Source: Sphingobacterium sp. SYP-B4668
Lineage (GTDB): Bacteria; Bacteroidota; Bacteroidia; Sphingobacteriales; Sphingobacteriaceae
DNA: 64,000 bases
Reading direction: 5' to 3'
Assembly: GCF_027627455.1 (NCBI RefSeq)
Contig: NZ_CP115483.1
Span: forward strand, 496,001-560,000
A program made the position numbers and the translations under genes. The notes under the pieces are model-generated. The model had not been told where the DNA came from. It did no database searches and worked only from the letters and a program-made list of their open reading frames with translations. The first letter of the stretch is position 1. Each line of letters opens with the position of its first letter. This document shows positions 1 to 64,000 of the stretch, piece by piece.

Positions 1-5
1 TAGGT

Positions 6-1634
6 GTGCATATGGACAATTTGTCCGGAAAAACGCCTTTGCGCAGGGATCCGATAATATATACGGTCAAGGAACTGTTTCCAGGGACAAACTATATAAA
101 AAATCTCTACGGAGGGACCTTGTGGCTCCGCACCAATATTTCGAGGGATACGCCCGTTGACTTGAAAATGGCAGGAGTGGTAAGGGCTTCTGATTTTGTA
201 CATGGGGTGACCGATGTGGGTAAATGGAAGGAAGATATACTCAAAAATGAGGTGCCGTGGATTGAACTGAGGGCGAAAAGGGTAGTATTCAATGTACCCC
301 GAAATGCTATAGTGGGGCTTATTAATGAGGGTAAGTTGTCAGATATCAATGAGGTGATGGCTGAGTGGAATGTCATCTACGAAAAGGATTACTACGATTG
401 GATGGGGTTGACACCAAATGCAGCAGAACTTAAAAATAAATATCCTACTTTGCCCGAACGAGGGGTATTGGATATCCAATTAACTGGCGGATATGGACAC
501 TCTGGCAATCCATGGGTAGCCACCAACGATAGGGGCTGGCTGAATGAGTGGGTCGATCTAGCCACCATCCGCGCAGGACAAAATTGGGGGACCTACCATG
601 AGATTGGCCACAATTATCAACAAATTGGTGCATGGAGTTGGAATGGACTAATTGAAACTACAAATAATTTATTTGTATTCAAAGGTTTACATCGTAATGG
701 AATCCAGAATATTGGAAATGCACATCCAGCATTGAATGAAGCTTTCACCGCTGCACTCGCATACGCCAAGCAACCCATTTCAAAAAATAGTATTACGGAC
801 GAAGCCGCCAACGGTGACAATGCTCCTTTCTTTAAGATTACGCCTTTTTTACAATTGTTTAATAAGATAGAAGGCAAAAATGGAGAAGATGGATGGGAAT
901 TTATGCCCTATTTATACAATCAGGCACGGAATGTGAAATATTCATTTGGGCTGGATGAGGCCAAGCGGGACTTTTTCTATAGGACTTTGTGTGATTATAC
1001 TGGAAGAGACTATGCCCGATTTTGCGCCGCATGGGGCATCGGTGTGAGCGGAATAGCAAAGCGCGAAATGGCAGCAAAATACCCACCAATGGAAAAAGCC
1101 ATTTGGGAATACAACCCATTGAATGATACAGGAGGCGATGGTGCCATGAACCCAAAGGTGGATTTATTCAATACCGAATGGAAGGTCTTGTCAAAAAGTA
1201 CAGAAGAGCCTTCTGGAGAAGGTACGACTGACGGTAAAGTTATTCATATGATTGATGGTAATGCTAATACATTCTGGCACTCGCAGTGGCAAGCGCTTAC
1301 AGCTGCGCTTCCGCATACTGTCACTTTTGATATGAATGTTAGCCAAGCAGTCAAAGGGTTCTATTTGGTCCCAAGGCAGAATAGTTCGGGACAACGGCCT
1401 AAGAATATTGAAATCCAAGTCAGTGAGGATAATCTGACTTATACGACCCTCACTGCTGCTGATTTGGAAAGTGGCTATTCATTCGATATGGTCAATGATG
1501 CAACTCGTAAAGAATTTAGATTGAAAACAAGACGGAATATTCGATATTTCAAGATTTTCTTTAGAAATACAAATCACAACGGATCGACACATCATGCTGT
1601 TGGTGAAATTGGGGCATTTTATGATGTGGATTAA
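6..1634 (+). CDS. M60 family (enhancin-like) metallopeptidase with F5/8 discoidin domain, 5' end outside window
   Basis: Zinc metallopeptidase of the M60/enhancin group, a family known to cleave mucin-type glycoproteins at the cell surface. The gluzincin motif HEIGH is at residues 198-202 counted from the GTG at base 6. The last ~145 residues resemble an F5/8 type C (discoidin, CBM32-like) domain, with the DGNANTFWHSQW stretch typical of its first strands. The frame stays open to the left edge and there is no signal peptide, so the true start and an N-terminal lipoprotein region probably lie upstream. It is followed after 19 bp by two more exported proteins on the same strand, consistent with an operon. 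Family is well supported by the motif and domain order; the substrate is inferred. Confidence 0.85.
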   Translation: MHMDNLSGKTPLRRDPIIYTVKELFPGTNYIKNLYGGTLWLRTNISRDTPVDLKMAGVVRASDFVHGVTDVGKWKEDILKNEVPWIELRAKRVVFNVPRNAIVGLINEGKLSDINEVMAEWNVIYEKDYYDWMGLTPNAAELKNKYPTLPERGVLDIQLTGGYGHSGNPWVATNDRGWLNEWVDLATIRAGQNWGTYHEIGHNYQQIGAWSWNGLIETTNNLFVFKGLHRNGIQNIGNAHPALNEAFTAALAYAKQPISKNSITDEAANGDNAPFFKITPFLQLFNKIEGKNGEDGWEFMPYLYNQARNVKYSFGLDEAKRDFFYRTLCDYTGRDYARFCAAWGIGVSGIAKREMAAKYPPMEKAIWEYNPLNDTGGDGAMNPKVDLFNTEWKVLSKSTEEPSGEGTTDGKVIHMIDGNANTFWHSQWQALTAALPHTVTFDMNVSQAVKGFYLVPRQNSSGQRPKNIEIQVSEDNLTYTTLTAADLESGYSFDMVNDATRKEFRLKTRRNIRYFKIFFRNTNHNGSTHHAVGEIGAFYDVD

Positions 1635-1653
1635 TGGATTGTAATTAACCTAA

Positions 1654-3405
1654 ATGACAATGAGAAAAATAAATAAATACAAGTGGAATCGTTGGCTCGC
1701 TGTTTTCATGGTGGGACTGGCTTTGGCAAGTTGTACGAAATATAATAACCCAGCACCGGAGTTTGAGGAATATGAGCAAGATGTGGATTCTAATCAAGTG
1801 AAGCGGAAAATCCTGTTTATTTCTATAGATGGATTGGTCGGGAGCGAGTTGGAGAATAATATTCCCGAACATCTGGGGAAACTAATGGAAAATGGAAAAT
1901 ACTCCTTTGTCTCCTTAGGAGATATGAATACCTCTGACCCGTCCTCGTGGGCGACGATGATGACGGGAGTCAACTCTAATAAGCATAAGATTACGACAGA
2001 TTCGTATATTCCAACTCCCGATCCTAATCATCCACATGATAGTGAAGATTTCTACCCTTCTCTTTTCTTTCGGATTTCGGAACAAAATCCCTATTTGAGT
2101 TCTGCGGTTATCACGCGTACATCGGCTATGAACAATATTTTGTTGATGGATGCTGACGAGGCACAAGCACTCGATTCAGATGAGAAAGTAAAAAGCTCAG
2201 TCGTCGAAGAATTGAAAAATGCAAATGCAGACCTACTCGTGGCGCAGTTTACCTCTGTGCAGGAAGCAGGCACGCAAACCCAATTCTCATTTGATAGCCC
2301 AGAGTATAAAAATGCCACATTAAAAGTAGATGGATACGTCGGCGAAATAATGACTGCGCTTGAGTCAAGAAGTAGCTACGATAAAGAGGAATGGTTGGTA
2401 ATTGTCACTTCTAATCATGGAGGGCTAGGAAATAGTTACGGTGGTAGTTCGTTGGAGGAACGTAATACATTTGCTATCTATCACTATAAAAAATTCCAAA
2501 AACAAGAATTGAAAGCAGAGACCCTCATGGCACCTCGCTTCTATGGCTACGACAACGCAGGGGTGACTGCTATGAGAGCTCGGAATACGACGGTGTCTCC
2601 GCAAGAAGTTAATTACAATATAGCTCGAACGGGAGAGCTTACGGTAGAGGCTAAAGTTAAAATCAACAAAAAGGCGGACGGTAGCTATTCCTACAGTTGG
2701 CCGCCATTTTTAAGTAAAGTGAATGCTCGAAGTGGAAGTACAGCAGGCTGGTCTTTTTTCAGATCTGGAAATAATGTCTCATTCTTCGTCGCTGATGGAA
2801 GTGCTAAGATTGAGATTGGTGCTGGAGCTGTTGGAGTGGATGAAGTTTGGACGCATATTACGGGAACTTTCTCTCGAATAAATGGTATTCCAACCGCCAA
2901 ATTCTATATCAATGGTAGGTTGGCGACATCTGGAGAGCTAGCAACGCTGAATGTTAACAATGTATTGTCCACGAGTCCTTTGACGTTTGGCTTCCAACCT
3001 GAAGTCTTTTCAGATCAATACTTGGATTTTTATATGGCTGACGTCCATATTTGGAATGTAGCTTTAACTGACGAAGAGATTTTGCAAAATGCTAACCGTG
3101 TAGGTCTGGAAGACAATCATCCCAAAAAGCAATTTTTGGTAGGATACTGGCCTTTGGACAAAGTAGAAGAAAATGTCTTTAAGAATAAAGTATCAGGACA
3201 ACCTGATATGCCTATTCTTGGAAAAGCAAGCTTCAATATTTTTGGTAATAATTTGCCATATGTAGACCCCGAAAAAGCTATTTTGATAAAGAGCGAGGAC
3301 ATCACGATGCAGATGTTGTACTGGTTCAATATCAATGTAAGAGATAGCTGGGGACTAGAAGGCCAGAATTTCTTGAAAAATTTTGAATTAGAATTTTTAC
3401 AGTAA
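1654..3405 (+). CDS. Lipoprotein with alkaline-phosphatase-superfamily (phosphodiesterase) domain and LamG-like domain
   Basis: Predicted surface lipoprotein: a hydrophobic signal ends in LASC with the lipidated Cys at residue 27. Residues ~50-300 look like the alkaline phosphatase/nucleotide pyrophosphatase fold: FISIDGL is the first metal-binding strand, the SSWATMMTGV stretch carries the Ser/Thr nucleophile region, and TSNHGG is a late metal-binding His. Residues ~325-490 resemble a concanavalin A/LamG-like domain (FYINGRLA, DVHIWNVALTDEEI). A phosphodiesterase fused to a lectin-like domain suggests action on a polymer or glycoconjugate; substrate unknown. An alternative ATG lies two codons downstream. 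Short gaps on both sides suggest co-transcription with its neighbours. Confidence 0.75.
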   Translation: MTMRKINKYKWNRWLAVFMVGLALASCTKYNNPAPEFEEYEQDVDSNQVKRKILFISIDGLVGSELENNIPEHLGKLMENGKYSFVSLGDMNTSDPSSWATMMTGVNSNKHKITTDSYIPTPDPNHPHDSEDFYPSLFFRISEQNPYLSSAVITRTSAMNNILLMDADEAQALDSDEKVKSSVVEELKNANADLLVAQFTSVQEAGTQTQFSFDSPEYKNATLKVDGYVGEIMTALESRSSYDKEEWLVIVTSNHGGLGNSYGGSSLEERNTFAIYHYKKFQKQELKAETLMAPRFYGYDNAGVTAMRARNTTVSPQEVNYNIARTGELTVEAKVKINKKADGSYSYSWPPFLSKVNARSGSTAGWSFFRSGNNVSFFVADGSAKIEIGAGAVGVDEVWTHITGTFSRINGIPTAKFYINGRLATSGELATLNVNNVLSTSPLTFGFQPEVFSDQYLDFYMADVHIWNVALTDEEILQNANRVGLEDNHPKKQFLVGYWPLDKVEENVFKNKVSGQPDMPILGKASFNIFGNNLPYVDPEKAILIKSEDITMQMLYWFNINVRDSWGLEGQNFLKNFELEFLQ

Positions 3406-3422
3406 CAAATAGTTGTTTACAG

Positions 3423-4571
3423 ATGAGATTAAAACTAAAATTTTTGACCCTGTTATGTGCGTTGCTCGCGAGCATGGTCGCATGCCAGAAAAATACATTG
3501 ATATTGCCCACACAGCTTCCAGAGGAAGAAGAGGAGATTAAATCAATTATAGCGGGACCTGTCGATATTAAAATAGAGGGTACCTATGATTTTAAATTTA
3601 AGGTGGTGATGCCCTCCGTGAGCGATAGAGTAGAGAAGGTAATCATCAAATACACGGAAGTTGGGCAAGCAAAAGAATTGGTCATACAGGATTTTACCAA
3701 AAATTACTTTATTCAAATGGCCGATATCAGTGAGTACGCCTTTTCATTGCAATACTTTGCTAAAGATGGCACCCCTTCTAAGATCGTGGAAAGGAAGGCC
3801 ACGAATAAGGGCTATTTAGTGGAGCATCTTGCGGAGAACTTCGAACTATCAAAGGAGTTTAATAGACTGCGGCTGATTTGGGACAATGAATCTTTGACGC
3901 CAGTCACAGCCACTGTATCTTACAATTCAAATGGGGAAACGCATGTAATGAATGTGGAGAATTCAATAGCATTGAAGGATACGCTGGAGACGGTGGCACT
4001 CAAGGCGGGAAAGGTAGACTTTGATGTCAAATTTAAAGATGGTACTGGTCGGGAGAGTGCAACGAAAACCTCATTTGTGATGTTAGATAGGAGTTACACA
4101 ACTCAAGCAGATAAGGCGAATTGGTTAATATCAGCTACTGACGAACATAATGCAACATATGCTCCTACTAAACTCATCAATGGTGTAAGTACAGGAGATG
4201 ATCATTGGCATACCAATTGGTACCCGGATCCAGCAAAACCATCAACTGTGTTTCCATTTGAAGTAGAAATCACAATGGAAGAGTTGATTATGGTCGATCA
4301 AATTACACTGTATAATAGGACTAATGGGTCAAATGATGGGGTAAAGACGTTTGACGTGTATATGAAGGCAGAAATTTCAGAAGAATATGAGTTGGTGGCT
4401 AAAGATCTTGTTCAGATACAAGATAAAGGAGCAAAAAAATCATTTGATTTACCTACGAGCAAGCCTGTTAAACGTGTCAAGTTTGTGTTTAAAGATGGAT
4501 GGCCGCGAAATAATGTGGCTGAACTTTATGCCCACTTGGCTGAGATTGACGTGAAGGGAATCTTAGAATAA
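3423..4571 (+). CDS. DUF4998-like lipoprotein with C-terminal discoidin-like domain
   Basis: Exported lipoprotein: the N-terminal signal ends MVAC with Cys 21. The middle looks like two Ig-like beta repeats resembling DUF4998, a family seen beside SusC/SusD genes in Bacteroidota. Residues ~225-380 look like an F5/8 type C/DUF5000 fold (NGVSTGDDHWHTNW then VDQITLYNR), so it probably binds carbohydrate. It has no visible catalytic motif. It is the last gene of the three-gene group and is followed by a hairpin terminator. The role as a glycan-binding surface protein is inferred from domains and context. Confidence 0.65.
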   Translation: MRLKLKFLTLLCALLASMVACQKNTLILPTQLPEEEEEIKSIIAGPVDIKIEGTYDFKFKVVMPSVSDRVEKVIIKYTEVGQAKELVIQDFTKNYFIQMADISEYAFSLQYFAKDGTPSKIVERKATNKGYLVEHLAENFELSKEFNRLRLIWDNESLTPVTATVSYNSNGETHVMNVENSIALKDTLETVALKAGKVDFDVKFKDGTGRESATKTSFVMLDRSYTTQADKANWLISATDEHNATYAPTKLINGVSTGDDHWHTNWYPDPAKPSTVFPFEVEITMEELIMVDQITLYNRTNGSNDGVKTFDVYMKAEISEEYELVAKDLVQIQDKGAKKSFDLPTSKPVKRVKFVFKDGWPRNNVAELYAHLAEIDVKGILE

Positions 4572-4584
4572 TAGAATGGAATTT

Positions 4585-4619
4585 ATATTCCCTAAAAGGA
4601 AATCTCTTTTAGGGAATAT
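4585..4619 (+). terminator. Rho-independent terminator after the M60 operon
   Basis: Perfect 14-bp inverted repeat (ATATTCCCTAAAAG and its complement) around a 7-nt loop, starting 14 bp after the preceding stop codon and followed by a short T-rich stretch. Confidence 0.8.
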
Positions 4620-4719
4620 TTCTTAAACATTATAAATGCTTCTCTGTCATACTACATTAGCGGAGATTTCTCTCTTCATTATTTTTGATTTGACGCTCGC
4701 GATTGTAGCACATTTTGTC

Positions 4720-4727
4720 TAAGTTTG
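4720..4727 (+). promoter_or_regulatory. Bacteroidota -7 element TAAGTTTG upstream of the barrel gene
   Basis: Exact TAnnTTTG match ending 11 nt before the ATG. It lies in a stretch (ATTTTGTCTAAGTTTGGATA) resembling the elements near 7.13 and 9.58 kb. The -33 element is not obvious. Its position argues against the TTG at 4715 as the start codon. Confidence 0.6.
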
Positions 4728-4738
4728 GATATCCAGAC

Positions 4739-5380
4739 ATGATGACTATGAAACAGCTGAATCTACTCTTTGCTTTTATCCTTTTTTCGGTACTTGCCCA
4801 TGCACAATATAAACCTCAAGTAGAGTTTGGGGCTAAGGCAGGGCTTGCCTTTCCTACCTTCCAGTTTGCCGAAGGAGGTAATCCCAAAACGTATGTGTCA
4901 GGCTTTATTGGCGGGTTTGTCGACTTGCCTATTGCACAATCCTTCTCGATACAACCTGGGGTCACGTTGAGTGGTAAGGGGTATAATGACAAGTACTTTG
5001 AGAGTGAAACCGATTTTGGACAGTTGAAGACCCGGTTGTTGGTGGTCGATGTTCCAGTCCATTTGGTGGGCAAGATGTTGATTGGAGACGATCAGTTGCA
5101 TTTTGGTGTGGGGCCTTATATAGGATTTAATGTGGCGGGCAAACAAAAGTTTGAAGGACAGGGAAATCGCTACCCCGAAGGAACGATCGATTTCGAATTT
5201 AACAAGAAAGATTTTAAAAGACAAGACTACGGAATCAGCCTCATGGCCAATTATAAATTTGATAATGGTATGTTGGTAAATATGGGCTACGGACTAGGTT
5301 TAGCCAACCTGTATGGTAGTGAGGTCGATAATAAGGTCAAAAATAGAGTGCTTTCCCTTGGTGTGGGAATACAGCTCTAA
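4739..5380 (+). CDS. Outer-membrane beta-barrel (porin-like) protein
   Basis: Exported protein of ~213 aa. The signal peptide ends LAHAQ, followed by alternating hydrophobic strands (VEFGAKAGLAFP, FSIQPGVTLSGKGY, VNMGYGLGLANLYG) and a C-terminal strand LSLGVGIQL, typical of small PorT/OmpW-like 8-stranded barrels. The start is placed at the ATG cluster 4739/4742/4748 because the frame's earlier TTG overlaps a promoter -7 element and would spoil the signal peptide. The specific function is unknown. It is monocistronic, ending at a strong bidirectional terminator. Confidence 0.75.
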   Translation: MMTMKQLNLLFAFILFSVLAHAQYKPQVEFGAKAGLAFPTFQFAEGGNPKTYVSGFIGGFVDLPIAQSFSIQPGVTLSGKGYNDKYFESETDFGQLKTRLLVVDVPVHLVGKMLIGDDQLHFGVGPYIGFNVAGKQKFEGQGNRYPEGTIDFEFNKKDFKRQDYGISLMANYKFDNGMLVNMGYGLGLANLYGSEVDNKVKNRVLSLGVGIQL

Positions 5381-5395
5381 GAAAATTGTGATATA

Positions 5396-5435
5396 ACGAT
5401 AAGGGGGCAAGGATGTATCCTTGCCCCCTTATCGT
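5396..5435. terminator. Bidirectional terminator between the barrel gene and ugd
   Basis: Perfect 19-bp inverted repeat (ACGATAAGGGGGCAAGGAT and its complement) with a 2-nt centre, between two convergent genes. Confidence 0.9.
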
Positions 5436-5451
5436 TTAATAGTAGACGATA

Positions 5452-6837
5452 TTATTCGCCAATGGCGTAATATTTGAATCCGATACCTTCCAATACTCTG
5501 CGATTCAACAATTTTCGGCCGTCGAATACAAAGGCGGGCTTTTTCATCAGTTCTTTGATTAAGGTCCAATCATAGGTCTTGAATTCATCCCACTCTGTTA
5601 ATATGGCGATTGCATGGGCATGTTTAACGGCCTCCATTGGATCGGTGACGACCGTTACCAAGCGGCGGTTTTCTTCGGGCGTACGAGTATGAAGATAGTC
5701 TAGGTCGGCATATATTTTTTCAACGGGTACCTTTGGGTCATATATGACCAGCTCAGCTTCCTCATTCAAAAGATAGTCGGCCACATAGATTGCCGCTGAT
5801 TCGCGGGTATCATTTGTGTCCTTCTTAAAAGCCCATCCATAGCAGGCTATTTTCTTGCCTGATACGGTATTGTACAGTGTTTGGATAATATGATCGGCGA
5901 ATCGATGCTTTTGGTGGTCATTCATCAAAATGACTTGCTCCCAATAGTCTGCCACTTCGTGCAGATTGTAACTTCGGGCAATGTATACCAAATTCAGAAT
6001 GTCTTTTTGGAAACAAGAGCCTCCGAAACCTACAGAAGCCTTTAAGAATTTAGAACCTATACGAGAATCCATACCGATTGCTCTGGCTACTTCATCGACA
6101 TTCGCCCCTGTTTTTTCACAAAGCTCCGAAATGGAATTGATGGAGGACACGCGTTGAGCCAAGAAAGCATTGGCCGTTAATTTGGATAGTTCCGATGACC
6201 ACAGATTGGTCGTAATGATGCGATCCTTGCTCACCCAATTCTCATAAATAGCAGCAAGTGCTGTTATCGCATTCGCATCTTCTCCACCGATAAGGACACG
6301 ATCGGGATGGAGTAAATCTTGCACGGCGGTGCCCTCTGCGAGAAACTCAGGGTTGGATAGGATGTGAAAATTGACACCATTGCCTGTGTTGTCCAAAATG
6401 TTCTTTAGTGCAGCAGCAGTTCGTACGGGCAAGGTAGATTTTTCTACCACAATCTTGTCCGAAGTCGCAATTTCGGCAATTTGTCTAGCGCACAACTCAA
6501 TGTATTTAAGGTCTGCAGCTTTCCCTTTTCCCTTTCCATAATTCTTGGTGGGGGTATTGACGGATATGAAAATCATATCGGCTTCGTCAATAGCCTTTTC
6601 AATATCTGTCGAGAAAAATAGATTGCGCCCCCTTGCTTCGGCAACGATATCCGCGAGACCAGGCTCGAAGATAGGGAGCAAATCTACATTGGAATTATTC
6701 CATGCTGCAATACGGGATTCGTTCATATCTACAACGGTTATCTGTATATCAGGGCATTGTTGGGCAATCACGGACATCGTGGGGCCACCCACGTAACCCG
6801 CACCGATACAACAAATCTTTTCTATTTTTTTATTCAT
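5452..6837 (-). CDS. ugd: UDP-glucose 6-dehydrogenase, animal-like type
   Basis: Oxidises UDP-glucose to UDP-glucuronate with two NAD+. N-terminal Rossmann motif GAGYVGG; the KSTLPVR and NPEFLAEG blocks; and the catalytic-Cys loop [10 protein letters not shown], as in the family. At 461 aa it is longer than the ~390-440 aa of common bacterial Ugd. From memory it is strikingly close to vertebrate UGDH (for example [48 protein letters not shown]). Its product would feed the UDP-glucuronate decarboxylase at 30.8-31.8 kb. It is divergent from dnaG with a ~330-bp spacer and has its own terminator. Confidence 0.95.
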
Positions 6838-7168
6838 ATGTGCGCTATTTTTTATTCAAACTCCACATACCAACCATAGTCATTACTGTCGGTACGGTCT
6901 CTACAATATGTTTATTGGAATATAGTTATACACTTCCTGTCTGTATTCAAATGTAGGCGTGGATGCTACGCTTTATACTGACAGCTACGTGAATGCGAAG
7001 TAAAATTAAGCAAATGAATTGAGTATTGCGTAATCTCCAAATCGTATTAACGGTCTATATTTTGGAAAGATGGGTGTCGAAGACTCCCTATTGTTTTTTA
7101 TTTTCGATTCGTGAATGCAAAGCATTTTTTCTAGGTTTACATGAATATCCCAAAGTAGAAGAAGAGCT
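6838..7168. other. Divergent intergenic region, ugd / dnaG
   Basis: No coding sequence seen. It holds a minus-strand TACATTTG (bases 6948-6955) that could serve ugd with a ~100-nt leader, and the plus-strand dnaG promoter-like segment near 7113-7139. A clear -33 element is not visible for either. Confidence 0.5.
7113..7139 (+). promoter_or_regulatory. dnaG promoter-like segment, repeated at 9562-9588
   Basis: A 27-bp segment containing CAAAGCATTTTTTCTA and ending in TAGGTTTA, a one-mismatch TAnnTTTG element. It differs at only three positions from the segment at 9562-9588. It lies 29 bp before the dnaG start. Confidence 0.55.
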
Positions 7169-9142
7169 GTGATTAAAAAGGAGACCATAGAGAAAGTATT
7201 GGACGCTGCCCGTATCGAAGAGGTGGTTGGAGAATTTGTGGATTTAAAGAAAAGAGGGACCTCATTAATTGGCAATTGCCCTTTTCATAATGAAAAGACA
7301 CCGTCATTCCACGTTTCCGTCGCCAAGGGTATATACAAATGTTTTGGATGCGGAGCCGGAGGTGATTCCCTAAAATTTGTCATGGAGTTGGAAAAATACT
7401 CCTATCCCGAAGCCATTCGATATCTGGCCAATAAATATCATATTGAAATTGAAGAACAGGAACGTACGCCTGCACAATTGGCGGCTCAGGATAAAAGAGA
7501 GAGTCTTTATGTCTTGAGTCAGTGGGCAGGGAAGTTTTTCAAGGAGAATATGTGGAATACAGATATGGGACAGTCTATCGGCTTGTCCTATTTCAAAGAA
7601 CGGGGATATCGGGAAGAGGTTATCAAAAAATTTGAATTAGGGTATTCTCCAGACCAATGGACAGCATTGGTTGAAGCGGCCAAAGCTGCTGGGTTTCATG
7701 AGTCTTTTCTAAAAGAAATAGGATTGGCTATTCAGCGAGATGACGGTAGTTTGTACGATCGTTTTAGAGGTCGCGTCATGTTTCCAATCCAAAATCTTAC
7801 CGGTAGGATTATTGGATTTGGTGGGAGGACGCTGAAGACTGAAAAGAGCGTGCCCAAATATGTCAACTCACCTGAAAGTGAAATCTATCACAAGTCGGAC
7901 GTCTTGTATGGACTCAACTTTGCCAAAAAAGCCATTTTAGATGCGGACAACTGTTATTTAGTTGAAGGATATGCCGATGTGCTTTCGGTACATCAAGCAG
8001 GGGTGGAGAATGTAGTTTCATCCTCGGGTACCTCCCTGACCTCGGGCCAGATTAAATTAATCTCTCGTTTCACAAAAAATGTAACCATTCTCTATGATGG
8101 AGACCAAGCAGGTATTAAAGCATCATTAAGGGGTACTGATATGCTGCTGGAAGAGGGTTTGAATGTCAAAATTCTTCTTTTTCCGGATGGGAATGACCCC
8201 GATTCGTATGTGCAAAAATACGGATCGGATGCCTTTAAGAAATATATTGCCGATCATCAAGAAGATTTTATATTCTTCAAAACTAACATTCTTTTAAAAG
8301 ATGCCAAGAACGATCCCATAAAAAGGGCGGAGGTGATCCGGGATGTGGTAGAGAGCATCGCATTGATTCCAGATGAAATTAAGGTCTCGGTATTCATCAG
8401 GCAATGTAGTGATTTATTGGATATCGAGGAACGTGTATTGCTCTCCGAATTGAACAGCATCCGGATAAAAAAAGCGAAAGACGCAGATAAGAAGAATAAG
8501 CGAGCGAGCGAATCTGCAGCACAGATGGAGATGGAGGGACCTCCTCCGGATTTCTTCATGACGGATGAAGAAAGAGGCGGTGCTGCACCCGTTGTCGAAG
8601 ATAAGATCACACCTGAAATCTTACAGGAACGAGAAATAGTACGTATACTGCTCAACTATGGCGATTACCTCGCGACATGGGAAGGAGATGGGGATATACC
8701 AGTCGCACCTTTGCTGTTGGGGAGTATAGATGATGTTGGATTTGAGGACAAACCAAGTGCTTATATTATACAAGTGTATAAGGAATATGCCGAACGCTAT
8801 GAAATACCACAGGCCAAGATGTTCTTTTCACATGAGGATTCCCAAGTAGCAGATTTGGCAATTAGTTGCGTTGCGAGTCCTTATAGCTTGAGCCCAAATT
8901 GGAATGATGATAAAAGAAAAATTTATATCAAATTGGAGCACGAACAATTAAAAAATTTGGTTGTTCAATCGATATACCGTATCAAAAAAAGGAAGGTCGA
9001 AACCGAAATGCACAAAATAAGGGAAGAATTGAAAGTGACAATGGATGCGGCTGATATGGAAATCTTAATCAGTAAGTATCAAAAGCTTAAGGAAGCAGAG
9101 AAATTGCTTGGTGATTTTCTTGGAAATACGATTGTGAAATAA
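7169..9142 (+). CDS. dnaG: DNA primase
   Basis: Synthesises RNA primers at the replication fork. The N-terminal CHC2 zinc finger has ligands C37, H40, C58 and C61; the TOPRIM domain has E266 (VEGYADVL) and D310/D312 (YDGDQAG). The ~200-residue C-terminal part would be the helicase-binding domain. Length of 657 aa is normal. The start is a GTG preceded by a purine-rich GAAGAAGAG that can act as a ribosome-binding site. yraN follows three bases after the stop, so the two are probably co-transcribed. Confidence 0.97.
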   Translation: MIKKETIEKVLDAARIEEVVGEFVDLKKRGTSLIGNCPFHNEKTPSFHVSVAKGIYKCFGCGAGGDSLKFVMELEKYSYPEAIRYLANKYHIEIEEQERTPAQLAAQDKRESLYVLSQWAGKFFKENMWNTDMGQSIGLSYFKERGYREEVIKKFELGYSPDQWTALVEAAKAAGFHESFLKEIGLAIQRDDGSLYDRFRGRVMFPIQNLTGRIIGFGGRTLKTEKSVPKYVNSPESEIYHKSDVLYGLNFAKKAILDADNCYLVEGYADVLSVHQAGVENVVSSSGTSLTSGQIKLISRFTKNVTILYDGDQAGIKASLRGTDMLLEEGLNVKILLFPDGNDPDSYVQKYGSDAFKKYIADHQEDFIFFKTNILLKDAKNDPIKRAEVIRDVVESIALIPDEIKVSVFIRQCSDLLDIEERVLLSELNSIRIKKAKDADKKNKRASESAAQMEMEGPPPDFFMTDEERGGAAPVVEDKITPEILQEREIVRILLNYGDYLATWEGDGDIPVAPLLLGSIDDVGFEDKPSAYIIQVYKEYAERYEIPQAKMFFSHEDSQVADLAISCVASPYSLSPNWNDDKRKIYIKLEHEQLKNLVVQSIYRIKKRKVETEMHKIREELKVTMDAADMEILISKYQKLKEAEKLLGDFLGNTIVK

Positions 9143-9145
9143 GAC

Positions 9146-9502
9146 ATGGCAAAGCACCTTGAATATGGCATACAAGGAGAGCAGTTAGCGACAGAAAGGC
9201 TGATACGCGAAGGATATCGGATTGTCAAACGCAATTGGAAACATAAACATTTGGAGGTAGATATCATTGCTTATGACGGTGCAGTATTAGTATTTGTTGA
9301 GGTGAAAACTAGGCGGTCTCTAGCTTTTGGAGAACCCTCAGAATTTGTCGATATCCACAAACAGCGTAAGTTGATACGAGCCGCTGATATATACCTAGGA
9401 GGGTGTGAGCATATAGGAGATATTCGATTTGACGTAGTGTCTGTTTATTTGAGCGATATTGTAGAGATAACGATAGTTAAAGATGCATTTTGGAGTAATT
9501 GA
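9146..9502 (+). CDS. YraN family (UPF0102) endonuclease-like protein
   Basis: Small protein with the restriction-endonuclease-like core of UPF0102: GEQLATERL helix, then LEVDIIAYDG and VFVEVKTR, which supply the D-(D/E)xK-type residues. The family is linked to DNA recombination and repair, but a precise role is not established. 118 aa is the usual length. It starts directly after dnaG, and no terminator separates them. Confidence 0.9.
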   Translation: MAKHLEYGIQGEQLATERLIREGYRIVKRNWKHKHLEVDIIAYDGAVLVFVEVKTRRSLAFGEPSEFVDIHKQRKLIRAADIYLGGCEHIGDIRFDVVSVYLSDIVEITIVKDAFWSN

Positions 9503-9556
9503 TGCTGATTTTCCATAAAAATGCTGGTGTAGGTCTTCTAGCTGTGCAGTGTCGGG

Positions 9557-9588
9557 TTTGGGAATACAAAGCATTTTTTCTAAGTTTG
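9557..9588 (+). promoter_or_regulatory. Full Bacteroidota promoter TTTG-N20-TAAGTTTG
   Basis: -33 TTTG (9557-9560), 20-bp spacer and -7 TAAGTTTG (9581-9588). The spacer and -7 part repeat the dnaG promoter segment. It would drive the cyclotransferase gene with a ~170-nt leader. Confidence 0.65.
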
Positions 9589-9639
9589 GATAGATTAAAA
9601 TAGATGATATAAAATCATAATCAGATGAAATCATAAAGA

Positions 9640-9764
9640 TTTATTCAAACGGAGTGACACGAGTTCATGAATACCACTAAAAAGCAAATGGTGTATGAAT
9701 AATCAAACTTTAGGCTGAATAAATCGGATAGCTTCATCATCTTAAAAAAACAAATTTAATACGG
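9640..9764 (+). promoter_or_regulatory. 5' leader sharing its last ~45 nt with the leader of the 16.7-kb gene
   Basis: Untranslated leader of the cyclotransferase lipoprotein gene. The segment ATCGGATAGCTT at 9723 sits 42 nt before the ATG. The same 12-mer sits 41 nt before the ATG at 16701, and both run through A-rich and CAA(A)TTTA(A)TACGG to the start codon. Function unknown. Confidence 0.5.
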
Positions 9765-10799
9765 ATGAAAAAAATATTAGGCCTCTGCTCATTAGGGATG
9801 CTGTTAGTCTGCAGTTGTTTTACAAATAAAGGAAAATTGGAATTTGTTGCTCCAGAGTCTGGAAAAGTAATCGTTATTGGGCAACAGGTTAATTTCAAAT
9901 TGAAATTTCCTACGGTAGCCCTCGATTCAGTAGTATATGCTGTTGATGGTAACATTGTAGGTCGTAAGAATGATACCACGACTTTGGTTGTCGATTCTCA
10001 AACAATTGGTCTAGGAACCAAAAACCTCACCGCCAAAGTGTATGTTGATGGCAAAGAGGATATCGCTTATAGTAACGTGATAATTGTTCCTGAATCGGCA
10101 AAGCAATACGGATTTGAAATCGTCAACACCTTCCCGCACGACACGTCGGCCTTTACACAAGGTTTAGAATATGCTGATGGTATCTTGTATGAATCTACGG
10201 GGCAATATAATTATTCTTCAATTCGAAAGGTGGAGCTTACGTCGGGTAAAGTCCTTAAAAAAACAATGCTTGATGCGAAGTCTTTTGGAGAAGGGATGAC
10301 ATTATGGGGCAATAAATTAATCCTATTGACCTGGGAAGAGAAGATTGGAATCGTATTCGATAAAAATACATTTAACCAGATTGGTACATTTGAATACGGC
10401 AATAGTAAGGAAGGGTGGGGACTCACGAATGATGGAAAGCGGTTGATTAAGTCAGATGGTACGAATATGATTTATTTTTTAAATCCGGATACATATAAAG
10501 AGGAGAGTTCCATAAGCGTATATGACGATAAGGGTCCTGTCGACAGCCTGAATGAGTTGGAATACATTGACGGAAAAATTTATGCTAATGTCTACGGTCA
10601 GGAAATTATCGTTATCATCGATCCTACGACAGGAGCTGTCGAAGGGCAGATAAATTTGGTGGGGATGTATACCAATCCAGAGCGTAAAACCTATGATAAT
10701 GAGTTAAATGGTATCGCTTATGATAAGGATGCAAAGCGTCTATTTGTAACGGGTAAAAAGTGGAACCAGTTATTTGAAATCAAATTGAATGAACGATAG
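9765..10799 (+). CDS. Glutaminyl-peptide cyclotransferase (beta-propeller type) lipoprotein
   Basis: Would convert N-terminal glutamine of peptides to pyroglutamate in the periplasm or at the surface. The signal peptide ends LVCSC, with the lipidated Cys at residue 18. An Ig-like segment covers ~25-110, then the glutamine-cyclotransferase fold (PF05096-like) begins at FPHDTSAFTQGLEYADG and continues through YESTGQY, GEGMTLW and LNELEYIDGKIYANV to NELNGIAYD. The length fits the bacterial plant-type QC plus an N-terminal domain. It is transcribed alone, ending in a strong bidirectional terminator. Confidence 0.85.
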   Translation: MKKILGLCSLGMLLVCSCFTNKGKLEFVAPESGKVIVIGQQVNFKLKFPTVALDSVVYAVDGNIVGRKNDTTTLVVDSQTIGLGTKNLTAKVYVDGKEDIAYSNVIIVPESAKQYGFEIVNTFPHDTSAFTQGLEYADGILYESTGQYNYSSIRKVELTSGKVLKKTMLDAKSFGEGMTLWGNKLILLTWEEKIGIVFDKNTFNQIGTFEYGNSKEGWGLTNDGKRLIKSDGTNMIYFLNPDTYKEESSISVYDDKGPVDSLNELEYIDGKIYANVYGQEIIVIIDPTTGAVEGQINLVGMYTNPERKTYDNELNGIAYDKDAKRLFVTGKKWNQLFEIKLNER

Positions 10800-10810
10800 T
10801 CTTCAACTAG

Positions 10811-10859
10811 TATAACACACATCGGCCCTAACATATCATTAGGGCCGATGTGTGTTATA
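10811..10859. terminator. Bidirectional terminator, 21-bp stem
   Basis: Perfect 21-bp inverted repeat with a 7-nt loop between convergent genes. The right arm overlaps the stop codon of the minus-strand response regulator. Confidence 0.9.
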
Positions 10860-11499
10860 TGAGGTCGTGTTCCGTCACTGTTTTTATCAATGCTGTCATG
10901 TTTCTAGCCTGGAATTTGTGCATGATTCGCTTTCGATGAGTTTCTATGGTCAATGGACTTAAAAATAACTTATCTGCAATAGCTGTGGTCGTATTACCCT
11001 GAGCTATGAGTTGTAATATTTCTTTTTCCCGTTTGGTCAATTTCGGGAATGACATCGTTTCACTCAGTGTGGGCCGTGAGATAATATCCTGTACACTAGG
11101 ACTAAAGGCTGGTCTACCCGCTACAGCTTCATTAAGTGCTGACTTTAAATCTTGAAGGTCAATGTTTTTTAATAGATATCCACTTGCTCCATTCTCAAGC
11201 ATTCTTAAGATAATACTTCTTTCAGAATGATTGCTGAGCGCTATCACTGAGATATTTGGATATGCTTGTTTGATCTGTAGACATAGGTCTATTCCGCTGA
11301 TATCCGGTAGACTAATATCTAAGAGTATAATATCAACTTTATTATGCTTTAAAAAGTCCAGCAAATCTTGGGCGAGGGTGAAACTTGCTACTATACTATA
11401 AGTCGGACTCCCATCTAATAGGCGGTTGATACCTTCCAGCACAATCAGATGGTCGTCAAGTATAGCGATGCGGATAGGGACATTAGACATACAGCTCAA
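10855..11499 (-). CDS. NarL/LuxR-type response regulator
   Basis: Receiver domain (residues 8-125) with acidic pair D15/D16, phospho-acceptor D61 and a conserved Lys near SGYLLKN, then a LuxR/GerE helix-turn-helix (~148-210: LTKREKEILQLIAQGNTTTA and LSPLTIETHRKRI). It is a DNA-binding response regulator partnered with the histidine kinase gene directly upstream, which it overlaps by 17 bp, showing translational coupling. Met4 is a possible alternative start. Target genes cannot be deduced from the sequence. Confidence 0.93.
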   Translation of the reverse strand: MSCMSNVPIRIAILDDHLIVLEGINRLLDGSPTYSIVASFTLAQDLLDFLKHNKVDIILLDISLPDISGIDLCLQIKQAYPNISVIALSNHSERSIILRMLENGASGYLLKNIDLQDLKSALNEAVAGRPAFSPSVQDIISRPTLSETMSFPKLTKREKEILQLIAQGNTTTAIADKLFLSPLTIETHRKRIMHKFQARNMTALIKTVTEHDLI

Positions 11500-13501
11500 T
11501 GTTTACGGTAGTACCCTCACCCACGGAAGAGTGGATATCAATCCGGCCATTGAGATACCCAACGCGATTCCGAATATTGTGGAACCCCATTCCATTTTCC
11601 GAGTCAAGTGTCGATGTATCAAAGCCTATCCCATTGTCTTCCATTGTAAGCAGAAAAGTGTGTTCCTCTTGGCTGCATTGTAGCAATACTTCTGACGCCC
11701 TCCCATGTTTGCGCGAATTGGTCAATAACTCTTGTATGATTCGATAGATGTTGAGCTGCGTCTGTTCGGGGATGTGTTTCTGAATGTCATATGCTTGAAA
11801 TGAAATCTGCAGATGTTCGCTAATCATCGATTCACAGAGGTCACGAATGGCCGTTTCGAGCCCAAATTTGATTAAATTAATAGGCATCATATTATGAGCA
11901 ATACGTCTTAACTCGGAGACCGAGTGGTCCAATTGTTTGATAATGGGATTCAAATCCGTAGCCAACACCTGCGCTCCACTTTCTTCGATTTTGCCCGAAA
12001 GATTCATTTTTAGACCGACCAAGGTACCGCCTAAGCCATCATGTAGGTCTTGAGCTAAGCGTTTTCGTTCGGTCTCTTCGCCAGCCATTAATGCTTTACT
12101 GTACTTTATTTTTTCGGTCTGTTCAATCTCTTTTAATTGTTGAATATGATTTTGATTTTGTTCCTGTAGCAGTTTTCTGTTGTTTCGATAATACAGATAG
12201 GAGATAATGGCCATAGCCAAAAGCAAGATACTCATAATCGCCAAAGACCAAGCGGTTAGTTTTGTGTTTTTTGTGTCCAGGTCTGCCTCCCTTTTCGCAG
12301 CTTCAAGTTTTGTGATTTGCTTCTCCTTTTCGGCAGTGTTGTACTTTGCTTCAAGGTCGCTGATTTTGACATCTGTTTCATTTTTATGTAGGCTGTCAGC
12401 GAGTGCATTGTATTTTTTTGACCAAAAATGTGCCTCGGGAATGTTATTGGTCAATTCATGGATTTTCACCATCTGACCATAAATTTCTTTTTTGGAGTTT
12501 AGATCTTGCAGGATACTGTTTTCAGGATTGCTTAACGCTGTCAGGATTTTTTTTGCCTCTAGATACTTGCCTAGCTCTACTAGTACTTCATATTTTCGAA
12601 ACTGCATCATCTGTTGCATATGGAATTGATTATTATGCTTGGTGCTTTCGATTCCTTTATCAAGCGTTTTTATTGCTCCTGAAAAGTCTTTGGTATACAG
12701 GTCATAGGTGCCTCTTTGGTAGTAATAGTACGATGCATTTACCGATTCTGGATAAAGTTTTAAGAGATCTTCGGCTTTATCTAACGTTTGACGAGCCTTT
12801 TTAAAATTTTTGAGTTGAATATAATTATCTGTTGCGGTGAGGTAGGAGAGGAAAAGGGTTGGTGAATTGGGTTTTGCCTTTTCCAATAACTCTATTGCTT
12901 TTGTATTATACCCCTCAGATTTTTCAAATTGCCGGCTATACATCAACAATGCACCCAACTGCGAATAATAATGAGCTCTTTTCTCCAAGTTATCAGTTTT
13001 ATCAGCTAAGGGGATAGATTTATTTAGTAAGATGTCCGTGACAAAATTGTCCCCTTTTTCAGCCCTGACCATTAGCGCATAGTTGTACCAAGAGGCGGCT
13101 CGTACCAAAAGAGCACCTGAATGATTGTACGGACGTATTATTTGTTCTGCCTCTTGATAAGCTTTTGCTGCTAAAGGTTTATTCCAATTAAAATAATGCT
13201 GACCTAAATAAAAATGATATAACCCTTTCAGATACACCTGTCCAGAAGGTGGAGAATCCTCAGAGAAGACGAGCGCTCTACCTTTATTAAGGGCATCTCT
13301 ACTTTTAGTTGTATCCTTAAAACGCCAGTAATCCGAAATGAAAAAATAAGTGTTGGCTTTGATACTGTCTGAAGGTGTAGTCTTGATGACGTGCTGGAGA
13401 CTGTCTAGGAATTTCTTTTCATCCATCTGAGACAGAATCTGCTGGGATCTAGCCGGCAACCAACTAACTATGAGTAGTAACAAGAGTAAACGGATATACA
13501 T
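11483..13501 (-). CDS. TPR-containing membrane sensor histidine kinase
   Basis: Signal peptide (ends ARSQ), a ~370-residue tetratricopeptide-repeat sensor region outside the cytoplasm, one transmembrane helix (~400-425, WSLAIMSILLLAMAIISYLY), a coiled coil, then a HisKA_3 dimerisation domain with phospho-acceptor H487 (AQDLHDGLGG) and a HATPase domain (NSRKHGRASE, DNGIGFD, GMGFHNIRNRV). This is the NarX/DesK-like kinase type common in Bacteroidota and forms a pair with the overlapping response regulator. The signal is unknown; TPRs suggest protein-protein sensing. Confidence 0.93.
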   Translation of the reverse strand: MYIRLLLLLLIVSWLPARSQQILSQMDEKKFLDSLQHVIKTTPSDSIKANTYFFISDYWRFKDTTKSRDALNKGRALVFSEDSPPSGQVYLKGLYHFYLGQHYFNWNKPLAAKAYQEAEQIIRPYNHSGALLVRAASWYNYALMVRAEKGDNFVTDILLNKSIPLADKTDNLEKRAHYYSQLGALLMYSRQFEKSEGYNTKAIELLEKAKPNSPTLFLSYLTATDNYIQLKNFKKARQTLDKAEDLLKLYPESVNASYYYYQRGTYDLYTKDFSGAIKTLDKGIESTKHNNQFHMQQMMQFRKYEVLVELGKYLEAKKILTALSNPENSILQDLNSKKEIYGQMVKIHELTNNIPEAHFWSKKYNALADSLHKNETDVKISDLEAKYNTAEKEKQITKLEAAKREADLDTKNTKLTAWSLAIMSILLLAMAIISYLYYRNNRKLLQEQNQNHIQQLKEIEQTEKIKYSKALMAGEETERKRLAQDLHDGLGGTLVGLKMNLSGKIEESGAQVLATDLNPIIKQLDHSVSELRRIAHNMMPINLIKFGLETAIRDLCESMISEHLQISFQAYDIQKHIPEQTQLNIYRIIQELLTNSRKHGRASEVLLQCSQEEHTFLLTMEDNGIGFDTSTLDSENGMGFHNIRNRVGYLNGRIDIHSSVGEGTTVNIELYV

Positions 13502-13636
13502 GCGAGTCTAAAATCTATAATGTGCCAAAGTGATATTCCTATCTAAATTATAGAAATTTCATAACACTCCATCACCTACCTGCAAAATTACCCGTTTACA
13601 GGTATCTTAATTAGTAATCGACAATTGGAAGCCCGA

Positions 13637-14860
13637 TCAAGGCATTATCGTTTTGGGGACAATGGAAAATTCGATTTTCTCTGTAAGGGGTACATATGGA
13701 ATTGTCGCTTGTTCTTCTAGTCTATCCGTGAATAATATGCCGTAGAGGTGGTCTACTTCATGTTGGAAGATTACCGCAGTAAACCCTTCAATGTTTTCTT
13801 CTATTATGTCACCTTCCGAAGATAGATACTGCAGTCTGATGGAATAGCTACGTTGTACGTCTTCTTTTTTGTTCGGAATAGATAGGCACCCTTCAGCACC
13901 TTTTCGACTTAGCTTAGAGCGCCAGATGATTTTTGGATTGATATAAAACTCAAATGGATTGTCCGTTTTATCAAATCTTTGAACCCAAATAGCATTTTTA
14001 CTGATGCCTACTTGTGGAGCTGCAATTCCAACGCCGAGATGGTCAGGGTCATTGACAGTAGCGTACATCCGTTTGGATAAATGTACGAGCAAAGGGTCAT
14101 CATGCTTGATATCTTGGGAAGGAGTCTTGAGAATCTCCAAGTCATTGGTATCCGTTACCTGGAGTACGCGCATCGTTTGACTACTATCCCCGGCATTGAT
14201 GAGCTCTTGTTCCGCTTTGCTAAAGCTTTTTGCAATAGTTTTATTCACAGTTCTTTCGTTTTTTGGTCCCTTATATTTTTTCTCCCCAGCTTCGATTATG
14301 ATTTGTAATTGATTTTCGGCAGGCGGTTGTGGGCATCGATAGCCATTGCTATATGCGCAGTATGGATTATAAGCTTTATTGAAGTCGATACTTATCATAC
14401 TGTTTTTGATGTCTTTGATGTCAAGGTCGATATAGCGCCCTCCTTCATAGGTCTGCTTACCATTACTCTGGTCTAGAAAGGGTAAAAATAAATGGTCTTT
14501 GTAAGCAGGGTTTTGAAAACGGGCTGCATTTTGGTACGTTGTTAACGTAAATTCTTCCTCTTTTAATGTAAACTTCAATATTGCATATCGACGATACGCA
14601 TTGCTAGTGCCATCATAAGTTGGCATAAGAAAGCTCGGCTCGTTAGGCAGTAGTTCCACCTTTGCGATGACTTTGAAATCCTCATTTGCGGTGAAGTATT
14701 CAATATATCCAATATCTTGGGGACGTAGTGGGCCAAAGCCATCCTGTTTTAGACTATTTTTTTTGATGGTCCAAAATTCGTTTATCTGAGTCGTATATGA
14801 TTGTGCATCAGCGAGGGTGTATAGGCAGATGCATAGTATAAATGAAAATAGAAACTTCAT
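13637..14860 (-). CDS. Exported DUF1684-peptide deformylase fusion protein
   Basis: One uninterrupted frame with three parts. Residues 1-19 are a Sec signal peptide (ends ADAQ). Residues ~20-200 match DUF1684 (GGRYIDLDI, FNKAYNPYCAYS, CPQPPAENQL, AGEKKYKGP). Residues ~220-400 are a complete peptide deformylase with motif 1 GVGIAAPQVG (276-285), motif 2 EGCLSIP with metal ligand C325, and motif 3 HEVDH with H367, E368 and H371. All catalytic residues are present, so activity is plausible, but the signal peptide places it outside the cytoplasm where formyl-Met removal is not expected. Exported deformylase-like proteins occur in Bacteroidota; I do not know this fusion as a standard one. It lies divergent from ruvX. 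Confidence 0.88.
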   Translation of the reverse strand: MKFLFSFILCICLYTLADAQSYTTQINEFWTIKKNSLKQDGFGPLRPQDIGYIEYFTANEDFKVIAKVELLPNEPSFLMPTYDGTSNAYRRYAILKFTLKEEEFTLTTYQNAARFQNPAYKDHLFLPFLDQSNGKQTYEGGRYIDLDIKDIKNSMISIDFNKAYNPYCAYSNGYRCPQPPAENQLQIIIEAGEKKYKGPKNERTVNKTIAKSFSKAEQELINAGDSSQTMRVLQVTDTNDLEILKTPSQDIKHDDPLLVHLSKRMYATVNDPDHLGVGIAAPQVGISKNAIWVQRFDKTDNPFEFYINPKIIWRSKLSRKGAEGCLSIPNKKEDVQRSYSIRLQYLSSEGDIIEENIEGFTAVIFQHEVDHLYGILFTDRLEEQATIPYVPLTEKIEFSIVPKTIMP

Positions 14861-15121
14861 TAATAGCGGAGTTATAAAAATATTTTGACAAAATTATCAA
14901 ATTTGTGCGGTATAATAGATGTACTTATTGTCATTTTAGATTGGCAATGATGTGGACAATAGATTTAAGTCTAATATGGACACGTAATATCTTCGCTGGT
15001 TATGAGAACGGAAAATGATAGAGCTGCAAATCCCTTTATCTATAATAGCTTTGGTCTGAGTTTCATCAGTTTTGTGAAAATGATGGATAGATAAAATCAT
15101 CTTTTTTATGATGAATTTATC

Positions 15122-15129
15122 TAAGTTTG
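15122..15129 (+). promoter_or_regulatory. -7 element TAAGTTTG upstream of ruvX
   Basis: Exact TAnnTTTG match 19 nt before the ruvX ATG. Its flank AATTTATCTAAGTTTGT is identical to that of the mutY promoter. Confidence 0.6.
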
Positions 15130-15148
15130 TAAAAATTAAAAGATTACT

Positions 15149-15565
15149 ATGCGATTAATGGCTTTTGACTATGGCACTAAACGGATTGGTATTGCTGTAA
15201 CCGATCCACTTCAGATTATAGCCAATGCGCTCACGACGATCCATCCCAATACTATCCTTGAGTTTCTAAAGGAATATTTGGTAAGCGAACAAGTAGAGAC
15301 TTTTGTGGTCGGGATGCCTCGACAACTTGACGGCACGGATTCACAATCAGCCTCCCATGTCGTAGGATTTATTAGGTTACTTAAAAAGACCTATCCCGAT
15401 ATCCCTGTTGTCCAGGTTGACGAACGATTCACTTCTAAAATGGCATCTGCCGTAATTGCGCAAAGTGGATTAAGGAAGGGAAAACGCCAAGAAAAAGGAT
15501 TGGTGGATACCGTATCGGCAACAATAATCCTACAATCTTATATGGAAAGCCGCAACTTTATCTAA
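15149..15565 (+). CDS. ruvX: Holliday-junction resolvase-like nuclease RuvX/YqgF
   Basis: RNase H-like fold protein of 138 aa, the usual size. MAFDYGTKRIGIAVTDP carries the first catalytic Asp, VVGMPRQLDGT follows, and VDERFTSKMA and the late KGLVDTVSATIILQSY supply the remaining acidic residues. The family takes part in processing of the 16S rRNA 5' end and/or Holliday junctions. ybeY, another rRNA-maturation nuclease, follows 94 bp downstream on the same strand, which fits a shared role. Confidence 0.95.
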   Translation: MRLMAFDYGTKRIGIAVTDPLQIIANALTTIHPNTILEFLKEYLVSEQVETFVVGMPRQLDGTDSQSASHVVGFIRLLKKTYPDIPVVQVDERFTSKMASAVIAQSGLRKGKRQEKGLVDTVSATIILQSYMESRNFI

Positions 15566-15659
15566 GAGTAAGTACATCCAATCAATTGAGCATACGTTAC
15601 TAATGTGGCAAGTATCAATAGAGAGGGTGCTTTAAATAGTTTTTTAATAACAATATGAT

Positions 15660-16088
15660 ATGAGTAACATTAATTTTTTTGCTGAAGAGACGGATTTTAA
15701 ACCTAAAGAAAAGCAAAAGATTCGTCAGTGGGTTCTGGAAACAGTCAAATCCGAAGGATATAAGCGCATAGCAGAATTGAATTTTATATTCTGTTCAGAT
15801 GCTTATTTGTTGGAAATTAATAAGCAGTATCTCCATCATGATACCTTCACTGATATTGTGACTTTCGATAGTTCCGAAGATGAGCAGGTGATTGCTGGAG
15901 ATATTTTTATCAGCATTGAGCGTATTCATGAAAATGCCGCCAAATTCAAAGTAACAGAGCGAGACGAGTTGCACAGGGTCATCATCCATGGGGTGTTACA
16001 TCTATGTGGGTATCCTGATAAGAAAGTAGAAGATAAGAAGCTGATGACGAGTAAAGAAGACTTATATTTGGGAAGCAGGACGTTTTAA
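15660..16088 (+). CDS. ybeY: Endoribonuclease YbeY (rRNA maturation factor)
   Basis: Metal-dependent RNase for 16S rRNA 3'-end maturation and 70S quality control. The core motif is IIHGVLHLCGYPDKKVEDK: two of the three canonical metal-binding His residues are present and the third position is Asp (GYPD), the usual Bacteroidota variant of HGxLHLxGYDH. FTDIVTFD and GDIFISIERI upstream match the family. 142 aa is a normal length. No gene follows on the same strand for ~610 bp. Confidence 0.95.
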   Translation: MSNINFFAEETDFKPKEKQKIRQWVLETVKSEGYKRIAELNFIFCSDAYLLEINKQYLHHDTFTDIVTFDSSEDEQVIAGDIFISIERIHENAAKFKVTERDELHRVIIHGVLHLCGYPDKKVEDKKLMTSKEDLYLGSRTF

Positions 16089-16329
16089 CGTCGATCAACT
16101 AAGAGTCTGTATTAAGTTATATCGTGATTTTTATGTAAGCGCCTTTTCCCTTGAAGCTTGTTCTCTAAGATAGACATGCTACTATCAAAGGGTGAAGAGT
16201 AAGTAGCGCCTCTACCTTCAATAAACTTCACGAAGTTGTAGCCGTAAAGTAACCTGAAAGACTATTTAACCAATTTTAAACAAGCGTAAGAAACGGGTAG
16301 TATTAATAATTACTTAACATAAAGCTGAT

Positions 16330-16358
16330 TTTGGGTTTATGAGAGAGCACTACATTTG
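16330..16358 (+). promoter_or_regulatory. Promoter TTTG-N17-TACATTTG
   Basis: -33 TTTG at 16330-16333 and an exact -7 TACATTTG at 16351-16358. The 17-bp spacer is at the short end of the range reported for the phylum. Transcription would begin near 16363, about 335 nt before the next ATG. Confidence 0.6.
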
Positions 16359-16553
16359 TGACGAATATTAATTTAGATACAAGACGGAATAAGTCGATTC
16401 AATATCAATCGGAATGATTCTAAATCTTGTAGACGATAAGACAACCTATTGAGCCGCAGTGTAAAGTATCCCTATCGGAGCCGAGCAGTAAGTTGCCGCT
16501 ATACATGGTGGCAATGGTATTTACAGAAAGCCCTCATCAACAGATGAAGAACC

Positions 16554-16593
16554 GAGTATAAGGAGTTCAAAAATGCAAGTGAAGCTTATACTC
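16554..16593 (+). promoter_or_regulatory. Leader hairpin with 9-bp perfect stem
   Basis: GAGTATAAG and its exact complement enclose a 22-nt loop, followed by an A/T-rich run. It could be an attenuator or part of an sRNA. A shorter hairpin (GCCGT/ACGGC) occupies the same position after the related block at 42.55 kb. Confidence 0.45.
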
Positions 16594-16700
16594 ATTATTA
16601 TAAAAGAAGAAGATGAGACCATCAGGGTTTGTTTGATACCACACAGTGGAATGAAATCGATCGGATAGCTTTCTCGCCATTAAAAAAGCAATTTATACGG

Positions 16701-18263
16701 ATGAAAAAATCAACAATTCTATTTTCACTATTAGCTATCGCAGCATGCGTGGAAGCCCAGGAGATCGTCAGAGGTACGGTCTTTGCCGATCTCAATAATA
16801 ATGGTCGCTATGATAAACAGGAAAAAGGGATTGCGGATGTCTCTGTCAGTAATGGCATACAGGTTGTACAAACCGATGCGAAGGGGAAATATGAATTACC
16901 AGTAGGGGGAGATAATATCATTTTTGTTGTCAAACCGAAAGACTTTAGCACTCCGGTAAATAGTCAAAATCACCCTCAGTTCTACTATATTCATAAGCCT
17001 GAGGGGAGTCCAACTTCAAAATATCCAGGGGTAGCACCTACAGGAGCACTGAAAAAAGATGTGAATTTTGCATTAATTCCTTCAACGGAAAGCCAAGATT
17101 TTTCTGCCTTTGTATTTGGTGACCCCCAAGCGTATACCGTAGAAGAGTTAGATTTTTTTAAACGCGGTGTTATTGATCAAATAGCGGATAAGCGCATGGC
17201 AAAATTCGGAATTAGTCTAGGGGACCTTGTTGGAGATGATTTGAGTCTACACCCAGCATATCTTTCTACCGTGGGCCATATGGGGTTGCCTTGGTATCAG
17301 GTGATGGGAAATCATGACATGAACTACGATGCACAGACAGATTCACTATCTGATGAATCATTTGAAGCGACTTTCGGACCCAATAACTATGCCTTCAACT
17401 ACGGTAATGCTCATTTTATTGTGTTAGATGATATCTTGTATCCCCATCCTACTAAGCAGAAGGGCTATCAAGGTGGATTTCGCAAAGAACAGTTGGATTT
17501 TGTGGAGAACAATCTAAAATTTGTTCCCAAAGACAAGTTGATTGTCTTGGCATTTCACATTCCCTTGCTAATGGAGAATCAAGATGTCTTCAGGAGAGAA
17601 GATAGACAACGACTGTTCAATATATTGGCATCATTCCCACACACACTTTCCCTGTCCGCGCATACGCATTTTCAAACACAGAATTTCTATGGGGAAGCAG
17701 ACGGTTGGAAACAAGCGAAACCCCATCATGAATACAATGTTGGTACAACATCCGGCGATTGGTATTCGGGTGTGAAAAATGAAATAGGGGTACCCGTGTC
17801 TACCATGCGAGATGGCACCCCAAAAGGATATGCTATCCTGAATATTAAAGGCAATCAATATACCTTTGATTACAAAGTAATAGGGCAGGATGCAGAGTAC
17901 AAGATGGCGGTATACGGTCCAGCTGTAATTGAACAAAAGTATGTCGGACGGTCACCATATTTTGCAAATTTTTTCATCGGTCATAAAGATGATAAAGTTC
18001 AATATAGATTAGATGGTGGAGATTGGAAAGATATGCAGTATACCGAAGAGGCCGATCCGGATTTCGTTTTCTCCGTATTGCAGTACGACTTGGCCAAACA
18101 ATATAGAGCAGGTAGACGCCCATCAGATGGGGTAAAATCAACACATCTTTGGAAAATGAAATTGCCCAAATTAAAAATCGGGATACATACCTTAGAAATT
18201 CAAGCCGTCGATATGTTTGGTCGGAAGCACACAACATCCAAAGAAATCGATGTCGTTAAGTAA
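16701..18263 (+). CDS. Exported calcineurin-like phosphoesterase with MetallophosN/C domains
   Basis: Secreted metallophosphatase of 520 aa. Signal peptide MKKSTILFSLLAIAACVEAQ; an N-terminal SdrD-B-like/MetallophosN domain (GTVFADLNNNGRYDKQEKGI); a catalytic core with FGDPQAY, GDLVGDD, GNHDMNY, FHIPL and SAHTHFQ metal-binding motifs; and a C-terminal MetallophosC-like domain (~370-515). The start is chosen at the ATG that opens the signal peptide; the frame extends 24 codons further upstream, but only into leader sequence. Substrate unknown. A long structured leader precedes it and a strong terminator follows. Confidence 0.88.
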   Translation: MKKSTILFSLLAIAACVEAQEIVRGTVFADLNNNGRYDKQEKGIADVSVSNGIQVVQTDAKGKYELPVGGDNIIFVVKPKDFSTPVNSQNHPQFYYIHKPEGSPTSKYPGVAPTGALKKDVNFALIPSTESQDFSAFVFGDPQAYTVEELDFFKRGVIDQIADKRMAKFGISLGDLVGDDLSLHPAYLSTVGHMGLPWYQVMGNHDMNYDAQTDSLSDESFEATFGPNNYAFNYGNAHFIVLDDILYPHPTKQKGYQGGFRKEQLDFVENNLKFVPKDKLIVLAFHIPLLMENQDVFRREDRQRLFNILASFPHTLSLSAHTHFQTQNFYGEADGWKQAKPHHEYNVGTTSGDWYSGVKNEIGVPVSTMRDGTPKGYAILNIKGNQYTFDYKVIGQDAEYKMAVYGPAVIEQKYVGRSPYFANFFIGHKDDKVQYRLDGGDWKDMQYTEEADPDFVFSVLQYDLAKQYRAGRRPSDGVKSTHLWKMKLPKLKIGIHTLEIQAVDMFGRKHTTSKEIDVVK

Positions 18264-18280
18264 AATTACAAGACGCAAGC

Positions 18281-18325
18281 AATAAAAAAAGCCCTGCTTT
18301 CTAAATAAGCAGGGCTTTTTTTATT
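18281..18325. terminator. Bidirectional terminator between metallophosphatase and ndk
   Basis: Perfect 19-bp inverted repeat, core AAGCCCTGCTT, with A-run on one side and T-run on the other, serving both convergent genes. Confidence 0.93.
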
Positions 18326-18338
18326 GTTTGTGTATCGA

Positions 18339-18758
18339 TTAAAATCTCTCGAATTGAGAAAAGAAGAAGTTACCTTCGATAGCAGCATTTTCATCTGAGT
18401 CAGAACCGTGCACAGCATTTGCATCAATAGATTTTGCATATTTGTTACGAATAGTTCCTTCAGCAGCTTCGGCCGGATTAGTTGCGCCTATAAGAGTACG
18501 AAAGTCTTCAACAGCGTTTTCTTTTTCCAAGATTGCCGCAACGATAGGGCCCGAAGTCATGAAGCTTACCAAGTCACCGTAGAAAGGACGCTCTTTGTGT
18601 ACAGCGTAGAAGTTTCCAGCTGACTCGTTAGTCAATTGAATGTATTTCAAAGCTACGATTTTGAAACCGCCTGAAATAATGTCGTTTAGGATTGCACCGA
18701 TATGACCATTTGCTACTGCATCTGGTTTGATCATGGTGAAAGTTCTGTTAGTTGCCAT
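18339..18758 (-). CDS. ndk: Nucleoside diphosphate kinase
   Basis: Transfers the gamma phosphate from NTPs to NDPs. The active-site His is H117 in NAVHGSDS, and [10 protein letters not shown] opens the protein as in the family. 139 aa is a normal length. The start is the ATG of MATNRTF; a longer frame upstream overlaps the promoter. The expected -7 element TACCTTTG lies 19 nt upstream. Confidence 0.97.
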
Positions 18759-18777
18759 TACAATTATAAAATTTTTG

Positions 18778-18785
18778 CAAAGGTA
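18778..18785 (-). promoter_or_regulatory. -7 element TACCTTTG for ndk
   Basis: Exact TAnnTTTG match on the minus strand, 19 nt before the ndk ATG. A TTG lies 15 bp upstream as a possible -33. Confidence 0.55.
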
Positions 18786-18879
18786 AGAAAAATTTGAAAA
18801 CAACCCATTGGCAATAATTTCCTTGTCAAATCAAATACACCTGCCCATCACAAGCTATGCAATACTCGATACTAATTCT

Positions 18880-18887
18880 TAACTTTG
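18880..18887 (+). promoter_or_regulatory. -7 element TAACTTTG abutting ispH
   Basis: Exact TAnnTTTG match ending only four bases before the ispH ATG, so the transcript would be leaderless or nearly so. The -33 element is not clear. Confidence 0.55.
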
Positions 18888-18891
18888 TCCT

Positions 18892-19740
18892 ATGGCTAAG
18901 AATCTGACTGTAACGATAGATAAGGATTCAGGGTTCTGCTTCGGTGTAGTGTATGCTATAGATATGGCCGAAGAGATTCTGGAAGAGGATGGTTATTTAT
19001 ACTGTCTAGGAGATATAGTACACAATGATGAAGAGGTCGCTAGACTAAAAGCTAAAGGTCTACGGATCATAAGCCATGAGGACTTGCCCAATCTCCAAAA
19101 TGAAAAGGTATTGATTCGTGCGCATGGAGAAGCGCCCGAAACGTACAAAATAGCCCTGAAGAACAATATCACCCTGATTGATGCCTCTTGTCCCGTTGTG
19201 CTGAAATTACAGAATCGGATAAAAACATCACATGACGATGATGAGAAAATTCTCATTTTTGGGAAACATGGGCACGCTGAGGTTATTGGCCTACAAGGAC
19301 AAACCAATAACGAGGCCTTGGTTTTTCAGGATATCAACGAGTTGGATCAGGTTGAACTACCATCCAGTTTCACCCTATATAGCCAAACCACCAAATCGGT
19401 AGATAAATTTTACGAGATTAAAGAAGAACTGATTAAGCGGGGCTACGATGTCAAAGCCAATGATACCATCTGTAGACAGGTATCCAATCGCTATGAAGAC
19501 TTAGGTGAATTTGCCCGTCAATATGATAAAATAGTATTCGTCTCCGGGAAAAAATCTTCCAATGGAAAGGTACTCTATGACGTTTGTTTAAAAGCTAATC
19601 CAAATAGTTACTTCATTTCTGGTGTCGATGAAATCGACCAAACGGTATTTTCGGAAGGCGATACTGTGGGTATCTGCGGCGCTACCTCTACTCCAATGTG
19701 GCTGATGAAGGATGTCCAAAAAGCACTGCAAGGTCTATAA
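18892..19740 (+). CDS. ispH: 4-hydroxy-3-methylbut-2-enyl diphosphate reductase
   Basis: Last step of the MEP isoprenoid pathway, making IPP and DMAPP with an iron-sulfur cluster. The three cluster cysteines are C16 (GFCFGV), C100 (DASCPVV) and C194 (DTICRQVSNR). HGHAEVIGLQGQ and the late GICGATSTP block match the family. 282 aa is a normal length. Upstream is a -7 element at leaderless distance; hemH follows on the same strand with its own promoter-like element. Confidence 0.97.
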   Translation: MAKNLTVTIDKDSGFCFGVVYAIDMAEEILEEDGYLYCLGDIVHNDEEVARLKAKGLRIISHEDLPNLQNEKVLIRAHGEAPETYKIALKNNITLIDASCPVVLKLQNRIKTSHDDDEKILIFGKHGHAEVIGLQGQTNNEALVFQDINELDQVELPSSFTLYSQTTKSVDKFYEIKEELIKRGYDVKANDTICRQVSNRYEDLGEFARQYDKIVFVSGKKSSNGKVLYDVCLKANPNSYFISGVDEIDQTVFSEGDTVGICGATSTPMWLMKDVQKALQGL

Positions 19741-19800
19741 ACTCTCGTCATGGGAGTTTCATATTCTTGGCACTCAAGACCGCTCGCCTATATTTATCTG

Positions 19801-19808
19801 TATTTTTG
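19801..19808 (+). promoter_or_regulatory. -7 element TATTTTTG abutting hemH
   Basis: Exact TAnnTTTG match ending six bases before the hemH ATG; a leaderless or very short leader is implied. Confidence 0.5.
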
Positions 19809-19814
19809 TAAGCT

Positions 19815-20849
19815 ATGACTAAAAAAGTAACCAAAGGAATTCTACTGGTTCAATTAGGGACACCTGATACGCCTAGTACTCCAGATGTTCGTAAATATTT
19901 AATTGAGTTTTTAATGGATGGGCGGGTGATGGATATTCCGTATATCAACCGTACATTATTGGTGAAAGGTATTATTGCGCCTACACGAGCACCAAAGTCG
20001 GCAAAAGTCTACGAAACAATATGGGACAAAGAAACCGGTTCGCCGCTCATGTACTATAGTCTGTTGCAAAAAGAACTACTTCAGCAAGAACTCGGGGATG
20101 ATTATCATGTAGAGTTGGCTATGCGCTATCAGAATCCATCTATTGAACAAGCACTTAAGAATATGGAAGGTATGCTATTAGATTCTATTCGTGTGATTCC
20201 GCTTTTTCCACAGTATGCATCTGCAACAACAGGGTCGGTAATTGATAGAGTCATGGAGCTGATGAGGACTTGGCAGTATTTTCCTGAAGTGAGCTTCGTA
20301 AATAGTTATTGTGATCATCCATTAATGATTGACGTAATTGCAGACAATGCCAAGATACATGATTTGACCAAATACGACCATTATTTATTCAGCTATCACG
20401 GTCTGCCCGTTAGACAGCTTGGTAAGGTCGATCCCAGCGGCCAATTAAACTGCCCTCAAAATGGATGTGAGTCCTGTCGGATGGAATCGAAGCCTTATTG
20501 CTATCTCTCACAGTGCTATGCAACTTCCAGGGCGATTGTCAACAAATTGGGCTTGAAGGAAGGTAGTTACACTGTCTGTTTTCAATCCCGTCTGGGTAAA
20601 ACGCCTTGGATACAACCCTACACCTCTGACGCTTTACATGATTTGGCAAAGAGAGGAATCAAAAAATTATTGGTATTTAGTCCAGCATTTGTGGCAGATT
20701 GTATCGAGACCTTGGATGAAATCAGTGTGGAGTATGCACATGAATTTAAAGCAGCCGGAGGCGAAGAGGTACAATTGGTTGAAAGCTTGAATGACAATCC
20801 AAAGTGGATTGAGACGCTGAAGAGCCTAGCCCTAAATAACAAAAACTAA
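19815..20849 (+). CDS. hemH: Ferrochelatase
   Basis: Inserts Fe2+ into protoporphyrin IX, the last step of haem synthesis. LVQLGTPDTPSTPDVRKYL opens the fold, FSYHGLPVRQLGK carries the catalytic His region, and CYATSRAIV, FQSRLGKTPWI and SPAFVADCIETLDEI match the family. The loop after the His holds four clustered cysteines (CPQNGCESC then PYC), a spacing that could ligate a [2Fe-2S] cluster as described for some bacterial ferrochelatases. 344 aa is normal. The metallophosphoesterase gene starts 11 bp after the stop. Confidence 0.96.
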   Translation: MTKKVTKGILLVQLGTPDTPSTPDVRKYLIEFLMDGRVMDIPYINRTLLVKGIIAPTRAPKSAKVYETIWDKETGSPLMYYSLLQKELLQQELGDDYHVELAMRYQNPSIEQALKNMEGMLLDSIRVIPLFPQYASATTGSVIDRVMELMRTWQYFPEVSFVNSYCDHPLMIDVIADNAKIHDLTKYDHYLFSYHGLPVRQLGKVDPSGQLNCPQNGCESCRMESKPYCYLSQCYATSRAIVNKLGLKEGSYTVCFQSRLGKTPWIQPYTSDALHDLAKRGIKKLLVFSPAFVADCIETLDEISVEYAHEFKAAGGEEVQLVESLNDNPKWIETLKSLALNNKN

Positions 20850-20860
20850 AACATGACTAG

Positions 20861-22138
20861 ATGTTAATTATTAATTCCATTATACTGTTTGTACTCGATT
20901 TTTATATTTTTTTCGCATTAAGAGCGACAAAAATTAGATTTGTACACAAAAAATGGTTCCCCTATCTATGGTGGACGTATTCTGCCCTATTGTTGACGGG
21001 TGTCTTTATCGGAATGAAATTCAATATTCCATTGATGTACCGGTCTATTATTTTAGTCGCATTTTTCTTGACTGCCACTTGCAAATTTTTCTTTTTCCTT
21101 ATTATCCTGATCGATGATATACGTAGGGGGGGAGTGTGGATAGCACGTTTGTTCAAACCGAGACGGAAGCATCAGTCAGTCGAATCTAAAATAGAAGAAT
21201 TAGAAGAGCCTTTACCAGAAAAGCCCGTAAAAGGGATTTCACGATCTGAATTTTTAATGAAGTCTGGAATAGTCATTGCTTCGCTACCCCTATTGCCATT
21301 GGGCTGGGGAGTAGTCTCTAGTGCATATGACTATAGAATCAGAAGAAAGAAATTATATCTTCCCGAATTGCCAGCGTCATTTCACGGTATGCGTATAGCA
21401 CAGATATCTGATGTCCATTCAGGCAGTTTTTACAACAAAAAAGCCGTATTGGGAGGAATAGAGATGATTCTCGGGGAAAAACCCGATGCAATATTTTTTA
21501 CCGGAGATCTTGTAAACAATGTGGCAAGCGAGATGCGTGATTATCAGGATATTTTTGCCAAATTGAAAGCTGATTTGGGGGTGTTTTCTACACTAGGTAA
21601 TCATGATTACGGAGATTATTATTACGGTAAGGAAGATTCTCCCGCCAAAAGGAAGAATCTAGCTGACGTAATAGATACGCATAAGGTAATGGGCTGGGAT
21701 CTTCTTATGGATGAAAATCGCACTCTTAAAGTCGACAAGGAAGAGATTTCTATTGTGGGTGTCCAGAATTGGGGTACAGGTAGATTTCCGAAGAAAGGAG
21801 ACTTGAAGAAAGCTCTTATGGGGACTGAAGACAAACCTGTCAAACTTTTGCTTTCACATGACCCTTCGCATTGGAGGGCCGAAGTCTTAGATACAGACAT
21901 CGATGTGATGTTTGCCGGACATACTCATGGGATGCAGTTTGGTGTCCGTACGGAAAACTTCCAATGGAGCCCTGCTAAGTATATCTACAAGGAATGGGCT
22001 GGTTTATACAAAGAGAAAAATAATAAACAATTGTATGTCAATGTGGGCTATGGCTTTTTAGGATATCCGGGCCGTGTAGGAATTTTGCCCGAGATTACGA
22101 TATTTGAACTTATAAAAGGTCCTAGGCCTCTAGTCTAA
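20861..22138 (+). CDS. Membrane-anchored calcineurin-like metallophosphoesterase
   Basis: N-terminal part with about three hydrophobic helices (residues 1-90) and a further hydrophobic stretch (~132-150), then a YkuE/YaeI-like phosphoesterase core: ISDVHSGSF (DxH), FTGDLVN (GD), LGNHDYG (GNHD), LSHDP and FAGHTHGMQFG (GHTH). The full metal-ligand set is present. Relatives act on lipid or nucleotide phosphates such as UDP-diacylglucosamine; the substrate here is not known. It is probably co-transcribed with hemH given the 11-bp spacing. Confidence 0.88.
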   Translation: MLIINSIILFVLDFYIFFALRATKIRFVHKKWFPYLWWTYSALLLTGVFIGMKFNIPLMYRSIILVAFFLTATCKFFFFLIILIDDIRRGGVWIARLFKPRRKHQSVESKIEELEEPLPEKPVKGISRSEFLMKSGIVIASLPLLPLGWGVVSSAYDYRIRRKKLYLPELPASFHGMRIAQISDVHSGSFYNKKAVLGGIEMILGEKPDAIFFTGDLVNNVASEMRDYQDIFAKLKADLGVFSTLGNHDYGDYYYGKEDSPAKRKNLADVIDTHKVMGWDLLMDENRTLKVDKEEISIVGVQNWGTGRFPKKGDLKKALMGTEDKPVKLLLSHDPSHWRAEVLDTDIDVMFAGHTHGMQFGVRTENFQWSPAKYIYKEWAGLYKEKNNKQLYVNVGYGFLGYPGRVGILPEITIFELIKGPRPLV

Positions 22139-22247
22139 CCCGTTCGATTAACGAGGCTAGAAGACTCTCCTTGTTATTTTAGACATAGAGAAGATATTCA
22201 GTGTCTAAAAACTTGGTAGGGGTGAATGGGAAATACAGATATTGAAT

Positions 22248-22274
22248 GATATGAGTCGGTTATCGACTCATATC
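22248..22274. terminator. Hairpin at the 3' end of mfd
   Basis: Perfect 11-bp inverted repeat (GATATGAGTCG) with a 5-nt loop between convergent genes. One arm overlaps the mfd stop region. It lacks a strong T-run. Confidence 0.6.
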
Positions 22275-25200
22275 TCTCAACAGTTCCAGTGCAGCACCTA
22301 CCGTATATATATTCTCAAACGCAATTCGTAACTGTCCCTTGATTTCTTTAAGATTGCAAATAGTCGGGTTGCGCTGTGCAAAAGCAATTACCTTTCCGAA
22401 TTGATCCGATTCATAATACGACGACTTAGGATTATTAACAAAGAATCCTTTCAAAGTATTTTTCTTGTAGGAAATTTTTTCAAGCCCTATCTGTTTCCCA
22501 AACCACTGTAGTCTGATTGTGTTAAAGAGTTCAAATACCTCGTGTGGAATAGGACCAAATCTATCCTCCATTGACTTTGCAAAGGACACTAACTGTTCTT
22601 CGTTTTCAATCTTAGACAGCTCCGTATATAGATTATAGCGTTCGGAGATATTGGTTACATATTCATCAGGAATCAGGACTTCCAGATCGGTGTCAATTTG
22701 TGTAAATGTGACATACTTACGCTCCTGCTCATCTGCGAATAATTCCGTGAATTCGTCTTCTTTCAATTCTTGGATAGCCTCATCAAGAATTTTATGGTAC
22801 ATCTCAAATCCGATTTCGGCAATGAAGCCGGATTGTTCGGCTCCAAGTAAATTTCCCGAACCCCGTATGTCTAAATCACGCATGGCAACATTGAATCCTG
22901 ATCCCAGTTCTGAGAATTCTTCTATAGCCGATAATCTTTTGTAGGCTTCAGGTGTCAAAGTGGACAGTGGCGGACTCAGTAGATAGCAGAAGGCCTTTTT
23001 ATTAGATCGACCAACTCGTCCACGCATTTGGTGAAGGTCACTCAAGCCAAACATGTGCGCATGATTGATAATAATAGTGTTGGCATTGGGTATGTCCAAG
23101 CCCGCTTCAATAATCGTTGTAGCTACCAATACATCATATTCATGATTGATGAATTTGAGCATCACATCTTCAAGGTCATCCCCCTCCAACTGCCCGTGTG
23201 CTACTCCAACACGCGATCCGGGCACGAGTTTTTGAATCATGGCCCCAAGTTGTTTCAGATCAGCTACCCTATTATGGATAAAGAATACCTGACCATTTCT
23301 ATCCAGTTCATAACTTACGGCTTCTTGAATCAAGGTTTCATTGAAAACGTGAAGCTCTGTTTGTACCGGTTGTCGATTGGGTGGTGGTGTAGATATGATA
23401 CTAAGGTCACGCGCGCCCATCAAGGAGAAGTGTAATGTTCGTGGTATAGGTGTTGCCGTCAGCGTTAGCGAGTCTACATTCGCACGCATCACCTTCAGTT
23501 TTTCCTTGACCGATACTCCGAATTTTTGCTCCTCATCGATAATCATCAATCCCAAGTCTTTGAATTTGACATCTTTACTCACCAGTCTATGGGTGCCGAT
23601 GATGATGTCTAACTTTCCTTCGGCCAGTCTAGCCAGGGTGTCTTTAATCTGTTTACTTGTCTTGAATCGGTTGATGTAATCAATATTGCAGGGTAGGCCC
23701 TCTAACCTTTCCGTAAATGTACGGTAATGTTGCAGTGCCAATATGGTGGTAGGGACTAGTATAGCGACCTGTTTACTATCAGCAACAGCTTTGAAAGCAG
23801 CCCGTACAGCAATCTCGGTCTTACCAAACCCCACATCTCCACAAATAAGTCTGTCCATCGGATGAGGTGACTCCATATCCTTCTTGACGTCAGTCGTTGC
23901 CTTTTCTTGGTCTGGTGTATCTTCGTAGATAAAGGACGCCTCTAATTCATTCTGTAGATAGGTGTCTGGGCTGAAGGCATTACCCGTCTGTGCCTTGCGT
24001 TTTGCATATAGCTGAATCAGATCTCGTGCTATATCTTTGACTTTCCGTTTTGTAGTTCTCTTTAGCTTGTCCCAAGCATCAGTCCCCAATTTATTCATTT
24101 TCGGAACTGTTCCTTCCTTTCCCGAATATTTGGAAATACGATTCAGCGAGTTGATGTTCACATACAGTAGGTCATTGTCCGCATATACTAGACGTATCAT
24201 CTCTTGCGACTTTCCATTGACATCTACCTTTTCGAGGCCGGCATACTTGCCAACTCCATGATCTATATGGGTAATATAATCTCCCGGTTTTAAATCCCGG
24301 AGTTCTTTGAGCGTAATGGCTTGCGTACGTTCATAACCCTTTTTGCGCTTATATTTGTAATAGCGGTCAAATATCTGATGATCTGTATAGCAGGCCAACT
24401 GCAATTCATCATCCCGGAAACCCTCTCGTAGTGCTTTATTGAGAGGTATGAAAGACACCCCTTTGTCCAAATCTTCTAGAATGCTATATATTCGCTCGAT
24501 TTGTTTGGGCGAATCCGAGAAAATTAAATTCTGGATACCTGCTTTTTCGTTCTCCTTGAAATTGTGGATGAGCAGGTTGAAGTCTTTATTGAAAGAAGGT
24601 TGAGGGTGTATGTCAAATTTTATAATCTCATCAGGCTTATAATAAAACTGCTTACCGAATTCTACAAGTGGAAAATCTTGAAGCATCGCACTGACAGTCC
24701 TCTCGTCCGTAAGCCCATAAGCTGGATTAATCCATTCCGGATTTTGCGTTCGTTCTTTTTCTGTAAGAGCTTTCCAGAATTGATCAGCCTTCTTATACCC
24801 ATCCTTAATGATATCCATCATGAACTGGACATCCTTGATCCAAATGACCGAATCGCTGTCTATATATTCCAGCAAAGAGATATTTTGAGTGGTAAGAAAT
24901 TTGGCTTGCACATTCGGGACTATTGTGACCTTATGTATCTTATGGACGGATAGCTGGTCTTCGATACTAAAGGTGCGGATACTCTCGATGTCATCTCCAA
25001 AAAACTCAATCCTATACGGAAGGTCATTGGAGAATGAAAAAATATCAACAATACCTCCTCGGATCGCAAATTGCCCAGGCTCATAAACAAAATCTACTCT
25101 TTCAAAATCGTACTCTGATAAGAATTCATTGATGAAGTCAATAGAAAGCTTGCTGTGTTGATTGATTTCAAGTGTGTTTTTTTGAAGGTCCTCCCTATTG

Positions 25201-25598
25201 ATTACTTTTTCGGCCACTGCCTCTGGGTAGGTGACCACCATTTTTGGGAGTTCAGAGGTATGGTTGAGTGCGCTTAATGTTTCAGCCCGTTGCAAGACGT
25301 GAGCGGCGTCCAATTGTGTGAAATCAAATGCTTTCCGGTAGGATGTGGGAAAGAATAAAATCTGTTTATCCAGAAGGCTCTCTAAGTCACTCAAAAAATA
25401 AGATGCTTCTTCATGGGTGGATAAGATAAATAAATACGGGCGTTCTTGTAGACAGTATGAAGAGGTCGCTACGACAGCATCTGACGCACCAATAAGACCT
25501 TTTAAATGAACTTTCGGATTTTTAGCTTGAATGGCTTTAGTCAAAGCTTGAGTATGTCCACTTTGACCATATTTATTTAATATTTCTTGAATTCCCAC
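22260..25598 (-). CDS. mfd: Transcription-repair coupling factor
   Basis: Removes stalled RNA polymerase and recruits UvrA. The N-terminal UvrB-like domains include EPGQFAIRGGIVDIFSF; the CarD-like RNAP-interacting domain begins near PGDYITHIDHGVGKY; the RecG-like translocase has Walker A GDVGFGKT (587-594), DEEQ (688-691) and motifs VI-like MRGRVGRS; and a C-terminal TRCF domain follows. 1112 aa fits Bacteroidota. The start is a GTG; a nearby upstream ATG is out of frame. Confidence 0.97.
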   Translation of the reverse strand: MGIQEILNKYGQSGHTQALTKAIQAKNPKVHLKGLIGASDAVVATSSYCLQERPYLFILSTHEEASYFLSDLESLLDKQILFFPTSYRKAFDFTQLDAAHVLQRAETLSALNHTSELPKMVVTYPEAVAEKVINREDLQKNTLEINQHSKLSIDFINEFLSEYDFERVDFVYEPGQFAIRGGIVDIFSFSNDLPYRIEFFGDDIESIRTFSIEDQLSVHKIHKVTIVPNVQAKFLTTQNISLLEYIDSDSVIWIKDVQFMMDIIKDGYKKADQFWKALTEKERTQNPEWINPAYGLTDERTVSAMLQDFPLVEFGKQFYYKPDEIIKFDIHPQPSFNKDFNLLIHNFKENEKAGIQNLIFSDSPKQIERIYSILEDLDKGVSFIPLNKALREGFRDDELQLACYTDHQIFDRYYKYKRKKGYERTQAITLKELRDLKPGDYITHIDHGVGKYAGLEKVDVNGKSQEMIRLVYADNDLLYVNINSLNRISKYSGKEGTVPKMNKLGTDAWDKLKRTTKRKVKDIARDLIQLYAKRKAQTGNAFSPDTYLQNELEASFIYEDTPDQEKATTDVKKDMESPHPMDRLICGDVGFGKTEIAVRAAFKAVADSKQVAILVPTTILALQHYRTFTERLEGLPCNIDYINRFKTSKQIKDTLARLAEGKLDIIIGTHRLVSKDVKFKDLGLMIIDEEQKFGVSVKEKLKVMRANVDSLTLTATPIPRTLHFSLMGARDLSIISTPPPNRQPVQTELHVFNETLIQEAVSYELDRNGQVFFIHNRVADLKQLGAMIQKLVPGSRVGVAHGQLEGDDLEDVMLKFINHEYDVLVATTIIEAGLDIPNANTIIINHAHMFGLSDLHQMRGRVGRSNKKAFCYLLSPPLSTLTPEAYKRLSAIEEFSELGSGFNVAMRDLDIRGSGNLLGAEQSGFIAEIGFEMYHKILDEAIQELKEDEFTELFADEQERKYVTFTQIDTDLEVLIPDEYVTNISERYNLYTELSKIENEEQLVSFAKSMEDRFGPIPHEVFELFNTIRLQWFGKQIGLEKISYKKNTLKGFFVNNPKSSYYESDQFGKVIAFAQRNPTICNLKEIKGQLRIAFENIYTVGAALELLRDMSR

Positions 25599-25749
25599 GC
25601 GTAAACATTTTTTTGGACTTTGCGAAGTTACTCAAAATGTGGGGGTCAAGCAATATTTATGCCCGCGAGATTGAGTTTTTACACCCCATTGCTAATCCCT
25701 TTTTTCTCATCCGTACGGTCATATACCCCTGATATATATATTGAGGAAG

Positions 25750-26331
25750 CTAGAGCTCGGTTTGGAGCTTGAGTTCTTTTATATAGGACTGCAAGGCATG
25801 TTGTGATGCAAAGTCGAGAATGATTTGTAGACGAGATTTGAAGTCGAATTGTAGATCCTCGTGTAGCTTGTCATACTTTCCCATCACATGCTTAATACGT
25901 CCAGCAATGTATTTATGAAGCTTGTGTGCCGACGATTGGTAGGAAGATTCGAAGAGCCGAGGGTAGTCCTTTAACGATCGCTCTAAAATATAAATGCGAA
26001 AATCCAATTCACTTACTTTGTCTTTTGTGACCTTTTCGTGCTCATTGACCATGCCACTAGCTTGTTTGATTAATCTGTTCAACCCGGTAAAGTTGCTAAA
26101 GTTAGGGCTGTTGTCTACTTGAGAGTGGCCTATATTAAAGACGTTGGAGAGTTGTTCCTTGAGTTTTTCTATCCTATTTTCAAGGTCGTACTCGTCTTCG
26201 AGTAATTGAAAGTGAAGTTGTTTGACCAGCATCTTATCTTTACTGATCAGACGGACCAAGAGTTTATCCTTTTCTTTTAGAGGAAGACCTAGGACGGCTT
26301 GTTTGAGTTCGGGATCTTGATGTAACGACAT
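25750..26331 (-). CDS. Hypothetical helical protein
   Basis: A 193-aa, highly charged, mostly helical protein with no signal peptide or membrane helix. Predicted coiled coil around residues 45-65 (LENRIEKLKEQL) and a C-terminal helical bundle (LHKYIAGRIKHVMGKYDKLHED). I do not recognise a named domain. It lies upstream of mfd on the same strand with a 151-bp gap. Normal codon use and a clean ATG start support a real gene. Confidence 0.7.
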   Translation of the reverse strand: MSLHQDPELKQAVLGLPLKEKDKLLVRLISKDKMLVKQLHFQLLEDEYDLENRIEKLKEQLSNVFNIGHSQVDNSPNFSNFTGLNRLIKQASGMVNEHEKVTKDKVSELDFRIYILERSLKDYPRLFESSYQSSAHKLHKYIAGRIKHVMGKYDKLHEDLQFDFKSRLQIILDFASQHALQSYIKELKLQTEL

Positions 26332-26438
26332 GTTTATAAAGATAGATATAATCGCAATATCGAATGGTACTTTTTATACATAAGTAAATAGTACCATTAA
26401 AAGATTGTTTAGCACCACTGTTGCAGTAATATTCGTGT

Positions 26439-26446
26439 TAACTTTG
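26439..26446 (+). promoter_or_regulatory. -7 element TAACTTTG before the AraC gene
   Basis: Exact TAnnTTTG match seven bases before the ATG, with a TTG 15 bp upstream. Confidence 0.5.
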
Positions 26447-26453
26447 TAACGTT

Positions 26454-27323
26454 ATGGCAATACATATCCCCGTTTTAGATCAATGTGTGCTTTCGCACAA
26501 TCATGAAGGAGTCCTTCTGGTAGAAGACTTGGCTTCTTATTTGGACCGAAACAGCCATCTTGAATTTCCACATCGGCATAATTTTTATCAGATGCTCTTG
26601 TTTACGAAAGGGGCAGGGACACACAGTATCGATTTCGAGAAATTTAAGATTACGCCCTGGCAGATTTATTTCATGCTCCCGGGACAGATACACCGCTGGG
26701 ATTTTGAAGGAGAGATGCAAGGTTATATTGTCAATTTTCAACCTGATTTCTTTAAGACTTTCCTGTTACGGCCGGATTTGCTCAATCAATTCCCATTTCT
26801 ATCTGGTATGGCCAAGGAACAAGTCTTTCAGATTCGGGAGCAACAGCAGGCTGACGTCCTATCAATCATGGGCCGGTTGATATCCAATAGGGATTTAGAT
26901 TTTTCAAGAGTAGGTCTTTTGTATCTGTTCAAAATATTAGACCAACAATTAGACCATGTCGAATCCGGGTCTGTTACGGATTACAACTATATGCTATTGC
27001 GAAATTTTCAAAACCTCATCGAGCATAACTACCAAACAATGCGGTTGCCCAAAGAATATGCAACCTTACTGTATATTACTCCTAATCATCTGAATGCTTT
27101 GTCCAAACAGTATTTGGGAGCATCTGCAGGCGAGATTATCCGCAATAGGGTACTACTCGAAGCAAAGCGTCTATTGGTTATTAAGGATTACTCCATTAGT
27201 ACAATAGCATACGAACTCAACTTTAATGATAATTCGTATTTCACCAAATTCTTTAAAAAGATTGAAGGGATTACACCGGAGGAGTTTAGAAGGAGATACG
27301 CATATAACGGTGCCGAGAGGTGA
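26454..27323 (+). CDS. AraC-family transcriptional regulator
   Basis: N-terminal cupin-like sensing domain (FPHRHNFYQMLLF with metal/ligand-type His residues, ITPWQIYFMLPGQIHRW) and a C-terminal double helix-turn-helix (residues ~190-285: YITPNHLNALSKQYLGASAG and LNFNDNSYFTKFFKKIEGIT). 289 aa is typical. The effector and targets are unknown. It probably acts nearby or on its own promoter; the next gene on the strand is the DUF983 protein. Confidence 0.93.
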   Translation: MAIHIPVLDQCVLSHNHEGVLLVEDLASYLDRNSHLEFPHRHNFYQMLLFTKGAGTHSIDFEKFKITPWQIYFMLPGQIHRWDFEGEMQGYIVNFQPDFFKTFLLRPDLLNQFPFLSGMAKEQVFQIREQQQADVLSIMGRLISNRDLDFSRVGLLYLFKILDQQLDHVESGSVTDYNYMLLRNFQNLIEHNYQTMRLPKEYATLLYITPNHLNALSKQYLGASAGEIIRNRVLLEAKRLLVIKDYSISTIAYELNFNDNSYFTKFFKKIEGITPEEFRRRYAYNGAER

Positions 27324-27437
27324 AAAAAATAAGTTGCAAGGTATGCTATCTGCGAACGTTCCTGTCGACAAAATCAGCCGCATGAAAAGAGCAGAACAAT
27401 CTAATAAAGCTCACGTATAAGTAAACAATTTATTCTG

Positions 27438-27833
27438 ATGGAAAATAAATATAAAATATCTGAATTTAAAAGCGCGTTGGACGGTAAATGTCCACGCTGC
27501 CGCAAAGGAGATTTATTTGCAGCCCCTCTCTTCAGTCTGAAGTCAAAGAAAATGCATCAAACCTGTCCAAATTGCGGATTGAAATTTGAAAAAGAACCTG
27601 GATATTTCTATGTCTCCATGTTTATCAGCTATGCTTTTAATGTGGCACAGTTGGTGACGGCTTGTGTAGCAACATATATTTTGACCGATAACCTTGAGTC
27701 GCCTTGGTTATACCTAGCAGTCTGTACGATCGTTTCTTTGTTAATGGCCCCATTCAATTATAGATATTCGAGGGTAGTATTGCTTTATTGGATGACGCCT
27801 GCTTTTAAATACAGGCCCGATTTGTATGGGTAA
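27438..27833 (+). CDS. DUF983 family membrane protein
   Basis: Short protein with an N-terminal zinc-ribbon-like pair (CPRCRKG and CPNCGLKF), the EPGYFYVSMF signature of DUF983, and two predicted transmembrane helices (~60-83 and ~90-110). Function of the family is not established; it is common in Bacteroidota and proteobacteria. Confidence 0.88.
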   Translation: MENKYKISEFKSALDGKCPRCRKGDLFAAPLFSLKSKKMHQTCPNCGLKFEKEPGYFYVSMFISYAFNVAQLVTACVATYILTDNLESPWLYLAVCTIVSLLMAPFNYRYSRVVLLYWMTPAFKYRPDLYG

Positions 27834-27987
27834 TCCGGCAATGGTTTATGTATTTAAAAAAATTTGAACTTAATTTCTTGTAAAAAACAGCTTTAATCTA
27901 TATTTAATTGATAATTTTGAGACGCTAATTGAATTTTTAATTTGCTCAGATGGGCAAGTATAAGTCGGTTCGTTAACTTCTTTGGGT

Positions 27988-29742
27988 GTGAGATTGTTTT
28001 TTCTTTTTTTTATGTGCTACTCCACAGTGCTTTGTGGTGCTTCGGAATCTGTAGAGCTGCATGCGAATGCCAATCGTAAACAGCGATTTGAGTCCGTGGT
28101 GCTCCAGGAAAGAGAATTCGGGAGCGACACTGCGAGGCTCAAAGAGTATTTACAACCCATTTTGGAGAATGCGAAGAGAGATGAAGATTCTGAAATGTTT
28201 GTCATGTACTACGGCATGCTCGCAAATGGTTATGGTACGGCCTATGACCGTGTGAATTCTAAAAGTAATCTATTACATCGGAAAGCGATTACAATCGCAA
28301 CCCAGAAGGAACATAAGGAAGCACGCATTTGGGCATTGATTAATTATGGATATTATCTCTACCATTTTAGGGATATGGCCAGCGCACTTCCTATTTTCAT
28401 GCAAGCAGTTGAAGCTATTCAAACTGTCCCCATCGATAAATTATATGTACCCTGTGAGTCACTCAAAAAAGTAGGTTTTTTCTTTGGGACCATCGGGGAC
28501 AATGAAGAGGCCATTAGGTTTTTGAAAATGGCGCAAAGCCAAATTACCCATGAATCATCCGAATTAGCCGCAATTTTGGACAATCTGGGACTGTATGCAT
28601 TAAATGCGAAAGATACCATAGCTGCTGAACAATATTTTAACCAAGCTATTGCGCTATCCAAAAAGATACATGATGAGGTTCGATTGGGAAAAGCGTTAGG
28701 CAACATGGCTTTGATTTTACAAAACAAAGGAAAGGTAGAGGAGGCAATTCAATTCGTGAAGGAAGACATTGGTTATTCAGAGTTGCATCAAAGCGACCAG
28801 AATACCATGTATGCATTGATTTTAATCGCTCGGCTCTATCTGCAAAAAGGCGATGTATTAGCGGCTCAACAAGCCGTGATTAAGGCCCAAAAATATGCAG
28901 TTACCAAATCCTATTTCAAAAGCTCTGAATTTGAAATCATGGAACTGAAATTGAATATTGCTCTCCTGCAAAAAGATGAAACTGGAGAGTTGTTAGCCAG
29001 GAGAAGAATGAGTGTCTTGGGCGATTCGTTGAAATTTTCAGATGGGGACCTGATGTTGAAGCAAACTAAATTGCTAGCGCAGAAAGAAAGGTACACGCAT
29101 AAAATCGAATTGGAGCGACAAAGATATGAAAAAGAGCGATTTAAAAAATGGACCTATTTAGGATTGGTCATTATTTTGATCTTTATTATATTTTTGATTT
29201 TTAACACTTTTCAAAGAAAGATAAAAGTCAAGCAGCACAACTACGAAAAGATGACACTGAAGTTGAAGGTTGAACAGATGGAGTCGCATCAAAAGTTGTT
29301 GAGGGCCAATGAGACAATGGATTCTTATCGCAGTTATCTAGCAGAAAAAAATGAGCAAATCGATAGATTGAATCAGGAAATCCAACAGATTGGTGTCTCA
29401 GATTCTCCCTACCTATCTACACATAAAGGGCAACTGCAGTCTCTTTTAGATTCACACTTAATGACCGATGAGAATTGGGAGGCCTTTAAGGTCGCATTTG
29501 AAAAAGAACATGCTGATTTTTTAGAACAATTGATTTCAGACTATCCCGAATTGACAGAGTCGCACAAACGGATTGTCTTATTGCTGAAGCTTGGCCTCTC
29601 TAATAAAGAGATGTCAAATCTCTTAGGAGTAACCGTAGACGCTATAAAAAAGTCAAGACAGCGGCTTCGCAAAAAGCTGGGCGCAAAGTCTGAAGAGCTC
29701 TTTAACATCGTGTTTGATAAGACAAATACTGACAATGTGTAA
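27988..29742 (+). CDS. TPR membrane protein with C-terminal LuxR-like HTH
   Basis: Signal peptide (from the GTG at 27988; a TTG two codons earlier is the alternative), TPR repeats over residues ~60-370, one transmembrane helix (~392-413), a long coiled coil (~415-475), and a C-terminal helix-turn-helix (LTESHKRIVLLLKLGLSNKE then TVDAIKKSRQRLRKKLG). This one-component architecture, periplasmic TPR sensor plus cytoplasmic LuxR-like DNA-binding domain, is recurrent in Bacteroidota. Target genes are unknown. It ends at a hairpin shared with convergent galE. Confidence 0.82.
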   Translation: MRLFFLFFMCYSTVLCGASESVELHANANRKQRFESVVLQEREFGSDTARLKEYLQPILENAKRDEDSEMFVMYYGMLANGYGTAYDRVNSKSNLLHRKAITIATQKEHKEARIWALINYGYYLYHFRDMASALPIFMQAVEAIQTVPIDKLYVPCESLKKVGFFFGTIGDNEEAIRFLKMAQSQITHESSELAAILDNLGLYALNAKDTIAAEQYFNQAIALSKKIHDEVRLGKALGNMALILQNKGKVEEAIQFVKEDIGYSELHQSDQNTMYALILIARLYLQKGDVLAAQQAVIKAQKYAVTKSYFKSSEFEIMELKLNIALLQKDETGELLARRRMSVLGDSLKFSDGDLMLKQTKLLAQKERYTHKIELERQRYEKERFKKWTYLGLVIILIFIIFLIFNTFQRKIKVKQHNYEKMTLKLKVEQMESHQKLLRANETMDSYRSYLAEKNEQIDRLNQEIQQIGVSDSPYLSTHKGQLQSLLDSHLMTDENWEAFKVAFEKEHADFLEQLISDYPELTESHKRIVLLLKLGLSNKEMSNLLGVTVDAIKKSRQRLRKKLGAKSEELFNIVFDKTNTDNV

Positions 29743-29745
29743 GAA

Positions 29746-29786
29746 GCTATCTTTCTACCACTGCTAAAGTGTAGTAGAAAGATAGC
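29746..29786. terminator. Bidirectional terminator upstream of the galE 3' end
   Basis: 13-bp inverted repeat GCTATCTTTCTAC with its complement; the inner CACT/AGTG can extend the stem. Convergent genes on both sides. Confidence 0.8.
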
Positions 29787-29795
29787 ATACTGCAT

Positions 29796-30824
29796 TTATC
29801 CCATCGGATGATCTTTTAGATATTTCTCCCAATTCCAAGCACTTTCCATCATTTCGTCTATTCCTAGTTCTGCCTTCCAACCCAACTGTTGGGCTGATTT
29901 GTTGACATCTCCCCATACTTTGATGATGTCTCCTTCTCTGCGTGGTCCGACCACATAGTTCAATTTCTCACCAGATGATTTTTCAAAAGCTTTAATGGCT
30001 TCTAATACAGAATATCCGATTCCAGTACCCACATTAAAGACATCGTACTTACCATTCGGATTTCCCTTTTCCAAAAGCTGAATAGCCGCTACGTGTGCTT
30101 TGGCTAAGTCCACTACGTGGATGTAATCCCGTACACATGATCCATCGGGAGTATCATAGTCACCGCCGAATACCGTAAGCTGCTCTCTTTTTCCAATTGC
30201 TGTCTGTGTGATAAAAGGTAGTAAGTTTTGCGGTACACCAATAGGCAACTCTCCAATTAGAGCAGTTTCATGAGCACCTACGGGATTGAAATAACGTAAG
30301 GCTATAATGTTGTAGTTGTCATACGCGCTCGCGGTTTCTTCCAAGATCTCCTCTGCAATTTGTTTCGTATTGCCATAAGGAGAAGTAGCTCTTTTTACCG
30401 GAGCAGATTCGGTGACAGGTAGCGCATCAGGTTCGCCATATACTGTACAACTAGAAGAGAAAACAAAATTGACAGGACGTTCACGATAAGCGTTCAGTAA
30501 GTTAATAAGCGAAAAAAAGTTGTTGTGGTAATACTTCAATGGATTTGCGACAGATTCGCCAACAGCTTTTGAAGCAGCAAAGTGAATAATACCCTTGATA
30601 TCAGGATTTGCATGTACAAATGCAGTTACCTTAGCATCATCACAAAGATCAAACTCATGAAATTCGGGTTTAATACCAATAATTTTTTCAATCTGCTCCA
30701 AAATATGGATACTCGAATTGGACAGATTGTCTACGATGACGGGAGTGTACCCTGCGTTAAATAATTCGACTACGGTGTGCGAACCAATATATCCTGTTCC
30801 GCCTGTTACAAGTATTTTGCTCAT
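29796..30824 (-). CDS. galE: UDP-glucose 4-epimerase
   Basis: Interconverts UDP-glucose and UDP-galactose. NAD-binding GGTGYIGSHT at the N-terminus, the SSSCTVYG catalytic Ser/Thr block and the YGNTK (YxxxK) pair, then the RYFNPVGAH and VRDYIHVVDLA substrate-site blocks. 342 aa is typical. Its ATG overlaps the stop codon of the upstream UDP-glucuronate decarboxylase by one base (TAATG), so the two are translationally coupled. Confidence 0.96.
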   Translation of the reverse strand: MSKILVTGGTGYIGSHTVVELFNAGYTPVIVDNLSNSSIHILEQIEKIIGIKPEFHEFDLCDDAKVTAFVHANPDIKGIIHFAASKAVGESVANPLKYYHNNFFSLINLLNAYRERPVNFVFSSSCTVYGEPDALPVTESAPVKRATSPYGNTKQIAEEILEETASAYDNYNIIALRYFNPVGAHETALIGELPIGVPQNLLPFITQTAIGKREQLTVFGGDYDTPDGSCVRDYIHVVDLAKAHVAAIQLLEKGNPNGKYDVFNVGTGIGYSVLEAIKAFEKSSGEKLNYVVGPRREGDIIKVWGDVNKSAQQLGWKAELGIDEMMESAWNWEKYLKDHPMG

Positions 30825-31816
30825 TATCTATGGTTATAGTATTTAAAATCTTTATGTTCTAATGCTGTTATGGGCAATGTTCGATAGTACTCTATGGTCC
30901 TTTCCAACCCCTCTTTTCGAGATACACGAGGTTCCCAATCCAACAATCGTTTTGCTTTGCTGATATCCGGACGTCTTTGTTTAGGATCTTCTGTCGGAAG
31001 TTCTTGATACCGTATCTTAGACTTACTTTGCGTGATTTCAATAATCTCTTTTGCAAGTTGATTCAAGTTTATTTCATCAGGATTACCAATGTTTATAGGC
31101 GTTGAGCAATCTCCATGTAAGACGTTAAAAATACCCTCAACTTGGTCACTGACGTAGCAAAAAGAACGAGTTTGCAACCCGTTTCCAAATAGAGTGAGAT
31201 CCTCACCACGTAACGCCTGCGCGATGAAAGTGGGGATTGCACGACCATCATTGAGCCGCATCCTTGAACCAAATGTGTTGAATATCCGAACAATACGTGT
31301 CTCTAGCTGATGAAAATTATGATAAGCCGTCGTCATTGCCTCTTGGAATCGCTTTGCTTCGTCGTACACACCACGAGGACCAACAGGATTAACATTTCCC
31401 CAATAATCTTCGGATTGAGGACTTACGTTTGGGTCGCCGTAGATTTCGGACGTCGAAGCCACCAAGATTCGTGCAGATTTGGCTCGTGCCAGCCCAAGCA
31501 GATTATGTGTGCCCAATGAACCTACTTTTAATGTTTGGATCGGAATTTTGAGATAGTCTATGGGACTTGCGGGAGACGCAAAGTGAAGAACGTAGTCGAG
31601 ATGTCCAGGTACGTGTACAAATTTGGAAACATCATGATTATAGAACTCAAAGTTCTCCAATTTGAACAAATGTGCGATATTCTGCAGATCCCCAGTAATT
31701 AAATTGTCCATGCCAATGACATGATAATCTTCAAGAATAAATCGATCACAAAGATGAGAACCTAAGAAACCTGCGGCTCCAGTTATCAAAATTCGTTTAC
31801 GATGCTTATTTTCCAC
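30824..31816 (-). CDS. UDP-glucuronate decarboxylase (UDP-xylose synthase type)
   Basis: Extended short-chain dehydrogenase converting UDP-glucuronate to UDP-xylose. [10 protein letters not shown] for NAD binding, [20 protein letters not shown] with the catalytic Ser/Glu, YDEAKR as YxxxK, and [16 protein letters not shown], all characteristic of UXS rather than of dTDP-glucose dehydratases. The start is GTG. Substrate would come from the Ugd encoded at 5.5-6.8 kb. Coupled to galE; divergent from waaA. Confidence 0.9.
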
Positions 31817-31845
31817 TTCTATCCTCTAATTTAGAAAGGGTTTGA

Positions 31846-31853
31846 TATCTTTG
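31846..31853 (+). promoter_or_regulatory. -7 element TATCTTTG before waaA
   Basis: Exact TAnnTTTG match 26 nt before the waaA ATG; no clear -33. Confidence 0.45.
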
Positions 31854-31879
31854 ACGAAGATAAGCAATAATTTGCGAAC

Positions 31880-33121
31880 ATGCGTCTAATCTACTCCCTC
31901 GGAATACTTCTTTATGGCCTATTGTTGAGGCTGATTGCTCCTTTTTACCCCAAAGCAAAGCTGTGGGTCGACGGTCGTAAACATTGGTATGACCGCATGA
32001 GTCAAACGGTTGAATTGGGGCAAAAACACATTTGGTTCCATTTCGCTTCGCTCGGCGAATTTGAACAGGGGAGAGCGTTACTAGAGGAAATTAAAAAAAA
32101 ATATCCTGCAAAAAAAATCGTGATTACTTTTTACTCCCCATCAGGGTACGAAATCCGTAAGAACACCAATTTAGCAGATTATGTATATTACTTACCTGAA
32201 GACACGGCTCAGAATGCAGTCAAATTTATTGAACTGATAAATCCTGAGTTTGTCGTCTTTACCAAATACGAATATTGGTATTATTTCTTTAGAGAACTTG
32301 GACGACGGGACATTCCCTTGCTCATGATTTCAGCTATTTTCAGACCCGAGCAGATTTTCTTTCAACCGTACGGCGGATTTTTTAGAAAGATATTGGACCA
32401 CGTGTCTTATTTTTTTGTACAGAATGAGGAAAGTTTACACCTCCTCAAGGAAAATGGTATACGTCACGTAGGAATAACCGGTGATACCCGTTTTGACAGG
32501 GTCGTGCAGCTCCCCGAGTCGTATCAAAGCATCAAAGAGGTAGGAGATTTTATTGGCAATAAGAAGGTATTGGTAGCTGGAAGTACATGGCCGCAGGACG
32601 AAGTACTGCTTCGAGACCTAGTCGCACGATACCCCGAATGGAAATTGATTATTGCTCCACATGAAATCCATGAAGCCCATCTTTCTTCCATTACGAACCT
32701 ATTTCCGCAAGCCTTGCGGTTTTCAGATTTTGCTCAATATGATAATCAGCAGGTCAAGCTTGCTCAGGTATTGGTGATAGATAATATTGGTATGCTGTCA
32801 TCCCTATATGCTTATGCGAATATTGCTTTTATCGGTGGTGGCTTTGGAGCGGGTATACACAATACCTTGGAAGCGGCAACCTACGGCTTACCAGTTATTT
32901 TTGGACCTAAATATCAAAAGTTTCAGGAAGCTAAGGATTTGATAGAAGAAGGTGCTGGGTTTTCCATTGCAAGTAGCGAAGAGTTTGTTCGTGTCTTTCA
33001 GGCCTTACAAAATCGGGATAAATATATAAAAGCAAAAAATCAGGCAAAAGACTATGTAAGAGGTCGTGCAGGAGCTACGGCTATTATTATGAAATATCTA
33101 GTTTGTAAAAAATTGCTTTAA
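31880..33121 (+). CDS. waaA: 3-deoxy-D-manno-octulosonic acid (Kdo) transferase
   Basis: Adds Kdo to lipid IVA in lipid A-core synthesis at the inner membrane. N-terminal membrane anchor (LGILLYGLLLRLIAPFYP), then the GT30 pattern: WFHFASLGEFEQGR, ITFYSPSGYE, EYWYYFFREL, GDTRFDRV, AGSTWPQDE and late GGGFGAGIHNTLEAATYG. 413 aa is normal. It is divergent from the nucleotide-sugar pair, giving a small envelope-polysaccharide neighbourhood. Confidence 0.95.
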   Translation: MRLIYSLGILLYGLLLRLIAPFYPKAKLWVDGRKHWYDRMSQTVELGQKHIWFHFASLGEFEQGRALLEEIKKKYPAKKIVITFYSPSGYEIRKNTNLADYVYYLPEDTAQNAVKFIELINPEFVVFTKYEYWYYFFRELGRRDIPLLMISAIFRPEQIFFQPYGGFFRKILDHVSYFFVQNEESLHLLKENGIRHVGITGDTRFDRVVQLPESYQSIKEVGDFIGNKKVLVAGSTWPQDEVLLRDLVARYPEWKLIIAPHEIHEAHLSSITNLFPQALRFSDFAQYDNQQVKLAQVLVIDNIGMLSSLYAYANIAFIGGGFGAGIHNTLEAATYGLPVIFGPKYQKFQEAKDLIEEGAGFSIASSEEFVRVFQALQNRDKYIKAKNQAKDYVRGRAGATAIIMKYLVCKKLL

Positions 33122-33170
33122 GAAACTTGTGGAAGCAATGTTAATCTCACTTTCGCATATTAAAAAGTAA

Positions 33171-33194
33171 ACCCACTCCATGTCTGGAGCGGGT
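33171..33194. terminator. Probable terminator between waaA and the permease gene
   Basis: 10-bp inverted repeat ACCCACTCCA/TGGAGCGGGT with one mismatch and a 4-nt loop between convergent genes. Confidence 0.5.
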
Positions 33195-33224
33195 GCATAC
33201 TAAACTAAACATAAAAACAAATTC

Positions 33225-35654
33225 TTATTCGTCCCGTAAGCTCTCCACCGGATTCTGACGGATAGCGCGTATCGCCTGTATACTCGTCGTGACTAATGCG
33301 ACGATAATGCATGCAATACCTGCCAAAGCAAAATCCCAAGGAGTGAGGTCTATTCGAAAAGTAAACTCTTTTAGCCAATTATTCATAAAATAATACGCAA
33401 TTGGTGAGGCAATTAGAGAAGCAATCACTACGAGCCAAATATAGTCCTTGGTCAACAATCCAAAGAGTTCGATATCTCGAGCACCCATGATTTTTCGGAT
33501 TCCGATTTCTTTTGTCCGTTGGTACGATGTCAGAGTAATCAAACCGAATAAACCAATACAGCTAATCATGAGTGTGACAGCGGTAGACGTGTTGATGAGT
33601 TTGGCTGTTCGGGTATAGGACTCGTACATTTCTTCAACATGCTGGTCGTAAAATTTATATTCAAATGTTTTTTTGGGATACAGATTTTTCCATTCCGTCT
33701 CCATAATCTGGATTGCCCTGGTCCAATTTGCCTTGTTAGGGTCGGAGAGTTTTACACTAATATTTTTTAAATCATCCTTTTCTCGATAATAGAATGCCAT
33801 CGGCGCAATTTCGCTTCTGAAATCATTTTGATTGAAATTTTTCACTACTCCAATTATACGTAGGTCAACTCTTTTTTCAGAACTCTCTTTTTTCTCTACT
33901 ACCTGACCAAGAGCGGCTTGAGCTGATTCGAATCCCATTGTAAGCACCGCTTTCTCATTAATAAGAATATGCGTAGAACTATCATTGAGCTGAAGAAATT
34001 TTTCTCCGGCCAACAATTTAATATCATAAAGGTCGAAGTAGTTTTCGTCGATAAATTTATTTTCGATATTAAATGTCACTTCCCCAGTATCCAATGTCCG
34101 ATATAATCGAGTAGACCACATTGAATTGTCAAAGGGGATTTGGCCAAGAGACACCATTGAAAACTCTGGATGCTTTTGCAGTGCTTGGCGATAAACACGT
34201 GCGTCCTTATTGTCCTTTTCGGATAGACCTGAAGGTAAACTTTGGATAATTACCGCATTATGGTTAAATCCTAAGTCTGCATGGAAGGCATAATGTAGCT
34301 GTTTCGCAATGATTAAGGTACAAATGACGAATAGTTGCGCAATGGTAAATTGAAATACGATGAGCACTTTTCGGAGGCCAGTCTTTTGCTTACTGTTGAC
34401 CTGTTGAGATTTGAGTGTCTTTACAATACTTACTTTTGTGCTCAACCATGCGGGGTACAATCCGTTAATTAGGGAAAGCAGTATAAGTAAGGCAAGTGCA
34501 AATACAATGATTTCACCCATACTTAAAAAGTCGCCGATATCTTTAGGGATTATTTCCTTGAAATTTTCATTAAAGAATTGAGTCAAGGGAATGGCTAGTA
34601 CAAATGCTCCCAAAAGGATTAGAATGGTTTCTACAAAAAAGGATTGGATAATCCCAGATGAATCTGCGCCTAGGGATTTTTGGATACCGATGAGTTTGGC
34701 CCGCTTCGACATTTGGGCGGTAGTCAAATTGATATAGTTAATACTTGCTAATGCAATAAGAAATACTGCTATACTTAATAAGATATATAATACTGCTCTG
34801 TCAGTCGTATGAGAGCTATTGTTTGCGGAGGGAGTGAAGTGTTTTTCATCAAGAGGCAGTAGATCGAACCATGTTTTGAATTTATAAGTTTTTTGAGCTT
34901 CTGCGGTTTCTTGGTCGATTTTTTTATTGATAGCGGAGAGCAGAGCCGCTTTCGTTTTATCGTTACTGATTTTGATATATAGTTGATGAGCGGAGTTGCG
35001 AGAATCCCAATCCGTACTAGTCCTATCTTTTTCTGGAATGGGGAAAAATTCTTTACCGTTAAAGCTGGATGGAAAATGGAGGTCCTCGATGATACCTGTT
35101 ACTGTATAGAGTAAGCTATCATTATAAGTTATAGTTTGACCGATGATATCCTGAGGAGCCGTGTTGTTAAAGTACAACTTAGCCCGAGATTCGGTCAGCA
35201 CTACTTCATTCGGCGTGGTAAATACCGTTTTTTTATTACCAGCGAGCCAACGGTAAGGTACCAGATCGAAATAAGAGGTCGTTGTAGACATTAAGTTGGT
35301 TGGACTTTCCAAATGATTTTCCTGTACTTCATTTGTTTTTACCTTGTTGAAGTATCGCATATGTAGGGGGACAATGAGGTCAGTCTCGCTACGTTCGTTT
35401 TCCAAAAATGAGGCAATAGGTAGTTGGATACCACCAAAGTAACTTTCTTTCCCCTCGAAAAAAGAATAAGATAGCACCTGATAGATTTTATTTTTGTCGG
35501 GATGTTCTCGGTCATATTTGAGTTCGTAATCCACGATACGGGCTATTGAGAAGCAGCCTGCTATACCGATCGCCAATCCCATTATATGGAGAAAGGTAAA
35601 CAGTTTTTGTTTCCAGAGCTGTCGAAGGGATAATTTGATGGACAACCAATTCAT
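33225..35654 (-). CDS. FtsX-like ABC transporter permease (MacB type)
   Basis: About 809 aa with the duplicated Bacteroidota permease layout: N-terminal TM helix (FTFLHIMGLAIGIAGCFSIA), a large periplasmic MacB_PCD domain, three TM helices around 285-400 (FtsX domain 1), another TM and periplasmic domain, and a final three-helix FtsX domain ending ARDIELFGLLTKD...AIRQNPVESLRDE. It is the last gene of the efflux operon and a paralogue of the next permease, so the pair probably forms a heterodimer. Cargo unknown. Confidence 0.92.
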   Translation of the reverse strand: MNWLSIKLSLRQLWKQKLFTFLHIMGLAIGIAGCFSIARIVDYELKYDREHPDKNKIYQVLSYSFFEGKESYFGGIQLPIASFLENERSETDLIVPLHMRYFNKVKTNEVQENHLESPTNLMSTTTSYFDLVPYRWLAGNKKTVFTTPNEVVLTESRAKLYFNNTAPQDIIGQTITYNDSLLYTVTGIIEDLHFPSSFNGKEFFPIPEKDRTSTDWDSRNSAHQLYIKISNDKTKAALLSAINKKIDQETAEAQKTYKFKTWFDLLPLDEKHFTPSANNSSHTTDRAVLYILLSIAVFLIALASINYINLTTAQMSKRAKLIGIQKSLGADSSGIIQSFFVETILILLGAFVLAIPLTQFFNENFKEIIPKDIGDFLSMGEIIVFALALLILLSLINGLYPAWLSTKVSIVKTLKSQQVNSKQKTGLRKVLIVFQFTIAQLFVICTLIIAKQLHYAFHADLGFNHNAVIIQSLPSGLSEKDNKDARVYRQALQKHPEFSMVSLGQIPFDNSMWSTRLYRTLDTGEVTFNIENKFIDENYFDLYDIKLLAGEKFLQLNDSSTHILINEKAVLTMGFESAQAALGQVVEKKESSEKRVDLRIIGVVKNFNQNDFRSEIAPMAFYYREKDDLKNISVKLSDPNKANWTRAIQIMETEWKNLYPKKTFEYKFYDQHVEEMYESYTRTAKLINTSTAVTLMISCIGLFGLITLTSYQRTKEIGIRKIMGARDIELFGLLTKDYIWLVVIASLIASPIAYYFMNNWLKEFTFRIDLTPWDFALAGIACIIVALVTTSIQAIRAIRQNPVESLRDE

Positions 35655-35729
35655 AATTTTTGTGTGTAGTAAGTTAAATCTTTATGTATCTCTTAAACCG
35701 TGGAGATATAACGTGATAAATGAAAGGTG

Positions 35730-38129
35730 CTATTCGTTTCTTAAACTAGCAACAGGATTGGTATTCGCTATTTTAATTGCCTGAAAGCTGACTGTCAGGA
35801 CCGTCACGAACAAACCAATGAGAGCTGCAAAAGCGAAAAACTCCCATTTGATATCTATTCTATAGGCAAAATCTTGTAACCATTTTTGCATTACCCACCA
35901 AGATAATGGGGTGACAATCACCAATGCTACCATTAAAAGTTTTAGAAAATCAATAGAGACAAGTTTGACGATGGAGAGCATAGATGCACCAAGTATTTTA
36001 CGTATTCCTATTTCTTTCACCCTTCTTTGAATGACTAGAGATGAAAGCGCAAATAGCCCCAAGCCCGATACCAGTATTGTTGCAATGGAAAATATCGTCA
36101 AGATTTTGAGCGTCCGCTCTTCGGCTTTGTATAATGCATTGTATTCTTCATCTAAAAAATGATATTCGAATGGCTTGTCTTTGCTGAATTTTTTCCATTC
36201 ATGCTCAATTTGGGTGACTGTATTTTTAAGTTCCTTTGTATCCTTTACATTGACGAATAGTTTACCAAACCAATTATATTCAAGGAAGATGACAATGGGA
36301 CTTATTTTCTCATGGAGAGAGGAAAAATTAAAATCTTTGGATATGGCCTTAATTTTTCCTTTTCTTCCGTTAAGATTGACAGGTTTACCGATGGCTTCTT
36401 GTGCTCCCCATCCTAATTCCTGTAAGGTATTTTCATTAATGACAAAGCTGTACTCTGGTTCGATATCCGTTGAGTGTGTTCGTACAGCGTCCCCTTCTGT
36501 AAATCCTTCCCCAGCAGCTAATTTAATGTCGAAAACAGATAGAAAGTCCTTTTCTACTGGAATGCCAGTTACGTTGACCGATCTCTTGCCGGATGTGCCT
36601 TCTGCGTCCAACGTATAGCCGCCCATTACCTTTATCGGAGAATCATAAGAAGCGGTTACACCGCTGACATTATCATTATTCGCAACGACATTTTTTAAAG
36701 ACAGAAGATTAGGAATAGATAAATTTGAAGCATCTAAAACCAAGATTTTGGAACGGGCAATTCCCGTATCCTTTGACTGTAAATAGCGCATTTGCCCATC
36801 CACGATTAAAGTCGAAATAATAAATAATAATGCGAGTCCAAATTGGAAAACAACCAATCCTCTGCTCAACAGGGCACCTCGCGAACTCCTATGGATTTTG
36901 CCTTTTAAACTATCTGTCGGTTTTATGGACGACAGAGCCCATGCCGGAGCACCCCCTGCTATTAAAGAAATGATTAGGAATAGTATAGCAAGGGTCGCTA
37001 TGAACCACCCTCCCTTCCATATTTCTAAACTAAGTTGAATATCAGTGTAACTATTGAATAGCGGAATCAACAAAACCGCTCCAATAGTGCCAATGATGAG
37101 ACCAAGGGTGGAAGTAAAGATTGATTCTATTACAAATTGACCGAAAATATAATGTCTAGATGCCCCAATAACCTTTCGGATACCAATTTCATGTGCTCTC
37201 TCTGTCGATTTTGTCATCACGAGGTTCCCAAAATTGATACAGGCGATTAGCAATATTGAACAGGCAAGAATAGATAGTATGTAGAGGTATACGGGCTTGG
37301 GACCTCCCATTTGTGCAACATGTAATCTGACATCGGTCAGCTTCTCTAATGGAAATTTAACCTCGTAGCCAGCAGCAATCTCATCCGCAAATTGCTTCTT
37401 TAAATATGCGTCTATCTTTGTTTGAACGAGGGCGATATCATCAGGAGACTTAAGTAGGAAATACGAAATATCGTTGGCTTGGCCCCAAGAAGTTTCTTTG
37501 AAGCGAGATAGCGCATGATAAGGACCTAGTATGTTAAATTGGATTTGAGAATAGGAGGGGATGTCTCGTATGACGCCTGCAATTTTCCAAGGTTTGTCAT
37601 TCATGGTCAAGCTTTCTCCCAAAGGCTCTGCATCTCCAAAATAACGTTTAGCAGTAGATTCAGTGATGACGATAGAGCTAGGGTCCTTAAGGGCAAGTGT
37701 AGCATCTCCCTTTACAAATTCGAAACTGAAGATATCAAATATCGTTTCATCAGCAAAACAAAGACCGCCCTCATTGAGTACATGACCCTTATACGTTACC
37801 GGCACAGTTTGGTCTTTGTCACCTAGTTTGTAAATTCTAATTCCATCCTCTATTTCCGGAAATTGCTCTTTGAATGCCGGTACGGCAGCATTGGGTGTCC
37901 AAGCAGACTCAATGAAAGTTGGAGTGGAAGGGGCTCTGTAGCCAAAGGACATATAAACAATACGATCTGCTTTACTATGGAAACGGTCGAATCGAAGTTC
38001 TTGGATAATATATGTCCCCAGTAAGAAAAAACAGCAAATACCAAGTGCCAAACTTGCAACACTCACTAATGATGTGGTCTTGTTTTTTATGAGATACCGC
38101 CAAGCAATTTTAATATATGTCTGGAACAT
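35730..38129 (-). CDS. FtsX-like ABC transporter permease (MacB type), second copy
   Basis: 799 aa with the same two-unit layout as the downstream paralogue: TM1 (LVSVASLALGICCFFLLG), a MacB_PCD domain, the FtsX helices with ERAHEIGIRKVIGASR, a second periplasmic domain and a final FtsX block with RVKEIGIRKILGAS and the C-terminal ANTNPVASLRNE. It lies 10 bp after the ATPase gene and 75 bp before the other permease. With the ATPase, adaptor and TolC-like channel it makes a complete tripartite exporter. Confidence 0.92.
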   Translation of the reverse strand: MFQTYIKIAWRYLIKNKTTSLVSVASLALGICCFFLLGTYIIQELRFDRFHSKADRIVYMSFGYRAPSTPTFIESAWTPNAAVPAFKEQFPEIEDGIRIYKLGDKDQTVPVTYKGHVLNEGGLCFADETIFDIFSFEFVKGDATLALKDPSSIVITESTAKRYFGDAEPLGESLTMNDKPWKIAGVIRDIPSYSQIQFNILGPYHALSRFKETSWGQANDISYFLLKSPDDIALVQTKIDAYLKKQFADEIAAGYEVKFPLEKLTDVRLHVAQMGGPKPVYLYILSILACSILLIACINFGNLVMTKSTERAHEIGIRKVIGASRHYIFGQFVIESIFTSTLGLIIGTIGAVLLIPLFNSYTDIQLSLEIWKGGWFIATLAILFLIISLIAGGAPAWALSSIKPTDSLKGKIHRSSRGALLSRGLVVFQFGLALLFIISTLIVDGQMRYLQSKDTGIARSKILVLDASNLSIPNLLSLKNVVANNDNVSGVTASYDSPIKVMGGYTLDAEGTSGKRSVNVTGIPVEKDFLSVFDIKLAAGEGFTEGDAVRTHSTDIEPEYSFVINENTLQELGWGAQEAIGKPVNLNGRKGKIKAISKDFNFSSLHEKISPIVIFLEYNWFGKLFVNVKDTKELKNTVTQIEHEWKKFSKDKPFEYHFLDEEYNALYKAEERTLKILTIFSIATILVSGLGLFALSSLVIQRRVKEIGIRKILGASMLSIVKLVSIDFLKLLMVALVIVTPLSWWVMQKWLQDFAYRIDIKWEFFAFAALIGLFVTVLTVSFQAIKIANTNPVASLRNE

Positions 38130-38139
38130 GTCTATATAT

Positions 38140-38814
38140 TTAGGATTGACGCTCTAATACAACTTCGCCATCAAGCATTCGAATGACACGATGTGCAAAT
38201 TTGGCATCGTGGTCGCTATGTGTCACCATCACGATCGTCGTGCCAGCTTCATTGAGCTCTGTTAAGAGGTGCATCACCTCGTTACCATTGTTAGAATCCA
38301 AATTCCCCGTGGGCTCATCGGCTAATATAAGCTTGGGATTGTTGACTACTGCTCGTGCAACAGCTACACGCTGCTGTTGTCCTCCAGAAAGCTGCTGTGG
38401 AAAGTGATTTCGACGATGGGCAATCTGTACCTTTTCTAATACCTCTTCCACTCTTTTTTTTCTTTCAGCGGCAGGAACTTTAGTGTAAATCAAGGGAAGT
38501 TCAACATTTTCATAAACGGTGAGCTCATCAATCAGATTAAAGCTTTGAAAAACAAAACCTATCGTATGTTTCCGTAGTGCCGAGCGCTTGTTCTCATTGA
38601 ATTTAGCAACTTCTGTATCATTGAAAAGATAACTGCCCTCTTCAAAATCGTCGATGAGGCCCAACACGTTTAGTAGGGTGGATTTGCCGCAGCCTGATGG
38701 TCCCATGATGGCGACAAACTCCCCCTCTGTGACACGGAGATGTACGTTGTTGAGCGCCAGTGTTTCGATTTCATCTGTCCGGTAAAATTTTTGAAGTTGA
38801 TTTACTTTGATCAT
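38140..38814 (-). CDS. ABC transporter ATP-binding protein (LolD/MacB type)
   Basis: ATPase of about 224 aa: Walker A GPSGCGKST, Q-loop FVFQSFNL, signature LSGGQQQRV, Walker B LILADEPTGNLD, and switch His in VTHSDHD. The start is set at the ATG of MIKVNQLQ, where homology begins; the frame extends 27 codons upstream, but that stretch overlaps the adaptor gene's stop region and is unlike the family. It powers the adjacent FtsX-type permeases. Confidence 0.94.
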   Translation of the reverse strand: MIKVNQLQKFYRTDEIETLALNNVHLRVTEGEFVAIMGPSGCGKSTLLNVLGLIDDFEEGSYLFNDTEVAKFNENKRSALRKHTIGFVFQSFNLIDELTVYENVELPLIYTKVPAAERKKRVEEVLEKVQIAHRRNHFPQQLSGGQQQRVAVARAVVNNPKLILADEPTGNLDSNNGNEVMHLLTELNEAGTTIVMVTHSDHDAKFAHRVIRMLDGEVVLERQS

Positions 38815-38851
38815 AGTCTTAGATATTTCTTCTTTTTTTAAGTAGTGCTTC

Positions 38852-40105
38852 TTATTTCTGTATATTGAGCTCTTGGATTTTGTCATAACTTTCATAGCTA
38901 GACGTAATGACCTTGTCTCCCGGGTCTAATCCTTTAACGACCTCGTAGTAATCTGGATTTTGACGACCCAATTGTATATCCACTCGATAAGCAGAACTTC
39001 CATCTTCGGACAGTTTGAAAATCCAATTTCCGCCCGTTTGCTGGTAAAATCCACCTCTCGGTAGCAGAATCGCTTTGGTCTCATCACTCAGAGCTAATTT
39101 GATTTGTAACGTCTGCCCTCTGCGGATTCCTTGGGGAACCTCATTCATGAATTCCATATCTACCTGAAAACGACCATTGTTTACTTGCGAATAGACCTTC
39201 TTAACACGAAGGGTGTATTGTTTGTTATTCATCGTCAAGTTGCCCAATAAGTCATTATAGATTCGGGAGATATAATGTTCGTCTACATCTGCTCGCACTT
39301 TAAATCCGGTCAATACATCGATTTGACCAAGGCGCTCACCTACATTTTTGTTTTGTCCGATTTCGGCGTCAAATGAGGTCAACTGTCCATCCACAGGCGA
39401 CCGGACTACTAGATCGTCTACTTTCTTTCGCATAAGCTCCAGTGCCCGTTGTGTGCGTTCATACATCTGACGATCTTGCTTCACTTTTTGGGTTGTGGAT
39501 AGCGAGTCTTGCTGCAGTATCTTTTTGGTGAGTTCCATTCTTTCTTTCTGATAATGGAAGTCATTGACCGTCTTTTGATATTCTTGTTGGCCAATAGCCT
39601 TTTCGTCATAAAGTTTCTTATTCAGTCGATACAGTCGTTCAGCTTCTTTTAAGCCATTTTCGACATCTGCAAGTTGGTTTCTATTGTTGATAGACACCTG
39701 TTGAGCATTAGTTTGCGCAATTTGGGACTGCGTCAGCAAATTAAGGACCGACGTTTCTTGATTGACCAGACTGAGCTCTTGATCCGTGTTGGACAGACGC
39801 ATAATAGGGTCACCCTTTTTAAGGAATGCACCATCTTCTACATATTTTTCCTCTACTCGACCGCCTACAGATGCATCTAAGAATATACTATTGATGGGAA
39901 GCACAGAACCATTCAACGGAATGAATTCCTGGAAAGTATCTTCTTTTATCAGTTGTATGCTCAAACGTTCCGCCTTTACGTTGAGATTGCTTTTGCGTTG
40001 CATCATAGTAATGCTAAATCCAATCAAACTGATAAGAGTGATGACACCCACTATTGTCAGAATCTTCTTACTGGTCCAGGTTTTCTTTTTTAATGCTTTA
40101 TCCAT
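38852..40105 (-). CDS. HlyD-type periplasmic adaptor of the efflux system
   Basis: Membrane-fusion protein of ~417 aa: a single N-terminal TM helix (ILTIVGVITLISLIGFSITM), a split lipoyl/barrel-sandwich domain (GGRVEEKYVEDGAFLKKGDP and VRSPVDGQLTSF), a long alpha-helical hairpin, and a beta-barrel with C-terminal proximal domain. The start is placed at the ATG of MDKALKKK; the longer frame begins inside promoter DNA. It is the first gene of the minus-strand exporter operon, preceded by a -24-like element and a pair of palindromes. Confidence 0.92.
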   Translation of the reverse strand: MDKALKKKTWTSKKILTIVGVITLISLIGFSITMMQRKSNLNVKAERLSIQLIKEDTFQEFIPLNGSVLPINSIFLDASVGGRVEEKYVEDGAFLKKGDPIMRLSNTDQELSLVNQETSVLNLLTQSQIAQTNAQQVSINNRNQLADVENGLKEAERLYRLNKKLYDEKAIGQQEYQKTVNDFHYQKERMELTKKILQQDSLSTTQKVKQDRQMYERTQRALELMRKKVDDLVVRSPVDGQLTSFDAEIGQNKNVGERLGQIDVLTGFKVRADVDEHYISRIYNDLLGNLTMNNKQYTLRVKKVYSQVNNGRFQVDMEFMNEVPQGIRRGQTLQIKLALSDETKAILLPRGGFYQQTGGNWIFKLSEDGSSAYRVDIQLGRQNPDYYEVVKGLDPGDKVITSSYESYDKIQELNIQK

Positions 40106-40168
40106 GTTTGCTATCCTCGTTTCTGAATTCAGGATCAACTTTTTTACAAATTTCCTATATCTCCTTAA

Positions 40169-40183
40169 GTAAAGGATGTGCCA
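40169..40183 (-). promoter_or_regulatory. Candidate sigma-54 promoter for the exporter operon
   Basis: Minus strand reads TGGCAC-ATCCT-TTAC: a perfect -24 TGGCAC with the -12 block off consensus (TTAC for TTGC). The predicted start would be near 40157, ~50 nt before the adaptor ATG. It lies 54 bp from the nearest palindrome, matching the arrangement on the other side. Confidence 0.42.
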
Positions 40184-40237
40184 GCTTTGCAAGATATTGA
40201 TATTTAGTGTTTTGTATTGTTTTCTGTATTGCGGTAG

Positions 40238-40253
40238 TGTTCGCTATCGGTCA
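40238..40253. promoter_or_regulatory. 16-bp palindrome, site 1 of left pair
   Basis: TGTTCGCTATCGGTCA; imperfect palindrome preserving TGnnCGnTAnCGnnCA. Centre is 21 bp from site 2. Likely operator/upstream activating site for the NtrC-type regulator encoded at 42.6 kb (inference). Confidence 0.65.
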
Positions 40254-40258
40254 CTTTC

Positions 40259-40274
40259 TGTTCGACAGCGAACA
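40259..40274. promoter_or_regulatory. 16-bp palindrome, site 2 of left pair
   Basis: TGTTCGACAGCGAACA; perfect TGTTCG/CGAACA arms around a 4-bp centre, five bases after site 1. Confidence 0.7.
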
Positions 40275-40339
40275 GCCATTACAAATTGCGATAATAGATC
40301 ACCATGGAGTTTAGGTTATTTTTTTGCATACTTGTCACT

Positions 40340-40834
40340 ATGTTCAATTCCTTTATACTTGAGAAATTCGCGCAAGTCGATTTTGATTTGTACTATGAGC
40401 TTGTCCGTGATGAGCATGTTATGGCCATGATTACAGAACGAGTCATTCCGCTGGAAGAAGCGAAGTCAGATTTTGAAAAAATAATACAGAATACTGCTCT
40501 TCATCCTTCCTTTGGATACTTTAAAATTATAGCCAGAGAAGATGGACGATTTGTGGGGCTGGCTAAGTTGGAGATAGAAACACCGGAAAGTTGGAACGCA
40601 GAATTGGGCTATATGCTTTTGCCAACATACTGGGGTATGGGGATTGGAAGCACTGTGGCCAGACAACTCATTGAAATAGCTAAGCTACATGTGCAGTTGC
40701 ACAAGTTGACCGCAATTATTGATCCTAGCAATATTGCCTCCCGAAAAATCCTAATCAATAATGGGTTTGTATCACAGGGATTTAAGAGCTTTGATGGTCT
40801 TCCAGGGGAGGTTTTGACAATGGATATCTCGTGA
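40340..40834 (+). CDS. GNAT-family N-acetyltransferase (RimJ/RimL-like)
   Basis: Acetyl-CoA-dependent acetyltransferase of about 164 aa from the ATG at 40340 (another ATG lies 12 codons upstream, but its extra residues do not resemble the family). ITERVIPLEEAKSDFEKI, GLAKLEIETPESWNAELGYMLLPTYWGMGIGSTVARQL (AcCoA-binding A motif) and the late NIASRKILINNGFV are typical. The target is unknown. The gene is bracketed by the two palindrome pairs of the exporter system, so it may be part of that regulon or simply sit between its two divergent halves. Confidence 0.88.
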   Translation: MFNSFILEKFAQVDFDLYYELVRDEHVMAMITERVIPLEEAKSDFEKIIQNTALHPSFGYFKIIAREDGRFVGLAKLEIETPESWNAELGYMLLPTYWGMGIGSTVARQLIEIAKLHVQLHKLTAIIDPSNIASRKILINNGFVSQGFKSFDGLPGEVLTMDIS

Positions 40835-40840
40835 TACTAC

Positions 40841-40856
40841 TGTTCGCTAGTGGACA
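40841..40856. promoter_or_regulatory. 16-bp palindrome, site 3 of right pair
   Basis: TGTTCGCTAGTGGACA; left arm exact, right arm with two changes. Centre is 21 bp from site 4, the same spacing as the left pair. Confidence 0.65.
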
Positions 40857-40861
40857 AATAC

Positions 40862-40877
40862 TGTTCGCTAACGAACA
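40862..40877. promoter_or_regulatory. 16-bp palindrome, site 4 of right pair
   Basis: TGTTCGCTAACGAACA; perfect TGTTCG/CGAACA arms. The flanks extend the inverted repeat to 12 bp per arm (40856-40883), so it could also act as a weak terminator for the acetyltransferase gene, but the absence of a T-run and the three sister sites favour a protein-binding site. Confidence 0.7.
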
Positions 40878-40928
40878 GTATTTGAAATAATGTAGTTTTA
40901 AGTGTCTGTTATTTAGCTTGTTGCTGGT

Positions 40929-40944
40929 TTGGCATCAGCTATGT
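40929..40944 (+). promoter_or_regulatory. Candidate sigma-54 promoter for the TolC-like gene
   Basis: TTGGCAT-CAGCT-ATGT: good -24 (TTGGCAT) with a poor -12 (ATGT for TTGC). It lies 53 bp past site 4. The segment also forms an imperfect inverted repeat (GGCATCAGCT / AGCTGATACC, 40931-40960). Confidence 0.38.
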
Positions 40945-40982
40945 GTGTAAAGCTGATACCAACATGCACTTGACTCATAGAT

Positions 40983-42335
40983 ATGAAATACTTATGTTTC
41001 CACACACGCTTTAAATACATTTATTTTTTGACCATTGTCCTTTATTTGTCTGCTCAACCTGCCGCAGGACAAGATTTGATTCAACATAGACGAAGTCTTC
41101 GTTCCTGTGTTGACTTAGCGTTAGAGCGTAATTTGGTACTGCAAAATCAGTCTTTAATAGAAGAACGTGCTGCATTAGGCTATACCCGCGCCTGGCAGGG
41201 ACGATTGCCATCCTTGAATGCTAGCTTGGGACACGGTCTTAGTGAAGGTAAAAGTATAGACCCTTCTACTAACCAGTTTATAAGTAAAAGATTCACCTCG
41301 GGCAATCAAGAATTAAATACGTCTGTAGTATTGTTTGATGGTTTGGGAATGCTATACGACATTCGCCAACAGGCTAGCCACAGCGATGCAGCGCAAAAGG
41401 AGCGAGAAGGGGCTGCAATGGGTTTAAAACTGGATGTAATTCTAGCCTATATGCAGGTGTGGACCGCACAAGACATATTGACTCAAGCGACGACCAACAT
41501 GTTGACCACCGCTGAACAACTGAAAAGGTCAACAACCTTACATCAACAGGGGGCAATCGCGCCGGGCGACTATTTCGATATCAAAGGGCAGTATGCTGCC
41601 GAAGCCTCAAATATCAATACTTTAAAACGGATACTCTTCGAGAGTCGTATTGCACTAGCGAGTCTAATGAATATAGCTGAACATGATTTAGGTGATCTAG
41701 AACCAGTTAATCGCCTGTTGCCAGGATTTGGAGATGTGGCTATGCAGGCCGAGCAGTTGTATCAAGCCGCCCAAATCGCTTTACCTGATTACCAAGCTTT
41801 GGAATCGAGGATAAGGGCAGCCGAGTATGGAATCAAATATGCAAAATCAGCCTATTTTCCAAGATTGACGTTCAACGCGGGGTTGAATAGCCAGTATTCA
41901 GGTACGTCAACAGATTCATATATCAAGCAAGTGGATAATAATTTAGGGAAGTATCTCTCTTTTGGGCTAAGTATCCCTATTTTTAATGGGTTTAAGGTCC
42001 GTAATCAAGTGAAAGAGGCTAAGCTTAATTATAGAAATCAAGAGATTGAAAATGAACAAAAAAAATTAGAACTTTTAAAACAGACAACTAAAACTGTGTT
42101 CGATTACAAACAATCATTTGAAAACATCCGATTGTTAAACGAGCAGGTGCAAGATTATAAAGAGTCATTTCGAATAGCTCAGGTTAGGTTTGATCAAGGG
42201 GATATCAACTCGGTGACATACATTATCTCCAAGAACAAATATGAGGAGGCCCAATCAAAGTTAACCATTGCCGAGTATCAGCTGACCTTGCAACGATATA
42301 CGATGGATTACTACCAAGGGAAGTTGGGTTTTTAA
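40983..42335 (+). CDS. TolC-family outer-membrane efflux protein
   Basis: 450-aa exported protein (signal ends PAAGQ) with two OEP repeats: an N-terminal CVDLALERNLVLQNQ helix, long coiled helices, LFDGLGMLYDIRQQ, and the second repeat with LSIPIFNGFKVRNQVKEAKLN and GDINSVTYIISKNKYEEAQ. It would be the outer-membrane channel of the exporter encoded divergently ~0.9 kb away, and it sits directly upstream of the two-component genes that probably control both. Confidence 0.92.
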   Translation: MKYLCFHTRFKYIYFLTIVLYLSAQPAAGQDLIQHRRSLRSCVDLALERNLVLQNQSLIEERAALGYTRAWQGRLPSLNASLGHGLSEGKSIDPSTNQFISKRFTSGNQELNTSVVLFDGLGMLYDIRQQASHSDAAQKEREGAAMGLKLDVILAYMQVWTAQDILTQATTNMLTTAEQLKRSTTLHQQGAIAPGDYFDIKGQYAAEASNINTLKRILFESRIALASLMNIAEHDLGDLEPVNRLLPGFGDVAMQAEQLYQAAQIALPDYQALESRIRAAEYGIKYAKSAYFPRLTFNAGLNSQYSGTSTDSYIKQVDNNLGKYLSFGLSIPIFNGFKVRNQVKEAKLNYRNQEIENEQKKLELLKQTTKTVFDYKQSFENIRLLNEQVQDYKESFRIAQVRFDQGDINSVTYIISKNKYEEAQSKLTIAEYQLTLQRYTMDYYQGKLGF

Positions 42336-42640
42336 AACACCTTTTAGAGATTTAATGTTATTCCTTTAGTTCTTGAATTTTAATATTTACTTTGAGGTAT
42401 GAACTTGATGTAATCATCAGGCTATAAAAATTACGAAAAAGTATGGAGCATTCGGATAAATAAGCATAAAGTCAAGGAGTCTATACAAATGGATAGCAGC
42501 TTTCTTAATCAAAACAGAGAGATAAATAATTTTGGGGCATGGGAGTGAATGCTATTTATTAGAGCTCTCATTCAATAAGTGAACCGAAGGTGCCGTGAAC
42601 AAGTATATTACGGCGTCCATACATTCCATAAAAAAAATAA
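42336..42640 (+). other. Intergenic leader before the NtrC-type regulator
   Basis: 305 bp without a gene. It lacks the 16-bp palindrome. Bases 42548-42587 resemble 16513-16555 (shared AATGnTATTTA, CTCATnCAA, CCGA) and are followed at once by a hairpin GCCGT/ACGGC (42592-42614), as in the other copy. No clear promoter was identified. Confidence 0.45.
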
Positions 42641-43993
42641 ATGAAAAAATCAACGATATTGGTTGTAGATGACGATCAGGATTTACTTACAGCTGTCCGA
42701 CTTTTACTGAAACCAAAAGTCGGAGAGGTGATTGTCGAGAGCAATCCAGAAAATATCATGTCCATACTCTCCAAAAGGGAAGTGAATGCAGTGCTACTGG
42801 ATATGAATTTTAAAAGTGCAGTCAATACCGGTAATGAAGGTTTATTCTGGTTGTCGAAAATTCGGAGTAGCTATCCCGTATTACCCATCATTATGATTAC
42901 GGCCTACGGAGCTGTCGACCTTGCCGTCAAATCCTTGAAGAATGGCGCTTCTGATTTTATTGTCAAGCCGTGGCAGAATGAGACATTGTTGACGGGAGTC
43001 GGCGAAGTATTGTCTACACAAAAAAATAAATTCGAAAAGCAAAGTGCCAATAAACTTCAGATCTCGGATACCGAACTGTTGGGAGATTCAGAAGTAATGG
43101 AGGAGTTGCAATATAAAATTTCTAAAATAGCACCTACAGACGCCAATATCTTGATTTTAGGGGAAAACGGGACCGGAAAGGACGTTATAGCTCGAGAAAT
43201 ACACAAGCGATCGTTACGGGCAAAAAGTGATTATATCAAGGTAGACGTGGGCGCTCTTACAGATTCTCTGTTTGAAAGTGAGTTATTTGGATACAAAAAG
43301 GGAGCTTTTACAGACGCACGTGAAGATCGTAAGGGAAGAGTGGAGTTAGCACACAAGGGTACTCTATTCTTGGACGAAATAGGAAATATATCCCTACAGC
43401 AACAAGCTAAGTTACTAACCGTTTTACAAAATAGACAAGTGACGGCTCTTGGGAGCCACATACCCTTAGAGGTCGATATCAGATTGTTATGCGCGACGAA
43501 TGTGCCCATTCGAGAGCTCTCTGACGAGAATAGATTCCGAAAAGATTTGATTTATAGGATTAATACGGTGGAAATACAAGTGCCGCCTTTACGTTCAAGA
43601 GGGAAGGATATAGGGCTACTTGCAAATTATTTTTTGACGGTATACGCGCGGAAGTACGGGAAAGCTATGGCTGGGTTCTCAGATGAATCGACAGCCAAGT
43701 TAAACGCGTATCATTTTCCTGGAAATGTTAGGGAATTACAGTATAGCATAGAACGTGCGGTCATCATGTCCGATAGTGATGAGATTATTGGAAAAGACCT
43801 CATTTTTTCACCCATCGAGCGTTCTTCTCAACCTCAACCAGTAGAGACGGATTATCAACATTTGGAAACATTGGAGCGAATCACCATTGCCAAAGTTATC
43901 GAAAAACACAATGGCAATATCAGTCGAGCTGCTCGGGAGCTAGGACTAACGCGTTCGGCATTATATAGAAGGTTAGAGAAGTATAATTTGTGA
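42641..43993 (+). CDS. Sigma-54-dependent NtrC-family response regulator
   Basis: Three domains: receiver (1-120) with D10-D12 acidic pocket and phospho-acceptor D54; AAA+ sigma-54 activator domain with Walker A GENGTGKD (174-181), a GAFTDA loop (221-226) in place of GAFTGA, and Walker B TLFLDEIGN; and a C-terminal Fis-type HTH (GNISRAARELGLTRSALYRR). 450 aa is typical. The GAFTDA variant recurs in this phylum from memory. It overlaps the kinase gene start, forming a two-component pair beside the exporter genes, whose palindromes are its probable sites. Confidence 0.95.
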   Translation: MKKSTILVVDDDQDLLTAVRLLLKPKVGEVIVESNPENIMSILSKREVNAVLLDMNFKSAVNTGNEGLFWLSKIRSSYPVLPIIMITAYGAVDLAVKSLKNGASDFIVKPWQNETLLTGVGEVLSTQKNKFEKQSANKLQISDTELLGDSEVMEELQYKISKIAPTDANILILGENGTGKDVIAREIHKRSLRAKSDYIKVDVGALTDSLFESELFGYKKGAFTDAREDRKGRVELAHKGTLFLDEIGNISLQQQAKLLTVLQNRQVTALGSHIPLEVDIRLLCATNVPIRELSDENRFRKDLIYRINTVEIQVPPLRSRGKDIGLLANYFLTVYARKYGKAMAGFSDESTAKLNAYHFPGNVRELQYSIERAVIMSDSDEIIGKDLIFSPIERSSQPQPVETDYQHLETLERITIAKVIEKHNGNISRAARELGLTRSALYRRLEKYNL

Positions 43994-45312
43994 TGGAGCG
44001 GTTCAAATGGTCGGTATTTTGTAGTCATTTGCTTTTGGTGGCGCTAGGAGCACTAAGCTTTTACACGTTTGATAGAGCATACTATGGTACCACGATTTTA
44101 TTAGGAATGTTGATTGTAGCGCTGCTGATTATTGTCCTCAAACGTCAATTTTCCATCTACGATGTATTCATGGATTTTGTGGAATCAACTAGGCATCGAG
44201 ATTTTACGCGATTTTATGTCACAAGCAAGAGAGATAAGACCAAACGTAAAATACACGAAGCTTTCAACCAAATTAATGCAACATTCAAAGAAATCAGCGT
44301 CTCTAAAGAATTGCAGTATCAATACCTCAATCAGATCGTGAATATGTTGGATACAGCCATATTTACCTACTATCCGGATAAGGATAAAGTGATCTGGATG
44401 AATGAAGCATTCCGTATATTATTTGACATCCCATATGTCGGAAAGTTCTCCTCTCTCAAGAAGCGAAATAATGAGCTTTTCGAGACTATCAGCAGTCTGA
44501 ACATCGGTCAACAGCACATAGAGGCTGTCTCCTCGTCCAAGGGCAAGGTAAAGTTGTTGATGCAGTTGTCAGAGCTGCAGACACAAGAAGGACGATGTCA
44601 GATTGTGGTCTTTCAGAATGTCAATGAAGCTATTGATGAAACGGAGACTAGGGCATGGCAGAAGCTATTACGAGTGTTGACACATGAGATTATGAATTCG
44701 ATAGCTCCGATCTCATCTCTGGCCGAGACCATGAGTGTACAGTTGGAGCGGAAGCAATTGACCGAAGATTTGGAAGATATACGTGTAGGGGTGGATACGA
44801 TTAAAAATAGAAGCGAAGGATTGTTGAAGTTTGCAAAGAGTTATCGAACCATCAATAAAATTGATAAACCGCAATTGCAAGATATAGCGGTGTCCGAAAT
44901 GTTTGAAACCATTTATCAGCTTCTTGAACCAACTTTTATTCAGAAAAATATTGAGGTGGATTTGATTTTGAAACCGACTCGGATGCGTTTGCATGCAGAT
45001 GCCAACCTCATTGAACAGGTATTGATTAATCTTATCCTTAATGCTATGGAAGCAGTCAAGGACGCGCCAAGTCCTTATATCAGCATATCGGCGATAGAAA
45101 GGTCGGGACGGGTACAATTAAGTGTAACAGACAACGGTGTCGGAATGGATACCGAGTTGATGGAAAATATTTTTACGCCCTTTTTCACAACGCGTAAATC
45201 GGGAAGTGGGGTAGGTCTCACACTCAGTAAGCAAATCATGTTGATTCACCGTGGAAATATCTTGGTAGAATCTAAGCTAGGAAAGGGCAGTACCTTTTCT
45301 TTACAATTTTGA
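43993..45312 (+). CDS. Membrane sensor histidine kinase partner of the NtrC-type regulator
   Basis: Two N-terminal TM helices (~10-27, ~30-48) with a minimal periplasmic part, a PAS-like segment (~115-200, LDTAIFTYYPDKDKVIWMNE), a HisKA box with H231 (LTHEIMNSIAP) and a HATPase domain with N box NLILNAMEAV, DNGVGMD and GSGVGLTLSKQIM. The start is the ATG in TGATG overlapping the regulator stop; a GTG one codon earlier is possible. With almost no periplasmic domain it probably senses in or at the membrane, fitting a regulator of an exporter for membrane-active compounds. Confidence 0.93.
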   Translation: MERFKWSVFCSHLLLVALGALSFYTFDRAYYGTTILLGMLIVALLIIVLKRQFSIYDVFMDFVESTRHRDFTRFYVTSKRDKTKRKIHEAFNQINATFKEISVSKELQYQYLNQIVNMLDTAIFTYYPDKDKVIWMNEAFRILFDIPYVGKFSSLKKRNNELFETISSLNIGQQHIEAVSSSKGKVKLLMQLSELQTQEGRCQIVVFQNVNEAIDETETRAWQKLLRVLTHEIMNSIAPISSLAETMSVQLERKQLTEDLEDIRVGVDTIKNRSEGLLKFAKSYRTINKIDKPQLQDIAVSEMFETIYQLLEPTFIQKNIEVDLILKPTRMRLHADANLIEQVLINLILNAMEAVKDAPSPYISISAIERSGRVQLSVTDNGVGMDTELMENIFTPFFTTRKSGSGVGLTLSKQIMLIHRGNILVESKLGKGSTFSLQF

Positions 45313-45321
45313 CGAGGAGGA

Positions 45322-46455
45322 TTATTCTTCCACAAAAAATAGCTCAGATGCTATATGGTCGGCAATGAGCTTTCCTTTTGAAGTCAGGTAGTAATGCTGT
45401 TTTTTTAACTCGACTTCACCAGATGAAACGAACGGAGCAATGTTTTCCACAATCTTAGTAAAGACTTCGGTACCAAAATCGGTCTTTATCTTGTCGATAT
45501 CCATTCCCCAAATAGTCCGTAGAGAAGTCATAATGTATTCGTTTACTTTATTTTCTAAACTTAGGTACTCGGTCTCCAATAGGGGGGTCTTATCGAAGAT
45601 ACCCTTTATGTATTGGGCATTGTTAGCTATATTCCAACATCGAGTATCCCCAAAGAATGAATGCGCCGAGGGACCAATCCCCATATAGCTGTCTCCTTTC
45701 CAGTAGCTGGAATTGTGAACAGCGTAATGTCCTGCTTTGGCAAAATTTGAAATCTCATAATGATCGAAACCCACACCATTTAATTTCTCAATCAAGATTT
45801 CAAACTGGTTAGCGGATTGCGTTTCGTTCATAGCTGGAGATTTCCCATTTTTTATAAAATGATCCAATGCAGTTTGGGGCTCCACGGTCATGCTGTAAGC
45901 CGAAATATGAGGAATGTCATAGCTGCAAAGTTGGTCTATATTCTGCTTCCACTTGGTGTCTGTTAGAAGGGGATAGCCATATATCAAATCTGCCGTTATA
46001 TTTTCAAAACCGGCATCTTGAACTCGCTTGATAGAAGCATCCGCTTCCGCAGCATTGTGTGCACGGTTCATCCATTGTAGGTCCTCTTCAAAAAAGGATT
46101 GGATACCAATACTGAAACGATTAACGGAGGTATTACGTAGTCCCTTTATTTTTTTGATATCGAGATCGTCAGGATTTGCCTCTAAAGTTATTTCTGCATT
46201 CGTCGCTATTTCGTAATGTTGACCCACATGATCAATCAATCGCTGGATATCGTCTGCTTCTAAGATAGAGGGAGTTCCCCCGCCAAAATAGATAGAGGAT
46301 ATCTGGGTAGTACCCCAATCACGTTTTCGAAACGAAAGTTCCTGTTGTAGAGCTTCTAGCATCTCACTTTTATACTTCAAAGAAGTAGAAAAGTGAAAAT
46401 CACAGTAGTGACAAGCTTTTTTGCAAAATGGAATATGGAAATAGATACTGGGCAT
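45322..46455 (-). CDS. hemW: Radical SAM protein HemW (haem chaperone type)
   Basis: Radical SAM cluster cysteines C11, C15 and C18 (FCKKACHYC), GGGTPS after the first strand, SIGIQSF, and the HemW-specific HNSSYW motif, which separates it from true HemN coproporphyrinogen oxidases. 377 aa is typical. The family is linked to haem transfer to apoproteins. It is convergent with the histidine kinase with only 9 bp between stop codons and no visible terminator. Confidence 0.92.
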   Translation of the reverse strand: MPSIYFHIPFCKKACHYCDFHFSTSLKYKSEMLEALQQELSFRKRDWGTTQISSIYFGGGTPSILEADDIQRLIDHVGQHYEIATNAEITLEANPDDLDIKKIKGLRNTSVNRFSIGIQSFFEEDLQWMNRAHNAAEADASIKRVQDAGFENITADLIYGYPLLTDTKWKQNIDQLCSYDIPHISAYSMTVEPQTALDHFIKNGKSPAMNETQSANQFEILIEKLNGVGFDHYEISNFAKAGHYAVHNSSYWKGDSYMGIGPSAHSFFGDTRCWNIANNAQYIKGIFDKTPLLETEYLSLENKVNEYIMTSLRTIWGMDIDKIKTDFGTEVFTKIVENIAPFVSSGEVELKKQHYYLTSKGKLIADHIASELFFVEE

Positions 46456-46646
46456 TAGCTATACTTAATTTGCACAAACTAAGATAAATTTGCTTTTATA
46501 AGCAAATTATGCGAAGTAATTAATTCTTATTGAACAAGACAAGGTGCCTTATCATTGGTCTCGTCGTTCTCGGTTTTGTGCTGGAGCATAGGTACAGTTA
46601 ATAGCAACCTAAGTGGGAGTTAAGTCGAAGTTAACCTAAAGAAATT

Positions 46647-46696
46647 ACGAATTTTAACGGACTTCTACGGATAGTTACGGACTTTTACGGATTTGA
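46647..46696 (+). repeat. Five tandem 10-bp repeats, ACGGAnTTTT type
   Basis: Units ACGAATTTTA, ACGGACTTCT, ACGGATAGTT, ACGGACTTTT and ACGGATTTGA begin exactly every 10 bp, so each core faces the same side of the helix. The last unit overlaps the -33 element of the promoter that follows. Looks like a cooperative activator-binding array; the binding protein is unknown. Confidence 0.75.
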
Positions 46697-46724
46697 AGGG
46701 GTAAGGGATGGTCGATTAATTTTG
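46692..46724 (+). promoter_or_regulatory. Promoter TTTG-N21-TAATTTTG for the orphan gene
   Basis: -33 TTTG at 46692-46695 and exact TAnnTTTG at 46717-46724, leaving a ~40-nt leader before the ATG at 46771. Confidence 0.65.
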
Positions 46725-46770
46725 TATATTTAGGTACGATAATATATATACCAATTTATGAAACTTCCTT

Positions 46771-47535
46771 ATGACACGCAAGAAGAATGCGAAAAATGAC
46801 ACAGTAGTACATCGACTAAGTAACAATAGTAAGTCTACAGGACATGATTTTGGATATGCTAATCGTATATCTTCCAAAGTACATGCTATGTTCAAGCATA
46901 TTTTTAAACAGATGCCCGATGCGAGATGTTATAAACGTTTAGTGAAGACAGTTATATCGATAATGAATTCGGATTATACAAATCCAATTGGGAAAAAAGC
47001 GATGGAGAATGGTAACATCTCACTCCTGAATGGATTCCGTCTCAATGACCGCCGTTTTTTTGAATCCATCGCAGGTTGGGAGCCTACACTCCATATCGAT
47101 GTAGCCCAGAAGCAAATTGAAATTTTAGTTCCCAAAAACACAAACTGGGAATTTCCAAATGCGCCACAACGGATGAGCCATATCGTGCAACAATTCCATG
47201 TTGTGATTTTTGAAAATAAATTTGATGAATATATTGTGGTACAAACAGAGCCTCTTTTTCTCAAGAAAAGTGTCCAAAGGGATATTAGAAAAGTGAAATT
47301 TAAGCTCAATAGGCTTAATGACTGCCTTGTGATAATACTGGGACGTGCTCAATATCATTTGTATGAAAAGCAAGGCACAATGGATTTCGCTTCTCACAAT
47401 CGGCTACATTTCGGGATAGATATTTTGAAAGCAATTTGGATAAAAGAGGACAAAGAAGTGTTATACGTCACCCCTCAAATTAAAACCCCAATTTTTCCAT
47501 CGAGGGAAGATTCGCAAGATGTGAAATGGGAGTGA
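46771..47535 (+). CDS. Hypothetical protein behind the decamer array
   Basis: 254 aa, basic N-terminus, no signal peptide or TM helix. I recognise no domain. Visible features are an alpha-helical first part (KHIFKQMPDARCYKRLVKTV) and a beta-rich second half with several aromatic strands (FHVVIFENKFDEYIVVQTEP, CLVIILGRAQYHLYEK). It has a clear promoter with a phased repeat array and is convergent with a 7TMR-DISM two-component pair. A cytoplasmic role is likely; function unknown. Confidence 0.7.
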   Translation: MTRKKNAKNDTVVHRLSNNSKSTGHDFGYANRISSKVHAMFKHIFKQMPDARCYKRLVKTVISIMNSDYTNPIGKKAMENGNISLLNGFRLNDRRFFESIAGWEPTLHIDVAQKQIEILVPKNTNWEFPNAPQRMSHIVQQFHVVIFENKFDEYIVVQTEPLFLKKSVQRDIRKVKFKLNRLNDCLVIILGRAQYHLYEKQGTMDFASHNRLHFGIDILKAIWIKEDKEVLYVTPQIKTPIFPSREDSQDVKWE

Positions 47536-47572
47536 TAAATTGCAATCATAAAAAAATGAGTGTGTAGCCATT

Positions 47573-48199
47573 TTAACCCTCTTCTAATCTATTTAAAAAT
47601 GAATAGAAAGGATGTGTTTTGTTTTTGGTCGCCAATTTTTGATTAATATTCTTTCGATGAGTGGTGATTGTGAAAATGCTTCTATTGAGCTTATCTGCAA
47701 TTTCTTTCGTGGAAAACCCCTGATTAAGTAGTTCAATGATTTCAATCTCTCGAGTTGTCAATTGAAAGTCAGAGGTCAGCACTTCAACAGTCGCTTTATT
47801 GAGTTGTGGCGAAAAATAATGAATTTCATTCTCACGGTATACTTTTCTGATAATTTGAATTAGCTTTTCGGCTTGTATATCTTTTGGGATGTAGGCCTCA
47901 ACATTAATTTGCTTAAGCTGGTCGGCAATGGCTAAATCAAGTTTCATGGATAAAACGATGATTTTTGGGGATGACGATATAGATCGTATCTCCTTTGCTA
48001 TAGAAAGTCCCGATTTGACCGGGAGTTGTAAATCCAATAATAGGATATCTGGTTTATCTTGGGCGATAGCTTCCATGATATTCAGCCCATCAGGATATGA
48101 ATTGACCACTTCCATGTCCACTTCCATATTAATGATTGCAGATAAGCCTTCCGAAAAAAGTTTGTGGTCATCTACACAGGTTATGCTGATTTTTTCCAT
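47573..48199 (-). CDS. NarL/LuxR-type response regulator
   Basis: Receiver domain with acidic pair D10/D11 and phospho-acceptor D56 (ILLLDLQLP), then a GerE/LuxR HTH (~142-205: LTTREIEIIELLNQGFSTKE, RSIFTITTHRKNI). 208 aa is typical. It begins one base after the kinase stop codon, so the two form an operon. Targets unknown; the neighbouring decamer-controlled gene is a candidate only by proximity. Confidence 0.93.
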   Translation of the reverse strand: MEKISITCVDDHKLFSEGLSAIINMEVDMEVVNSYPDGLNIMEAIAQDKPDILLLDLQLPVKSGLSIAKEIRSISSSPKIIVLSMKLDLAIADQLKQINVEAYIPKDIQAEKLIQIIRKVYRENEIHYFSPQLNKATVEVLTSDFQLTTREIEIIELLNQGFSTKEIADKLNRSIFTITTHRKNINQKLATKNKTHPFYSFLNRLEEG

Positions 48200-48200
48200 G

Positions 48201-50060
48201 TTATAGAGGGATTATAATATTTGTAATCAGTCCTTCGGGGGTATTGTCCATATCTAGTTTTCCGTTGTGGTATTCAACTCTAGATCGTATACTCTCAATA
48301 CCCATATTCTTAATAGTATGAGGCGCTGATTTAGGGAGAATTCCTGTTCCATCATCTTCCACCTGTAGCACAAGGCTATTCTCATCTATTGATAAGGTAA
48401 TCTGGACATTATTAGCTTGAGCGTGCTTGACGATATTGCTCAATAACTCTTGGACAATACGTAGGGCATTGATGGCCAAATCGGATTTGATGATGAGAGG
48501 GTTGCCAATCAACTGACAGCTGATGTGAAGATGTTGATCATATAATGACACCACACGTGATATGTTCTCAAATAGATTTTGGCCTTCCATCTGTTGAGGA
48601 GCGATATCATGGAGCAATCTTCTGAATTCATTGTTCAGACCTTGGATGTTTTCATTGATTTTAGCTTGCTCTTTTAGCTGTTCCTTTGACAAGAATAGCC
48701 GTAAGGCATTGAGCCAATTGCCTATCCCATCATGGATATCTCTCGCTATGCGTATACGTTCTTTTTCTTGTATGACAATGAGCTCCGCTGCGAGGTACTT
48801 ACTCCGTTTTTCTTCTGACTTGATGTTGTCAAGCAGGTGGTCCATTTCTTTTTTATAGTTGATGGTGAAGAGTGTCATGAGATATACAATCTCGAAGCTA
48901 TAGGCAAAGATGATATTTCCAGGTTCAATATATTGTTGGATTTCATAGATATTCAGCGAATTGATCATATATAATAGTACCGATAGGAAGAGAAGGCTAT
49001 TACCCACTGAATAGTGAAATATATAGGGTGTCTTGCGATAGATGGAGTAGCATATATTACAAAATAGAAAAAGGGTCTGAAAGGTTAAGTAATTAATAAA
49101 GATAAATTGTATTAACTGTTGTGGAGCGGTGGGTAGAAGCGGAATGTTGTAGAGAATCAAGTAGACCGCTGTATTGGCCAATGCTATCTTTGATGATAGG
49201 GTAAGCCAACGGTCGAATTTAGGGAGAAATTCATGGTTTTTGGTGAATGTTTGGAATATCTTAGTATTAAAATAAAGTGATAACGCCAGAAAAACAAGCT
49301 TAGGAACTTTGCTCCAATAATAATATAGCGATGCTGGTATCAAATATACATCGTGCAGGTATTCTGTTAGAGAAAAACAGAGTAGGCAGAATACATAGCC
49401 AAATAAGTTGGCGTAAAATCTTTTACGAAGTATAAAATATATGAGTAGACTGAAAATGCAAGCAAAAATAAAAAAACCATAATAACGACCCAGTAGAAAT
49501 GTCCGGTGTAGTTCGTACTTATAAATGTCAGCCCGGGTACTAATATCGGTAGGGAAATAGAGCGTTTGTCTGCCAAATATTTCGGTTTTTAATAGGAATG
49601 TTTTTGCCTGTTGACTCTCCAGGGGAATGTCAAATGAAATACACCTGAGAGGCTGATCTCTTTCGTTCAGTGGTGTTGTATGAGATATGCTACGCTTTTT
49701 TATAACCTTTGTACCTGTGCTGTCTAATTCATAAAGCGTAAATTTAATACCATCATTATAGAAGTTCCAAAGATAGTGTTCTCGGAGTGTAGATATATTT
49801 TGAATAGAAAGCGCAAACCAATGCGAGCATGATGTAATGCCCTTGTTGACGACATGCGCTTCTTGCATGGATTGAAACTGTCCAGAATTTAGTTTTGCAA
49901 CAACCCCTTCAATACCGAGTGTGCCGTCACAATCCTGGAACTCTTTTAGGTATTTCACAATCCTAATATCATTAGGACCATCCAATTTTACCGTATCCAA
50001 ACTTGCGTGTGCATATACAGAGAGGAATATCCCCAAAAATAGAAGCAATTGCTTTGCCAT
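48201..50060 (-). CDS. 7TMR-DISM sensor histidine kinase
   Basis: Signal peptide (YAHAS), a periplasmic beta-sandwich 7TMR-DISMED2-like domain (~30-175), seven TM helices (~185-385), a coiled coil and a HisKA_3/HATPase kinase with H443 (ARDIHDGIGNWLN), NIVKHAQANNV and DDGTGI. The DISM layout is known for sensing carbohydrate or other small ligands, but the ligand here is unknown. The ATG at 50060 is preferred over a TTG two codons upstream. It pairs with the adjoining LuxR-type regulator. Confidence 0.92.
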   Translation of the reverse strand: MAKQLLLFLGIFLSVYAHASLDTVKLDGPNDIRIVKYLKEFQDCDGTLGIEGVVAKLNSGQFQSMQEAHVVNKGITSCSHWFALSIQNISTLREHYLWNFYNDGIKFTLYELDSTGTKVIKKRSISHTTPLNERDQPLRCISFDIPLESQQAKTFLLKTEIFGRQTLYFPTDISTRADIYKYELHRTFLLGRYYGFFIFACIFSLLIYFILRKRFYANLFGYVFCLLCFSLTEYLHDVYLIPASLYYYWSKVPKLVFLALSLYFNTKIFQTFTKNHEFLPKFDRWLTLSSKIALANTAVYLILYNIPLLPTAPQQLIQFIFINYLTFQTLFLFCNICYSIYRKTPYIFHYSVGNSLLFLSVLLYMINSLNIYEIQQYIEPGNIIFAYSFEIVYLMTLFTINYKKEMDHLLDNIKSEEKRSKYLAAELIVIQEKERIRIARDIHDGIGNWLNALRLFLSKEQLKEQAKINENIQGLNNEFRRLLHDIAPQQMEGQNLFENISRVVSLYDQHLHISCQLIGNPLIIKSDLAINALRIVQELLSNIVKHAQANNVQITLSIDENSLVLQVEDDGTGILPKSAPHTIKNMGIESIRSRVEYHNGKLDMDNTPEGLITNIIIPL

Positions 50061-50422
50061 CGTCAATAAATGGTTGTCAAATCAAACCTTAGGTAAATAC
50101 ATTACGCAATGAAATAGATATTGGTAAATTGCGTTTACTATGCAATTTACGAATATCTCCTGTTAATAAATGATTGTATTAAAGCGGAAATATATCAAAT
50201 AATAATTATAGTTTGAACATTACTTCTTGCAACAGATTGGTTACAGGTTGCTATGATCCTCGTTTACTTTGGTTAGAAGCTAACTATCCAGTAGTCAGTA
50301 TCTTTTATTTTGATCTTTTCGAGATATGTATTAGTTGATATATATGATGTTGCAGTCTTAAAATATTGTAAGGATAATACTGCAGTAATCTTCTGTTTAC
50401 AGATCAAGGATACTTTTGTGAC
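50061..50422. other. Divergent AT-rich intergenic region
   Basis: ~360 bp without a gene. It contains a perfect 9-bp inverted repeat GTAAATTGC/GCAATTTAC (50124-50132, 50142-50150) ~65 bp upstream of the kinase start, a possible autoregulatory site, and the -7 element for the rightward gene. Otherwise nothing firm. Confidence 0.5.
50411..50418 (+). promoter_or_regulatory. -7 element TACTTTTG abutting the PHP gene
   Basis: Exact TAnnTTTG match ending four bases before the first ATG, implying a leaderless or 20-nt leader transcript depending on which ATG is used. Confidence 0.5.
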
Positions 50423-51583
50423 ATGAAGAGCATATCTATGAAAAAAAAACCGATCCTTTTAATTGTATTGCTGTCATTTATACAGATCGTGCACGGGCAG
50501 CAAGACAATGGGGTGATGTCCCTTGAGGAATTTCGATTCCCTAAAAAACGTAAATCTATTGTAGTTCCTAATGTGAATGGTTATCAGGTCTTGAAGTGTG
50601 ATTTTCACATGCATACCGTATTTACAGATGGTCATGTATGGCCCAACGTAAGAATACAGGAAGCATGGAAAGAAGGTTTAGATGCGATATCCTTCACTGA
50701 GCACATGGAGTACAATCCTCATCATCAGGATGTGCGAGTCGATCATAATCGTTCACATGATCTTGCTGTAGAACCGGCCAAAGAACACAATATTATTTTG
50801 GTAAAAGGGACTGAAATCACAAGACAAACGCCCCCAGGACATTTTAATGCCCTTTTTATTGAGGACGCGTCAGGTTTCATAGAAAGCAATGATACTACAC
50901 TTGACCAACAAGCTATCGATAAAGCTGTCGATCAAAAGGCCTTTATTTTCTGGAATCATCCTGGGTGGAAGGCCAAACAAATCAAAGGCTCTTACGAATG
51001 GATAGACTTTGTAGATAAGATGTACAGAGATAAGAAGCTACATGGTATCGAAGTTGTCAACGGTTTGGGATTTCATAAAAAAGCACTGGATTGGGCATTG
51101 GATAGGGACTTAACAATTATTGGGAATACTGATATCCACAATCTGATAGCACATGACTATGATATTGCGCGCGATGGGGTGCACCGCACGATGACTTTAG
51201 TCCTAGCCAAAGATCGGTCTGCAACAGCTATCAGGGAAGCGCTGGACGTAGGGCGTACCGTGGCGTGGTCTAGTAAGTACCTTTTCGGAAAAGAAGAGCA
51301 TGTGCGCGCTATGTTTGAAGTCTGTGTATCTCTGAGTGAGGCATATCATGAAAAACCCAACAAAGGTCGAGACACAATACGATATTATGAGCTTCGCAAT
51401 AATAGTGATCTTTATTTTGAATTGGAATTGACGAAAGGCAAAGGCACAAAAAAAATTACATTGTATCCGATGTCATCTCAAGTATTAACAGCCGATACAG
51501 GACAAACCTCTTTGACCTATCAACTACCTTCAACATACATACGTAGTGATAAGCACTTATCAGTTGACCTGCAATTGCGTTAA
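50423..51583 (+). CDS. Exported PHP-domain phosphodiesterase (Sb-PDE-like)
   Basis: Signal peptide (ends HGQ) followed by a PHP-family metal-dependent phosphoesterase: CDFHMHTVFTDG (HxH), DAISFTEHMEYNPHH, VKGTEITR, FWNHPGW and GNTDIHNL supply metal ligands. The domain resembles the Sb-PDE phosphodiesterase group. 386 aa. A second ATG five codons in, at 50438, would also give a good signal peptide. Substrate unknown; it would act in the periplasm. It ends at a bidirectional terminator. Confidence 0.85.
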   Translation: MKSISMKKKPILLIVLLSFIQIVHGQQDNGVMSLEEFRFPKKRKSIVVPNVNGYQVLKCDFHMHTVFTDGHVWPNVRIQEAWKEGLDAISFTEHMEYNPHHQDVRVDHNRSHDLAVEPAKEHNIILVKGTEITRQTPPGHFNALFIEDASGFIESNDTTLDQQAIDKAVDQKAFIFWNHPGWKAKQIKGSYEWIDFVDKMYRDKKLHGIEVVNGLGFHKKALDWALDRDLTIIGNTDIHNLIAHDYDIARDGVHRTMTLVLAKDRSATAIREALDVGRTVAWSSKYLFGKEEHVRAMFEVCVSLSEAYHEKPNKGRDTIRYYELRNNSDLYFELELTKGKGTKKITLYPMSSQVLTADTGQTSLTYQLPSTYIRSDKHLSVDLQLR

Positions 51584-51764
51584 TGGTATAGATACAACGG
51601 GAATTGTTAATCTTCTAGTAAAACTATCTATTAGAAAGCTGTAATTTCCATCATGACTTTTGTGGTTTGGATGTTTTTTGGTAATGCGCAAAGATATCGA
51701 CGCGTAGCTAAATTAGTAACAACTAAGATTTAAGAACGATTAAGACCCTGGGGAAGAGAGAGGG

Positions 51765-51788
51765 GCCTCTGTGCGAAGGCATAGAGGC
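51765..51788. terminator. Bidirectional terminator
   Basis: GCCTCTGTGC / GCATAGAGGC hairpin (one G-T type pair) with a 4-nt GAAG loop, followed by TCTTTC, between convergent genes. Confidence 0.75.
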
Positions 51789-51808
51789 TCTTTCATAATT
51801 ATAGATGA

Positions 51809-53539
51809 TTAGACTTGGTATTCAGTCGCTATTTCTTGCAGGTCCTTAATTTGGGAAGTTACAAGTTTATGGGTTTGTTCGATAAAGATGTTGATTCTAT
51901 CCTCGAGAATGAAGAGGTTGGAACCGTTGACTTTATATTTAGGGTTGAAACTAAAGGTATTTTGGACTTCAGCCAAAGTTCGGAAAAGCGTTGCTTCATT
52001 TTTCGAATCAAGGCAGAACACAACATTCGGTAGGGGTGTGATAGATAGGCACAGTTCAATCAGGTAATTGAGATTGATGCTTTTGGGAGTATAGCCCAAG
52101 AACACCGTAATCAACCCCAAGCAGATTTGCTCGAGCGCCTTAGCGTAAGCAAAGCTGGCCGCAGCTTCGCCATCAGTGTAAAGTCCACTTTCCCAAGCTC
52201 GCATGAGGTTTATGGCATTTTGATGATGATATTGCCATTGTTCAAGCTTATATACATCACAACTTGATGCAAGGGGTATCTCTTCCGGCATGTAAGTATG
52301 GATACACTCACTTTGTAGCCATTTTTCACTTGAGTAGGCAATACGATGATAAAACGGATGGCCTTGTGCTATTTTCTTTTGAAAGGATTTCTTATGTGAA
52401 CAAATTAATGTGACTCGAATATGATCTGGCAGACGGTTATTTATTGCAAATTGCTTGTCTAAAATGCGACCCACTAGATGGGTGGTGATGACGACCAAAA
52501 AGTAATGATGCCTATTGTGCCCCTCTTCTCCTAAAGTAATGCAATTGTATTGTTGACGTGTTGTGCTTAGGCAACTGAAGCAGTAGATTTGTAGGCAATC
52601 GAGATATTCAATCACTGCATTTGTAATGAGATCTCGATGGGAGGAGATGCTCGATACACCTGTGCTTTCAAATGCAGCGCTATCCGAGATGGAAGTCCCA
52701 TTCCCTAAAAGCCCCGTGGGCAATTGTAAGCCCGATACTTGGAGGCTGTTAATCTCGTCCACGAGTTTTTGGTGCTGTTGTTCAATAAATAAGATGAGTA
52801 TTTGAGCTTTCGCATAAGCGAGATCAAGCTCTGCTTTTTCTAATGTGAATCCAAAATCATATCGTGCAGCTTTGTATGATTCGTCTAGTTTGAATAGGAT
52901 AAGTATTTCCTCCTCATTAATGAACAGTTCGCCAATCTCTTGAGCATGCGGATGGACAAACAATTGATGATTTTTAATCGAATGTGAGGCCTTAACTTGT
53001 CCAATAATTATACGCTCTGCGAGTCTATACCCTAATTCCAATACTTGATGCAGCATAAAAGACGCTTGGGCATAGTTTTCCTGCCGCATATAGAGCTCAA
53101 ATCCGTCTCCGAAAGCATTTATCTTGGTAAATTCTTCTTGTAAAGCCCCATACGATTTATGTAAGAGAGTCTCTTTGTCCATCTCTACGACGTCGATGAT
53201 TTGGTCTGCATTGGGATTGCGGTATATCTCATTCTTAAGTCTGAAAATACTGGCCAGTCGGATGTTGCCCCGATTTAATTCCATTTGCATTTCTTTGGAA
53301 TACGAGAGGTGGCAGCAAAAGGTGACGAAATCATGAAAAATAGCCTGACATAATGCGCGTGCGTCAATAATGCTTTGACCGCTTTCTTTGCGAATTAGAA
53401 TATACAGGTGCAATTGTTCTCTTTCAGTCGATTGACGTTTACTTGCATAGATTTGCTCGACTGGAACGACGGCTATAAAGCGTTGTATGAGGACGGTGAG
53501 GATGTCCTCCTGAGAGGGAGTAAGAGATTTCTTATTCAT
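51809..53539 (-). CDS. Tandemly duplicated degenerate nucleotidyltransferase-HEPN protein
   Basis: 576 aa that I read as two copies of the Bacteroidota MNT-HEPN unit. Unit A: NTase-like remnant (~10-110, ending ELNRGNIRLASIF) plus HEPN-like helices (~140-265, ASFMLHQVLELGYRLAE, ESYKAARYDFGFTLE). Unit B: NTase-like remnant (~300-410, ending KIAQGHPFYHRI) plus HEPN-like helices (~445-565, ASFAYAKALEQICLGLITVF, GYTPKSINLNYLIEL). The GSxARG-type NTase catalytic motif is missing in both and no clear RxxxxH RNase motif is seen, so it is probably non-catalytic or diverged. MNT-HEPN pairs are known toxin-antitoxin modules. A small HTH gene lies divergently next to it. Domain reading is from pattern alone. 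Confidence 0.6.
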   Translation of the reverse strand: MNKKSLTPSQEDILTVLIQRFIAVVPVEQIYASKRQSTEREQLHLYILIRKESGQSIIDARALCQAIFHDFVTFCCHLSYSKEMQMELNRGNIRLASIFRLKNEIYRNPNADQIIDVVEMDKETLLHKSYGALQEEFTKINAFGDGFELYMRQENYAQASFMLHQVLELGYRLAERIIIGQVKASHSIKNHQLFVHPHAQEIGELFINEEEILILFKLDESYKAARYDFGFTLEKAELDLAYAKAQILILFIEQQHQKLVDEINSLQVSGLQLPTGLLGNGTSISDSAAFESTGVSSISSHRDLITNAVIEYLDCLQIYCFSCLSTTRQQYNCITLGEEGHNRHHYFLVVITTHLVGRILDKQFAINNRLPDHIRVTLICSHKKSFQKKIAQGHPFYHRIAYSSEKWLQSECIHTYMPEEIPLASSCDVYKLEQWQYHHQNAINLMRAWESGLYTDGEAAASFAYAKALEQICLGLITVFLGYTPKSINLNYLIELCLSITPLPNVVFCLDSKNEATLFRTLAEVQNTFSFNPKYKVNGSNLFILEDRINIFIEQTHKLVTSQIKDLQEIATEYQV

Positions 53540-53796
53540 AATTTTGGTTATTAAGGAGTAGTTGTTACAGAGACTAGATGAAGTAATTTTCCCAGCATCA
53601 CAATAATAGAATCGAAGGCGAGGAACGAGGATATTTCTTGTATGAATACTTGAAATGCTTCAGTTTTAAATTCTTTTGTGTATTTTTCATAATTGTTATA
53701 ATTTGTAGGATGATCATCCCTCGTATTTTGTGCTTCAATAAAGGTAGGGAATAATTATCGGTAAAAAGAATATTTTGGATATAATTTTCAATATTA

Positions 53797-54228
53797 ATGA
53801 GTAGTGTTTTAGAAAGAATAAAGCAAATTGCTGATAATGAGAAGATTGCTATAACCTCTTTTGAAGGAAAAATTGGCGCTAGTAAGGGTGTTTTATCGAG
53901 AGCATTGGCTAATAAGACGGATATACAAAGTAAATGGTTGAGCAAGATTGTTGATAATTTTCCCCGATATTCAGTGCAATGGCTTTTGACAGGAGAGGGA
54001 GATATGTTGAAAGATTACATAGCAGTAGCGAGTGATAGAGATGCCAATAGCTATATGACTAGTAAGGAAGAAAAAGTAATAAACGCTACTATTGATGCCC
54101 TTAACCTAGTAATATCTACCCAAGAGATTACAATTAAATCTCAAGAAAAAACAATTTCTGCACTTGAATCCCGTATCAAACAATTGGAAAAGGAAAATAC
54201 GAACATCAAGTCGTCGAGTCCTAGGTGA
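53797..54228 (+). CDS. Small HTH (phage-repressor-like) regulator
   Basis: 143 aa. N-terminal helix-turn-helix of XRE/CI type (residues ~5-65: RIKQIADNEKIAITSFEGKI, ASKGVLSRALANKTDI) with the VQWLLTGEGDML tail typical of Bacteroidota prophage-like repressors, and a C-terminal coiled coil (~105-138, KSQEKTISALESRIKQLEKE). It is probably a DNA-binding dimer. It lies divergent from the duplicated HEPN-like gene with ~257 AT-rich bases between. A minus-strand frame overlapping its start looks like a shadow. No other phage genes are near. Confidence 0.8.
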   Translation: MSSVLERIKQIADNEKIAITSFEGKIGASKGVLSRALANKTDIQSKWLSKIVDNFPRYSVQWLLTGEGDMLKDYIAVASDRDANSYMTSKEEKVINATIDALNLVISTQEITIKSQEKTISALESRIKQLEKENTNIKSSSPR

Positions 54229-54240
54229 TGAGGATATATA

Positions 54241-54284
54241 CAACAACAAAGGGCGCCTCTAGATTGAGACGCCCTTTGTTGTTG
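54241..54284. terminator. Bidirectional terminator
   Basis: 15-bp inverted repeat CAACAACAAAGGGCG with its complement, extended by CTC/GAG, between convergent genes. Confidence 0.9.
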
Positions 54285-54299
54285 CACCTTGTCCCGACG

Positions 54300-55319
54300 T
54301 TATTTAGCCGGTATGATGGTGATTTTTCTGAACTCAATAGGAGCATGATCGCCCTGTAGATAAATTGGTCCCGGTTCGCCTTCCTTACTATCTAAAGCTC
54401 CACCCGTAATTCCTGGAATTTCCTGATTGCTGATGATAGTCTTCCCGTTCGCCACTATAGTCACTAAACGTCCACGAAGAGTGATTTCATATTTCTGCCA
54501 TTCATTCGGCCCCAATGTGACCATCTCATTAGGAGCAATGAATCCGTATACCCCACCAAAATAAAGAGCGCCTGGATGCTTGTCCTTCGGACTATCTTCA
54601 ATTTGCACCTCGTAACGTCCACGAAGATATATACCACTGTTGCCACCTTCTTTGTAACGGAATTCAGCTAATATTTTGAAATCTTCAAATTTCTGCTCAC
54701 TGATAAGGTTCGCTCCAGCTTTGTCGCTGGTCAGTACCCCATCGACAACTTTCCATTGGTTCTCTTCCGAAGAAGCTTTCCAACCAGCTAGGTCTTTGCC
54801 GTTGAACAATTCAATTGGTGTACCCCAGGCTACTTCTCCAGTACGAGTTAAATAAGGTGCTTTTGAACCTGTAAAGTTGAATTTCTCATTTTTGTTGGAA
54901 GTAATGGTACCTTTCAGATTGCCGCCTTCTAGCTGTCCTTCGATGACAAAGTCTCCTTCTCCACCTTCCCACTGTGGGGGTATTGCAAAAGAAAATTTAC
55001 CGTCTTTGAGTTTCACATGCGATACAGGGCGTTGGCTACCACTGTCGCCAACAAATGCACCCACCAACGTGTTGAATCCTGATAATTTGATTTCAATCCA
55101 TGATGGAGCCACTTTGCCATTTTTGTCTACATCTAGATCCCAGCGTCCGATAAGGTCTTTGTATTCCTCGGGAATGGTTTGAGTAGCTGGATTGTGGACT
55201 TCCTCTTTAGCAAGTGAGTCTTGTGTGTCTCCACCTTCTTTGGCAGTTTGGTTACAAGAAACCAAACTAGCACTGATAAGAGCGACAGCCAGTGAGCTGC
55301 GCAGAAAATTTTTGATCAT
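54300..55319 (-). CDS. DUF1080 (3-keto-disaccharide hydrolase) lipoprotein
   Basis: Lipoprotein signal ending SLVSC (Cys 22). Residues ~160-335 match the DUF1080 concanavalin-like fold: ELFNGKDLAGWKAS, WKVVDGVLTSD, FEDFKILAEFRYKEGGNSGIY, YEVQIEDSP and the last strand IEFRKITIIPAK. The N-terminal ~130 residues form a separate beta domain (WDLDVDKNGKVAPSWIEIK). Members act on 3-keto-glycosides or bind glycans. Substrate unknown. Confidence 0.9.
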   Translation of the reverse strand: MIKNFLRSSLAVALISASLVSCNQTAKEGGDTQDSLAKEEVHNPATQTIPEEYKDLIGRWDLDVDKNGKVAPSWIEIKLSGFNTLVGAFVGDSGSQRPVSHVKLKDGKFSFAIPPQWEGGEGDFVIEGQLEGGNLKGTITSNKNEKFNFTGSKAPYLTRTGEVAWGTPIELFNGKDLAGWKASSEENQWKVVDGVLTSDKAGANLISEQKFEDFKILAEFRYKEGGNSGIYLRGRYEVQIEDSPKDKHPGALYFGGVYGFIAPNEMVTLGPNEWQKYEITLRGRLVTIVANGKTIISNQEIPGITGGALDSKEGEPGPIYLQGDHAPIEFRKITIIPAK

Positions 55320-55421
55320 TTTATTGGTTTTTGGTCAACTAAATAATTAAATAATGTTTTGTTTGCATCTATAATAGACGTAGATCCAATAAGGAGCCTT
55401 CTACAAATTTACAATTTGTAT

Positions 55422-55572
55422 TTACTTTTTAGTAGCAACAATGGTAACTTTTATATTCTGAATCAGGAAATTGCCCCGACTACCGGTGCCGCCACGTGCA
55501 AATTTATTTGACGACACCTTCAATGTGAATATTACTTCAAGAGGTTCTGAATGAAAGGTAGCATCTCTGGAT
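55422..55572 (-). pseudogene. Remnant of a beta-sandwich protein C-terminus
   Basis: On the minus strand a natural-looking frame reads EVIFTLKVSSNKFARGG, then TGSRGNFLIQNIKVTIV, then ATKK and a TAA stop. It has no start codon, is open upstream only to a TGA, and begins in another frame inside the 3' end of the TlpA gene. The ending resembles the last strand of the neighbouring DUF1080 protein (FRKITIIPAK). It looks like the tail of a decayed or recombined gene. Confidence is moderate because it is only ~50 codons. Confidence 0.45.
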
Positions 55573-56116
55573 GGTCAAAATCAACGCCCCCCATGTGCTT
55601 CGTCACCATCTTGCCAGATTTGTCAATGATAATAGTTGTAGGAATTGAATTAGTCTGAAACGATTCCGGAAGATTGCCTTCTAAAATATAATTGGGCAAA
55701 TCGAACCCCTTTTTCTTTACATAATCCGTAGATTCCTTCAGTTTTCCATCTACATCCATCATGATGAAGATAATGTCGGGGTTATCCTTCAATTTACTAT
55801 ATAATCTATTCAATGAGGGCATTTCTTTGCGACATGGAGGACACCAAGTAGCCCACATATTGATGAATATGACCTTATTTCTTATGTTCCGAAGAGCAAT
55901 CTTATCACCCTTGCTATTTCTGAATACGGTATTGCTATTGCTCAAGTCAGATGATGGGGAGAGTTCAACCAGCGTGGTGGTGGGCTGCGGTGATTTTACA
56001 TGCGCTACAGATTCAGGCGTAGCCACTTGCTTGCCCAGCAAGTAAAGACTAGAGGTGGTTATGATTGCTAAAATAATCATGACACCTAATATGATACTAA
56101 ATGTTTTTCGTTTCAT
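55532..56116 (-). CDS. TlpA-like thiol-disulfide oxidoreductase
   Basis: Membrane-anchored or secreted thioredoxin-fold protein: N-terminal hydrophobic segment (ILGVMIILAIITTSSLYLLG), a linker, then the AhpC-TSA/Redoxin fold with active site WCPPC (C92, C95) in INMWATWCPPCRKEMPSL, the SIPTTIIID cis-Pro loop and VTKHMGGVDF. 194 aa is typical. It would reduce or isomerise disulfides in the periplasm. Its 3' end overlaps a coding remnant in another frame. Confidence 0.92.
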   Translation of the reverse strand: MKRKTFSIILGVMIILAIITTSSLYLLGKQVATPESVAHVKSPQPTTTLVELSPSSDLSNSNTVFRNSKGDKIALRNIRNKVIFINMWATWCPPCRKEMPSLNRLYSKLKDNPDIIFIMMDVDGKLKESTDYVKKKGFDLPNYILEGNLPESFQTNSIPTTIIIDKSGKMVTKHMGGVDFDHPEMLPFIQNLLK

Positions 56117-56212
56117 TGTAATATTTTATTGATGTTACGTACGCAACAATTGAGTAGTCACTCATGTTGATGGATATAAGATACTTTCTGTCTCTAAAAT
56201 TAAGGAACAGTC

Positions 56213-56602
56213 CTAAATCAATAGTGTACGATACAAGAGATAAATAGGGGTAGGAGAAGGAGGGGGGCTTAGTGTGACCGGAGTGATAGGAGCCCTAGGT
56301 AGCGAGGACGCTCGAGATGCCTCATAAGTGCCTAGAAGTGGCCACGTCACTTGCAGGGAATGAGGGCGACTTGAATCAACACGAAAGGCGGTACAAAGCG
56401 AACAAGAAGGTCCGTTGATAACCGTCAAACTTGTTGATCCCGCTTTGTCGTTAGTTTTCGATTCTTCTATATCAGCCTTTGCCCATCCTTTTAGAGAAGC
56501 CTTTAAAGGGCAAGATGTTAGTACACCCATCACTAAGGCAAAGACGACACAGGCAATCACTCTTAGAGAGGTTACTCTCGTGCTAATGTATGTGGTCTGC
56601 AT
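56213..56602 (-). CDS. Small exported protein, hypothetical
   Basis: 129 aa from the ATG at 56602. N-terminal signal (ACVVFALVMGVLTSC, lipobox-like), a CSLC pair in the middle, and a Pro-rich tail (SPPPSPTPIYLLYRTLLI). The overall plan of signal, Cys pair and Pro-rich tail recalls small periplasmic proteins linked to metal handling in Bacteroidota, but I cannot assign a family. The existence is supported by a complete promoter six bases upstream. A longer frame to 56668 would run through a terminator and is rejected. TlpA lies 96 bp downstream on the same strand. Confidence 0.5.
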   Translation of the reverse strand: MQTTYISTRVTSLRVIACVVFALVMGVLTSCPLKASLKGWAKADIEESKTNDKAGSTSLTVINGPSCSLCTAFRVDSSRPHSLQVTWPLLGTYEASRASSLPRAPITPVTLSPPPSPTPIYLLYRTLLI

Positions 56603-56608
56603 CTCACC

Positions 56609-56640
56609 CAAAGATATTGATTGGTGAAACCAAAGACAAA
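56609..56640 (-). promoter_or_regulatory. Promoter TTTG-N20-TATCTTTG
   Basis: On the minus strand: -33 TTTG (56640-56637), 20-bp spacer, exact -7 TATCTTTG (56616-56609), ending six bases before an ATG. One of the cleanest promoters in the window. Confidence 0.7.
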
Positions 56641-56656
56641 TATTTGATACGTAAAA

Positions 56657-56682
56657 AAGCCGTTTCATTTTTGAAACGGCTT
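56657..56682 (-). terminator. Terminator of the M1 aminopeptidase gene
   Basis: 11-bp perfect stem AAGCCGTTTCA with a 4-nt loop, followed on the minus strand by TTTTT. Confidence 0.88.
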
Positions 56683-56697
56683 AGTAAGCGATTTTTT

Positions 56698-58560
56698 TTA
56701 TAGGATCTCGACTACGTTATCCTTATCATCGACATCTGCCAGACGTTTGGTGATGTCTATCGTCGCTTTACGGATCGGTTTAGTCGTTTTGAAGGTATAA
56801 GTAGGTTTGGTCCAAAACCAATCTTCCAGGGTTGTACGTGTTGCCCCTTGGTAGCTACTGAAGCCTTCGACTGGTTTTTCACCTCTCATTTCACGTAGCG
56901 GAATATAAAACAACTCTTTTGAGCCATCTTGATATTCGACTAAGATATCTAATGGCATGGCGAAGTCAGACTTGTTGGTCAGCTTTATTTCGGTCGTGGA
57001 AAGACTCTGGATACCGTAATCTATCTTGCGCGTGGTATTTATAAATAGGTTGAAATACCATTTGAGATTGATGCCAGATACCTCTTCTGCTACGCGCTTA
57101 AAGTCATTGGGAGTGGGATGTTTGAATTTCCAAATATCGTAGAATTTTAAAAATGTTGCTTCCAAATGCTCTTGTCCAATGATGTAGCCCAATTGCTCAG
57201 CTAAAACCTGACCTTTGTTATAGGCCTGATTGCTGTAAGCATAGTTGCTATTATAGTAGTCGGCCAAGAGACTTGCGGGTTCTTCCTTGCCGGACAGTGC
57301 TAACTTGATATAACTCTTATATGCATTTATTACTGGGTTGTCAGGTAGGGGTGAGGTTTTCTTGAATAAAGTCTGAAAAGCGAGCTCTTCAACATAGCTA
57401 GTAAAACCCTCATCAAACCACTCGTCTACAGTTTCATTGATGCCAAACAAATGTTGGTACCACGAGTGTGCGGCTTCGTGATAAATAACGCCAACGAGAC
57501 TTTCTAGAGTACGTTCTCCAGTTATCAATGTCGTGGTCCCGTATTCCATACCACCGTCGCCACCCTGTACCACAGTATAAGTCGGCCAAGGGTAAGCACC
57601 AAATCGCTCACCACAAAAATCAAAAAAATCTGTTGTATAGGATAAGGCTTTCTGCCAATTGTCTGTGGTTTTTTTTCCGGGAATATATATCATGAATACT
57701 TCGACTCCCCCTTTACTCTTTTCTCGCTCAACAATGAATTCCTTGTCCGCGGCCCAGGCAAAGTCATGTATATTCTCGGCTTTGAAATGCCAAGAGCTAC
57801 GGTCGTTTTTTACCACAGGTCTCGCTTTTTTAACATAACCTTTAACCTGAGTCGGATTCTGCAATACTCCAGATCCACCAATGACGTAATCCTTGCCTAT
57901 ATTGATGGTAATATCAAAATCACCAAATGGGGCAATGAACTCTCGAGCGACATATTCATCCAGATGCCACCCAAATTCGTCAAATTGTGCCATTTTGGGG
58001 TACCACTGGGTCATTGAAAATTCAACACCTTCTTTGGAATTACGACCGCTTCTTCTAATCTGTTCAGGAATCTGTGCCTCCCACGTCATATCAAAAGTTG
58101 CTGAACTATTGGCTTGTATAGGCTTCGCAAGAGTTACTTCCAGAAGAGTGCCATCAACTTTAAATGTCGTCTTGGCCCCATCTTGTAGCAATGTTTTGAT
58201 GCGTTGATAGCCAATTTGTTCGGGAGTCAAGCTCGCGATACGACTTTGATATACAGGTTTTTCTTTGGTCCCTATGTTGTTGGTCATTCGGGCATCCGGG
58301 TCGGAAATATTGGAGAGACGATAGTCCATCATACTGCCTGGTTGAAAAGCATTGAAATACAAGTGGAAATATACTTTATGGAGTGCCTGTCCCGAATTGT
58401 TGGTGTACACCAGTTTCATCTTTCCATCATATTGATATGATTTTTCTTTCATATCAATCGTCATGGTATAGTCTACTTTTTGATCCCAATAGCCTTTTCG
58501 TTGAGCTGATAGTTGGAAGGAGACCAGTGTTAGAAAAAGAAATAAGTGAAGTTTTTTCAT
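56698..58560 (-). CDS. Exported M1-family aminopeptidase
   Basis: Signal peptide (ends LSAQ), an N-terminal beta-saddle domain, then the thermolysin-like catalytic domain: HEAAH (361-365) with the third zinc ligand E384 in EWFDEGF, and a GGMEYGTTTLI stretch corresponding to the GAMEN region (here GGMEYG). 620 aa. It would act on peptides in the periplasm. Monocistronic, with a clear terminator. Confidence 0.93.
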   Translation of the reverse strand: MKKLHLFLFLTLVSFQLSAQRKGYWDQKVDYTMTIDMKEKSYQYDGKMKLVYTNNSGQALHKVYFHLYFNAFQPGSMMDYRLSNISDPDARMTNNIGTKEKPVYQSRIASLTPEQIGYQRIKTLLQDGAKTTFKVDGTLLEVTLAKPIQANSSATFDMTWEAQIPEQIRRSGRNSKEGVEFSMTQWYPKMAQFDEFGWHLDEYVAREFIAPFGDFDITINIGKDYVIGGSGVLQNPTQVKGYVKKARPVVKNDRSSWHFKAENIHDFAWAADKEFIVEREKSKGGVEVFMIYIPGKKTTDNWQKALSYTTDFFDFCGERFGAYPWPTYTVVQGGDGGMEYGTTTLITGERTLESLVGVIYHEAAHSWYQHLFGINETVDEWFDEGFTSYVEELAFQTLFKKTSPLPDNPVINAYKSYIKLALSGKEEPASLLADYYNSNYAYSNQAYNKGQVLAEQLGYIIGQEHLEATFLKFYDIWKFKHPTPNDFKRVAEEVSGINLKWYFNLFINTTRKIDYGIQSLSTTEIKLTNKSDFAMPLDILVEYQDGSKELFYIPLREMRGEKPVEGFSSYQGATRTTLEDWFWTKPTYTFKTTKPIRKATIDITKRLADVDDKDNVVEIL

Positions 58561-58724
58561 CAGAATATAATTTGTATAAATCTACATTATCGGCACATGT
58601 TGGCGCCATCATAATGACGAGTCAATTAACGGCTTCAAACATACGAAAAAACCCTAGTTAGTGTGGCTTCCCTAGTCGAAGAAAAATAGAGCCGCAGAAT
58701 ATTAATGTTCTGGAATGTGGACAC

Positions 58725-58745
58725 TTTTCCCGAAAATAGGGAAAG
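58725..58745 (-). terminator. Weak terminator-like hairpin
   Basis: CTTTTCCC/GGGAAAG arms around a 7-nt loop 27 bp past the stop of the minus-strand PH-like gene. Short stem, so tentative. Confidence 0.35.
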
Positions 58746-58771
58746 ACCACCTACGCTGAGAGGGGTGAATA

Positions 58772-59218
58772 CTACATATTGTAGTATTCAATATTTTGTG
58801 CCTGTATAGCTTCTACCAAAGACTGTAATTGGTCTTCATTCTGAAAAAGTTTGTTTCTCCAAAATCGATAGGAGTGACCCCTACGTTGATAGATAATCAA
58901 TAAGTTGCCGCCAGACCGACGGAGATTTCGGATATGGGAGATATTCGATTTGGGGATAGTAACTTCCCTATCAAGCTTTTCGATGGTCAAATTAGTGCCA
59001 TCAAAAGACCAGTGTGAGGGAACACGGCTATATCTTACTGCTCCAAAAATGACCAGAGGTATTGCAAATAGCGTTACTAATATTTTGACAACCTCTTGAA
59101 ATGGAGTAAGTGCGAGCAAGGCAGCAATTATACTGATGCCTGAAAAAATCAATAACATATATCGACCTCTGTGTAATGTCGATATATAGTAACTTTGGGT
59201 AGGGGTATGGACTTTCAT
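58772..59218 (-). CDS. Small membrane protein with PH-like domain
   Basis: 148 aa: two TM helices (~20-38 and ~43-63), then a cytoplasmic beta-rich segment (HWSFDGTNLTIEKLDREVTI, ISHIRNLRRSGGNLLIIY) with a C-terminal helix, resembling bacterial PH-like (bPH) domains. Function unknown. No neighbours in the same operon. Confidence 0.65.
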   Translation of the reverse strand: MKVHTPTQSYYISTLHRGRYMLLIFSGISIIAALLALTPFQEVVKILVTLFAIPLVIFGAVRYSRVPSHWSFDGTNLTIEKLDREVTIPKSNISHIRNLRRSGGNLLIIYQRRGHSYRFWRNKLFQNEDQLQSLVEAIQAQNIEYYNM

Positions 59219-59405
59219 CGTGTAGGACCTATAGTATAAAAAAAGTGCCAGACTTTTGAAAATCTAGCTTAAGGTCAAATATGATTGCAAAAATCTCATC
59301 TAATAAGGTGTAAAACAAGTTCCATCTTATATTTTGATACCCTTTGGTTAATATTTTTATAGTTTGCAAGCAAAATCGCATCTTTGGGTAATCAATCCAA
59401 TCCCT

Positions 59406-60923
59406 ATGAGTAAACGCTTTATCTTACTGGTCTTTTGTCTGTGCCAACTCTTATATGCACAACAAAAACCAAATATAATAATAATCATTTCGGATGACCA
59501 TGCATTTCAGACGATAGGAGCCTACGGTTCTCCATATGGAAGGACCCCCAATATTGATAGACTGGCTAAGGCTGGCAAAGTTTTCGATCGAGCATATGTG
59601 ACCAACTCCCTTTGTGGTCCGAGTCGGGCAGTACTATTGACCGGTAAGTATAGTCACAAGAACGGTTTTAAAGAAAATGAAAATTCGACATTCGATCATA
59701 GTCAAAATACCTTTGTTAAAGAATTGCAGGCTGTAGGTTACAACACGGCATGGATTGGAAAGCAACACCTAGGAGACCACCCCCAAGGGTTTGATTTTTT
59801 CAGTATATTGGATGGTCAGGGGCATTACTTTAATCCTGTTTTTATAGAAAATGACGGTAGGCGAGAGCAAATCCAAGGATATGTCTCGGACATTATTACG
59901 GACAAATCAAAGAAATGGCTGGAGACATTGAGCCGTGAGGAACCTTTTTGTTTGGTAATCGGTCATAAAGCCACACATCGGTCGTGGATGCCCGATCCCA
60001 AAGACTTCGGTAGGTATGATGATGTATCTATACCATTGCCGGATAATTTTTACGATACCTATACGAATCGCAAAGCAGCAGCTATTCAAGAAATGACAAT
60101 CTCGAAAGATATGCAGTTGGCCTATGACCTTAAGATGTACCCCAGCAAAGATGCTATGCGGAAGGATTATGATTTTGCCCGATTTTCAGATGAGCAATTT
60201 GAAGCATATTATAATTATTATAGACCGATACAGGATGATTTTTACCAAAAAAAGCTGCAGGGGAGGGAATTGGTAGAGTGGAAGTATAAAAGATATATGA
60301 TTGACTATCTCAATACATCCGTTTCTCTTGATCGCAACATAGGAGAGATTCTGGACTACGTTGAAGAGAATGGGCTGGAAAAAAATACGATAATAATCTA
60401 TCTTTCGGATCAAGGATTTTATATGGGAGAACACGGATGGTTTGACAAACGCTTTATGTATGAAGAATCTTTTCGTACACCAATGATTATAAAGACTCCT
60501 GGTGGAGACAAGGCCACAGCTCAGCACATTCAAACGATGGTGATGAACGTTGATATAGCCCCCACATTGTTGGAGTTGGCGAGTGTGGATATACCTAAAG
60601 ATATGCAAGGTAAATCTTTTGCTAGAACATTGAGCAACCCGAATCGAGCGACTAGAGACCGTCTTTACTACCATTATTATGAAGATGGGGTACATGCAGT
60701 GTCACCCCACTTTGGCATCAGTGACGGGAGATTCAAGCTTGTGAGATTTTACGGAAAGGTAGACAGCTGGGAATTGTATGACTTGAAGACGGATTCTGCC
60801 GAAATGAACAATATCTTTGATGCCACTGCTGCAAAAAAAATCGTGGAGAAGATGAAAAAGAAATTAATAACAGAAATAAAGGCTGTTGATGATCAGGAAG
60901 CCTTAGATATATTAACGAAATAA
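59406..60923 (+). CDS. Exported sulfatase (type I, formylglycine)
   Basis: Signal peptide (ends LLYAQ). Alkaline-phosphatase-superfamily sulfatase with the maturation motif CGPSR at 70-74 (C70 becomes formylglycine), IIISDDHAFQTIG metal-binding Asp pair, GKQHLGDHP and LSDQGFYMGEHGWFDKRFMYEE. The sequence resembles heparan/N-acetylglucosamine-6-sulfatase-like S1 enzymes of Bacteroidota, but the substrate is uncertain. The frame begins 14 codons upstream, yet the ATG at 59406 opens the signal peptide. The next sulfatase begins two bases after its stop. Confidence 0.92.
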   Translation: MSKRFILLVFCLCQLLYAQQKPNIIIIISDDHAFQTIGAYGSPYGRTPNIDRLAKAGKVFDRAYVTNSLCGPSRAVLLTGKYSHKNGFKENENSTFDHSQNTFVKELQAVGYNTAWIGKQHLGDHPQGFDFFSILDGQGHYFNPVFIENDGRREQIQGYVSDIITDKSKKWLETLSREEPFCLVIGHKATHRSWMPDPKDFGRYDDVSIPLPDNFYDTYTNRKAAAIQEMTISKDMQLAYDLKMYPSKDAMRKDYDFARFSDEQFEAYYNYYRPIQDDFYQKKLQGRELVEWKYKRYMIDYLNTSVSLDRNIGEILDYVEENGLEKNTIIIYLSDQGFYMGEHGWFDKRFMYEESFRTPMIIKTPGGDKATAQHIQTMVMNVDIAPTLLELASVDIPKDMQGKSFARTLSNPNRATRDRLYYHYYEDGVHAVSPHFGISDGRFKLVRFYGKVDSWELYDLKTDSAEMNNIFDATAAKKIVEKMKKKLITEIKAVDDQEALDILTK

Positions 60924-60925
60924 CT

Positions 60926-62443
60926 ATGATCTTAAAATTTGCCAATCGATTTATTGGATTTGGAGTTCTATTGGCCTTTATGCAGGTCACTTATGCACAG
61001 GGAAAGAAACAGCCCAATGTATTGATGGTTTATGTGGATGATTTGGGATACGGCGATTTAGGGCTCTATGGAGCTAAAGATATTGAGACACCACATCTAG
61101 ATGAGCTGGGACGGTCTGGCATCAAGTTTACCAATGCACACGCTGCAGCAGCAACTTGTACGCCCTCTCGATATGCGTTAATGACTGGGAATAATCCATA
61201 TCGAGCTAAAGGAACTGGAATTTTGCCCGGAGATGCGGCACTTATTATCCCTCAAGACAAGATTACCTTACCTAAAGTATTTCAAAAGAAGGGATATTCC
61301 ACAGCAATCGTCGGGAAATGGCATTTAGGGTTAGGTAATCAAGTAGATAAGGATTGGAATGGAAAGATTGCTCCTGGACCACTGGAAGTTGGGTATGGAT
61401 ATTCATTTATATTCCCGGCAACGGCAGATCGAGTACCAACGGTATTTCTGGAGAATCATCATGTCATTGCTGCCGATGTTAATGATCCTATATATGTGAA
61501 CTACAAGCAGAAAATAGGGAGTGAACCTACCGGAAAGGAGAATCCTGAATTGTTGAAAATGCATGCTTCTCCAAACCAAGGACATGATAACACAATTGTC
61601 AACGGAATAGGGCGGATAGGTTGGATGACGGGTGGAAAGGCTGCGAAATGGACAGATGAAGAGTTGACGCTTACATTTTTTGAGAAAGCTAAGGAATTCA
61701 TTAGGAGTAATGCTTCGAAACCATTCTTCTTAAGTTATAATGCGACAGAACCGCACGTGCCGCGCATGCCTGCTACAGTCTTTAAAGGGAAGAGCAAACT
61801 TGGATTAAGAGGCGATGCGATACTGCAGCTAGATTACACCGTAGGTGAGTTGGTGCGCGAGTTGAAAAATAATGGTATATACGAGAATACAATTATCATC
61901 TTTACAAGTGACAATGGTCCTGTCCTAGATGATGGATATGTCGATGAAGCAGTCTCTAAAACCGGCAATCACGACGCCTTTGGAGGATTAAGAGGAGGGA
62001 AATATAGTGCTTTTGAAGCCGGTACAAGAGTGCCATTTCTCATCAGCTGGCCCGCAGAGATAAAAAAAGGACAGGTATCGGATGCATTGGTCGGTCAGGT
62101 AGATTTATTGGCCTCATTTGCTTCTTATCTAGGGGTATCCTATTCGCAGGATGAAGCTGTAGATAGTCAGAATCATTGGAAGTCTTTGCTTGGTGAGGAC
62201 ACAAAAGGACGTGAATATTTAGTTAAAAGCGCAGGTACTTTTTCAATTATTAAAGGAGATTACAAATATATCCGACCTAATGGCGGTGCGAAAATCAATA
62301 AATCCGTGAATATTGAGCTTGGAAATGATGAAATTCCCCAATTGTACAATTTGAAAATTGACAAGGGCGAAAAGAACAATATTGCTCCAACCAATAAAAA
62401 TAAAGTTGACGAACTAGACAAACTTTTGCAGACCCAGCTTTAA
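60926..62443 (+). CDS. Exported sulfatase (arylsulfatase-like), second of tandem pair
   Basis: Signal peptide (ends TYAQG). CTPSR maturation motif at 78-82, MVYVDDLGYGDLGLYG metal-binding strand, GKWHLGLG, and FTSDNGPVLDDG. 505 aa. It resembles the arylsulfatase A/choline-type branch (S1) and is clearly a different subfamily from its neighbour. Tandem, two-base spacing implies one transcript, so the two probably remove different sulfate groups from one glycan. A dedicated maturase was not seen in the window. Confidence 0.92.
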   Translation: MILKFANRFIGFGVLLAFMQVTYAQGKKQPNVLMVYVDDLGYGDLGLYGAKDIETPHLDELGRSGIKFTNAHAAAATCTPSRYALMTGNNPYRAKGTGILPGDAALIIPQDKITLPKVFQKKGYSTAIVGKWHLGLGNQVDKDWNGKIAPGPLEVGYGYSFIFPATADRVPTVFLENHHVIAADVNDPIYVNYKQKIGSEPTGKENPELLKMHASPNQGHDNTIVNGIGRIGWMTGGKAAKWTDEELTLTFFEKAKEFIRSNASKPFFLSYNATEPHVPRMPATVFKGKSKLGLRGDAILQLDYTVGELVRELKNNGIYENTIIIFTSDNGPVLDDGYVDEAVSKTGNHDAFGGLRGGKYSAFEAGTRVPFLISWPAEIKKGQVSDALVGQVDLLASFASYLGVSYSQDEAVDSQNHWKSLLGEDTKGREYLVKSAGTFSIIKGDYKYIRPNGGAKINKSVNIELGNDEIPQLYNLKIDKGEKNNIAPTNKNKVDELDKLLQTQL

Positions 62444-62496
62444 TCTAATGGAGATTCGAACTTTACTTTCTATGGATCCATTCTAGTTGAGAAGAG

Positions 62497-62527
62497 TTGT
62501 ATATAGAAAGCAATTTATCTAAGTTTG
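62497..62527 (+). promoter_or_regulatory. mutY promoter TTG-N20-TAAGTTTG
   Basis: -33 TTG at 62497-62499 and exact -7 TAAGTTTG at 62520-62527, ending five bases before the mutY ATG. The upstream in-frame TTG is this -33, not a start codon. Confidence 0.65.
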
Positions 62528-62532
62528 TGCCT

Positions 62533-63591
62533 ATGTCGTTTTCAAAAAGATTGGTAGCTTGGTATGGAGAGAATGGACGTGATCTTCCCTGGCGTCATAC
62601 CCAAGATCCCTATATTATTTGGCTGTCTGAAATAATTTTACAACAGACCCGTGTGGAACAAGGAATGCCTTACTTTTTCAGGTTTTCGGAAAAATTCCCT
62701 ACTGTTAAAGATTTTGCGGAAGCATCTGAAGATGATATTTTACATCTGTGGCAGGGGCTGGGTTATTATTCAAGAGGCCGGAATATGCATAAGGCAGCGA
62801 AGACTGTGATGTCCGATTTTAAAGGAGTCTTCCCGACAAAATATGAAGATGTGATTAAGTTGAGTGGTGTGGGTGAATATACTGCAGCCGCAATTTCTTC
62901 TATCGCTATTGGAGAACAAAGGGCTGTGTTGGATGGCAACGTTTTTAGGGTACTGTCTAGGTATTTGGGTATAACAGAAGAAATCAATACACCAAAGGGT
63001 AAAAAAATATTCACCGCTGTTGCCAATCAAATGCTTCATCGGGAACAACCTGCGACATACAATCAAGCCATTATGGATTTTGGAGCAATCCAGTGTAAGC
63101 CCAAAAATCCGAATTGTGAGAGATGTGTATTCAACTTGGAGTGTGTGGCACTGCAGGAGAATAAAGTTGCGGAGCTGCCCATGAAGAAAAAAGGAAAGAG
63201 CAGCCGAAATCGATACTTTCACTACTTTGTTTTAGAGGATGGAGAACAAATCTTAATGTCCAAACGTGGACCTGGTGATGTCTGGGAAAATCTGTATGAG
63301 TTTCCCCTCATAGAAACGGACAGCTTATTGGATGCTGGTCAAATTAGGGAATACAAAGCGTTAGAAGACTTCTTTTCTTCAGATGTCCAACTCGCTGAAA
63401 TGGGTGGTGTTGTCAAGCATATATTGAGCCATCAGAATATATACGCCCAGTTTTACAAGGTCTTAAATCCACAGTCTTTAATTTGGAAAAAAAAGTCGTG
63501 GAATTATGTATTGTTAAAAGATTTAAATAAATTAGCTCAACATAAGTTGATTTTTACGTTTATTGAAAACAACATTACCAACATTAGCTAA
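62533..63591 (+). CDS. mutY: A/G-specific adenine DNA glycosylase
   Basis: Removes adenine opposite 8-oxoguanine. HhH-GPD fold with SEIILQQTRVEQ (catalytic Glu region), LQ/GLGYYSRGRN, and helix-hairpin-helix LSGVGEYTAAAI; [4Fe-4S] ligands C188, C195, C198 and C204 (C-X6-C-X2-C-X5-C); and a C-terminal NUDIX-like recognition domain (~225-350). The ATG is chosen because the longer frame starts in promoter sequence. The next gene, ssb, follows after 23 bp. Confidence 0.96.
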   Translation: MSFSKRLVAWYGENGRDLPWRHTQDPYIIWLSEIILQQTRVEQGMPYFFRFSEKFPTVKDFAEASEDDILHLWQGLGYYSRGRNMHKAAKTVMSDFKGVFPTKYEDVIKLSGVGEYTAAAISSIAIGEQRAVLDGNVFRVLSRYLGITEEINTPKGKKIFTAVANQMLHREQPATYNQAIMDFGAIQCKPKNPNCERCVFNLECVALQENKVAELPMKKKGKSSRNRYFHYFVLEDGEQILMSKRGPGDVWENLYEFPLIETDSLLDAGQIREYKALEDFFSSDVQLAEMGGVVKHILSHQNIYAQFYKVLNPQSLIWKKKSWNYVLLKDLNKLAQHKLIFTFIENNITNIS

Positions 63592-63614
63592 TCACAAACA
63601 CCTAAATTATTAAC

Positions 63615-64000
63615 ATGTCAGGCATTAACAAAGTTATCTTAGTTGGACACTTGGGCAAAGATCCCGAAATCCGTTACTTAGAAGGCAACGTAAGTGTTGC
63701 CAGTTTTCCATTAGCAACTTCCGAATCATTCAACAAAGATGGCCGCAAAGTCGAACAAACAGAATGGCACAACATTGTGATGTGGAGAGGACTTGCAGAT
63801 GTCGCTGCAAAATATCTAACCAAAGGCCGATTGGTCTATATCGAAGGTCGATTGCGTACGCGTACCTATGAAGATAAAGAAGGGATCAGAAGATATACGA
63901 CCGAAGTGGTCGCTGAAAACTTTACGCTGCTCGGACGAAAATCTGATTTCGAGCCTCCTGCCCAAGCGCCAGCCAGCACGGCGGATAAAGCGGTAGAAAA
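63615..64000 (+). CDS. ssb: Single-stranded DNA-binding protein, 3' end cut by window
   Basis: The frame opens MSGINKVILVGHLGKDPEIRY and continues through SFPLATSE, WHNIVMWRGLADVAAKYLTKG, YIEGRLRTRTYEDKEGIRRY and VAENFTLLGRK, an unmistakable SSB OB-fold. The C-terminal acidic tail lies beyond the window edge. The acidic, Ala/Pro-rich linker begins near residue 117. Adjacent to mutY on the same strand. Confidence 0.95.
   Translation, partial: MSGINKVILVGHLGKDPEIRYLEGNVSVASFPLATSESFNKDGRKVEQTEWHNIVMWRGLADVAAKYLTKGRLVYIEGRLRTRTYEDKEGIRRYTTEVVAENFTLLGRKSDFEPPAQAPASTADKAVE

Follow-up and report, generated by a model that had tools for sequence, protein, structure and literature searches.

The window analysed here, 64,000 bp of the genome of Sphingobacterium sp. 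SYP-B4668, contains two sets of genes that diverge from a region holding four short palindromes. On the minus strand lie a gene for an HlyD-type adaptor (38852..40105; Pfam HlyD_3), a gene for an ABC ATPase (38140..38895, as a mechanical ORF; Pfam ABC_tran) and two genes encoding FtsX/MacB_PCD permeases (35730..38129 and 33225..35654; Pfam), the first of which has two FtsX and two core stretches. The mechanical ORF of the adaptor reaches upstream to 40192, and the ATG at 40105 is the likely start. On the plus strand, a gene for a GNAT acetyltransferase (40304..40834; Pfam) is followed by genes for a TolC-like outer-membrane efflux protein (40983..42335; Pfam OEP), an NtrC-type response regulator (42641..43993; Pfam) and a histidine kinase (43990..45312; domain search), the last two overlapping by 4 bp. 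Adaptor, ABC ATPase, permease and outer-membrane channel are encoded together, and the same gene set is present in relatives.

The palindromes, to which no strand is assigned, flank the acetyltransferase gene as two pairs. The left pair consists of an outer site, TGTTCGCTATCGGTCA (40238..40253), and an inner site, TGTTCGACAGCGAACA (40259..40274); the right pair has TGTTCGCTAGTGGACA (40841..40856) as its inner and TGTTCGCTAACGAACA (40862..40877) as its outer site. TGTTCGACAGCGAACA and TGTTCGCTAACGAACA match the consensus TGTTCGN4CGAACA exactly, and the other two were identified by reading the letters and by pattern match. Each site is 16 bp long and the centres within each pair are 21 bp apart, as an earlier reading of this DNA, made from the sequence only, had stated. 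The exact consensus occurs at only two sites in the entire 5.42-Mb genome (a single contig), both within these pairs. With up to 3 mismatches allowed, the pair pattern was found at three places in the genome and its reversed control at none. The third pair (C1:4508812-4508848; L038 8813-8849), also with 21-bp spacing, lies upstream of genes for another FtsX/MacB-core permease and an ABC ATPase, has a TGGCAC 53 bp outside it, and is likely a further target of the same control. The TolC-like gene itself contains a single unpaired palindrome at 42097-42112, TGTTCGATTACAAACA, which departs from the consensus at one position. Between 40000 and 42700, matches to sigma-70-type promoters (6 versus 7.9 in shuffled sequences) and to terminators (1 versus 1.5, the one match not being at the pairs) are at the level expected by chance.

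A scan of related genomes for pairs with 21-bp spacing, a check that the sequence-only reading had itself proposed for loci with MacB, TolC and NtrC genes, identified pairs in 53 of 151 genomes of the family, mostly before exporter genes, with matches to the reversed pattern in 2 of 151 (up to 3 mismatches in both cases). The description of the paired palindromes as solid is upheld by these near-zero controls, and the pairs are not a product of chance. When sites without mismatches were searched for with any gap from 0 to 30 bp between them, the gaps at the places listed were all 4, 5 or 6 bp; the period of 21 bp (20-22) is hence a real constraint. Across the phylum, scanned with 2 mismatches and a slightly wider pattern than the family, pairs are present in 31 of 395 genomes and a control match in one. 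Outside the family, 28 genomes have pairs; 20 of these loci were fetched and 8 were left out, several of the 8 being apparent chance matches in GC-rich or coding sequence. From the stretches fetched from the family, together with the window, 149 distinct pairs were picked by the motif alone, with gaps of 4, 5 and 6 bp in 2, 117 and 30 of them, respectively; the genomes are kin to one another and such counts are therefore not independent.

Outward from each pair in the window there is a TGGCA element, as previously claimed, although the distances are 54 bp on the left, where the T of the minus-strand element is at 40183, and 52 bp on the right, where that of the plus-strand element is at 40930, rather than the 54-55 and 53 bp given before. 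Both elements have the -24 GG, and each is part of a predicted sigma-54-like promoter, TGGCACATCCTTTACTT (40167..40183, minus strand), which faces the adaptor, ABC and permease genes, and TGGCATCAGCTATGTGT (40930..40946, plus strand), which faces the TolC-like gene. The predictions rest on the letters and on orthologous TGGCA elements 52-54 bp out in Sphingobacterium loci, and they place the starts of transcription near 40157 and near 40956. Among the 298 flanks of the 149 pairs, TGG[CT] is located 51, 52, 53 and 54 bp outside the pair in 11, 38, 44 and 17 cases, respectively, that is in 110 flanks in all, with ~2 matches per position elsewhere. There are minor peaks at 62-66 bp (29 matches) and 73-77 bp (34 matches), one and two helical turns further out; both the 20-22-bp period of the inverted repeats and these peaks thus place the sites in helical phase with the promoter. 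Of the 149 pairs, 110 have TGG[CT] at 50-55 bp on at least one side and 39 on neither.

Alignment at the TGG of 116 promoters, of which about 1 in 10 could be a chance TGG by background, revealed T-rich bases, then TGGCA and then TTTG at the spacing of a sigma-54 promoter. A G at -13, a feature not imposed by the alignment, is present in 82 of the 116, although absent from the left promoter of the window, and there is an excess of A at about +2. When near-duplicates were removed, 86% of the remaining 95 promoters had a T at -34, eight bases before the TGG, often followed by an A. The same features recur beyond the family: in the 20 loci fetched there, TGG[CT]A is positioned 51-55 bp out in 13 of 50 flanks and 61-65 bp out in 12 of 50, with 7 matches elsewhere, and the G at -13 and the T at -34 are each present in 18 of 25 promoters.

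To assign a target to each of the 116 promoters, the longest ORF of at least 60 aa starting 20-500 bp downstream was compared with the proteins of the source genome. The targets are permease genes in 51 cases, adaptor genes in 22, TolC genes in 13, ABC genes in 4, regulator genes in 2 and other genes in 15, with no ORF in 9; three of these matches are the source genome's own reference genes. That exporter genes mostly lie downstream of the pairs in relatives lends comparative support to the tripartite exporter proposed from the window. In four loci (L159, L166, L167, L177) a pair-driven promoter precedes a recurrent protein of 184-197 aa that, by eye, has a signal-like start (MKTLV...). It matches none of the proteins of the loci and may be a small envelope protein belonging to this regulon. 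In two others (L113, L128), outside the exporter theme, a pair-driven promoter precedes a gene for a protein of 393-394 aa that resembles, by eye, a ROK-family regulator.

The two-way arrangement is conserved in the genus. In 14 regulator-bearing Sphingobacterium loci the genes form a divergent set, with permeases, ABC ATPase and adaptor encoded in one direction and TolC, regulator and kinase in the other, the order of the ABC and permease genes varying from locus to locus. In 13 of the 14, counting pairs with up to 4 mismatches, there is a TGG 52-54 bp out in both directions, the exception being L249; in L204 and L209 one shared pair serves both directions. The acetyltransferase gene, in contrast, is not part of the system: it was searched for in 16 related loci, one of which (L213) is cut before the region, and no match was found. 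The gene is therefore most likely an incidental local insertion between the pairs.

In the regulator, which with its kinase had been read as a sigma-54 activator encoded downstream, the Response_reg, Sigma54_activat and HTH_8 domains, that is a receiver, an AAA+ sigma-54 activator and a Fis HTH, all score above the Pfam cut-off, and the best solved relative is NtrC1 (4l4u; E = 5e-83). Its orthologues in Sphingobacterium are 64-68% identical. An orthologue with at least 48% identity, a cut chosen after the identities had been seen, is encoded in 79 of the 151 family genomes, and pairs are present in 51 of these 79 versus 2 of the 72 genomes without an orthologue (Fisher 2.4e-17). With a stricter cut of 59%, the corresponding hand counts are 38 of 65 and 15 of 86. 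Within the genus, also counted by hand, 12 of the 13 genomes with an orthologue have pairs (G016 has none) and none of the 6 without an orthologue has. The earlier reading had named absence of the palindromes from orthologous loci as a finding that would count against it, and within the genus that finding is not borne out. In the Mucilaginibacter and Chitinophagaceae loci (most of L216-L281), however, the regulator is encoded beside exporter genes, and neither a pair nor a promoter of this kind is visible, with few exceptions (for example, L224 and L247). Upstream of the exporter genes of these two groups, TGG[CT]A-N7-TG has 9 matches in 278 regions, none with a TGT-N10-ACA upstream. A generic scan for palindrome pairs in 63 loci, mostly without the motif, gave no clear signal (97 real versus 77 reversed), with a near-consensus pair in L276. 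A variant, TGTGCGN4CGCACA, is present in one Pontibacter (L229) and one Rufibacter (L279) locus and was not seen in other loci of these genera (L251, L262, L267, L271).

A less likely reading of this incomplete overlap is that the pairs are operators of a different dimeric regulator, the NtrC-type gene being a neighbour by coincidence. Consistent with this, 28 of the 79 orthologue-bearing genomes lack a pair with up to 3 mismatches allowed, two genomes (G015 with 11 pairs, G045 with 2) have pairs and no orthologue at 48% with up to 11 candidates scored per genome, and the recognition helices of the Mucilaginibacter and Chitinophagaceae orthologues are nearly the same as those of the lineages with pairs. 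Such a coincidence is nevertheless improbable, given the co-occurrence of regulator and pairs across the family, the division within the genus, the adjacency of pair and regulator gene in several relatives and the helical phasing of the sites to the -24-like element.

The pairs are, we conclude, very probably enhancers for the NtrC-type regulator encoded at 42641, acting on sigma-54-like promoters of a predicted tripartite exporter. Two dimers of the regulator would bind side by side on each pair, two helical turns apart, and from there would activate the sigma-54-like promoter with the TGGCA located 52-54 bp outward. Leftward transcription of the presumed operon of adaptor, ABC and permease genes would depend on one pair, and rightward transcription of the TolC gene, perhaps with the regulator and kinase genes behind it, on the other. 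In the gap between the TolC gene and the regulator gene no such promoter is visible. A signal presumably received by the kinase would in this way switch on both halves of the exporter, and with them export of its presumed substrate, together. The two-way sigma-54 control first proposed from the window has thus gained comparative support, from the fixed distance between pair and TGG at 149 pairs, from the 13 of 14 two-way loci and from the co-occurrence with the regulator.

The -12 blocks, already described as poor, do not have the GC doublet, reading GG-N10-AC on the left and GG-N10-GT on the right, and the promoters are therefore filed as a variant of the sigma-54 promoter rather than as canonical members. 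Poor -12 blocks characterise the regulon and the lineage and are not the result of local decay at the site in the window. A C is present at -12 in 19 of the 116 aligned promoters, which is background level, and remains at background in the 95 left after removal of near-duplicates; outside the family it is present in 3 of 25. To separate regulon from lineage, TTTGGCAC-N5-TTGCW and TTTGGCAC-N5-TTGDW were counted against reversed patterns, with genomes outside the class of Sphingobacterium as the control for a preference for C; these are pattern counts in related genomes and not mapped promoters. In 40 Sphingobacterium genomes there are 19 TTGCW matches versus 15 reversed and 98 TTGDW matches versus 39 reversed. 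Of 296 phylum genomes, tallied by hand, the 73 of the class have 18 versus 17 and 192 versus 63, respectively; a further 64, all from a single family (f18) that is not part of the class and was singled out after the table had been seen, have 76 versus 7 and 78 versus 23; and the other 159 have 63 versus 31 and 243 versus 121. By Fisher tests, the counts for the class are distinct from those for f18 (8e-19), for the other 159 genomes (2e-4) and for these two sets combined (9e-11). A C at -12 is thus clearly preferred in f18, the rest of the phylum is mixed, and in the class there is no preference.

Recurrent TTTGGCAC-N5-TTG(not C) sites, not chosen by the presence of pairs, are also located ~50-70 bp before Sphingobacterium genes (L302, L314, L330; L305, L308, L318; L319, L324) that by eye appear envelope-like, encoding porin-like proteins, small membrane proteins and lipoproteins. 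These are likely other targets of sigma-54. Among such promoter-like sites not chosen by pairs, 10 of 23, drawn from 30 loci, have the T at -34.

RpoN is encoded in the source genome and in 148 of the 151 family genomes. The source protein, whose nearest named relative is 92% identical and also from Sphingobacterium, aligns over its length with E. coli sigma-54 and has an intact RpoN box. In a stretch that we take to lie after the helix-turn-helix, it reads QTEFGTFLLKSFF versus HSPRGIFELKYFF in E. coli sigma-54. The best 120 of 8000 RpoN homologues were too close for the -12-reading helix to be compared across phyla. According to passages in PMC7057263, the helix-turn-helix of sigma-54 reads the -12 element and the GAFTGA loop of the activator is placed to touch DNA there. 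In the regulator of the window this loop reads GAFTDA. Among 110 rows from 111 orthologous loci, some of the same genome, 98 have GAFTDA, 10 GAYTDA and 2 GSFTGA; outside the family, where the loop was read in 10 of the 20 loci, there are 9 GAFTDA and one GSFTGA (L347). Of the other three activators of the source genome, two have GSFTSA and GAFTGA. The change to GAFTDA as the sole cause of the missing C was considered and is unsupported, as promoter-like sites genus-wide and class-wide also have no preference for C. A link between activator loop, sigma factor and promoter may exist.

With a changed loop and no C at -12, it could be argued that the NtrC-type regulator binds the pairs and that transcription is by a different form of RNA polymerase, the GAFTDA loop no longer remodelling sigma-54 and the regulator being an ordinary activator or repressor. 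There are precedents, as passages in PMC3162934 describe some regulators with a broken GAFTGA, HupR and TyrR, as sigma-70 dependent. However, the fixed -24-like TGGCA and the G at -13 are at sigma-54 spacing both inside and outside the family, the genome encodes RpoN with its RpoN box intact, and GAFTDA and GAYTDA are both listed, in passages of PMC4641369, among the variants that would keep activity; we consider a different polymerase unlikely and RpoN dependence probable. A reading of the palindromes as a dispersed repeat, a terminator or the remnant of a mobile element flanking the acetyltransferase gene is scarcely credible, despite the lack of that gene in the related loci searched, as the exact site has only two copies in the genome, the one terminator-like site nearby is not at the pairs, and relatives have the pairs at a fixed distance to TGG without the acetyltransferase.

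Enhancer control by the NtrC-type regulator, the preferred reading, has close parallels in systems of the NtrC and NifA type, in which inverted-repeat sites lie upstream of a -24/-12 promoter with helical phasing and are used by a receiver-AAA+-Fis regulator. The outline of a NifA site is TGT-N10-ACA, and the half-sites of the palindromes spell the same outline. Unlike these systems, the two sites here are locked 20-22 bp apart and are mostly 51-54 bp from the -24 element, one control region serves two directions, the -12 element has no C and the loop is GAFTDA. MacAB-TolC exporters likewise have an adaptor, an ABC ATPase, an FtsX/MacB-core permease and a TolC-like protein. MacB is an ATPase fused to a four-helix permease, whereas here that fusion is not seen: the ATPase is separate and the permeases, of 799-809 aa, have doubled FtsX and core stretches. 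The closeness of the pair to the promoter is alone not unusual, since, according to passages of PMC4641369, the largest share of Desulfovibrio promoters have their nearest activator site no more than 100 nt away. A tie between sigma-54 and this permease family has already been proposed for the class: passages in PMC12316311 predict that FtsX-like permeases (COG0577) in Bacteroidia are preceded by sigma-54 promoters, which its authors regard as first evidence. The prediction used matrices built up from 720 validated promoters as the seed, with the consensus TGGCACN5-7TTGCT. Those passages, unlike the present analysis, have no activator, enhancer sites or -12 change, and UAS has 0 occurrences in the main text. 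In the literature covered, with subscription journals mostly outside that coverage, no description was found of such enhancer pairs, of the activator or of the missing -12 C.

The control region is real, conserved and two-way, and is best regarded as a new form of sigma-54 enhancer control. A wider reading, which we put forward tentatively and which the tally of the 159 other phylum genomes makes slightly less probable, is that the class of Sphingobacterium has re-written the sigma-54 code: RpoN would no longer read a C at -12 (TTTGGCAC-N5-TTTGN) and would work with a widespread GAFTDA activator and close, paired, two-way enhancers in an ancient regulon of envelope exporters. If so, the T conserved at -34 where enhancers drive the promoter would serve as an additional contact or as a bend point. 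For a group on which little literature was found, the findings name a likely sigma-54 activator together with its enhancer code and target genes. They also suggest that sigma-54 promoters of this class would escape scans built on TTGC, and the class may offer a natural example of joint change in sigma factor, activator loop and promoter.
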